A stretch of 32,611 bases of DNA, from positions 1 through 32,611 of IMG/VR virus record IMGVR_UViG_3300005613_000252. The stretch is one strand, 5' to 3'. The position numbers and the translations under genes were made by a program. Of the stretch, positions 1 to 32,611 are shown piece after piece. The notes below the pieces were generated by a model. That model did not search any database and was not told where the DNA came from. It saw nothing but the letters and a program-made list of their open reading frames with translations. The stretch is from a virus. Within the stretch, counting starts at the first letter, position 1; each line of letters opens with the position of its first letter.

Positions 1-51
1 AGGAGCAATATATTTTAAGATATCAAGTTTGTCTGTTCTAAAAATTTCCAT
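1..51 (-). CDS. Partial small ORF running off the left edge
   Basis: Reading leftward, an ATG at 51 follows a good ribosome binding site (GAAAGG, eight bases upstream), and the frame stays open to the window edge (17 codons visible, starting MEIFRTDKLD). It continues the leftward virion operon. Too little is visible to assign a function. Confidence 0.5.
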   Translation of the reverse strand, partial: MEIFRTDKLDILKYIAP

Positions 52-78
52 GCTTTAAACCTTTCACAGTTTATAAAT

Positions 79-300
79 TTATACTTTCTTTCTAATTTCT
101 ATAGTTTTAATTTCACCACAAAGTTTATAAAGCTTAGTTAAAAACTCCATAAAAGATGCAACATTTTTTAACTCACAAATTTCCATTTCAACATAAGTAT
201 CAAATTTAATATGAGGAGGTAATCCGTTATTAAAAGATACTTCACCCTCTATTGGGCCTATATCGTTAGTTTCTATTTCAAATGTATGAGTGTGTTCCAT
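79..300 (-). CDS. Hypothetical protein, 73 aa
   Basis: Small acidic-to-neutral protein with no recognised family. The start follows a GGAG site (GGAGAAACTA before ATG). It lies immediately downstream of a fibre-like gene in the leftward operon, so it may be a minor virion or assembly protein, but nothing in the sequence proves this. No membrane segment or metal-binding motif is visible. Confidence 0.65.
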   Translation of the reverse strand: MEHTHTFEIETNDIGPIEGEVSFNNGLPPHIKFDTYVEMEICELKNVASFMEFLTKLYKLCGEIKTIEIRKKV

Positions 301-316
301 TTAGTTTCTCCAATTT

Positions 317-1174
317 TTAATTTTTGTATTCTAGCCAACCTTGGCTAATTTTTATAGAATTTCCAACATTGGCAGCACTCCATTGTACTGTGACAGTTAA
401 GTCTAAAGCTCTAGTAGTATCTAATACAATATTATCTGTACAAACCTCAGAAGTATTATCCTCTGCTCTCATAGTAATTCTAGTTGCAGCCGATCCAGTC
501 GCACCAAGAGTTCTTATTGTAGTGCAAGCAGCAATTTCCCAACAGGCATCAGATAAGTTTTTACCTGGACTTATAATCGAAGATACAGTAATACCTCCAG
601 CCTTGAGTCTGATAGTGCAAGTGTCAGCAGCGTTAGCTGTAGATATTACTCCACAAATTTGAAGCTTTTGAACATTGCCTACTCTCAAAGAGTTTGCAGG
701 TATATATTCCGTGATTAGCGTAGTTTCAACCGTTGTATTAACAGCTTCAGTTGTACTAGTTATAACACCACTTGTTCTATCTATAGCCCTATCAGTAGCG
801 ACATTAGTAATGTAAAATCTACTATCATAGAAGTTTAGAACACCAGTCTCAGGAGTAGTTAGCGGAACACCTGCCTGGAACTTTATAGGATACTTTCCAA
901 CAGGAGCTTCACCAGCTACTAACAATAAATTTCCAGTATCAGATATTAAAGCTCCACCAAGATCAGAAGAACCTTCAACAGTAAGATCTCCTAAAAGATC
1001 ACTATCACCAAGAACATAAAGACTTTCAGTTATTATGTCTGTTAAAGCTTCAACTAATTTTACATAATTCTGATTTTCAGTTCTAAGAAGTTCAATGACA
1101 AACTCTTTTCTAGAACCATCAAATTGATCTCCAATAGCTGGAAATTTAAAAGATGTTATATTTAATTTTTCCAT
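317..1174 (-). CDS. Putative tail fibre / virion surface protein
   Basis: 285 aa. The N-terminal 60 residues look helical (ELLRTENQNYVKLVEALTDI), the middle contains Gly/Asp-rich repeats (LGDSDLLGDLTVEGSSDLGG), and the C-terminal half is Thr/Ser-rich and beta-like, ending in GWLEYKN. Phage fibre tips and base-attached adhesins often have this look. It sits downstream of the tail-hub-like gene. Start ATG follows AAAAGGACA. The leader immediately upstream is one of the GC-rich intergenic repeats (1190-1260). The role is inferred from composition and position; no catalytic motif is seen. Confidence 0.6.
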   Translation of the reverse strand: MEKLNITSFKFPAIGDQFDGSRKEFVIELLRTENQNYVKLVEALTDIITESLYVLGDSDLLGDLTVEGSSDLGGALISDTGNLLLVAGEAPVGKYPIKFQAGVPLTTPETGVLNFYDSRFYITNVATDRAIDRTSGVITSTTEAVNTTVETTLITEYIPANSLRVGNVQKLQICGVISTANAADTCTIRLKAGGITVSSIISPGKNLSDACWEIAACTTIRTLGATGSAATRITMRAEDNTSEVCTDNIVLDTTRALDLTVTVQWSAANVGNSIKISQGWLEYKN

Positions 1175-1189
1175 AAAGTGATTGTCCTT

Positions 1190-1260
1190 TTCCGCTATTT
1201 CCTCCGTTCGCTCTGCTCACTGCGGGCGGAGGGCGGTTTTCGTTGGAATGAAACGGATTT
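1190..1260 (-). repeat. GC-rich intergenic element, copy R1
   Basis: Read leftward, it begins AAATCCG, then CATTCCAACG, AAAACCGCC, and continues into a GC-rich tail containing GCAGTGAGCAGAGCGAACGG. It fills the gap between the tail-hub gene and the next fibre gene. Three other full copies exist (15253-15360, 17683-17776, 20693-20790), each in the direction of local transcription. The GC content stands out sharply from its AT-rich surroundings. Function unknown. Confidence 0.75.
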
Positions 1261-1280
1261 ATAGTTATTTATTTATAGTT

Positions 1281-2912
1281 TTATTCTTCACTCAAAGGCA
1301 TTGCAGAAATTCTAGACATTCGCATTTGAAGATCTTTAGAACCGTCATTTTGAACTAGACGAAAACAAATTCGTCTTCCAACTGCATCAAGTGGAAGTCT
1401 ATGCTCTTTCCAATACTTTGTTAAAGCTATAGGACTATCAGTTATAGTTGTCCAAATTTCGTTATCAATATTTTCATCTACAGCATATTGAACAGCTACA
1501 TAATCTCCATCAAATAAAGATCTCAGATTAAAAGAAACCCAATCAAATCGACTTTCGTACTGTTCAAGATTAACAGAGAAATCTAAAGTTTGAACTTCAC
1601 AATCAATTTGATCTCCAGCAAAAGTACCAAGAGATTCAGTTATCTTATAAGTATAACCAGAAGAATCTACAAAGACTGGAAGCGGATAACCTGATTGACT
1701 AGAAGAATCATCACAGTATAAAGCTGTTTCATCACAATAAATTCCAGCTAAAGAATCAGAATCACAATATAGATTTATAGTATTAGAGAATAAAGAAAAA
1801 TCTCTGACATTATGTCCAAATTCTCCAAACTCCCAAGACTTTATTGGAGATCTATAGTTATAAGCATAATAAGATTTGCCAAAGTCAGAACTAGAATCAG
1901 GATAGAAACAATAAAGTTTATGATGATTAGGATCTATTCCAAAAGTTATTCTAGATTTCTGAGACATTTTAAGTTCAGAAAAGAAAGTTCTTTCTATACC
2001 AATTCCAATTTCAGAAAGAACTTGACCACCAGAATATCCATAAAATTTCTGATCAGTTCCAAGAAAATAATGTACATTGACAAAGTCCCAGATAGCTTTA
2101 GGTGCAAAAAGGCCTGTTTCATAAACCAAAGTTGGAAATTCAAAAGTAGTAACTCCACCAGACTTAACACCAGTTGTTATAGAAGAATCACTATAAATTA
2201 TTTCATTGTAACCTAGTTTTTTAACTCGAACAATTTTTCCGATGGAATCAGTTAAAGTTCCAAAAGCTGAACCGGAACCAGAGAAGTCATCTACATCTCC
2301 AATTGCAGAACGTTTCCAACTTCGAACTACTTGATTACCAAGACTGTAATTCCACATAAAGAAATAATTCCAGAAACTAGAAATTTCTTTAGCGTTAGAA
2401 AAAGTTCCTATACCAGTATCAAGAGGTTTGAAGTAATCTCCAGCTTGACCTTCAAAGAAAAATAAACCATCAGCAGTCCCGTTAGAAATTACTAACGCAT
2501 CATTACCATTTAGAACGAATTCTGCAGAATCTGTAAATACATCGTGAGACCATCTATCATCATCGTCTCCAGTAAATTGAGTATAAACTGGAGTAGGAGA
2601 TCCGCCATCGTTAGGAGTTATTCTATCCCACTCATCGTTAGCAGCATTATAGAGATAAGCATCGGTAGTAGTTAGACAGATCATATGACTAGTACCTCTA
2701 GCATCAGTATAGTTTATAATCTCCATACCATTACCAAGAAGAGGTAGTGAATCTTCACCTATGTATTCATAACCTAAAAATTTCCTAACCTTAGTATTCT
2801 CTACAACCATATTCTTCATATAAGGTGAAAAAGATTTATTTAGAAAAACCCGTTCAGAATCTCTATCTATTCCTTGAAGTGCTGCAGGTATATTGTAAGT
2901 TTGATAATGCAT
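1281..2912 (-). CDS. Putative tail hub / DNA-stabilisation-type tail protein
   Basis: 543 aa, rich in aromatic, Gly and Asp residues, with repeated beta-strand segments and no transmembrane region. The N-terminus (NKSFSPYMKNMVVENTKVRK, then GYEYIGEDSLPLLG) resembles the opening of P22 gp10-like and related podovirus tail-hub proteins, which form a beta-propeller plug under the portal and adaptor. A central run of short repeats (LYCDSDSLAGIYCDETALYC) is unusual. It follows fibre and adaptor genes in the leftward operon, consistent with a tail structural role. Assignment rests on N-terminal resemblance, length and context, and is moderate. Confidence 0.6.
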   Translation of the reverse strand: MHYQTYNIPAALQGIDRDSERVFLNKSFSPYMKNMVVENTKVRKFLGYEYIGEDSLPLLGNGMEIINYTDARGTSHMICLTTTDAYLYNAANDEWDRITPNDGGSPTPVYTQFTGDDDDRWSHDVFTDSAEFVLNGNDALVISNGTADGLFFFEGQAGDYFKPLDTGIGTFSNAKEISSFWNYFFMWNYSLGNQVVRSWKRSAIGDVDDFSGSGSAFGTLTDSIGKIVRVKKLGYNEIIYSDSSITTGVKSGGVTTFEFPTLVYETGLFAPKAIWDFVNVHYFLGTDQKFYGYSGGQVLSEIGIGIERTFFSELKMSQKSRITFGIDPNHHKLYCFYPDSSSDFGKSYYAYNYRSPIKSWEFGEFGHNVRDFSLFSNTINLYCDSDSLAGIYCDETALYCDDSSSQSGYPLPVFVDSSGYTYKITESLGTFAGDQIDCEVQTLDFSVNLEQYESRFDWVSFNLRSLFDGDYVAVQYAVDENIDNEIWTTITDSPIALTKYWKEHRLPLDAVGRRICFRLVQNDGSKDLQMRMSRISAMPLSEE

Positions 2913-3872
2913 TTAATTTCCTACTGAAATTCGATCATAAGTTCTGTCAACATCTGCAACATAACTAGATTGGCCTATAGCAGTAATTTTATAATAATCA
3001 CCTTTTTTAACAAACATTGTAAAACTTCCGCTTGCTCCTGCAATTGTTTGACCATCTCCCCACAAAGACATTCTACCTCTAATTGTAGTTGGCGGATTAG
3101 CTGCATCAGTATAACCTTTAAAATTGCATCTCATAGAACTTGTTCCAGTATTATAACAATTAGCAATAACCCATAAATCTGTTGCTGCTAAAGTAGATGA
3201 TATTTCATCTGTTTCAGAAGTAGGAACTGCTGAAGTCTTTGTAACAGTAGTTTCCCAATCATTAAACTTTACAGAAGCAATCTTAGCATCAACGGTTGCA
3301 ACATTAGCAACAGCAGTATCTTCAGTTGCTAATGCATCAGTAGCTGTCCTAACCCCATCAGGCAAAATTGCAACTTCAGTATCATCAGCTTCATTCTTGC
3401 CAGCTTTAATTAAATCTACATTCCCATCACCTGCTTCATTCCTACCTTCAACATAAGTATCATTAGCAGCAATACCTTTAGTAAAAACAGGAATTTCTGA
3501 AAAAGTTTGAACATTAGCCCAAATATTAGCTGAAGCCAATAGATGTGCATCTATTACAACCCAAGTTATTGGGCTTATAGAAACTAAAACTTTAAGTTCA
3601 GAAGTAGTCGTATCCCACCAAAGTCTGCCAGCATCATCTACTGTAAGTGCTGTAGAACCATCAGGTCGTAGAGTTGGAGAACTTGCAGTTGGTAGAAAAT
3701 AAGATATAGCCGAACCTTGTTTATGCTCACCACCAGAATTATCATCACCAAGAGTTCTATGCTCTTTCTCAATAACAGTTTTAGTATCTTCTTTCCTAGA
3801 CCTGTGCTCTCCAGGAAGATCAGAAATTAGTGTATGATCTACAGGCTTAGTAATATTCCACTCATCAGCCAT
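2913..3872 (-). CDS. Putative tail fibre / virion-associated protein
   Basis: 319 aa. The N-terminal 35 residues (WNITKPVDHTLISDLPGEHR, then SRKED) match the style of many phage fibre and appendage proteins that begin with a Pro-Asp-His-x-x-I module. A second block (LWWDTTTSELKVLV) is a typical fibre strand motif. The C-terminal 120 residues look like a beta-sandwich. Its ATG overlaps the stop of the 19-aa Lys-rich ORF as TAATG, which indicates translational coupling; AAAAAAGGACA precedes it. Receptor or baseplate role is inferred. Confidence 0.6.
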   Translation of the reverse strand: MADEWNITKPVDHTLISDLPGEHRSRKEDTKTVIEKEHRTLGDDNSGGEHKQGSAISYFLPTASSPTLRPDGSTALTVDDAGRLWWDTTTSELKVLVSISPITWVVIDAHLLASANIWANVQTFSEIPVFTKGIAANDTYVEGRNEAGDGNVDLIKAGKNEADDTEVAILPDGVRTATDALATEDTAVANVATVDAKIASVKFNDWETTVTKTSAVPTSETDEISSTLAATDLWVIANCYNTGTSSMRCNFKGYTDAANPPTTIRGRMSLWGDGQTIAGASGSFTMFVKKGDYYKITAIGQSSYVADVDRTYDRISVGN

Positions 3873-3931
3873 TATTTATGTCCTTTTTTAGAATTCTTTT
3901 TACCTTTTTTCTTTCCTGATTTACAAGCCAT
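3872..3931 (-). CDS. 19-aa lysine-rich peptide
   Basis: Reading leftward, ATG at 3931 opens a 19-residue ORF, MACKSGKKKGKKNSKKGHK: 9 Lys, 1 His, 4 Gly, no acidic residue. It overlaps the upstream gene's stop as TAATG and its own stop overlaps the next gene's start as TAATG, so it fills the interval exactly. AAGGAAAG lies seven bases before its start. This precise fit argues that it is translated. Such a polycation could bind DNA or polyanionic virion surfaces; the role is unknown. It was probably skipped by automatic callers because of its length. Confidence 0.6.
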   Translation of the reverse strand: MACKSGKKKGKKNSKKGHK

Positions 3932-4284
3932 TATTTCTTTCCTTCAATTTTTTGTTTCATCAAAGCAATATCTGTAGATTGTATACCTTGCATCTGAATA
4001 ATAGATTCAAGTTTTGAATTAACACTAGTTAAAACATTTAAAGTATTAGTAGAAAGTGCTGCTTGTTTCTGATCATTTAATTTACCTTGAACAATTTCTT
4101 TTGCATGAAGTTCAAGAGTTGCAGTGTGTTTTCCAATAGTTGTCTTATTTTGATCTATGTCACCAACTACAGAACCACAAGCAAGAAGTAAACCTCCAAC
4201 TGTGATAGCTGTAAGAATAATAGTACAACCTACAGTTACAGAACTTTTTATAATACTAGAACTAGAACTAGATTCTTCTGTCAT
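3931..4284 (-). CDS. Single-pass membrane protein with coiled coil (holin-like?)
   Basis: 117 aa. A Ser-rich N-terminus (residues 1-15) is followed by one hydrophobic segment at about 16-40 (TVGCTIILTAITVGGLLLAC) and then a polar, probably coiled-coil tail of about 75 residues ending in KIEGKK. Single-pass proteins of this plan in phage late operons are often annotated as holins or membrane-anchored accessory proteins. No endolysin is visible in the window to support a lysis role. Start follows AGGAG. A 17-bp palindrome (4310-4326) lies about 25 bases upstream. Confidence 0.6.
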   Translation of the reverse strand: MTEESSSSSSIIKSSVTVGCTIILTAITVGGLLLACGSVVGDIDQNKTTIGKHTATLELHAKEIVQGKLNDQKQAALSTNTLNVLTSVNSKLESIIQMQGIQSTDIALMKQKIEGKK

Positions 4285-4309
4285 CTGTTTTCTCCTATCG
4301 CAAATTAGT

Positions 4310-4326
4310 TTTTCACCGGATGAAAT
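4310..4326 (-). promoter_or_regulatory. 17-bp palindrome, site A
   Basis: TTTTCACCGGATGAAAT on the + strand, i.e. ATTTCATCCGGTGAAAA leftward; one mismatch to consensus ATTTCATCVGGTGAAAT. It lies between the adaptor-like gene and the membrane-protein gene, upstream of the latter's ribosome binding site. Candidate operator for a dimeric protein or an RNA hairpin. Confidence 0.55.
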
Positions 4327-4330
4327 TCTA

Positions 4331-5038
4331 TCAATACCAATTAGGAACTTCTTTTACATAAGTTTGAGAAACTCCTTCTAAACCTGATGTAACTATAGAG
4401 CCATTACCTACATTAGGAACACCTCGTTCAGCTTGACTTTCTTGAGCTATCATTGTATCATTTTCTATAGCCAAATTCAAAGATGAAATTGCCTGACCCA
4501 TCCACTGTTGAGCTTTATCATATTCATGATAAGACATAAGAAGTTTAGAAGTCACATATTCTTCTACAAAAATATCTAAAAGTTCTATTGGGCATTCAGT
4601 AGAATCAGAAGCAAAAACTTGCTCAACAGATCCTCGAATATACAAAGAAAGATCAGCTTCAACAGGCCGATCAAATATTATAGATCCTGAAATCTTTGTA
4701 GCATTTATTGGCCAACCTTTCATATTATCGCCAGGATAAGGATACTTTTTATCAAACCAAATATTAGACTTTAAAGTTAATCTATTAGATTTCTCTACAG
4801 AAGTGTTATTCACAATTCTAAGAGTTCTGATATTGACCCAACTATTAGCAGATATATCTACAGACGTAGCATCTTCAATAATAGGATAAGCAACTTCAGT
4901 ACTAGCATCTTGGAAAGAATGTTTCGATATTGCAATCTTTAAACTTGAATCACAAAGTTTCTGAATAAGAGTAATCTTATCAGTTCTTTGAGTATTTAAA
5001 ATTACAAGTTCTTGAATTTCTAATCTAGTCCTAGCCAT
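4331..5038 (-). CDS. Putative head-tail adaptor protein
   Basis: 235 aa. Begins MARTRLEIQELVILNTQRTD, an N-terminal helix typical of podovirus adaptor/connector proteins, followed by a beta-rich middle (residues 45-140) and a helical C-terminal half with EEYVTSKLLMSYHEYDKAQQ. It sits between fibre genes and the tail hub, as adaptor genes do. Start follows GAGGTAATCT. No enzyme motif. The family was not confirmed by a profile search. Confidence 0.5.
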   Translation of the reverse strand: MARTRLEIQELVILNTQRTDKITLIQKLCDSSLKIAISKHSFQDASTEVAYPIIEDATSVDISANSWVNIRTLRIVNNTSVEKSNRLTLKSNIWFDKKYPYPGDNMKGWPINATKISGSIIFDRPVEADLSLYIRGSVEQVFASDSTECPIELLDIFVEEYVTSKLLMSYHEYDKAQQWMGQAISSLNLAIENDTMIAQESQAERGVPNVGNGSIVTSGLEGVSQTYVKEVPNWY

Positions 5039-5041
5039 AGA

Positions 5042-5395
5042 TTACCTCGTAAAAGTTTTTCCTTGAGCTGCAGGAGTTGCATCAGAATAAGAAAGATTTA
5101 ATTTAGGATCGTACTTAAAAGATCTATCAACTGTATCAGTATTAGCTGGAGAAGAATTTTGATGCAAGTTTACACCGATATTGATATCTCTAAGAATTGG
5201 TGGTGTAGTTATAAGCCACACACCTTTATTAGAAGCGTGAGCAGCTCCAACAACTGCACAATCAGTCCAAGTTGTTGACACTTCACCAGTAGTTTTATGA
5301 AACATATCACCAGTGTTAGTATCAAAAAAGATCGCATATAAATTACTATAGCCATCATCTGGGATAACCAAAGTTCTAGAGGGATAAGTTGCCAT
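5042..5395 (-). CDS. Hypothetical virion protein, 117 aa
   Basis: Small, probably beta-rich protein (LYAIFFDTNTGDMFHKTTGE, then VSTTW) of a kind common near phage tail and fibre genes. AT-rich like the backbone, unlike the GC-rich neighbour upstream. It is separated by three bases from the adaptor gene. No signal peptide, cysteine cluster or catalytic motif. Possibly a fibre-associated or structural subunit; not recognised. Confidence 0.6.
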   Translation of the reverse strand: MATYPSRTLVIPDDGYSNLYAIFFDTNTGDMFHKTTGEVSTTWTDCAVVGAAHASNKGVWLITTPPILRDINIGVNLHQNSSPANTDTVDRSFKYDPKLNLSYSDATPAAQGKTFTR

Positions 5396-5403
5396 TATAT
5401 TTC

Positions 5404-7413
5404 CTATCTAAAAATATTATTAAAAAGTCTTTGAAAACTATTTGCAGGGTAAAGAACATCTAAAAGAGATCCATCACCAATTAAAACCAATTCAGTACCA
5501 GTCACATCACCAACCGTAACTCCATAAGCCCCATCAACTAAGTCACCATTCTCATCATACATTGGGAATATAATGTCACTTGCATCGCCAGATGCTTTGA
5601 AGTTGAGTGGGACGTACAGGAATTTGATATTGGGGTCATAAGCAAGTATCGCCTGACGTATCGCCTCGGCGTTGTATCTGCTGTTTGCGCAGGCTGTGTT
5701 TATTGCTACGCTTAGTCCTGTGTACCATGCCTCGTCCATCGTGTCAGTTACGGCTGAGAAGTCGAGGATGAATTGGGGGCCAAATTTGGCTTTGGTATAC
5801 GAAGACAGTGAGTAGGCTGTAGTGGCAAGCCTAATTAGCGTCGCCGACGATGCGTCAAGCCCAGAAGCTGCATCGGTGCTTAATTTAACACCGTCGGCAT
5901 AAAGCCTAACATTCCCATCACCCGATATATCAAAAGCTGTCAATGTGCTGTGAGTGTTGTTCTCAGTTATCAACTGCTGGCCAGAATCATACGGAGAGAC
6001 TCCAGACCACGCTGACTGCACTTCGTCTGGGTCATTGAATCGCCTTACTAGATACCCAATGTTACCGGAAGTTTCTGCACTTAGCAATCTGGTGAAATCA
6101 GAATTATCCCTATCCACCTCAAACACCGACAAAATCCCAAACGGCTTGCCACCTGCAACAAGGTAATTAAGCTCATTGTACGGTGGGTGTAAATCAATAT
6201 GTGACGGAGCTATGCCCGAAGTCTCCACCCCAGGCGAGCCTGTGGCTGTGGGGAGGTTGGTGGGGCCATAGTCGATGGTGGCGGTGCCGATGGCGGGAGG
6301 AGTGCCTCCTAAGTCAGGTGTGTAATTGCCAATAACAGCAGTTGTTGTTAACCACCTAGGCCGTAAGCCTTCTCCACCAACTAGTTTATTTATGTAATAA
6401 TTGCCATTATCTCGCATCCATACATACCAATAACTCGTCCCACCAGCCCCGTCAGCATGAGTGTCCCTTGACCTTCTAACCCATTCGCCATTATACTTGC
6501 CAAGAGGCTCCGTGCCTCCTGAAAAGTCTTCGTATACGATATCGTAAATACCAACTGGTCCGGTTGTTAGTTCGTAGAGGGTAATGGAACCGATTGTTAT
6601 ATCAGTTCCATTTACACTGCCACCAATTTTCACAAAGTCGTCTATTGCAACGAAAGTGTATGTCCCGGAGGCGGCTATTAAACTGTCTATATTGCTCAGC
6701 CCGTTCTGCAAATATACATAACCGCTAAGACGCTCTGAGATTGCGATGGTAGCAAGATAAGTTTTTCCAGGGGTTAAGCCAGTCTTTTTAATCGAACATT
6801 CACCATCAACACGCACAAACCTACAACCACCCGAAACACCTTCTGTTACTGAATTACTACCTGATTCAACAACTGTCCATCCATCAGGGTTATCACCAGT
6901 CCAATTAACGAAGCTGTCATCAATAGCCGTTGCAGCCGGAACCATAAGATTCCCGCCAAGCACCAGACTCTTGAGATTAGCAGATTCCACAGGCTGTAAC
7001 GGGTAAACGTCAAAGCCGGTACAACTCATTGTATCGCCGATGGTGGGATTAACGGGTATTATCTGCAACCCCGACGCGGTTGCTTCGCCTGCCTTAAACA
7101 CACCGTCATACAGGCCGTCAGTCCTTTGTTCGATGGGGTCGCCGCCCGCTGCCTGAACGGAAAAATTGGCCTGCGAGTTCTGCAACGACATATTACTAAA
7201 TGAAGCAATAAATCCGTACCAGCGACCGGGTATAAACTGGCAGGATGGCAGTTCGATAATGGGGTCGTCGGAACCATCGGTGTTAACATAATCGAACTTA
7301 TGCGTGGTCGTGTTAAGCGTGACGTTGGTTGCGTTAAGCGTCCACATGCCCGCCGGTACGTCGATTAGATCACCGTTCTGGATCATTTTAACATGCTGTG
7401 CTACGTCTATCAT
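5404..7413 (-). CDS. Mosaic tail fibre / receptor-binding-type protein
   Basis: 669 aa, the largest virion gene here. Residues about 165-285 (NWTGDNPDGWTVVESGSNSV, later GLTPGKTYLATIAISERLSG) look like a carbohydrate-binding-module-type jelly roll. Residues about 395-560 (FGILSVFEV, NVRLYADGVKL) resemble a LamG/concanavalin-like domain. These folds suggest glycan binding. Most of the gene is GC-rich, but the C-terminal ~60 codons (below about 5580) return to the AT-rich backbone composition, so the gene looks chimeric. It uses a GGAGGG ribosome binding site unlike its neighbours and overlaps the upstream gene by 4 bp. Role in adsorption is inferred. Confidence 0.6.
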   Translation of the reverse strand: MIDVAQHVKMIQNGDLIDVPAGMWTLNATNVTLNTTTHKFDYVNTDGSDDPIIELPSCQFIPGRWYGFIASFSNMSLQNSQANFSVQAAGGDPIEQRTDGLYDGVFKAGEATASGLQIIPVNPTIGDTMSCTGFDVYPLQPVESANLKSLVLGGNLMVPAATAIDDSFVNWTGDNPDGWTVVESGSNSVTEGVSGGCRFVRVDGECSIKKTGLTPGKTYLATIAISERLSGYVYLQNGLSNIDSLIAASGTYTFVAIDDFVKIGGSVNGTDITIGSITLYELTTGPVGIYDIVYEDFSGGTEPLGKYNGEWVRRSRDTHADGAGGTSYWYVWMRDNGNYYINKLVGGEGLRPRWLTTTAVIGNYTPDLGGTPPAIGTATIDYGPTNLPTATGSPGVETSGIAPSHIDLHPPYNELNYLVAGGKPFGILSVFEVDRDNSDFTRLLSAETSGNIGYLVRRFNDPDEVQSAWSGVSPYDSGQQLITENNTHSTLTAFDISGDGNVRLYADGVKLSTDAASGLDASSATLIRLATTAYSLSSYTKAKFGPQFILDFSAVTDTMDEAWYTGLSVAINTACANSRYNAEAIRQAILAYDPNIKFLYVPLNFKASGDASDIIFPMYDENGDLVDGAYGVTVGDVTGTELVLIGDGSLLDVLYPANSFQRLFNNIFR

Positions 7414-7820
7414 AATTCACCCTCCATAGCCGGAACAGCAAAAGGCTTGCCCGTCAGTCGGGAATGAGTTCCTAAGATAACGCCCATTATGGTAATGCCT
7501 GGGAGTGTCTCGTTCTCCGGCATGTATTTGCGGTTAAGTTTTAATCGACTCCAGACATATTCGCGCGTGACGACAATTTCAGTCTCCACGCCGTCAACCG
7601 TCTCTATTCGTGTGTAGAAGTTACCTTCGACCGCATTTATCATGTCGATCACAGGAGCCACCTGCCAAGTCAAGAGCCGGAAATTAGGCTTACGAGTCCA
7701 GATAACATCGTAGTACCCCGCCTTAACCTCGTCGGAGAGGTCAAGCTTGTCAAGCTCGCTGACAAGGAGTTTCTCTGACTCCGGTGCGTCATCGCTTAAT
7801 ATTATTGGCCATTCATTCAT
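7410..7820 (-). CDS. Hypothetical protein in the GC-rich cassette, 136 aa
   Basis: Acidic soluble protein with no recognised motif. It shares the higher GC content and codon use of the following receptor-binding-type gene and overlaps it by 4 bp (GGAGGGTGA runs through its end), so the two probably arrived together. A fibre chaperone, fibre base or connector role is possible but unproven. Confidence 0.65.
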   Translation of the reverse strand: MNEWPIILSDDAPESEKLLVSELDKLDLSDEVKAGYYDVIWTRKPNFRLLTWQVAPVIDMINAVEGNFYTRIETVDGVETEIVVTREYVWSRLKLNRKYMPENETLPGITIMGVILGTHSRLTGKPFAVPAMEGEL

Positions 7821-7822
7821 GA

Positions 7823-8047
7823 TTAAGCATTTATCTTAACAACAGTAGTTCCGTCTACAGTACAAATGTAGGCATCTTCATTAGTGTAATCCCAACAAAG
7901 ATCACCTTTCAACATAGCAGATCCGCCTGGAACTCCAGCAGACTGAAAAGCTCTCCTCTTCATATTATTAAAACTCTTCATTCCTGTCTTAATAAAAATC
8001 TTTTCCATTGTGGTAGTACCGCTGCCTGCTACAACTTCAGTTGCCAT
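7823..8047 (-). CDS. Small virion-type protein, 74 aa
   Basis: Ends KGDLCWDYTNEDAYICTVDG followed by TTVVKINA, a strand-rich module seen in many small phage structural proteins. AT-rich like the backbone. Its ribosome binding site (AAAGGT) lies inside the last codons of the glycosyltransferase gene. No enzyme motif. Confidence 0.6.
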   Translation of the reverse strand: MATEVVAGSGTTTMEKIFIKTGMKSFNNMKRRAFQSAGVPGGSAMLKGDLCWDYTNEDAYICTVDGTTVVKINA

Positions 8048-8050
8048 AAT

Positions 8051-8785
8051 TTAACCTTTCATAATTCGTATAAGTTCTTTAATTCGAACTTCTTCATCAA
8101 GCCTATCTTCTGGACTTACAAATTCAGGAAAACAAACTTGAACCATTTTTTGAAATATTCTATAGTTATCAGGTGTTATAGAAAATCTATGAGATAAATG
8201 TCCAATTCTAACATTACCATCAACTAAAACTTTTACACCTGCTTTTCTCAAATTCTTAAAGAATACTACATCTGATAACATAAACTTCTTACTTTTAGGA
8301 TCTAGCTTTAAATCAAAGTAAGGTTTAGGCATATCTCTAAATACATCTGCCTGCACAAGACTGCATCCCAGACAAGCTAATTCAACTTCAATCTTACTTT
8401 CAGTTTCATCCTTATGAGGTATATATTCAAACCTATAAGTTTCGCCATCTTCATCTATAACAACTGGAATCGGTTCATAAGGCCAGTTTCTGAAAGGATA
8501 GTAACCAGAAACAAAATCAACTTTATGTTCTAAAAGTTTCGGTAAAGTATCTTTACAATAAATATTATCATGCTCCATAAAGAACAGATATTCACAATCA
8601 TCTTCTAACGCATTATGAACTAATGTATTTAAAGCATCTTGCTGACAAGTATCATAAACATGATAAACTCTTAAATCATAAAGTGTAGCCCAGTAGTTAA
8701 CACAACCTAAATGATTACGATAAATTTCAGGTTCTAAACTTCCAGAACTAGTAATCAAAATCCCAACTCTTAAATCTTTATTCAC
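8051..8785 (-). CDS. Glycosyltransferase-like protein (GT-A type)
   Basis: 244 aa. N-terminal Rossmann-like strand (LRVGILITSSGS), then residues 66-75 YLFFMEHDNI, in which EHD takes the place of the metal-binding DxD of GT-A enzymes. Residues about 92-100 (DFVSGYYPFR) and the distal SDVVFFKNLRKAG with RIGHLSHRF match the usual order in phage GT-A proteins. The expected activity is sugar transfer from a nucleotide sugar. Start is GTG after AAAGAGG. Its place among virion genes suggests modification of a virion protein, though a host-surface or DNA target cannot be excluded. Confidence 0.65.
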   Translation of the reverse strand: MNKDLRVGILITSSGSLEPEIYRNHLGCVNYWATLYDLRVYHVYDTCQQDALNTLVHNALEDDCEYLFFMEHDNIYCKDTLPKLLEHKVDFVSGYYPFRNWPYEPIPVVIDEDGETYRFEYIPHKDETESKIEVELACLGCSLVQADVFRDMPKPYFDLKLDPKSKKFMLSDVVFFKNLRKAGVKVLVDGNVRIGHLSHRFSITPDNYRIFQKMVQVCFPEFVSPEDRLDEEVRIKELIRIMKG

Positions 8786-8813
8786 AGTTAACCTCTTTCA
8801 CAAAGTTAAAAAT

Positions 8814-8841
8814 TAGGGCAGGCATATTTCATCCTGCCCTA
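8814..8841 (-). terminator. Rho-independent terminator after the capsid genes
   Basis: A perfect 9-bp stem TAGGGCAGG / CCTGCCCTA encloses a 10-base loop; read leftward it is followed within two bases by TTTTT. It lies directly after the decoration-like gene, separating capsid genes from the glycosyltransferase and tail genes. Confidence 0.8.
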
Positions 8842-8846
8842 TTAAA

Positions 8847-9326
8847 TTACAGTCTACAATTAAATACTGCGTTGACAGTAGTAGTTGTAGTAACAACAGC
8901 AATAGCTGCAGTCGGAGCAACTGCACCATATAGAAGTGGTACAACTGAACTAGTTGCCAAGGTGTCTGCAGAGTTTGCAGGAATCAAAGCTACACCAAAT
9001 GCAGCTTTAGTCGCAGTCTGAGCAGCAAGAATAACACTGCCAGAACCTTGACACTTAATCCAACCATATTGCTGGCCTGGAACAGCTGACTGCCAGAACC
9101 CTGCAAGATTTGCAAGATTAGCTGTCAGCGGTACATGAGCTACATTACGAACAGTAGTTTCATAACAAGCCGCACCATTTACAGTTGCAGTAATGGTAGA
9201 AGCTTCACCATTCTGCACCCACTTATACACATTGCCAAATTCATCTCGCCTGATAACACCTTTAGTCTCTTTATCAGTACTAGAGAATTCGTCAAGTTTT
9301 GTCTGAAAAAGAATCTTCTCAGCCAT
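8847..9326 (-). CDS. Putative head decoration / capsid-associated protein
   Basis: 159 aa, Ala/Thr/Val-rich and beta-like in the C-terminal 110 residues (FGVALIPANSADTLATSSVV), with a short polar N-terminus containing RRDEFGNVYKWV. It lies directly downstream of the major capsid gene and upstream of a strong terminator, the usual place of a cement or decoration protein. ATG follows GAAAGG. Family identity not certain. Confidence 0.55.
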   Translation of the reverse strand: MAEKILFQTKLDEFSSTDKETKGVIRRDEFGNVYKWVQNGEASTITATVNGAACYETTVRNVAHVPLTANLANLAGFWQSAVPGQQYGWIKCQGSGSVILAAQTATKAAFGVALIPANSADTLATSSVVPLLYGAVAPTAAIAVVTTTTTVNAVFNCRL

Positions 9327-9349
9327 AATATAAACCTTTCTGAATTAAA

Positions 9350-10438
9350 TTAGCTAGCCCAGCGGAAGTAACCATGACGACGAGGCTGATTAGTAGTTAA
9401 ACCTGCAGCAGTACAAACAATATAAGCTACACGTTCCATAGCATTAGTACCAACACGCCACTCAGTCATATCGAACCAAACACCTGGATCATATACATAC
9501 TTCAAATAATCCATATTCAAGAAGAACATTTCATTACCTAGAGAAGGTTGACCAGTTGCAGCTTCAAGCTTATTAGAATAAGTGAAAGTTGCACCCTTGA
9601 ATGTAAGTGTTTCAAAACCAAGATCAGCCGCAGTCTTATCAAAAGCAGTTCTAACAATCTGCTGTTTATCAGAAACTTCATCTTCATAAGCTTCGTACAA
9701 ATTCTGAGAAGCAAGAATGAAGTTCGGACTAGCCTGACCATTAGTAATACTGTTATAGATATGAGCCATATCAGATCTAAGATTCAAATCAAATGGAGCT
9801 GTACCATCAAGAACTTTATTCGTTCTATCAAAACTAGTAGCAGTCGTACCGGCCCAGTTTCTCCACCAAGTATTAGTTCTGTTAATATAACCATTATTAG
9901 TACCAGAGTTCCAAGCATCTCCATCAGAACCAGTACCACCAGATGTACCAACTGTAATAGCTGCATAAGGAGCACAAACATCATAAAGACCCTTAGGTTG
10001 AGCAATAGCGTCCCAAGTTCCATACTGATGAATCATAGTCTCAATATCCTGAGAAACGGATTCCTTAGCAATCTCAATACGTCGAGCTACATAAGACTTA
10101 ATCATAGACTTACCACGATTCTTCTGATCGTCAGTAAGACTTCTATTAACATCTACCAAGAAGTATGCCCAATCCCACCTAGCCATAGTATCAAGAGGAA
10201 CTTCATTCTGATCCAGAATAGAACCCTTAACAAATCGCTGAGTAGTTTTCTTACCATAACCCACAGTATCGGTATAATATTCTCCACCTTCTTGAGGATG
10301 CATACAACCGAATTCTCGCAGAGCTAACCAAACAACATTACTTTCCATAATATTATCTTCGACTTCTGCTTTTATTTCATACCAAGTATTGACAAAATCA
10401 TCGTCAATAGTTTTGGTCAACACAGGAAGAGTTGACAT
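9350..10438 (-). CDS. Major capsid protein
   Basis: 362 aa, soluble, a normal length for a HK97-fold coat protein. Features seen in this capsid family: an N-terminal helix (FVNTWYEIKAEVEDNIMESN), a Gly-rich central region with NTWWRNW, and the C-terminal region FLNMDYLKYVYDPGVWFDM. It lies between scaffold-like and decoration-like genes, the canonical order. ATG follows TTGGAG. The short palindrome CAATCTTAGATTG (10449-10461) overlaps the leader just before the start and may modulate expression. The call rests on order, size and family resemblance. Confidence 0.8.
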   Translation of the reverse strand: MSTLPVLTKTIDDDFVNTWYEIKAEVEDNIMESNVVWLALREFGCMHPQEGGEYYTDTVGYGKKTTQRFVKGSILDQNEVPLDTMARWDWAYFLVDVNRSLTDDQKNRGKSMIKSYVARRIEIAKESVSQDIETMIHQYGTWDAIAQPKGLYDVCAPYAAITVGTSGGTGSDGDAWNSGTNNGYINRTNTWWRNWAGTTATSFDRTNKVLDGTAPFDLNLRSDMAHIYNSITNGQASPNFILASQNLYEAYEDEVSDKQQIVRTAFDKTAADLGFETLTFKGATFTYSNKLEAATGQPSLGNEMFFLNMDYLKYVYDPGVWFDMTEWRVGTNAMERVAYIVCTAAGLTTNQPRRHGYFRWAS

Positions 10439-10499
10439 ATAAATTCTCCAATCTTAGATTGAATTAAAAATTAGTTAATAAACCGAAAAATTTATACCA

Positions 10500-11252
10500 T
10501 TACTGTCCTCCCCTTCTAGACTGAACTCTAGTTATAGCTTCTTCCAACTTACTTGCGAATTGCCTTTTCCTAGAAACTTTCCGTCCTTCAGGTTGCCTTT
10601 TGTTTCTAACTACAGCTTCATCAGCCGCAGAAAGATCTTTATCTGGCTTCTCACTAACTATATGTTTAGAAGCAATTTCACCTTTAGCTTCTTTCATTTT
10701 TATCCAATCATAAGCATCTTCAATAGAAAACTCCTGATGCTTTTTAAGAACTTCTCTAACTTCATCTTTATAATTATCGAAGTCAGGATTTTTAGATCTG
10801 ATAGTTTTAAGTTCTACATCAGCTTCTTTCTTCATAATATGACCAACTACTTGATCAAATTTACTTTCCAAACCTTTAAAGTTTTCATCAATAACTAAAG
10901 AAGCTTCTTCCCTATTAGCATCAATAGCACCTTCAACAACTTCAGCAATAACTTCAAACATTTCTGCATTTGTCAAAGAGTTGATATCTTCTGTAGAACG
11001 TTTCGGAGTTTCTGACTTCTTAATTCCAAAAGCATCTTTTAAATCTTTTTCTTTAGCAAGTTTATCAGACGCAGCTTTAGCATTAGCAGATCTCATTTCC
11101 TCAATTTCTTTATCTTTTTCAGAAATCAAATTTGTAGCTTTATCAAGTCTAGAAGAAAGCTCTTGCATAGTCTGCTGCATTTCAAGAATTTGAGGATTAG
11201 TTTCTTCTTTTTTCTCTACAGGTTTTTTATTTATTACGTCTTTAGTTTCCAC
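10500..11252 (-). CDS. Capsid scaffold-like protein
   Basis: 250 aa, highly charged and mostly helical. Residues about 20-65 form a likely coiled coil (MQELSSRLDKATNLISEKDK). The C-terminus is basic (RKVSRKRQFASKLEEAITRV), resembling the coat-binding end of phage scaffolds. It sits directly upstream of the capsid gene. Start is GTG and overlaps the preceding stop as TAGTG, so the two are coupled. A capsid-assembly role is inferred from position and composition. Confidence 0.65.
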   Translation of the reverse strand: METKDVINKKPVEKKEETNPQILEMQQTMQELSSRLDKATNLISEKDKEIEEMRSANAKAASDKLAKEKDLKDAFGIKKSETPKRSTEDINSLTNAEMFEVIAEVVEGAIDANREEASLVIDENFKGLESKFDQVVGHIMKKEADVELKTIRSKNPDFDNYKDEVREVLKKHQEFSIEDAYDWIKMKEAKGEIASKHIVSEKPDKDLSAADEAVVRNKRQPEGRKVSRKRQFASKLEEAITRVQSRRGGQ

Positions 11253-11725
11253 TATTTAACACCTTTCAAAATTTTAGTCTCGTCTTTATTTTCTACTTTA
11301 GCCTTTGCTTTAGCTCTTTTTGCTTCAATTGCTTCTTGCAGTGTTGCACGTTTTGGAGTATCTTGAATAGGTACAACTATTGGTTCTTCAGGGATCACAC
11401 CTTCAACAGCTTCGACTACTTCAACTTCTTCTGCAGGTTCAAGATTAACTATCTCAGTTTCTGAACTATTCACAGCTTTATTAGGTTTAACATCTAAAAC
11501 AGTCGGCTCATTAACAATATTAGAAAGTTCAAGATCAGTCATATCTCGTTTAACTTGTTTCCGATACTCTCTAATATTATTCCGATAAGTTTTCTTAACA
11601 GCTAAAATAAGCCGATTAAAAGTTTTCTTATTAACATGAGGTCCTGAAATTTTAACACAAACTCTACCGTCTTGACCTATCAAAGCCACAAACTTTGACA
11701 ATTCTTCTTTCACTTCTTCGCTCAC
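11252..11725 (-). CDS. Hypothetical protein in the capsid operon, 157 aa
   Basis: The N-terminal 60 residues look structured (KFVALIGQDGRVCVKISGPH), followed by a low-complexity acidic Val/Glu/Pro linker (about 95-125) and a basic C-terminus (ALAKAK-like repeats: EAKRAKAKAKVENK). GTG start after AGGAG, overlapping the FmdB-like gene's stop by 4 bp. It may be a minor head or scaffold-associated protein. Not recognised. Confidence 0.6.
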   Translation of the reverse strand: MSEEVKEELSKFVALIGQDGRVCVKISGPHVNKKTFNRLILAVKKTYRNNIREYRKQVKRDMTDLELSNIVNEPTVLDVKPNKAVNSSETEIVNLEPAEEVEVVEAVEGVIPEEPIVVPIQDTPKRATLQEAIEAKRAKAKAKVENKDETKILKGVK

Positions 11726-11976
11726 AGTAATGCTCCTAATTCTAAGTTATGTTTGTTAGCATAATTAACCATTTCCTTTTTACTATAAAATGTTTGAGGC
11801 GTAGATGCCACATGCTCTAAAGTAATACCTTCTGCAGGAAAGACGTACCCATTACAAAGTCCAGGAACTGTTTCCATCTTCTCACCACAACACTCTGGAT
11901 TATCTGCAGACATAGGTTGAAATTGATTATCTAATCTTTTTCCGCAAGTTTGACATTTAAAATCATAAGTTGGCAT
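11722..11976 (-). CDS. FmdB-like zinc-ribbon protein
   Basis: 84 aa. The N-terminus MPTYDFKCQTCGKRL with C8-x2-C11, then C29 and C30, matches the FmdB-type single zinc ribbon found in many phages and bacteria. The C-terminal half (TPQTFYSKKEMVNYANKHNL) is helical. It lies between portal and scaffold genes, where such proteins recur in phages; function there is unknown. Confidence 0.7.
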   Translation of the reverse strand: MPTYDFKCQTCGKRLDNQFQPMSADNPECCGEKMETVPGLCNGYVFPAEGITLEHVASTPQTFYSKKEMVNYANKHNLELGALL

Positions 11977-11981
11977 AATAA

Positions 11982-13685
11982 TTATCCTGGTAACTGAGGT
12001 GCAGTTTGAGGTTGAGCTTGAGCAGGTTGCTGAGAAACTCTATTCATACCACTAATTAACTTTTCAAAAGCAGGATCTGCAGCAGCATCTACAAGATGTT
12101 CAAATAAAGCTCCAATATTTTCAGGAGGAACTAATCCAATAAATTGCTGAAGAACCATCATAGCTTCAACTTTTCGTTCAGATTTACTAATTATTCTTTT
12201 TGTATGAAGCATAGTAGAATAACTGTAATCACCTTTAAGTTCTGCACCCGTAAAGGTAATCGGTCTACCTTCACTCATAATACCTCTAGGTTTAGTCCAA
12301 AAAGTAAATATGAAATTATTAAAACCTTTAATACAGTCACCATAAAGTTTTCTGACACCATCTATCCTTCTACGTTCTCTCTTATCAGAACCTGCAGCAA
12401 CATGAGAAACTTCTCTAGCCGTAGTTCGTTTAGAATCAAATTCACCAGTCTGATTCTGAGAATATCCAATAGCTTCCCGAGCTGCAGTTCTGTTATTATT
12501 ACTATCTAAAATATAATTATAAGTATTAGTTCCAGAAATAGTTTGAATAGCATCTCTAACATTCCTATTAGTGCCTTTACAAAAACCTACTGCACCAACA
12601 TCACCACCTATCCATTTCTCAGCTTCATCAGGCTCAATAATACTTTTATCTACCATATATCTCATAACATTAAGACGTCTAGTTTTAGTAGCTTGAATCG
12701 CAATATCATTCTCTTCTGCCTGATTCTGACCAAGATAATAAGCTTGAGGTGTAGTCCAAAAACTTCTAGTCCCTGGAATAAAACCTGTAGTTATATAAGG
12801 CATACCATAAAGCTGAAGAGCATCAACATCTTTCCGTAAAAACTTATCATAGTCAGGAGTTATAACAATTATCTCTCCAGTCTTACGATCTCTAATTTCC
12901 CAGATCTCATTAAAAATCACAAAAGTATTTTGAGTATGAGAAGAACTTTTAATGTAATCAGTACGTCTAACAGGAGGTCTCTGAACTCTCCTATCATTAT
13001 TCATATAAGCTTCCATAGAAATCTGAGGTTCAAGATTCTTAGTATTAGAATACTTAGGATCCTTCTTCAAATCACTATTAAGTCTGATAACTCTATGAGC
13101 ACACCATTGAGCGTCTTCTATATTCTTACAACCCCAAGGTACAACAAAGTCTTTAGGATTAACAGCTCTAGCCCACGGCATTCCAGGATGATAATCATTA
13201 TACTCAATCCGATTACCTTTTTTATCGAACTGAGTAAATGTTGAACCTGATCTTTCACCAACAACTATACCAGAATCATAGTCAGGATCCCATCCCCACT
13301 CACTATCATAACCTAACTTAATAATAGCTTTTCCTTTAAGATAATTATGAAGTTCAGCCTCTTCAACTGCTTGTTTCAAATTAGTCTTTCTAGTTAACCA
13401 ATTATCAACAGCTTCAAGCATTGGAACTTTATCGACAGCACTAGGAGTTTCAGCTTGAATAGTAAATTCAGGTTCAGGAACTATAAGACCTGATAATAGT
13501 GAATCACCCATACTAAAGATAAGATTAGCACCAACTGACGCATCACCATGAGGGCTATTGTAGAAATCTTGTTCAAGCTTATCCCAAGAATCTTCGTAAC
13601 CATAAATCCGACGGTACTCAAGACCATTCTCGATCTCTACCATCCAATCTTCAGGAGTCATTTTAGCCATGAGCAACTTGTCCAT
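11982..13685 (-). CDS. Portal protein
   Basis: 567 aa, directly after the large terminase gene, as usual for portals, and of podovirus-like size. It has the mixed helical/beta plan of portals, with WGWDPDYDSGIVVGERSGST in the wing region, an internal helical stretch near residues 400-450, and a Gln/Pro/Ala-rich C-terminus. It forms the dodecameric DNA channel at a capsid vertex. The first ATG (13685) overlaps the terminase gene by 23 bp; ATGs at 13670 and 13661 are alternatives, and no strong ribosome binding site decides between them. Confidence 0.75.
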   Translation of the reverse strand: MDKLLMAKMTPEDWMVEIENGLEYRRIYGYEDSWDKLEQDFYNSPHGDASVGANLIFSMGDSLLSGLIVPEPEFTIQAETPSAVDKVPMLEAVDNWLTRKTNLKQAVEEAELHNYLKGKAIIKLGYDSEWGWDPDYDSGIVVGERSGSTFTQFDKKGNRIEYNDYHPGMPWARAVNPKDFVVPWGCKNIEDAQWCAHRVIRLNSDLKKDPKYSNTKNLEPQISMEAYMNNDRRVQRPPVRRTDYIKSSSHTQNTFVIFNEIWEIRDRKTGEIIVITPDYDKFLRKDVDALQLYGMPYITTGFIPGTRSFWTTPQAYYLGQNQAEENDIAIQATKTRRLNVMRYMVDKSIIEPDEAEKWIGGDVGAVGFCKGTNRNVRDAIQTISGTNTYNYILDSNNNRTAAREAIGYSQNQTGEFDSKRTTAREVSHVAAGSDKRERRRIDGVRKLYGDCIKGFNNFIFTFWTKPRGIMSEGRPITFTGAELKGDYSYSTMLHTKRIISKSERKVEAMMVLQQFIGLVPPENIGALFEHLVDAAADPAFEKLISGMNRVSQQPAQAQPQTAPQLPG

Positions 13686-15246
13686 AATAAGATCTGATAT
13701 ACTTAGGATTCACAAGATCTTTCCTATTACCCATATCAAACCGATAGTTTTTCTTTTTATTATTTCTCTTCCTAATTTCATTTATAATGCTAAGACCTGA
13801 ATTAGGTTGAGCCATTTTCAACTGATATTCTTGAACTTCATGTTCGGCATTAACTTCTGCCCAAAAAGCTAACTGAAGTTGTAATGCATCAGGCAAATCA
13901 TCATGAGCACCTTTAGGAAATGCAAGCAATTCCCGTTCAAGATGATCATGTTCAACTTTTATAAAAATTCTATTATTACTAAAAAACGGTTGTAAAGCAC
14001 GAATACGATCTTCTTTAGAACCTTTAAGACCTTTAACTTGATTAACCATAAAGTTTCGACCAAGTTTATTCTGCTTTTGCTCTAACCAATAACATAAAGT
14101 CCGTTGATAAGATATAGCCTCAATAACAACTTCCATCGGACTGTATTTAGCTTCATGTCTAAAAATCTCATTGATCAATTCACCAGGAGTCATACGTTCT
14201 CTAGTATACTCAACAACATAGATATGACCATTCTTCGGATTGATTCCAGTTGTCATAACTACATTATAGTCAGGATCTTCAGACTCTTCCATATCAGAAG
14301 CAGCAGGGTCAACTGACGTACAATACAAAAGATTATTTGGAAGATCATTCCAATAGTTAATCCACTTCCGCTGAAATACTTGGTTCGAAGCACTTGTCGG
14401 ATTATTCATATAAAGAGCGGAAAACATATAAGGACCCAAGTCCCGCTCTAAATCCGCTAAAGTATTAGCATCAAACCTATCCCAAACTATATCACCTTTA
14501 GGATCTGGTTTACCATTAGTTTCACGAACAGCTCTAGTAATAACATTATAACTAGAATTATTCTCGATAACCCAAGATAACAAATCTCGTTCAGCCCAAC
14601 GTGTTCCAACTATAAGAATCTGAGATTCTCTCGGATGGATAAGTAGAGGATGAACAAGTCTATGCCATCCAATAGCTTTCTCAACTTCAGCCTTAGTTGG
14701 CTGCATCATAATACCAGTTAAAGCATCTTTAGATGGACTAACTGTATCATCCTCTATTACCAAATCATAGTGCCGAGATACAACAGCAGTACCAATACCA
14801 GCCGCTTCAAAAGTTCCTTCAGGAGCCGCTGACTTCCTATTAAGTGTCAAACACTCAGACTTCCAAACAGAATTGCGAGTTGGAAGAACTTCAGGATAAC
14901 AAGCTCGAAATAATTGATTCTGTTCTACTAACTGTCTTATATTGTAAAGTTTCTTACAAGCATTCCCGAAAGAGTTCTGCGTAATAAGAATTCTAATATT
15001 CGGATTATTAACAGCTCGCCAAAGAGGATAACCAATAGAAGCTATCGTAGATTTAAACCAGTCACGAGGAAGAATAACGACTTCCCTAGGATTCTCTTTA
15101 AACTTTTCAAGCTCATTACAAATCGGAAGATGAATTTCCGCAGTCAATAAATCAAAACCTAAGATAGCTCGACAGAAAAAGAATAAAGAATCCTTCCCTT
15201 TCTGAGAAATTTTATCAATAGTATCTTGTTTAAGTTCTAAAGCCAT
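13663..15246 (-). CDS. terL: Terminase large subunit
   Basis: 527 aa. ATPase domain: Walker-A-like LPRDWFKST at 59-67, Walker B with catalytic acid YDLVIEDD at 160-167, and the coupling-type motif GTRWAERDLL at about 214-223. Nuclease domain: first acidic residue in SVDPAASD (D313) and the distal DDLPDAL at 449-455. This is the complete packaging motor and headful/cos nuclease set. Start ATG is preceded only by a weak GAAG site, because its leader is the R2 repeat element (15253-15360), suggesting special control. Confidence 0.92.
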   Translation of the reverse strand: MALELKQDTIDKISQKGKDSLFFFCRAILGFDLLTAEIHLPICNELEKFKENPREVVILPRDWFKSTIASIGYPLWRAVNNPNIRILITQNSFGNACKKLYNIRQLVEQNQLFRACYPEVLPTRNSVWKSECLTLNRKSAAPEGTFEAAGIGTAVVSRHYDLVIEDDTVSPSKDALTGIMMQPTKAEVEKAIGWHRLVHPLLIHPRESQILIVGTRWAERDLLSWVIENNSSYNVITRAVRETNGKPDPKGDIVWDRFDANTLADLERDLGPYMFSALYMNNPTSASNQVFQRKWINYWNDLPNNLLYCTSVDPAASDMEESEDPDYNVVMTTGINPKNGHIYVVEYTRERMTPGELINEIFRHEAKYSPMEVVIEAISYQRTLCYWLEQKQNKLGRNFMVNQVKGLKGSKEDRIRALQPFFSNNRIFIKVEHDHLERELLAFPKGAHDDLPDALQLQLAFWAEVNAEHEVQEYQLKMAQPNSGLSIINEIRKRNNKKKNYRFDMGNRKDLVNPKYIRSYYGQVAHG

Positions 15247-15252
15247 AATTTA

Positions 15253-15360
15253 TTCACGCTTCAAGAGACGCTCATCGCCTCCGCTTCGCTTCGTCTTCCT
15301 TCGCTTCGATCGCCTCCGGCGACCTTATGGCGGTTTTACGTTGGAATGAACCGATTTTTA
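15253..15360 (-). repeat. GC-rich intergenic element, copy R2
   Basis: Read leftward: AAAAATCGG, then TTCATTCCAACGTAAAACCG, CC, and a GC-rich tail with GTCGCCGGAGGCGA (a 5-bp hairpin) and GACGAAGCGAAGCGGAGGCG. It forms almost the whole leader of the large terminase gene. It shares its head with copies R1, R3 and R4. Confidence 0.75.
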
Positions 15361-15388
15361 GAACATGATTCTGAGTTTAAATCCGAAA

Positions 15389-15466
15389 CAGTGTGATGAC
15401 CTCATTCCAACTTTGGCATAGACCGCCAGAACTATGTTATTCCAATAAAGTAAGGCCACCACACTG
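15389..15466 (-). ncRNA. Long strand-specific hairpin between terminase genes
   Basis: Arms 15389-15401 (CAGTGTGATGACC) and 15454-15466 (GGCCACCACACTG). In the leftward transcript all 13 positions pair (two G-U); in the rightward strand the same two positions would be A-C mismatches. Inner pairing includes CAUAG/CUAUG around a 10-base loop. Strand-specific pairing suggests a functional RNA in the terminase message. Role unknown. Confidence 0.5.
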
Positions 15467-15501
15467 AACTGTGAAAGAAGCAAAGACGAGAAGCTTTGAA
15501 T

Positions 15502-16023
15502 TTAGTTTTCAAACTCTACATCTTGTACTGTCGTTTCGGATTTTAAGTTTATTTTGGAATCTTGTGCCATTTCCAACTGTATTGTTCTTTCGATCCGAGC
15601 CAAGTCTTCTTGATCCAGAACGAATATTGTATTTTGAGTATTTTCCGTTTTTGTAAGTTTGGGATATCCAGCCCGATCAAGAATATCTGAAGCTGATTGA
15701 CGGGCGATAGAAGGAGAACATTCATCTGTCCCATCTACAAAACCTACAAGTTTATCAACAGCATTTTTAGCACCCTTCATTAATCTTTCATTTACATATT
15801 CCTGGTCTGAAACGGATTTAGCTAGGGAATCCTGAACTTGTGCATCCAATATAGCACGTTTTTGTGCAAGTTCATCCTGAAAAATCCGAGACTTTTTAAT
15901 GTCTTGAAGATTCTGTGTAGTGCATTTCATGGCTTTAGCTATATCTACCAGTTTCCAGCCCGCAAGTAGGTAGTCCATTATGCGAAAATGGCGAGAAGAT
16001 AAAGTTTGAAGTTCATAAGACAT
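15502..16023 (-). CDS. terS: Terminase small subunit
   Basis: 173 aa from the chosen start. N-terminal helix-turn-helix at about 20-50 (VDIAKAMKCTTQNLQDIKKS), a central helical oligomerisation region, and the phrase ARQSASDILDRAGYPK common in phage small terminases and related DNA-binding proteins. It lies directly before terL. I chose ATG 16023 over 16035, because 16035 lies inside a 17-bp palindrome, whereas 16023 has the same spacing from the palindrome as the start at 31568, with near-identical sequence (GATGAAATTCTTAATG versus GGTGAAATTCTTATG). It recognises the packaging start site. Confidence 0.8.
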   Translation of the reverse strand: MSYELQTLSSRHFRIMDYLLAGWKLVDIAKAMKCTTQNLQDIKKSRIFQDELAQKRAILDAQVQDSLAKSVSDQEYVNERLMKGAKNAVDKLVGFVDGTDECSPSIARQSASDILDRAGYPKLTKTENTQNTIFVLDQEDLARIERTIQLEMAQDSKINLKSETTVQDVEFEN

Positions 16024-16028
16024 TAAGA

Positions 16029-16045
16029 ATTTCATCCCGTGAAAT
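16029..16045 (-). promoter_or_regulatory. 17-bp palindrome, site B, at the small terminase start
   Basis: ATTTCATCCCGTGAAAT on the + strand. It lies between the leftward promoter (16091-16117) and the small terminase gene; its downstream arm occupies the ribosome-binding position. Close match to site F (31547-31563), including flanking bases. Confidence 0.6.
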
Positions 16046-16090
16046 ACTGTGATAAATTTAAGAACGAAAAAAGAAATCCGTTACATATAT

Positions 16091-16117
16091 AATATACGTT
16101 GAAAGTATAAATTACAA
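16091..16117 (-). promoter_or_regulatory. Leftward promoter of the terminase/virion operon
   Basis: Leftward: TTGTAA, a 15-base spacer ending TTTCAACG, then TATATTA, and ATGTAA three bases later. The same layout, with 28 of 37 positions fixed, occurs before the gene at 22382. The short spacer and conserved CAACG core suggest recognition by a modified or phage-encoded sigma factor. Predicted start of transcription is near 16084, leaving a leader that contains palindrome site B. Confidence 0.65.
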
Positions 16118-16147
16118 GGAAAAATTTGAAATTATTTAAAAATTTTT

Positions 16148-16234
16148 ATGTCGGGAATTCGTGAAATTCTAAATGTTCGAAAGAACAATTCTGATCCGGC
16201 TGAAGATTGTGAACTAACAAAGGATTGTAAGTAA
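16148..16234 (+). CDS. Possible 28-aa peptide
   Basis: ATG to TAA, beginning MSGIREILNV and ending DCELTKDCK. No good ribosome binding site is present (AAGGA lies about 25 bases upstream), so translation is doubtful. It is directly followed by a fragment of the GC-rich repeat, as the gene at 17461 is followed by R3. Listed as a weak candidate. Confidence 0.2.
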   Translation: MSGIREILNVRKNNSDPAEDCELTKDCK

Positions 16235-16254
16235 AATCCGTGAGCGTAGCGAAA
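16231..16254 (+). repeat. Fragment of the GC-rich intergenic element, R5
   Basis: AAAATCCGTGA followed directly by GCGTAGCGAAAG: the head and tail words of R3/R4 with the middle missing. Probably a deleted or decayed copy. Confidence 0.35.
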
Positions 16255-16330
16255 GTTGATATTTTGTATCAATAATGTAGGTTGTAATTTGCTAGAAAAA
16301 ATTTAGGAGAGAGTAGTACTACCCACCCAC

Positions 16331-16350
16331 CCCCCTAGTTGGGGGTTTTT
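16331..16350 (+). terminator. Rightward terminator-like hairpin in the control region
   Basis: CCCCC, loop TAGTT, GGGGG, then TTTTT. A short but pure G-C stem with an ideal T-tract. It would stop any rightward transcript begun in 16.05-16.32 kb before the early promoter. The 12-mer ACCCACCCCCCT at 16325-16336 recurs at 17274-17285. Confidence 0.55.
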
Positions 16351-16539
16351 GGTCTGACAAATGTTTAATAGTTTAAAAACCATCTACATCCGGTATGTTC
16401 TACAACTATCTTACACAACAATACATAGTATAATTGGATTGTTAGATCAATTATGGAAATCCGAATCGGTTTTATTTATATTGTTTTAATATCGCCTAAT
16501 AATTATTTTTGTTTTATCTCAAATTTTGTTAAATATTAT

Positions 16540-16567
16540 TTGACATTTGGCCGATATAGTGTATATT
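16540..16567 (+). promoter_or_regulatory. Sigma70-type early rightward promoter
   Basis: Perfect -35 TTGACA at 16540-16545; -10 TATATT at 16562-16567 (16-bp spacer) or TATTAT at 16564-16569 (18-bp spacer). It lies about 55 bases before the first right-arm gene. It is the best host-type promoter in the window and the likely start of early expression. Confidence 0.75.
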
Positions 16568-16624
16568 ATAATAAATGGAACGTTGTGTTTCATAACTAAT
16601 CATTATTTTGCAGAAAGGTTTATC

Positions 16625-17044
16625 ATGTATTACACTATTACAAACGCAATCGGAACGGAAATAACTGTTGACGACAAAACTTTTGTTTGTGGCAATCTGT
16701 ACGCCTCTAAAACCAAAGCACCAAAGGATGCAGACTATTTACTTGCATTTAGTAAATCCGAAAATCCGGTTGATGATAAGGTTTGGCGGTTTGACGGGAA
16801 AGCGGATATTGATGCGGAACTGTTTGTAGAAGAAGTATCGGAAGAAGACCGTGATATTTTGGCTTGGAAATCAGAACGAATCAACATTCAAGCCAAAATC
16901 AGGCCGTCGAAAGATTCTAAGAAAGCAATCGCTGCTGAAAAACGTCAGACTGCTTTTGCAGAACTCCAGCGGCAGCAAACATCCGGCGAAATTACACCTG
17001 AAGAATTCTTCACCCGCACTCAGCAACTCCTTGCTGGAATGTAA
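16625..17044 (+). CDS. First right-arm protein, 139 aa, unknown
   Basis: The ATG at 16625 is chosen because CAGAAAGG lies seven bases upstream; an in-frame upstream ATG at 16547 would lie inside the promoter. The N-terminal 80 residues look like a small alpha/beta domain (YYTITNAIGTEITVDDKTFV); the C-terminal 50 are charged and helical (KKAIAAEKRQTAFAELQRQQ). GC content is higher than in its neighbours, and the gene is single, with its own sigma70-type promoter and strong terminator. That suggests strong early expression, perhaps for host takeover. Family not recognised. Confidence 0.7.
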   Translation: MYYTITNAIGTEITVDDKTFVCGNLYASKTKAPKDADYLLAFSKSENPVDDKVWRFDGKADIDAELFVEEVSEEDRDILAWKSERINIQAKIRPSKDSKKAIAAEKRQTAFAELQRQQTSGEITPEEFFTRTQQLLAGM

Positions 17045-17059
17045 ACTGCATTACAACCA

Positions 17060-17096
17060 CCGACTGTCGTCTTAACGGGTGACAGTCGGCTTCGTT
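17060..17096 (+). terminator. Rho-independent terminator
   Basis: Perfect 9-bp stem CCGACTGTC / GACAGTCGG with a 12-base loop, followed by CTTCGTTCTTTC. It lies 16 bases after the first right-arm gene and isolates it from the rest of the arm. Confidence 0.75.
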
Positions 17097-17460
17097 CTTT
17101 CACAATTACAGAATTTCACCGAAATTGTCCCCCAACAGAGACTCTCAGGGGGGTGGGTTATCCGTGGGTGGGAGGTAGTTAGTTAGTATATAATAAAAAA
17201 ATATATATATAAAATATCCACAACAGAAACATAGGCGATAAACCCGACACACAATCACACTATCTCCCGAACAACCCACCCCCCTACAAGTCTAACCCGA
17301 ACAACAATTTCCATGAATTTCTATCTCGACCTACGGTCGTAAATAAAGTAACCGATTTAACTAACATAACATTAAGAATAAATAATAACACTAATGAAAT
17401 ATAAATCACAATTTCATCGGGTGAAATACTAATTGTGTAAACACAAGAAAGGAAACTCTA
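17097..17460. other. Non-coding region: inverted repeat, AT tract, G-rich tract
   Basis: No ORF of note. It holds a half palindrome (17113-17125), a perfect 13-bp inverted repeat AGGGGGGTGGGTT (17147-17159) / AACCCACCCCCCT (17273-17285), a G-quadruplex-type tract at 17148-17173, and an uninterrupted A/T stretch around 17190-17216 followed by ATATCCACA, one mismatch from a DnaA box. Palindrome site C precedes the next gene. It looks like a replication origin or regulatory region; this is inference. Confidence 0.45.
17411..17427 (+). promoter_or_regulatory. 17-bp palindrome, site C
   Basis: ATTTCATCGGGTGAAAT, a complete consensus match, 33 bases before the gene at 17461. A small inverted repeat TTGTGTAAACACAA follows at 17434-17447, directly before the ribosome binding site. 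Confidence 0.6.
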
Positions 17461-17667
17461 ATGAAAAATTATATTGGCTACTTCACTAATAAACCTAACA
17501 TATGTGCTAGAATAAAAGCAAAGACTATTAGAAATGCTGCAAGACAATTTGCAGACGGACATGAGATAAAAGCAATTAGAATATTAAATATTGAAGATAC
17601 AGTCGCAACATTTAAAACTTGGAAAAGAGGAACTTTTAAAATTGAATTTGCTACAGATTTAAACTAA
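17461..17667 (+). CDS. Hypothetical small basic protein, 68 aa
   Basis: Basic protein with a helix ARIKAKTIRNAARQFADGHE and a beta-like C-terminus. ATG follows AGAAAGG. First gene of the tiny-gene cluster, behind palindrome site C. Followed by repeat R3. Not recognised; the size and position are typical of early host-interaction proteins. Confidence 0.6.
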   Translation: MKNYIGYFTNKPNICARIKAKTIRNAARQFADGHEIKAIRILNIEDTVATFKTWKRGTFKIEFATDLN

Positions 17668-17682
17668 CAAATGTTCACACTC

Positions 17683-17776
17683 AAAATCCGTGACATTCCA
17701 ACGTCAAACCGCCCAGTCGCCCGTAATGAGTGAAAGGCGAAGCGAAGCGGAGACGAACGAATGGAGGATAAGCGAC
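17683..17776 (+). repeat. GC-rich intergenic element, copy R3
   Basis: Head AAAATCCG, TGACATTCCAACGTCAAACC, GCC; tail with CCGTAATGAGTG, GGCGAAGCGAAGCGGAG and CGAACGAATGGAGG. TCGCC/GGCGA can pair around the tail's middle. It separates the gene at 17461 from the 29-codon membrane-peptide ORF. Confidence 0.75.
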
Positions 17777-17813
17777 AAATGTGAATACTAATTAAACTAA
17801 GAAAGGAAAAGAC

Positions 17814-17903
17814 ATAAAAATATTTCTAATCATAATTACTCACATAGTTCTATTCTACATCGGATATCAAACTGGAGTTAAATTAGTTGAAACAATGTTT
17901 TAA
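17814..17903 (+). CDS. 29-aa membrane peptide with apparent ATA start
   Basis: An open frame with a hydrophobic run IFLIIITHIVLFYIGYQTG and a polar end KLVETMF. AAGAAAGG is placed as in neighbouring genes, but the codon where ATG is expected is ATA; no ATG, GTG or TTG fits upstream before an in-frame stop. Its stop is directly followed by the AAAGAAAGG site of the next gene, so it fills its slot in the operon. Either a rare AUA start is used or the gene has lost its start by mutation or sequencing error. Confidence 0.45.
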   Translation: MKIFLIIITHIVLFYIGYQTGVKLVETMF

Positions 17904-17917
17904 AGAAAGGATAAATT

Positions 17918-18142
17918 ATGTTATACTTATTAAAAGATAGAAAAAGTAATGGCTATGATGTTATGGATAGCTGTATAGTTAGATCTACAGATCCTAAAAC
18001 TGCAAGAAAATTAGCTAACAAAGTTTGTAAAGATGAAGGAGAAATATGGACAGATTGTCAAAGAGTTTCTTGCAGAAGTATTTCTACTAATGCAATGCAA
18101 AATCCTAGTAAAGTTATATTAACATCTATTAGAAACGGTTAA
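17918..18142 (+). CDS. Hypothetical protein, 74 aa
   Basis: Small protein with three cysteines and a helical middle (DPKTARKLANKVCKDEGEIW). ATG follows AGAAAGG. Part of the tightly packed early cluster; no family recognised. Position and size suggest an early accessory protein. Confidence 0.6.
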   Translation: MLYLLKDRKSNGYDVMDSCIVRSTDPKTARKLANKVCKDEGEIWTDCQRVSCRSISTNAMQNPSKVILTSIRNG

Positions 18143-18154
18143 AGGAGAAACAAA

Positions 18155-18316
18155 ATGGCTAGTGAAAGTTTAAACTATTGGAAGGGCAGACTAATAACTG
18201 CAAGAAATAGATATAATTTAGTCTGTAGCAAACCAAACAGAGAAGAACTACTAATGTGTAAAAGAGTAGTCAAACGAATTGAAACTACATTATTTGAAAG
18301 GAAGAAACTAAAATGA
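18155..18316 (+). CDS. Hypothetical 53-aa protein
   Basis: ORF from ATG after AAAGGAG to TGA, beginning MASESLNYWKGRLITARNRY and ending ERKKLK. Very basic and helical. Its stop overlaps the lipoprotein gene's start as ATGA, strong support that both are translated. No known family. Confidence 0.6.
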   Translation: MASESLNYWKGRLITARNRYNLVCSKPNREELLMCKRVVKRIETTLFERKKLK

Positions 18317-18552
18317 GAAAATTGCTATCTAATGACTGGATTCAGCTCGGGCTGATTCTAACAATCTTATTCATCATGTCATTCTTACAAGGTTGTGAGT
18401 ATCAAACTGTAACTCACAGGAGAGTTGCACTGTTTTATAAGAGTGAGAATAACGGAGATGTTTCTAAGTCTCGAGACATTGGATCTTTCACTCACAAGAG
18501 GTCTGGAAATAAGACAGACGAAGCTCTAAGAAAGTTCTTCAAAACGAAGTAA
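18313..18552 (+). CDS. Small lipoprotein, 79 aa
   Basis: N-terminal signal: charged start, hydrophobic segment (residues 10-24) and lipobox LQGC with the lipidated Cys at 28. The mature part is about 50 residues, polar and basic. It is predicted to be processed by signal peptidase II and anchored in a membrane. It could act in superinfection exclusion or as an outer-membrane spanin-like subunit, but no partner inner-membrane spanin is seen and the early position favours an envelope-modifying role. Coupled to the upstream ORF by ATGA; followed by a hairpin. Confidence 0.65.
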   Translation: MRKLLSNDWIQLGLILTILFIMSFLQGCEYQTVTHRRVALFYKSENNGDVSKSRDIGSFTHKRSGNKTDEALRKFFKTK

Positions 18553-18561
18553 ATATTTATT

Positions 18562-18589
18562 CAGAGACTATAATGGATGATAGTCTCTG
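18562..18589 (+). terminator. Hairpin after the lipoprotein gene
   Basis: Perfect 10-bp stem CAGAGACTAT / ATAGTCTCTG with an 8-base loop, nine bases after the stop. It is not followed by a T-run, so it may be a weak terminator, an RNA-stability hairpin or a processing site. Confidence 0.45.
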
Positions 18590-18628
18590 TGTAACTATTT
18601 AATAAAGTTTAAAGAAAGGAAAAAAGAA

Positions 18629-18820
18629 ATGACTAAAAGAGAAGCATCAATCGTATCAGCATTTACAGGTATAATGCTTGGAGATTTTAGTGATCTACAC
18701 AAATATGTCGAAGAAATAATGGAAAGACCTGTATTTATTCATGAGATGGGTGATAGAAGAATAGCGTCTGAAATTAAAGAAAATGCTAGAAATGGCTTTA
18801 CGAATTTAATAGTAGAATAA
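18629..18820 (+). CDS. Conserved small phage protein, 63 aa
   Basis: Contains AFTGIMLGDFSDLHKYVEEI then RPVFIHEMGD. This phrase (T/A-G-I-x-x-G-D-F-x-D-x-x-x-Y-V, then RPVFTHE) is familiar from small phage proteins of unknown function found in many siphoviruses and podoviruses. ATG follows AAAGAAAGG. Role unknown. Confidence 0.65.
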   Translation: MTKREASIVSAFTGIMLGDFSDLHKYVEEIMERPVFIHEMGDRRIASEIKENARNGFTNLIVE

Positions 18821-18835
18821 CAGAAAGGTGAAATT

Positions 18836-19036
18836 ATGCCGAGAGAGCAAAGACCTAAAGAAGTGCAAGATTTAGAACTAATGCACAAAAATTCCAATAT
18901 AGAACAAGATTTAAAGAATACTTCATACTTTCCAGATCAACTACAAGCTTTTATAATGGATAGAGATATTCATGGTTATAATCTTGTCAAAAGTCTAGTA
19001 TATCTAACACTGTCAAAATACTTTAATGGAGAATGA
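18836..19036 (+). CDS. Hypothetical protein, 66 aa
   Basis: Soluble, helical and charged; contains FPDQLQAFIMDRDIHGYNLV. ATG follows AGAAAGG. Fifteen bases after the preceding gene and two before the next start. Not recognised. Confidence 0.55.
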   Translation: MPREQRPKEVQDLELMHKNSNIEQDLKNTSYFPDQLQAFIMDRDIHGYNLVKSLVYLTLSKYFNGE

Positions 19037-19038
19037 AA

Positions 19039-19212
19039 ATGTCTAAAACTAACCCGAATAAAGTTGCGGCTAGAAATATCCTAACTGCAACTTTCAAATC
19101 AATTCTAGAAGTTGTAGATGCTTGTGATCTTGAAGATTGTATAGATTACAGCCGAGCTAAAGCTTTAGAAAATGAGTTTAAGAAAGATGTTCCAACTATA
19201 TTTAAAAAATAA
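19039..19212 (+). CDS. Hypothetical 57-aa protein
   Basis: ORF from ATG after TGGAG to TAA, beginning MSKTNPNKVAARNILTATFK. Helical, slightly acidic in the middle (VVDACDLEDCID). It starts two bases after the previous stop, fitting the operon. No recognised family. Confidence 0.55.
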   Translation: MSKTNPNKVAARNILTATFKSILEVVDACDLEDCIDYSRAKALENEFKKDVPTIFKK

Positions 19213-19226
19213 GAAAGGCTTCAAAG

Positions 19227-19265
19227 ATGAAAGAATTAAATAAAATAAGAAAGGCTTTAAAATGA
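19227..19265 (+). CDS. 12-aa mini-ORF, possible leader peptide
   Basis: MKELNKIRKALK then TGA, overlapping the next ATG as ATGA. The 13-mer AATAAGAAAGGCT before its start (19208-19220) is repeated exactly 36 bp later before the next gene (19244-19256). It may be a leader peptide for translational coupling or a by-product of a duplicated ribosome binding unit. Confidence 0.35.
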   Translation: MKELNKIRKALK

Positions 19266-19585
19266 CAAAATTTAGTAAAGGTGTTTGGGTATTCAGGAAA
19301 CATTGCGAAGATAGTCAATGGTTTGGAAATATTATATGCAATTATGGCAAAGTTAATAATATAAACACTATTAGAACTATCACATGTCATACTACATACG
19401 GTACTCCAGAAGAAAATGAAGCTAATGCTGTACTTACATCTTCTGCTTATGACTTATATTTTACTTTAGATAAAGCTTTAAAATACATTAAATCTATAGA
19501 AAAAAATCAAGATGTCTATCCTTATGAAGTAATTGTACCAGCTGAAAAATTGTTAACTAAAATTAAGAAAGGTAAACTATCATGA
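19262..19585 (+). CDS. Hypothetical protein, 107 aa
   Basis: Mixed alpha/beta protein with GVWVFRKHCEDSQWFGNIIC near the N-terminus and a basic C-terminus (LTKIKKGKLS). Its last codons include AAGAAAGG, the ribosome binding site of the next gene, and the stop overlaps the next ATG as ATGA. No recognised family. Confidence 0.6.
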   Translation: MTKFSKGVWVFRKHCEDSQWFGNIICNYGKVNNINTIRTITCHTTYGTPEENEANAVLTSSAYDLYFTLDKALKYIKSIEKNQDVYPYEVIVPAEKLLTKIKKGKLS

Positions 19586-19884
19586 CACAAGAAGAAAAAC
19601 AACTCGAACTGTTAGCTCTTAAAGAGAGCTTTGAATCTGCAACTATAACAGCGGAACAGTATACTTCTGGTATAGTTCACATTATGAATCTGCCAGAAAA
19701 TGTTCCTTTCTCAGCTACTAGAAACCTCGGGCTGAAAGTGGATGAAAAAACTAAACAAATATTGGTAGGAAAATGTAAGATACCTTTTAATTCTGAAGAT
19801 AAAAGTAGAAAACTTCGTGTTGCTACTTTTTTGAAAGATGATTCTGAAGAAGAAAGAAAGCAGAGGAAATTTTATGAAAACTAA
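19582..19884 (+). CDS. Hypothetical protein, 100 aa
   Basis: Charged, N-terminally helical (EEKQLELLALKESFESATIT), C-terminus very acidic then basic. It overlaps the start of the peptide deformylase gene by 11 bp, suggesting co-translation. No family recognised. Confidence 0.6.
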   Translation: MTQEEKQLELLALKESFESATITAEQYTSGIVHIMNLPENVPFSATRNLGLKVDEKTKQILVGKCKIPFNSEDKSRKLRVATFLKDDSEEERKQRKFYEN

Positions 19885-20383
19885 ATCAAAACGTAGAAAA
19901 AGCCGTACACCAAGAATTTTAACTGGAAACCATCCATCTTTAAAAACTGTTTGTAAACCTGTTACCGATTTTGAAATAGCAACTAAAGTTATTCGAGATC
20001 TAAAATACTGTCTTGATAAAAGAAAGCGTGGTGTAGGACTATCTGCTAATCAGATCGGATCTGATCTTAGAATTATTTTAGTCCAAACAAAACGTGCATC
20101 TAACTATAATGTTCCTGGATGGCCTGCAGAATTTACAGCTATGATAAATCCAGTTATAACTGATGCTTCTGTAACTACTAATATTGCAACTGAAGGTTGT
20201 TTATCGTATCCTGGAATATATAAATCTATTAAAAGATCTTCTAGAATAAATGTGAAATACAATACCATTGATGGCAGTGAGCATTACGTTATGTTCTCAA
20301 ATTTTGAAGCTCGAATCATTCAGCATGAAATCGATCACTTAAACGGGCTATGTAGAATTTCACCCGATGAAAAAGTAAATTGA
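19874..20383 (+). CDS. def: Peptide deformylase
   Basis: 169 aa from the ATG at 19874, which follows AGAGGAAA; an upstream in-frame ATG (19838) would add 12 residues but lies inside the previous gene. All three motifs are present: GVGLSANQ (53-60), EGCLS (107-111; metal ligand C109) and HEIDH (151-155; two His ligands and catalytic Glu). It removes the N-formyl group from new proteins, using Fe2+ or Zn2+. Length is normal, with a basic N-terminal extension of about 15 residues. Phage-borne deformylases are known mainly from aquatic phages. Confidence 0.93.
   Translation: MKTKSKRRKSRTPRILTGNHPSLKTVCKPVTDFEIATKVIRDLKYCLDKRKRGVGLSANQIGSDLRIILVQTKRASNYNVPGWPAEFTAMINPVITDASVTTNIATEGCLSYPGIYKSIKRSSRINVKYNTIDGSEHYVMFSNFEARIIQHEIDHLNGLCRISPDEKVN
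20356..20372 (+). promoter_or_regulatory. 17-bp palindrome, site D
   Basis: AATTTCACCCGATGAAAAA region; one of the more diverged copies. It lies in the last codons of the deformylase gene, about 22 bases before the next gene's start, so the sequence also encodes ISPDEK. Confidence 0.4.
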
Positions 20384-20393
20384 AAGGAAACTT

Positions 20394-20651
20394 ATGACTC
20401 TAAACGATCAACAGCTAACAACTTTAACTAAAAATATTGTAAAATATTGCATAATTCCGCAACTACCTGACACGTTTTCTTGCCCAAGCTATGAGAATAT
20501 ATTCAAAGCTTTTGAATGTTTACAAGATAGTTGGATGAGCTATGAAAAATGGTTAGATCAAGATGTAAACACGTGTGAACAAGTGGATAAAATTTATTCT
20601 GATATTAAAGATAATATTATTGAAAGTTTAAAGGAGATTTATAATATCTAA
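20394..20651 (+). CDS. Hypothetical acidic protein, 85 aa
   Basis: Acidic helical protein (ENIFKAFECLQDSWMSYEKW). ATG follows GAAAGG, ten bases after the deformylase gene. Followed by repeat R4. Not recognised. Confidence 0.6.
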   Translation: MTLNDQQLTTLTKNIVKYCIIPQLPDTFSCPSYENIFKAFECLQDSWMSYEKWLDQDVNTCEQVDKIYSDIKDNIIESLKEIYNI

Positions 20652-20692
20652 CCGATTTAACTTAATAATTTATTTCTTAAAAACACGGTAGT

Positions 20693-20790
20693 AAAATCCG
20701 ATCATTCCAACGTAAAAGCCGCCCGAAGAAACGCCTAGCGTTTCATAGTGAGGGAAGCTTAAGGCCGTTAGGCCGTAGCGACGAACGTGC
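20693..20790 (+). repeat. GC-rich intergenic element, copy R4
   Basis: Head AAAATCCG, ATCATTCCAACGTAAAAGCC, GCCC; tail with the perfect hairpin AAACGCCTAGCGTTT, CATAGTGAGGG, and GGCCGTTAGGCCGTAGCGAC. It fills the gap between the genes at 20394 and 20824. The word TAACCGATTTAACT (20649-20662), also present at 17349-17362, lies just upstream. Confidence 0.75.
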
Positions 20791-20823
20791 GTAAGCAATA
20801 AGAAATAAAAGAAAGGTTTAAAA

Positions 20824-21291
20824 ATGACAACTGAACAAAAACTACTAACCATCAAAGGTGAAGAACTGAGCAGGTTGCTGGGTGAGGTGTTGATCGGCGA
20901 AATTAAGCAAAAAACAATAACGCTGAATTGCCCTTGCGGGTGGAAGCCAAGGCCAAAACTGAAACATGGGACGTGGAAATACAAGTGTCCGTATGTTAAT
21001 TGTGGTGTGGTATACTTATTGACTGAAGATATGTTTATTAAACGTGCCAACCACATTACACTTATCTGGCCTGAGGCAATGAAGTGGCGTGACTGGGCTG
21101 TTGGGGAATGTGGTTGGGAAGAATTTTGTAAGAATTTATTTAAAGTGGCTCATAGTCTAGGAGTATTTAAACCTAAACATTCTAAGACTATTTACGAGTG
21201 GATTACAATTGAAGCTCAGCCAGAGCACTACCTCATAACTGCTGCATTATGTAAATTGAAAGGAGAGCAAAATTGTCACCTAAAGAAATAG
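20824..21291 (+). CDS. Zinc-ribbon-like protein, 155 aa
   Basis: Residues 36-60 contain C36-x-C38 and C55-x4-C60 (NCPCGW, then KCPYVNCG), suggesting one structural zinc site. The N-terminal 90 residues are encoded by visibly more GC-rich DNA than the rest of the arm, and the gene sits directly behind repeat R4. The C-terminal 60 residues are helical. Nucleic-acid or protein binding is possible; no catalytic motif seen. Confidence 0.6.
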   Translation: MTTEQKLLTIKGEELSRLLGEVLIGEIKQKTITLNCPCGWKPRPKLKHGTWKYKCPYVNCGVVYLLTEDMFIKRANHITLIWPEAMKWRDWAVGECGWEEFCKNLFKVAHSLGVFKPKHSKTIYEWITIEAQPEHYLITAALCKLKGEQNCHLKK

Positions 21292-21731
21292 CAACTTTAA
21301 AATTACTAAAAAACAATTATAAAATATTTCTACCTCTTAACAGTCCGTCTGATGAACTAGTAATATTTTATAAAGATAAACCTCAACTTTGTTTGGTAAA
21401 ACTTACTCGTGAAACCAAAAGAGGCCCAAACTTACTTTACGGAAATATTATTGATTTTTCTATCTATAATTATGTGATAGCTGTTGAAAAAGAAACTAAA
21501 AGAACTTGGCTAATACCTATAGCTGATATAGATCTAGATAAAAAATCTATGATGTTATCTGCTTATGCTAATCACTATTCTTTAGTTCCTCAAAATTTAT
21601 CTAAAACAGTTGTAGAAAAGAAAAGAGAAATAACAGTAGCTAAAGTTACAGAAAAAGTTGTGAAAGAAAATAAAGTAAAAACTCGAATTGAAACTAATGA
21701 AGATATTTTAAACTTATTATCGAAAGGTTAA
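21273..21731 (+). CDS. Possible PD-(D/E)XK-fold protein, degenerate, TTG start
   Basis: 152 aa, TTG start after AAAGGAG, overlapping the upstream gene by 19 bp. Residues 8-85 follow the order of the small PDDEXK_5-type domain: a lysine-rich helix, DELVIFYKD (candidate acid D27), then QLCLVKLT, and a late strand with YNYVIAVEKETKRTWLIPIA. The usual E/Q before x-K is Leu here (LVK), so nuclease activity is doubtful. The C-terminal 45 residues are charged. The last codons (SKG) contain the next gene's ribosome binding site. Fold assignment by eye, low to moderate. Confidence 0.4.
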   Translation: MSPKEIATLKLLKNNYKIFLPLNSPSDELVIFYKDKPQLCLVKLTRETKRGPNLLYGNIIDFSIYNYVIAVEKETKRTWLIPIADIDLDKKSMMLSAYANHYSLVPQNLSKTVVEKKREITVAKVTEKVVKENKVKTRIETNEDILNLLSKG

Positions 21732-21733
21732 CT

Positions 21734-22000
21734 ATGTTCTCAGGTCCAGGAGCTCATCCGTGTTCAGATATTGGTAGATTACAATCTGATATAAATAGAA
21801 TTGATAGAGATTTAAGTAGAAAGGTTGATGCATATGAAATGTCTACGATCAATAGCAATGTGGCTAGTATGGAATGTGCCATTGAAGAAATTCGCTCCTT
21901 ATATGATGGGTTTTGCTTTAAACTCGAAACCTTTGAAACAAATCAAGAAGAAACAAATCAAGAAATAATAGAATTAAAAGAATTATTATCGAAAGGTTAA
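21734..22000 (+). CDS. Coiled-coil protein, 88 aa
   Basis: After a short Gly/Pro N-terminus, residues 14-85 form heptad-like repeats (RLQSDINRIDRDLSRKVDAY; ETNQEETNQEIIELKELL). Probably oligomeric. Ends LLSKG, like the gene before it, because both end in the ribosome binding site of the next gene. Function unknown. Confidence 0.6.
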   Translation: MFSGPGAHPCSDIGRLQSDINRIDRDLSRKVDAYEMSTINSNVASMECAIEEIRSLYDGFCFKLETFETNQEETNQEIIELKELLSKG

Positions 22001-22004
22001 AAAG

Positions 22005-22232
22005 ATGGCTAAACTAATTGAAGATCAAACATTAAATAGTGCAATTATTAAAGCAACACAAGATTTAACTGCAGTGCATTTAAGAAATATTAAATCAGCA
22101 TTAAGCGGTGTATATCCATTCTTATCAAATCCTAGTAAAGCAAAATTAAAAAGACATTTTAAATTGTTGAATGAATCTGCTGAAGCTCTTGCAAATGAAG
22201 CTATAGATCAGTGCAAGAAACGGTTTCAATAA
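22005..22232 (+). CDS. Hypothetical protein, 75 aa
   Basis: Basic, helical (TAVHLRNIKSALSGVYPFLS), ending KKRFQ. ATG follows CGAAAGG. Last gene before the isolated unit at 22.4 kb. Not recognised. Confidence 0.6.
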   Translation: MAKLIEDQTLNSAIIKATQDLTAVHLRNIKSALSGVYPFLSNPSKAKLKRHFKLLNESAEALANEAIDQCKKRFQ

Positions 22233-22310
22233 TTAGAATTTCATCTAAAATGTCTATAATTGTGGACAAAATTTTAATAAATAAATTTTAAAAAAATCCT
22301 GAAATTTATT

Positions 22311-22337
22311 TTGTAAAAATTCTTTTCAACGTATATT
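22311..22337 (+). promoter_or_regulatory. TTTCAACG-type promoter, rightward copy
   Basis: TTGTAA at 22311-22316, a 15-base spacer ending TTTCAACG, TATATTA, and ATGTAA three bases later: same layout as the terminase promoter (16091-16117). It lies about 45 bases before the gene at 22382. Confidence 0.65.
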
Positions 22338-22381
22338 AACCATGTAAACAAATTATTTTATTTAACGAAAGGCAGAAAGTT

Positions 22382-22741
22382 ATGCGAGAAGAAGTCAAGG
22401 TAGTAAAGTCTAAAGGTAAAGAAGTTGGCACTGTTACAGTAACTATCTACGAAACCGTAGAGGAACTAATTGAGAATGTTGAAGAGTCAGTTATCCTTTC
22501 TATGTTTAACAAGGCCAACGTTATTGCTAAGCAGGCTGCAGAACGCAATGCTCATGCACCGGCTAGACTTGGTAAGGGTAAGAAAATGGAGATGGCATTT
22601 AATCTTCTCACTATCGAAGACATGCAGAGTTGTGCTGGTGATTTCGCAGCTCTTCAAGAGTTGGCTGCAACGAAGCTTCCTGAAGTTGAAGCAATGCTTG
22701 CCGCTCAAGCTGGAACAGAAGCAGAGACAGTAGAAGCATAG
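22382..22741 (+). CDS. Hypothetical protein, 119 aa, isolated expression unit
   Basis: Begins with a Lys/Val-rich beta segment (EVKVVKSKGKEVGTVTVTIY) and continues as an amphipathic helical domain ending in an acidic Ala/Glu tail. Codons are less AT-rich than in the neighbours. It has its own promoter of the same type as the terminase operon and a strong terminator. This suggests an abundant product made together with virion proteins, although it lies in the replication arm. A nucleoid-type or virion protein is possible. Not recognised. Confidence 0.7.
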   Translation: MREEVKVVKSKGKEVGTVTVTIYETVEELIENVEESVILSMFNKANVIAKQAAERNAHAPARLGKGKKMEMAFNLLTIEDMQSCAGDFAALQELAATKLPEVEAMLAAQAGTEAETVEA

Positions 22742-22753
22742 TTTGTTTGGATA

Positions 22754-22797
22754 GCCGGGACTCAGACTGGCAACAGTGTGTGAGTCCTGGCTTCTCT
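22754..22797 (+). terminator. Terminator with GCAA tetraloop
   Basis: An 11-bp outer stem GCCGGGACTCA / TGAGTCCTGGC (one G-U) surrounds an inner ACTG-GCAA-CAGT hairpin with a GNRA-type loop, followed by TTCTCTT. It closes the isolated unit at 22382-22741. Confidence 0.7.
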
Positions 22798-22814
22798 TAT
22801 GCTCAAATTTAAGA

Positions 22815-22831
22815 ATTTCATATGGTGAAAT
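22815..22831 (+). promoter_or_regulatory. 17-bp palindrome, site E
   Basis: ATTTCATATGGTGAAAT. The right arm contains GGTGA, positioned as the Shine-Dalgarno sequence for the ATG at 22838. Pairing of the two arms in mRNA would hide this site. Confidence 0.6.
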
Positions 22832-22837
22832 ACTATC

Positions 22838-23059
22838 ATGTTCATACTAAATAACATAACTAAATTTTTTAATCTTTCTAAAGAAGAACAATTTGAAAAG
22901 GTTTATAAACTTCAAGAAAGACGAAAAGAAATTAAATTAGAAAATAAAAGACGAAAAGCAACTAGAAAGAGGAAAGCAAAAACTAAACAAACTAAAGAAG
23001 AAAAGATGTTAGCTATGCTATCACCTGAACTTCGAGAGATATTTCTTAAGAAAGGTTAA
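22838..23059 (+). CDS. Highly basic small protein, 73 aa
   Basis: Residues 20-57 are dominated by Lys and Arg (RRKEIKLENKRRKATRKRKA), followed by a short helical end (LAMLSPELREIFLKKG). Probably binds nucleic acid. Its only plausible ribosome binding site lies in palindrome E. It immediately precedes the sigma-like gene (3 bases apart). Confidence 0.6.
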   Translation: MFILNNITKFFNLSKEEQFEKVYKLQERRKEIKLENKRRKATRKRKAKTKQTKEEKMLAMLSPELREIFLKKG

Positions 23060-23062
23060 ACT

Positions 23063-23566
23063 ATGCTAACCTATAAAGAAGTTGAAAGACCTTGTGCATT
23101 TTGGGCTCATAAATATAAATCTAATAAATTTGAATTTAATGAACTCTTTAATGTAGCTTACTTAACCGCCATTAAACAAAAAACAGTTTTAACTTTACAA
23201 AAATCAATCCGAGGTGCGTTAATTAGATTCATGCAAAAGAGCCAAAGATTTACTTCTCAATGCAAACCTTTAGAAAATGATAATTTAAACTCAGGAGAAG
23301 AAAATAATCTAGCACTTTGTTCTGAAGAAAATAATTTAAAATCTTTGATAAATTCTGAGGAACTTGTAGCAATAATAGAAGAAGCTAACATTCAACAAAG
23401 TCAGGAATTTCTTGATATTTTGAACTTTATTTTTGTTGAAGATCTAACTCAAACAGAGATTGCACAAAAGTTTAATGTAACACCTCAAGCAATTTCGTAC
23501 CGCTACAACTCAATAATAAATTCTTTAAAAACTGTGAGTAAAAGGAGAATGCTGTGCCAAAAGTAG
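23063..23566 (+). CDS. Phage sigma-factor-like protein
   Basis: 167 aa. Residues 24-64 (FNELFNVAYLTAIKQ, then IRGALIRFMQK) resemble sigma70-family region 2. Residues 126-157 (VEDLTQTEIAQKFNVTPQAI) form a clear region-4-type helix-turn-helix. The linker is short and acidic. It would direct host RNA polymerase to phage promoters, and the TTTCAACG-type promoters are candidate targets. It overlaps the nuclease gene by 13 bp. Other DNA-binding regulators share this HTH, so the sigma call is moderate. Confidence 0.6.
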   Translation: MLTYKEVERPCAFWAHKYKSNKFEFNELFNVAYLTAIKQKTVLTLQKSIRGALIRFMQKSQRFTSQCKPLENDNLNSGEENNLALCSEENNLKSLINSEELVAIIEEANIQQSQEFLDILNFIFVEDLTQTEIAQKFNVTPQAISYRYNSIINSLKTVSKRRMLCQK

Positions 23567-24465
23567 ATAAAAAATTTAATATAAAGTATGTAGACCCAAG
23601 TGGTCTAAACAAATTTAATCGCTGTCCGTTTTCATATTATCTTAGTCGTCTTGAAGGTTACCGTGACCCAAAACGTAACACCATAGCTCTAGACTATGGA
23701 ACTTGTATGCACTCAGCTCTTCCTCACTGCTTTGATGGTGATACTGAAGAAGCTAAAGAAATATTCTGTAATAATTGGCAAGACTTCGGGCATGAAGGTC
23801 AAGATGATAAACGGAATATAGATAGAGCTTATGCTTCTTTAGAAGCTTTTGCTGAAAAACACAATCCTTTAGTTTGTCCGTTTGAAGTTGTAGAATTTGA
23901 ATCTCCTGACATTGTTCATAAAGGTAATATTGATAAAGGTGAGACACCATATCTTATAAACATAAACGGTTCTTTGCCTCTTGCCGGTAGAATTGATATG
24001 GTTGTAAGAATGAAAGGTTCTGAACAACTTTGGGCTTTGGACTTTAAAACTTCTGCTGAAATTAGTCCAAGATTCTGGAACGGATTTCATAGATCAACTC
24101 AAGCTCTAGCTTATACTTTGGCTCTATCAGTTCTTAGCGGTGAAAATTGTCAGGGACTTGTAGTTGAAGCTATACGAACTTCAAAGACTAATGCTGAAAG
24201 TGCAATGGGTTTGAACTTTATTCAGGCTCATAACTTAGAGACATTTGTAGAGTTTGCAAATAAGACTTCAGATGAAATAATGAAGTGTAATGAAGAACAA
24301 AATTGGCCTCAAAAGTGTTCAGGTTGTGCAACTTATTCTATGTTTGGTCAGCCTGGATATTATTGTGACTATAAGAAAGTTTGTGATAGTTGTGATTGGA
24401 AATCTGTGTTGAAGTATTTTAGTAAAGAAGAACCTTTCCATCCTTTTGAAATGAAGGAGATATAA
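23554..24465 (+). CDS. Cas4/RecB-type PD-(D/E)XK exonuclease
   Basis: 303 aa, GTG start after AAAGGAG. Family pattern: SGLNKFNRCPFSYYLSRL (15-32) with conserved C24; GTCMHSAL with H53; GRIDMVV with D148; ALDFKTS with D163 and K165; QALAY (183-187). A C-terminal cluster C255, C258, C271, C277, C280 together with C24 could hold an Fe-S cluster, as in Cas4 and AddB. It would resect DNA ends for recombination. Next to a Sak4-like ATPase and an SSB-like gene, so a recombination module is likely, not CRISPR. Confidence 0.82.
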   Translation: MPKVDKKFNIKYVDPSGLNKFNRCPFSYYLSRLEGYRDPKRNTIALDYGTCMHSALPHCFDGDTEEAKEIFCNNWQDFGHEGQDDKRNIDRAYASLEAFAEKHNPLVCPFEVVEFESPDIVHKGNIDKGETPYLININGSLPLAGRIDMVVRMKGSEQLWALDFKTSAEISPRFWNGFHRSTQALAYTLALSVLSGENCQGLVVEAIRTSKTNAESAMGLNFIQAHNLETFVEFANKTSDEIMKCNEEQNWPQKCSGCATYSMFGQPGYYCDYKKVCDSCDWKSVLKYFSKEEPFHPFEMKEI

Positions 24466-24469
24466 AAAT

Positions 24470-25339
24470 ATGAAAGCTAAAGACTTAAAAGAATTAAATC
24501 ATCCACCTAAAATTTTACTTCATGGAGACGCAGGTAATGGTAAGACTGGTCTTGTTTCTCAGCTCTCTAATGGCTATCTTATGGACATTGATGGAGGCAT
24601 GTTAACTGCTCTTAATCTTCAAGATAAATTTACAAAGTATCGACAAAATATAGAATTTGATACATTTAAAGATGAAAGTTTCAGAAATCCTCAAGGTTGG
24701 AATAAGTTCTATGCAAAACTTTTAAAGATTGCTGAACTTGTAAACAAAAACAAATGGGAATATGATGCTTTAGTTATTGATAGTATGACAGGTATTACTC
24801 AAATCATTAGACACTTTGTAATGTTTTCTAAAGAAGGTAACGCTCTTGCTGAGCCTAAGCGTGAGTACTGGGGCATGATGGTGAACTGTATGGAGTCTGT
24901 GTGTTCTATAATTATGACTTTAAAAGTTCCAGTTATTATTACTGCTCACGATTGTACTGTATATACGGAAGATAATAATGCTGAGTATAAAGTACTTAGT
25001 ATGACAAAGAATCACGGTGAGAAAATACCTTGGATGTTTGATGAGGTATGGCTTGCTCAGATAAAAAAGAAAGGAACTAAAAGATGTTTCACCCTTAGTG
25101 GAATTGGTACGGCTGCAAGAATTGCTAAAAGTAAAATGAACCTAGGTAAAGATGTAAATCATACTGAAATTGGATTGCCAGGAATTTTTAACCTAATTGG
25201 TTATAAGTATGATTTTGAAAAACCTTGGAAAGATTCTACACTTAAAGCCGAAACTTCTGGAGTGCAAAGTTCTCCAGAACAAGAAAGAAAAACAGAAATA
25301 ATCAAACCAAGTTCAGCAAACAATTTGCTGGCGAAATAG
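24470..25339 (+). CDS. Sak4-like RecA-fold ATPase / recombinase
   Basis: 289 aa. Walker A HGDAGNGKT at 18-26, Walker B YDALVIDS at about 98-105, and a sensor-type strand VPVIITAHD. The N-terminal pattern KILLHGDAGNGKTGL with YLMDIDGGM matches the phage AAA_24/Sak4 group, which anneals or pairs single-stranded DNA with its SSB. The C-terminal 40 residues are probably disordered (SSPEQERKTEIIKPSSANNL) and may bind the SSB-like protein encoded next. Confidence 0.78.
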   Translation: MKAKDLKELNHPPKILLHGDAGNGKTGLVSQLSNGYLMDIDGGMLTALNLQDKFTKYRQNIEFDTFKDESFRNPQGWNKFYAKLLKIAELVNKNKWEYDALVIDSMTGITQIIRHFVMFSKEGNALAEPKREYWGMMVNCMESVCSIIMTLKVPVIITAHDCTVYTEDNNAEYKVLSMTKNHGEKIPWMFDEVWLAQIKKKGTKRCFTLSGIGTAARIAKSKMNLGKDVNHTEIGLPGIFNLIGYKYDFEKPWKDSTLKAETSGVQSSPEQERKTEIIKPSSANNLLAK

Positions 25340-25370
25340 TTTTTAATTTAGAAAGTAAAGGAAAAAAGTT

Positions 25371-25835
25371 ATGGCATTAGTAAACATTGATACCGCCAAT
25401 GAAGAACTGTTGAAGAAACCTACATACACTCCTGCTCCGGCTGGAATTTATGAGTTCGCAGTTAGTAGTAATAAGATTCCAATTACTAAGTCTAAGAGTA
25501 GTGGTAATCCTATGATTGTTGTTGAGTCTAGATGTATTTCTGATTCACCTTATACTGGCGATGATGGATCTGAAAAGAATGCAAAAGGTTTAAAGTTTAA
25601 AGAATATTTTGTACTTGATGATGATTCTGCCTGGAAACTTGCACAGTTCTGTAAGGCTTGTGGAGTTGAATCTGATGGTGGTCAACTTGACACTGACGAT
25701 TTCTTGGGTTGCGAATTTACTGCGAAACTTAAGATCGGAACTTATCAGAAAGAAGAAGTAGATGAAGATGGGATTCCTCAGCAGGTAACAAAGTTCAAGA
25801 ATGAGATCGAAGAATATTTGTGGGAAACTGTTTAA
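25371..25835 (+). CDS. SSB-like protein (DUF669 type)
   Basis: 154 aa, beta-rich N-terminus (PAPAGIYEFAVSSNKIPITK), a central KFKEYFVLDDDSAWKLAQFC, and an acidic C-terminus. This is the pattern of phage DUF669-like proteins, which act as OB-fold single-strand binding proteins and usually follow Sak4-like genes. It ends in EEYLWETV. ATG follows AAAGGAA. The family call comes from context and segment resemblance. Confidence 0.65.
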   Translation: MALVNIDTANEELLKKPTYTPAPAGIYEFAVSSNKIPITKSKSSGNPMIVVESRCISDSPYTGDDGSEKNAKGLKFKEYFVLDDDSAWKLAQFCKACGVESDGGQLDTDDFLGCEFTAKLKIGTYQKEEVDEDGIPQQVTKFKNEIEEYLWETV

Positions 25836-25846
25836 TTTTGTTTATT

Positions 25847-25949
25847 ATTCACGGTTTAGAGAAAGTGATCTGATATATACTCTATTCAACACGCTATGTG
25901 GGCAGATCTGTGACAAGTCAACCTCGCTATGGGCGGAACGTGAATTTTT
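25847..25949 (+). ncRNA. Possible structured RNA
   Basis: ATTCACG (25847-25853) pairs with CGTGAAT (25939-25945), which runs into a T5 tract. Inside are TAGAG/CTCTA, the palindrome CAGATCTG, and an imperfect direct repeat CGCTATGTGGGC / CGCTATGGGC. Outer stem plus T-tract and no credible ORF suggest an RNA or an attenuator between the SSB-like gene and the tRNA-like gene. No known RNA family recognised. Confidence 0.4.
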
Positions 25950-26045
25950 ATTAGTCCTCCTTATGATTTTCTATCCGCGAATAGAGTTCTGATTAAGGGT
26001 AGGTATAGAAGCTTAACGCGTCAGCTTCGATTTAAAACCTGGGAT

Positions 26046-26117
26046 GCTGCTATAGTGTAACGGCTAACACGCTAGCTAATGGAGCTAGTAATATAGGTTC
26101 GAATCCTGTTGGCAGTC
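26046..26117 (+). tRNA. tRNA-like gene, isotype unresolved
   Basis: Cloverleaf: acceptor GCTGCTA / TGGCAGT (G-U at both ends of the stem region), D arm GTGT-AACGGCTA-ACAC, anticodon stem CTAGC / GCTAG, four-base variable loop, T arm ATAGG-TTCGAAT-CCTGT. No CCA is encoded. The anticodon loop TAATGGA lacks the usual T33 and would give ATG at 34-36, an improbable His anticodon. It could be a tRNA-derived RNA, a decoy or a degraded tRNA rather than a working decoder. Confidence 0.65.
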
Positions 26118-26153
26118 TTAACTTTATTATTTAATTTAGAAAGAAGGTAAACT

Positions 26154-26546
26154 GTGAAATATTGTGACGATAAAGAAATTGAAAATCAAATCTGTGAAAA
26201 GAAGTTTGAACGGAATCAAGCTCAGATAGTTCCTATGGGTTCAGGTGGTGCTCCAATCTATGACTATGAAGTTTATAATGAAGAACTTCAAATTTGGAAA
26301 GGTAAACTTGTCATACCTCCAGGCTCAGGTGCTCCTGAAATAGTTTACTTTAGTCGAAAGTATCAACCTAAAATTAATGAACTAGATGCAATTTTTACAG
26401 AGATTGAAATTCTTGATACAGAACTTCTCGGTGTTCCTTTCATTATGGTTCCTAAAGAAAAAATGCTATTCGGATATTTCAGAGCTCCTGGTGAAGGTAT
26501 TGTTATTCCTTCTAAACCTAGAATTTCTCGACCTCATAGACAATAA
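26154..26546 (+). CDS. Hypothetical protein, 130 aa
   Basis: GTG start after AGAAGGT. Gly/Pro-rich loops repeat a theme (PMGSGGAPIYDYEVYNEELQ and PPGSGAPEIVYF), suggesting two related strands or loops. Probably beta-rich. C-terminus basic. No known family; lies between recombination and methylation genes. Confidence 0.6.
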   Translation: MKYCDDKEIENQICEKKFERNQAQIVPMGSGGAPIYDYEVYNEELQIWKGKLVIPPGSGAPEIVYFSRKYQPKINELDAIFTEIEILDTELLGVPFIMVPKEKMLFGYFRAPGEGIVIPSKPRISRPHRQ

Positions 26547-26567
26547 TTTTAAAGAAAGAAAAATAAA

Positions 26568-26888
26568 GTGGCTTCTATCAATCTAGAACAATCACATAAA
26601 ACTGTTTGCAAATACTGTGGACTGACTAAGAAGTCATTAGTCCCTGACAACTTTGTTTGCGGATCTTGTAAAAAGTTCTGCGAGCAGCAGTTGTCTGGGG
26701 CAGAGTTGAAAGAAAGAGATTATGAAGTTTCTATTATGATAGCTCACATGGCATGTAGTCCGTTATCAGAAACAGAACAGCAATTTATTTTAAAGATGTA
26801 TAAGAAATCTGTAGCGGCTCATGAAAGTGTTTCTAATGAACAATATTTAGCTGTAAAAAGAATCTTAAAGAAAGGAAATCTTAAGTGA
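26568..26888 (+). CDS. Zinc-finger protein, 106 aa
   Basis: GTG start. C14-x2-C17 and C31-x2-C34 (VCKYCGL; VCGSCKKFC) form one treble-clef-like or ribbon zinc site. The C-terminal 65 residues are helical. The stop overlaps the start of the methyltransferase fusion as GTGA, indicating coupled translation. Confidence 0.65.
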   Translation: MASINLEQSHKTVCKYCGLTKKSLVPDNFVCGSCKKFCEQQLSGAELKERDYEVSIMIAHMACSPLSETEQQFILKMYKKSVAAHESVSNEQYLAVKRILKKGNLK

Positions 26889-28183
26889 AAATAAATATAG
26901 CGGAAATTTTAATTGAAGATAGAGATCGAACTGAATTTGGAAATATAGAAGCTCTAGCTTTTGGTATAAAGAAACACGGACAAATAGCTCCGATTGTTGT
27001 TTCAAAATTAGATCCTCTTAAACCTGCTCCGAATGGAAAAGTGTATCGACTTATAGCTGGTGAAAGACGAACTAGAGCTTGTCTATTCAATGGAAGTTCT
27101 CAAATTGAAGCGATTTTATGGGAAGATTCTGACGAACTTGTTCATGCTGAAATAGAACTTGAAGAGAATATGAATAGAAAAGATCTGACTTGGCAGGAAC
27201 AAGTTAAAGCAGTTGCTAAGTTAGATGAAATTAAAAGAAAAAAGTATGGCGATAGTCAAAGTGGTGATACCTATGGTCAAGCTTGGGGACTACAGGACAC
27301 AGCTACATCTCTTGGAGTTTCAGTTGGCATGGCTAGTCAAGATATTCAATTGGCTAAAGATCTAGAATCTATGCCTGTCATTGCTGCCCAAGTTTCTAAT
27401 CTTCCAAAGACTGCTGCTAGGAAAGTTATTAAGCAAGCTAAAGAAAAGAAACTGTTAGAGAAACAAATTGAGAATAAAGAACTTGATTTAAATCCGTCTA
27501 TTCTTCTTGGAAACTGTTGTGATTTAGTTAAGGATTTAGAAGATAAAAGTGTTGATCTGTGGATTACAGACCCTCCTTTTGCAGTCAAGAAAATCAGTGA
27601 TGCTGCAGAACAGTATGGTTATAACGAGACAAAAACTAATGTTGGGGATGAAGATATTATGCGGGCTACTTATAATATTCTCATTCCTGAAATGTTTAGA
27701 GCTCTTAAACCAGGAGCTCACGTATACATGTTCTATGGTTCAGCTTGGCATACCGAACTATTATCAATGCTTAGGATAGCTGGATTTGAGATGGACGATA
27801 TTCCGCTTATTTGGGATAAAACTAGAGCATCAGTAATGCCAAGAGATTTTCATTATAGTAGCAGTTATGAACCAATCCTCTTCGGAATGAAACCTCCAAG
27901 AACTAGACCTCTAAAGAAGCCAGTTAAAAATATTTTAACTTTTCCAGCTATAGCCGGTCAGAAAAGAGTTCATCCACTACAACGTCCCGAAGAACTTCTT
28001 AATCTGTTAATAGAAAATAGTTCTCTCCCTGGCCAAGTTGTAGTAGATACTTTTGCAGGTTCAGGTTCAACTATTATGTCAGCTATGAAGTTAAAAAGAA
28101 AAGGTATCGGATTTGAAATTGATGAAGGTAACTTTATAAGAATTCAAGAATGGTTTAGTAAGGAATTGAATAATGCTACTTGA
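26885..28183 (+). CDS. ParB-like domain fused to a DNA methyltransferase
   Basis: 432 aa, GTG start. Residues 1-125 are ParB/Srx-like: HGQIAPIVV (31-39), LIAGERRTRA (56-65), then a helical segment LTWQEQVKAVAKLDEI. A ParB-type HTH follows (DTATSLGVSVGMASQDIQLA, 138-157). Residues 200-430 are an amino-methyltransferase with motif IV DPPF (229-232) before motif I DTFAGSGS (388-395) and GFEID (409-413), the beta-class order for N6-adenine or N4-cytosine. The ParB half probably provides DNA binding. It may protect phage DNA from restriction; no cognate nuclease is seen. Confidence 0.85.
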   Translation: MKINIAEILIEDRDRTEFGNIEALAFGIKKHGQIAPIVVSKLDPLKPAPNGKVYRLIAGERRTRACLFNGSSQIEAILWEDSDELVHAEIELEENMNRKDLTWQEQVKAVAKLDEIKRKKYGDSQSGDTYGQAWGLQDTATSLGVSVGMASQDIQLAKDLESMPVIAAQVSNLPKTAARKVIKQAKEKKLLEKQIENKELDLNPSILLGNCCDLVKDLEDKSVDLWITDPPFAVKKISDAAEQYGYNETKTNVGDEDIMRATYNILIPEMFRALKPGAHVYMFYGSAWHTELLSMLRIAGFEMDDIPLIWDKTRASVMPRDFHYSSSYEPILFGMKPPRTRPLKKPVKNILTFPAIAGQKRVHPLQRPEELLNLLIENSSLPGQVVVDTFAGSGSTIMSAMKLKRKGIGFEIDEGNFIRIQEWFSKELNNAT

Positions 28184-28532
28184 TAAGAAAATCTATTTAG
28201 CTACTCCTTACTCTCATAAATATAAAGCAATTAGAATTCTCAGATTTAAACAAGTTTCGGAAACAGCTATCAAACTGATGAAAGAAGGACACTTAGTTTA
28301 TAGTCCAATAACTTCATCTCATCCACTTTGTGAAATAGATGAAAGTTTAGATTTAGATTTTAATTATTGGAGAAATTTAGATATTAGTTTTATAGAATGG
28401 TGTGATGTTCTGGTTGTGTTAAAGTTAGATGGTTGGGAAGATAGTTACGGGATTAAAGAAGAAATTAAAATAGCTAAAAGTTTGGGTAAAGAAGTTGTTT
28501 ATCTGGATTATGAATATCCTAAGAAAGGTTAA
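28173..28532 (+). CDS. DUF1937 / nucleoside-deoxyribosyltransferase-like protein
   Basis: 119 aa. IYLATPYSH at 7-15, then RFKQVSETAIKLMKEGHLVY and SPITSSHPL (41-52) and WCDVLVVLKLDGWEDSYGI, the pattern of DUF1937 and the wider 2-deoxyribosyltransferase-like fold. It may act on nucleotides or a modified base, but the family's activity is not established. It overlaps the methyltransferase gene by 11 bp and ends KKG, encoding the next ribosome binding site. Confidence 0.75.
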   Translation: MLLDKKIYLATPYSHKYKAIRILRFKQVSETAIKLMKEGHLVYSPITSSHPLCEIDESLDLDFNYWRNLDISFIEWCDVLVVLKLDGWEDSYGIKEEIKIAKSLGKEVVYLDYEYPKKG

Positions 28533-28534
28533 TT

Positions 28535-30937
28535 ATGTCTGTATCTGATATAGGTCCTCCAGACTCTAAGATCATGATAGTATCTGATGCTCCTGGAGAT
28601 AATGAAATGAGCCGAGGCATCCCGTTTGTAGGTCAAGGCGGGAAGCTTCTCAAACATATGCTTCAACATGTTGGGATTGAGTTTAAAGATTGCTATTGCA
28701 CTTATGTAGTTGACACTCAAGCTCCTGGAAAAAGGTTTGCAAATTTTTATGAAGATTCTAAATGTCATACACCTACAGATTTACTTCAAGCTTCTTGGGA
28801 AAAATTACGAAATAAAGTAGATCAAATAAATCCTAACATTGTTATAGCTCTTGGTGCGGAATCTTTACGAGCTTTAACTAATAGAAGAGGGATAGATAGT
28901 TATAGAGGCATGGTTGAGTTTTACAAAGAAACTAAAATCATTGCTACATATCACCCATCTTCTATATTAAAGAAATATGATTTCCATGTAATAGCTGAGT
29001 TAGATCTTGCTAAAGCAAAGAAGGAAAGTAAGAACAAAAAACATATTGTTCCGGCTATAGATTTCTGTCTCAAACCTAACATTACTCAGGTTATAGAATG
29101 GTTAGATGAAATTCAAGATGGTGATCGAATTTCTTTTGACCTTGAAACTATTGGTGATGATATTAGATGTATGGGTATAGCTAGAAATGATACAACGAAG
29201 TTAGTTAAAAAAGCAATAGTAATTCCGTTCATTCAATTTCCTAGCTCCACTATGGTAGTACCAGGGTCTTCAAATCTGATCTCCATAGATTCACATAGCA
29301 AAGTTATGGAGTCTTACTGGTCAGCAGAACAAGAAGTTTTAATTCTGCAGAAACTTTCCAAAGTTTTTGATAACTTTCAAGTTCAAGTTGTCGGCCAGAA
29401 CTCCATTAACTTTGATCAGCCGAGAGTAGAAAAACATTTTGGAATCTATATAGCAAATCATTATATGGATACTATGCACGCCCATCACTGTTGTTATTTA
29501 GAATTTCCAAAATCTCTTAACTTCTTAACTTCTATCTACACAGATTACCAAAACTATTGGTCAGATAAAGTGACTGATAATGATATGTCTGAGTGGAAGT
29601 ATTGTGCTATGGACTGTATTGTTACTTTAGATTCTAGTTATAAATTAGATTCTGAATTAAATAGCGGGACGAAGCAGGCAAATATTTACTTCAACCACAT
29701 GCACAAGATGGCGATGGCTTTGTCTCGAGCTCAGCAACTTGGTATTTTAATTGATACAGATTTAAGAAGTCAAATGTCTAAAGAAGCTTTAGCTGAACTT
29801 GAAATTTTAAATAAAAGAGTTAGTGACGTTGCTTCTAAACTTTCTGGTAAAGAAGAAAATATAAATATCAATAGTCCAAAGCAGATTAAGAAATTAGTCT
29901 ATGAAGATCTCGGATTCCCCGTTCAGAAGAATAAATTAAAGAAGCCTACTGTTGATGAAGTTGCTATGAAGAATTTACTTTCACGTTATCCAGATGAAAC
30001 TATTTTGAAAGATATAGTTAGTTATAGAAAACTTAGAACTCTTAATTCTACTTTCTTAGAAGCATCTCTAGACACTGATGGTTATATGAGAACTAATTGG
30101 AATGCTAGTGGAACGAAAAGTGGTAGAATTAGTTCTGGTAAAAATAAGATAACTGGTAAAGGTATGAACATGCAGAACATACCAAAGAAAATCAGAAATC
30201 TTTACATTGCAGAAACTGGATTCTCTGTAGTTCGTGGTGACCTATCTCAAGCCGAAACTATGGTGGTTGCTGATATTCTATACCGCTGTGGAGATCCGAC
30301 ATTGAGAAAGAAGTATCAAGAAAATCCGAACTTTGATATTCATACTTGGATGATGGACATGATTAACTTCCACACTAAAGGTTCAGTTAAAGCTGATAGA
30401 CAGATGGGAAAGCTTGCTAATCATAGTGGTAACTATATGGCAGGGCCAGGAGTTCTTGTAAACAAAGCTATGAAGTTTGATATTCCAGGAATCAATTATC
30501 ATGTAGCAAAAAAGATTCTTGAAGCTCGACATAAAGCAATTCCAGGTCTGAAAGTTTGGTGGAAAGAAGTAGAAAAAATTCTCAATCAGTGTAGATGTAT
30601 ATCAACTTGTCTGGGTCGAACAAGACAATTCTTTGGTCGTCTTGACAACACAACTCTCAGAGACGCAGTTTCTTTTGAACCTCAATCTATAGTTGGTGAT
30701 GTGAATAATAAAATCTTCTGGCGAATGTGTTATTATTTTAGAGATACTCCAGCAAAAGTCTTAATTCAGGTTCATGATGAAGTTGGAACTATTTGTCCTG
30801 ACAACATGGTTGAAGATGTGATAGATGCTCACCGAAGATTTGCTAATATTCCGTTAGAAATAATTCATAATAAACCTTTAGTAATTCCAGTCGATATGGA
30901 AGTTGGAAAAAACTGGAAAGATTGTGAGGCAGTATGA
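28535..30937 (+). CDS. polA-like: UDG-like domain fused to family A DNA polymerase
   Basis: 800 aa. Residues 1-165 resemble a family-4 type uracil-DNA glycosylase: SDAPGDNE (17-24), PFVGQGGKLL (30-39), IVIALGAESL (102-111) and TYHPSSIL (138-145). The usual Asn in the TNVV motif is Tyr (CTYVVD), and no Cys cluster is present. The 3'-5' exonuclease has FDLETIG (201-207), NSINFD (289-294) and YCAMDCIVTLD (356-366). Polymerase motifs: A DLSQAE (569-574), B R622/K626/Y634, C VHDEV (746-750). It is the probable replicative polymerase. The position equivalent to Pol I Phe762 is His630. Confidence 0.92.
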   Translation: MSVSDIGPPDSKIMIVSDAPGDNEMSRGIPFVGQGGKLLKHMLQHVGIEFKDCYCTYVVDTQAPGKRFANFYEDSKCHTPTDLLQASWEKLRNKVDQINPNIVIALGAESLRALTNRRGIDSYRGMVEFYKETKIIATYHPSSILKKYDFHVIAELDLAKAKKESKNKKHIVPAIDFCLKPNITQVIEWLDEIQDGDRISFDLETIGDDIRCMGIARNDTTKLVKKAIVIPFIQFPSSTMVVPGSSNLISIDSHSKVMESYWSAEQEVLILQKLSKVFDNFQVQVVGQNSINFDQPRVEKHFGIYIANHYMDTMHAHHCCYLEFPKSLNFLTSIYTDYQNYWSDKVTDNDMSEWKYCAMDCIVTLDSSYKLDSELNSGTKQANIYFNHMHKMAMALSRAQQLGILIDTDLRSQMSKEALAELEILNKRVSDVASKLSGKEENININSPKQIKKLVYEDLGFPVQKNKLKKPTVDEVAMKNLLSRYPDETILKDIVSYRKLRTLNSTFLEASLDTDGYMRTNWNASGTKSGRISSGKNKITGKGMNMQNIPKKIRNLYIAETGFSVVRGDLSQAETMVVADILYRCGDPTLRKKYQENPNFDIHTWMMDMINFHTKGSVKADRQMGKLANHSGNYMAGPGVLVNKAMKFDIPGINYHVAKKILEARHKAIPGLKVWWKEVEKILNQCRCISTCLGRTRQFFGRLDNTTLRDAVSFEPQSIVGDVNNKIFWRMCYYFRDTPAKVLIQVHDEVGTICPDNMVEDVIDAHRRFANIPLEIIHNKPLVIPVDMEVGKNWKDCEAV

Positions 30938-31215
30938 CTATAGAAGAACTGAATGATACAGTTTATAAATTTAGTAAATATTATAGTTCAGAAATTTGTA
31001 AGCATATAGTTTTTAGAAACTTTAATGTTGTATGTGTTAGATCTGTTAAAGACTTAAAAATCTCTTGTCCTTTAATAGTTACACAAACAGAATTAGAAAA
31101 TAATAATTCTGATAAAGTTGAGCAATTTTTAAAGATGAGACTAATAGATAATCTTTATAATATGCGAGAATCTCTAAATGATGAGATTTGTAAATTAGAA
31201 AGAATAGAATTATGA
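30934..31215 (+). CDS. Hypothetical protein, 93 aa
   Basis: Small alpha/beta protein (KHIVFRNFNVVCVRSVKDLK) with ATGA overlaps at both ends, joining the polymerase and MazG genes in one translational unit. No recognised motif. May assist nucleotide metabolism or replication by context only. Confidence 0.65.
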   Translation: MTIEELNDTVYKFSKYYSSEICKHIVFRNFNVVCVRSVKDLKISCPLIVTQTELENNNSDKVEQFLKMRLIDNLYNMRESLNDEICKLERIEL

Positions 31216-31532
31216 GAAACATAATCAAGAAAATAAACAGTTGGGCTGAACAAAGAAATCTTAAAACTGGAAATGGATTTAAGCAGTTAGAAAAACTTGA
31301 TGAAGAAGTAGGAGAACTTAGAGATGCTATAGAACTTTGTTTAGGTTTGTCTGATGATAAACTCCAAGTTTTAAATACTGAAATAGTCGATGCTATAGGA
31401 GATATTCAAGTTGTTCTTATAGTCATGTGTCAACAACTTGGAATTGATTATGACTGCTGTTTGAAGATAGCTTATAATGAAATTAAAGGTAGAACAGGGA
31501 AAACAGTAGACGGAATTTTTGTGAAAGATTGA
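31212..31532 (+). CDS. mazG-like: MazG-like nucleotide pyrophosphohydrolase
   Basis: 106 aa, all-helical. Metal-binding signature EEVGEL (31-36) and EIVDAIGD (57-64) fits the ExxE-(12-28)-ExxD rule. C-terminus GRTGKTVDGIFVKD is typical. It would hydrolyse (d)NTPs to monophosphates; phage versions may alter nucleotide pools or (p)ppGpp, though the substrate is unknown. Start overlaps the previous stop as ATGA. Confidence 0.82.
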   Translation: MRNIIKKINSWAEQRNLKTGNGFKQLEKLDEEVGELRDAIELCLGLSDDKLQVLNTEIVDAIGDIQVVLIVMCQQLGIDYDCCLKIAYNEIKGRTGKTVDGIFVKD

Positions 31533-31546
31533 TAATAATAAACAGT

Positions 31547-31563
31547 ATTTCATCAGGTGAAAT
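31547..31563 (+). promoter_or_regulatory. 17-bp palindrome, site F
   Basis: ATTTCATCAGGTGAAAT, a full consensus match. AGGTGA in its right arm lies seven bases before the ATG at 31568 and is the only plausible ribosome binding site for that gene. Confidence 0.65.
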
Positions 31564-31567
31564 TCTT

Positions 31568-32200
31568 ATGGTTAATATAAATCTCCATCAGTATAGTTAC
31601 AAGTTCATGAAAGTTAGATATAAAAAACCTCTCAGAGGTCCTAAGCTAACTATTGAACTAATTCCTAAATCTGCTCAAGGCCATTCTCTCTATCACTTCT
31701 GGCCTCAGAAACATTGGGATAGACTTAGGAAATTAGTATATAGTAGAGCCGATAGAAAGTGCGAAGTCTGTGGTGGCGGTCCTGAGATCGAATGTCATGA
31801 AGTCTGGGAATTTGATATTGAAAAAAGAACTCAGAAATTAGTTTGCCTAGTTTGTCTTTGCACAAAATGTCATCGAGCTAAACATTTCGGTCACGCTTAT
31901 CTTAGCGGTCACGGTAGAGAAGCTATAAAACATTTAATGAAAGTGAACGGTTGGACTTTAGAAAGAACTCTTCTTTATATAGACATTATCTACAGTCAAC
32001 ATAAAAAGTATAAAGGGATTAAGTTTAAAAAGAAGTTAAATCTTTCTCTTCTAGACGACTTCATCCTTAAGTTTCAAATAAAAAATCGGAGAACTAAACG
32101 TGTTAAAGTTAAAGATAAAAAAGCAAAGTCAAAGGAAAGAAAGATTAGTAAAAATGTTGGGAGCTATAAAAAATCTGGTAGGAAACGGAGAATGCGATAA
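31568..32200 (+). CDS. HNH-type endonuclease-like protein
   Basis: 210 aa. The ATG at 31568 is chosen over an upstream in-frame one because it follows AGGTGA in the palindrome. HNH layout: CEVCGG (65-70), ECHEVWEFD (76-83, with H77) and LVCLCTKCHRAKHFGHA (94-110). Four Cys would bind structural zinc; H77 and H106 are candidate catalytic positions. The C-terminal 45 residues are very basic. It may be a free-standing homing-type nuclease or a DNA-processing enzyme. It lies just before the helicase gene. Confidence 0.75.
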   Translation: MVNINLHQYSYKFMKVRYKKPLRGPKLTIELIPKSAQGHSLYHFWPQKHWDRLRKLVYSRADRKCEVCGGGPEIECHEVWEFDIEKRTQKLVCLVCLCTKCHRAKHFGHAYLSGHGREAIKHLMKVNGWTLERTLLYIDIIYSQHKKYKGIKFKKKLNLSLLDDFILKFQIKNRRTKRVKVKDKKAKSKERKISKNVGSYKKSGRKRRMR

Positions 32201-32271
32201 AATGGGTCGATTATATAATTATGGGGTTTTGGAACGTTTTTAGGTCGACTGGTATAATGGCATTAAATTTT

Positions 32272-32338
32272 GCCGTTTGTCCATTGTCGGCAATGTCAGG
32301 CACGTTAAACGGCCAATTAAACGGGTATTTTAAAACGG
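32272..32338 (+). repeat. AAACGG iteron-like repeats before the helicase gene
   Basis: TTAAACGG at 32305-32312 and 32317-32324 (12-bp period), TTAAAACGG at 32330-32338, and an inverted GCCGTTT at 32272-32278 that mirrors AAACGGC at 32307-32313. The surrounding 32201-32356 gap has no convincing gene. It could be an initiator- or regulator-binding array. Confidence 0.45.
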
Positions 32339-32356
32339 TTTTGGGATTCAAAAATT

Positions 32357-32611
32357 ATGAAAAGAAAACTACCTTCCGGCATCTTGCAAGGTGTTACTGA
32401 GTACTGTAAAGACACTGAAGTACCTAGCATCTTTGCACTATGGGCTGGAATTTCTACTATATCTGCAACATTAGGAAGAGATTGTTTTGTAAGTCAAGGA
32501 CACTTTGTCGTATATCCAAACACTTATATTGTTCTAGTTGCTGGGTCAGCTAAGTGTAGAAAGTCTACGAGTATAAATATTGCTAGTCGATTTGTTGAAA
32601 GTGTTTCTCCA
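32357..32611 (+). CDS. DUF3987-type primase/helicase, partial
   Basis: 85 codons visible, running off the right edge. Begins MKRKLPSGILQGVTEYCKDT; then VPSIFALWAGISTISATLGR and VVYPNTYIVLVAGS. This is the typical opening of DUF3987 replicative helicases, with Walker A GSAKCRKST at 63-71. It would unwind DNA at the replication fork for the polymerase encoded upstream. No clear ribosome binding site; the leader holds the AAACGG repeats. Confidence 0.75.
   Translation, partial: MKRKLPSGILQGVTEYCKDTEVPSIFALWAGISTISATLGRDCFVSQGHFVVYPNTYIVLVAGSAKCRKSTSINIASRFVESVSP

Follow-up and report, generated by a model that had tools for sequence, protein, structure and literature searches.

The question raised by this locus is which RNA polymerase specificity factor reads a promoter-like sequence that stands in front of operons in both arms of a viral genome, and whether that factor belongs to the host or to the virus. 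The window analyzed here is an IMG/VR virus record of 32,611 bases, taken at its full length, from an uncultured virus of bacteria. Its leftward arm (1-16 kb) carries packaging and structural genes; its rightward arm (16.6-32.6 kb) includes genes for a sigma-like protein, a nuclease, a Sak4-like annealing protein, a ParB-methyltransferase, and a family A DNA polymerase. The features on which the argument turns are the following.

13663..15246, minus strand: large terminase, the query gene used to recruit relatives.
15502..16035, minus strand: small terminase (PHROG small terminase, E 4e-7), first gene of the leftward operon.
16081..16117, minus strand: left copy of the putative promoter, 5' of the small-terminase operon, at an orthologous position in contigs L061 and L063.
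16540..16569, plus strand: candidate early rightward promoter of ordinary sigma-70 type before gene 16625, TTGACA followed by TATATT (spacer 16) or TATTAT (spacer 18).
22311..22347, plus strand: right copy of the putative promoter, before gene 22382, its last base 35 before the start codon of that gene.
22382..22741, plus strand: gene 22382, immediately 3' of the right promoter, conserved in G001, G002, G004, L082, L103, and L109.
23063..23566, plus strand: ECF-like sigma factor gene (sigma-2, residues 1-61; sigma-4, residues 97-163), with syntenic homologues in six relatives.
23554..24465, plus strand: PD-(D/E)XK nuclease, the next gene of the conserved cluster.

Comparison with L061 suggests that the small terminase probably starts at the ATG at 16023-16021. 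Two other elements of the layout were observed along the way. Between the terminase genes is a structured RNA with a pseudoknot; across four sequences, 7 of its 27 pairs show compensatory changes, more than in any shuffle or slide. In the Rfam search, a tRNA was the sole match at the gathering threshold, and sub-threshold matches were at chance level. Genome-specific palindromes, mostly at gene junctions, occur in the window and several relatives, and they recall the stoperators of mycobacteriophage repressors (PMC9283540).

The initial annotation had proposed a promoter-like sequence shared by both arms, and both copies are present as described. On the minus strand, the left copy has TTGTAA at 16117-16112, the core TTTCAACGTATATTA at 16104-16090, and ATGTAA at 16086-16081; on the plus strand, the right copy has TTGTAA at 22311-22316, the same core at 22324-22338, and ATGTAA at 22342-22347. 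When 16117-16081 is aligned with 22311-22347, 28 of the 37 positions are identical, including an exact 15-mer. An inverted match of this size somewhere in the window is unremarkable, since Markov shuffles of the full sequence contain about one each. For the two upstream regions alone, it is rare: of 1000 shuffles, 0-1 reach 28/37 and 3-4 contain a 15-base run. When the upstream regions of the window were compared all against all, the score of the pair (21.4) was equalled by none of 300 shuffled sets. As for the motif elsewhere in the window, the left site used as query has the right site as its best other match, but a third comparable copy was not found, the next match reaching 24/37. The window pair does not stand out in a test for two separate blocks (P 0.2), its common block being unbroken, but it is detected by the ungapped tests. 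The exact 15-mer, tried as a probe across IMG/VR, occurs in 58 contigs, about the chance expectation and none meaningfully related to the phage, and was set aside.

How these sites should be parsed is ambiguous. TTGTAA-15-TATATT can equally be read as TTGTAA-17-TATTAT on the left and TTGTAA-17-TATTAA on the right, and this opens the strongest of the alternatives, namely that both are ordinary, weakish promoters for the main sigma of the host, their likeness being due to a recent local copy or a shared operator. At 17-base spacing, the left site matches 9 of 12 sigma-70 consensus positions; the right site fails a sigma-70 scan rule that demands T at the last -10 position. The -10 stretch of the shared sites, GTATATTAT, is also present in the canonical early promoter at 16540, and the AT-rich DNA yields many sigma-70-like matches (46 observed versus 36 expected), both of which favor a host reading. 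The identical block, however, lies mostly inside what would be the spacer of such promoters.

Comparison with relatives carried the deciding weight. The relatives were recruited by terminase alignment (67 loci in viral contigs), the records of G001, G002, and G004 being read whole. Searches of cultured phages gave no match to the G002 sigma or to the G002 homologue of gene 22382, and for the terminase the best rows showed at most 27% identity; the genome collection gave only two remote terminase matches, in MAG contigs labelled Clostridia and Thermoplasmata, which did not point to a named host. The window nuclease, gene 22382, and the polymerase, used as single-sequence queries, returned no right-arm relatives.

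Three contigs are 80-91% identical to the window in the large terminase. The orthologous terminase promoter reads CTGTAATTTCTCCCTTTTAACCGTATATTATAAC in L061 and CTGTCAAACCTCCTTACAATGTATATATATATTATAATG in L063; both retain a TGTAA-like element and TATAT, neither has CAACG, and the spacing in L061 exceeds that in the window. Please note that the contigs of this group stop short of the right-arm site, and the comparison covers the terminase promoter only. The initial annotation had taken a 15-base spacer and a fixed CAACG core as hallmarks of the motif. They do not hold up: the closest relative has CTGTAATTTCTCCCTTTTAACCGTATATTA, two bases longer and free of CAACG, and other lineages carry GTCTRTA-N16-MCTTATAY or CAATAAT...GCCTTATA in their place.

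Among the more distant relatives, inspection of upstream regions in G002 and G004 found that the small-terminase promoter and one right-arm promoter have two short blocks in common; these pairs were first spotted by eye, and the formal tests were made afterwards. Across 72 related contigs (862 kb), the composite GTCTRTA-N16-MCTTATAY matches exactly five times, in every case at an expected terminase or right-arm position. Two of the matches are the G002 pair, two are the G004 pair, and the fifth is at the terminase site in L071; L072 matches at its terminase site with one mismatch. The two blocks match at the N16 spacing only, where the shuffled set yields no match. An ungapped comparison over 36 bases misses the G002 and G004 pairs, whose common parts are two short blocks. 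With the left promoter region as a two-block query, the right-arm site ranks first genome-wide in G002, G004, and L109 and second in L082; against shuffled queries within the 1.7 kb before the homologue of gene 22382, the P values are 0.003 (G002), 0.007 (G004), 0.033 (L109), and 0.023 (L082). All four right-arm partners are on the rightward strand, shortly 5' of a start codon and 1.1-1.5 kb upstream of the gene-22382 homologue. This is a different gene boundary from that in the window, where the right site lies directly before gene 22382, and it counts against a common scheme. A formally detectable pair is absent from L103 and G001, both of which have the sigma-like gene. In L103, a pair noted by eye (TTKACA-N15-GCCTYAWT) was rejected, as the shuffle test picks otherwise (P 0.86); in G001, the right-arm sequence TTCAACATATATCA resembles the window core, has no left-arm partner, and may be part of a palindrome.

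The claim of a promoter common to the leftward packaging operon and a rightward operon stands in a broader form, recurring in the phage group with the partner 5' of the sigma-bearing cluster, and paired promoters as such are well supported by these sequence comparisons. The further claim of a misfit to ordinary sigma70 survives in part: distinct lettering is clear in G002 and G004, but the window sites can be read as weak sigma-70 promoters at 17-base spacing. Against a general host-sigma reading, other lineages pair -10 boxes of the CCTTATAT type, a poor sigma-70 fit, at the same two operons, and such a reading leaves unaccounted for both the pattern of two sites per genome and the adjoining sigma gene. 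We consider it rather unlikely.

That gene had been annotated as sigma-like from its letters, an assignment now backed by sigma-2 and sigma-4 domains in both profile and fold comparison. A sigma-like ORF follows the homologue of gene 22382 in all seven genomes for which the region is available; in the window, G002, G004, G001, L103, and L109 it is flanked on its other side by the PD-(D/E)XK nuclease gene, and in L082 it lies beyond the gene-22382 homologue. TIGR02937 (sigma70-ECF) matches the window protein over its full length (E 1e-6) and the G002, G004, L103, and L109 homologues at E 4e-8 to 1e-10. All members match to some degree, below the curated cut-off of 42.9 bits (28.3 for the window protein, 41.2 for the G004 homologue), and we therefore name the protein ECF-like only. 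The cut-off of Pfam sigma-70 region 4 is passed in G002, G004, L082, and L109; G001 has the weakest member. Identity of the homologues to the window protein is 17-26%. The structural model of the window protein (mean pLDDT 71, 83-90 in the sigma-2 part) predicts a two-domain sigma fold: the best alignment of residues 1-61 with the sigma-2 domain of a solved sigma factor has Z 8.7 and rmsd 1.7, and residues of about 97-163 align with sigma-4 domains (Z up to 8.3). A Z near 8 is possible by chance for helical domains, yet nearly all matches listed are sigma factors or sigma-4-like. The Foldseek list is likewise dominated by sigma factors, with no match at E 0.001 or better.

A host alternative sigma, or sigma-70 with a phage activator, might instead read the sites, the phage sigma-like protein being employed otherwise, e.g., as a sigma appropriator. 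The sigma-2 part of the phage protein is short and its curated scores are low, and gene 22382, directly downstream of the right site, could be a cofactor, all of which would suit such an arrangement. The protein nevertheless retains both promoter-reading domains and a fixed synteny, and the promoter lettering shifts where the sigma shifts: the G002 and G004 sigmas are 60% identical and have a common promoter consensus, whereas each shows about 25% identity to the window sigma, whose promoters are lettered differently. We regard this explanation as quite improbable. That the likeness in the window is a coincidence selected after the fact is very hard to credit, since the pair, even though a shuffled window contains about one 28/37 inverted match, exceeds 300 of 300 shuffles among upstream regions and four other genomes carry a pair at the expected positions.

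We therefore favor, with a probability of roughly 0.6, a phage-specific second promoter class that would be read by the host polymerase together with the phage ECF-like sigma and be partly self-activating. What the sequences themselves show is the paired sites, the recurrence of their positions across several lineages, a canonical early promoter both in the window and in some relatives, and the predicted two-domain sigma fold of the gene product. The right arm of the window, L061, L109, and G001 opens with a near-consensus sigma-70 promoter; a strong one was not found at the expected place in G002, G004, L063, L082, and L103. From this layout, we infer that the sites are transcription starts used in a temporal order, that this sigma recognizes both of them, and that it activates its own gene. 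Early rightward genes would begin at the host sigma-70 promoter at 16540, and readthrough from it would deliver the ECF-like sigma encoded at 23063. The host RNA polymerase core with the phage sigma would then initiate at both phage promoters, the left one driving the packaging and structural operon and the right one driving gene 22382, the sigma gene, and the replication genes in a positive loop. Because the right promoter would switch on the cluster that holds the sigma gene, we propose that the sigma boosts its own production. Distant relatives have the same layout in other lettering, which makes the arrangement look like a virus-owned switch for later genes. A bolder version, tentative and in our estimate somewhat short of even odds, is that the whole later program would run from only two promoters, one self-activating, and that the sigma/promoter pairs have co-diverged until mutually unreadable while their positions stayed nearly fixed.

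Few cultured phages are known to make a sigma with promoters to match, and the uncultured group described here appears to use one. The visibly different sigma/promoter versions in related lineages are a natural series for testing joint change of a sigma and its promoter, and they might yield small sigma factors specific for their own promoters. For the window, the sites indicate which genes are likely turned on once the early phase is over.

The candidate sigma resembles ECF sigma factors (TIGR02937 superfamily) in its sigma-2 plus sigma-4 layout and its size of about 150-170 residues, and it differs from them in that the window protein falls under the curated TIGR02937 cut-off; in cells, an ECF sigma usually comes with an anti-sigma. 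Phage-made specificity factors also redirect the host polymerase to later genes in Bacillus phage SPO1 and coliphage T4, although these late systems differ, with larger phages, several factors, and different promoters. Closer parallels exist. In Salmonella phage 7-11, the sigma SaPh711_gp47 guides the host core polymerase to two-part late promoters, eight of which, with the consensus GTAAtg-16-aCTA, were demonstrated in vitro (PMC8948821). Phage phiEco32 uses gp36 as the sigma for middle and late genes with the host core polymerase, at a single element, tAATGTAtA; gp36 is without region-4 homology (PMC8948821). The sigmas of 7-11 and phiEco32 are only 15% identical and their motifs differ, with similar promoter positions, and early promoters use sigma-70 (PMC8948821). 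Our phages are like 7-11 in having a candidate phage sigma and putative two-part promoters at similar positions with motifs that differ across lineages; unlike 7-11, they have two sites per genome and other lettering, are known from sequence only, and have no close cultured relative that we could find. With phiEco32 they have in common a candidate phage sigma for later genes that would be used with the host core polymerase, and they are set apart by two promoter elements and by region 4, the part that Pfam matches best. The scheme is thus already known from 7-11 and phiEco32, and the present phages are a new family of it.

The small and large terminase genes of the window are separated by an element that is either a structured RNA or a packaging site, with counterparts in three close relatives, L061, L062 and L063:
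Window 15254-15501 (-), structured RNA (or packaging-site) element
L061 1317-1562, counterpart
L062 597-846, counterpart
L063 2752-2985, counterpart
The element consists of three helices, one pseudoknot among them, GTTGGAATG paired with CATTCCAAC. Paired cells amount to 97% across the four sequences, and both-sided changes are found at 7 of 27 pairs, as counted from only four sequences. Rfam gave no match for the element.

Its 3' part, CATTCCAACGNNAAAMCGCC and then a G+C-rich stretch resembling GAGCGAAGCGGA, is present in four copies in the window, where zero are expected:
1231-1250 (-)
15329-15348 (-)
17694-17713 (+)
20703-20722 (+)
The exact complementary strand, GTTGGAATG, has a single separate copy in the window (15411-15403 (-)), and it is conceivable that the other 3'-part copies pair with it in trans. 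G+C-rich repeats of similar look are seen in the distant relative G002.

Further candidate control features lie between the arms and near the sigma gene:
16325-16350 and 17140-17290, inter-arm region, terminator-like C/G runs ACCCACCCCCCTAG...GGGGGT
16548-16557 (+), GCCGATAT, within the early promoter region or close to it
22756-22800 (+), hairpin GGGACTCA...TGAGTCC, after gene 22382 and before the genes leading to the sigma gene
L061, L063 and several distant relatives have a similar C-rich stretch ahead of their small-terminase promoter. GCCGATAT, whose recurrence in the corresponding region of L061 (as GCCGATAC), L063 and the distant relative G001 was spotted by eye, is possibly an operator for the early control region. 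The hairpin, which has a comparable one at the corresponding place in G002, may limit how much readthrough reaches the sigma gene.

Both arms carry the 17-base palindrome ATTTCAYNNNRTGAAAW, which occurs in six exact copies at gene junctions:
4310, 16029, 17411, 20357, 22815 and 31547
One copy is immediately upstream of the small-terminase start, a position retained in L061-L063. Distant relatives have palindrome versions of their own: CATATTC-N7-GAATATG in G002 (eight sites), CATATCC-N7-GGATATG in G004 (six sites) and TATTCATTNAATGAATA in G001 (six sites); the signal is weaker in L109, and in L103 palindromes are not clearly above shuffles. The palindromes of the window and its relatives look like dispersed repressor sites, i.e., stoperators.
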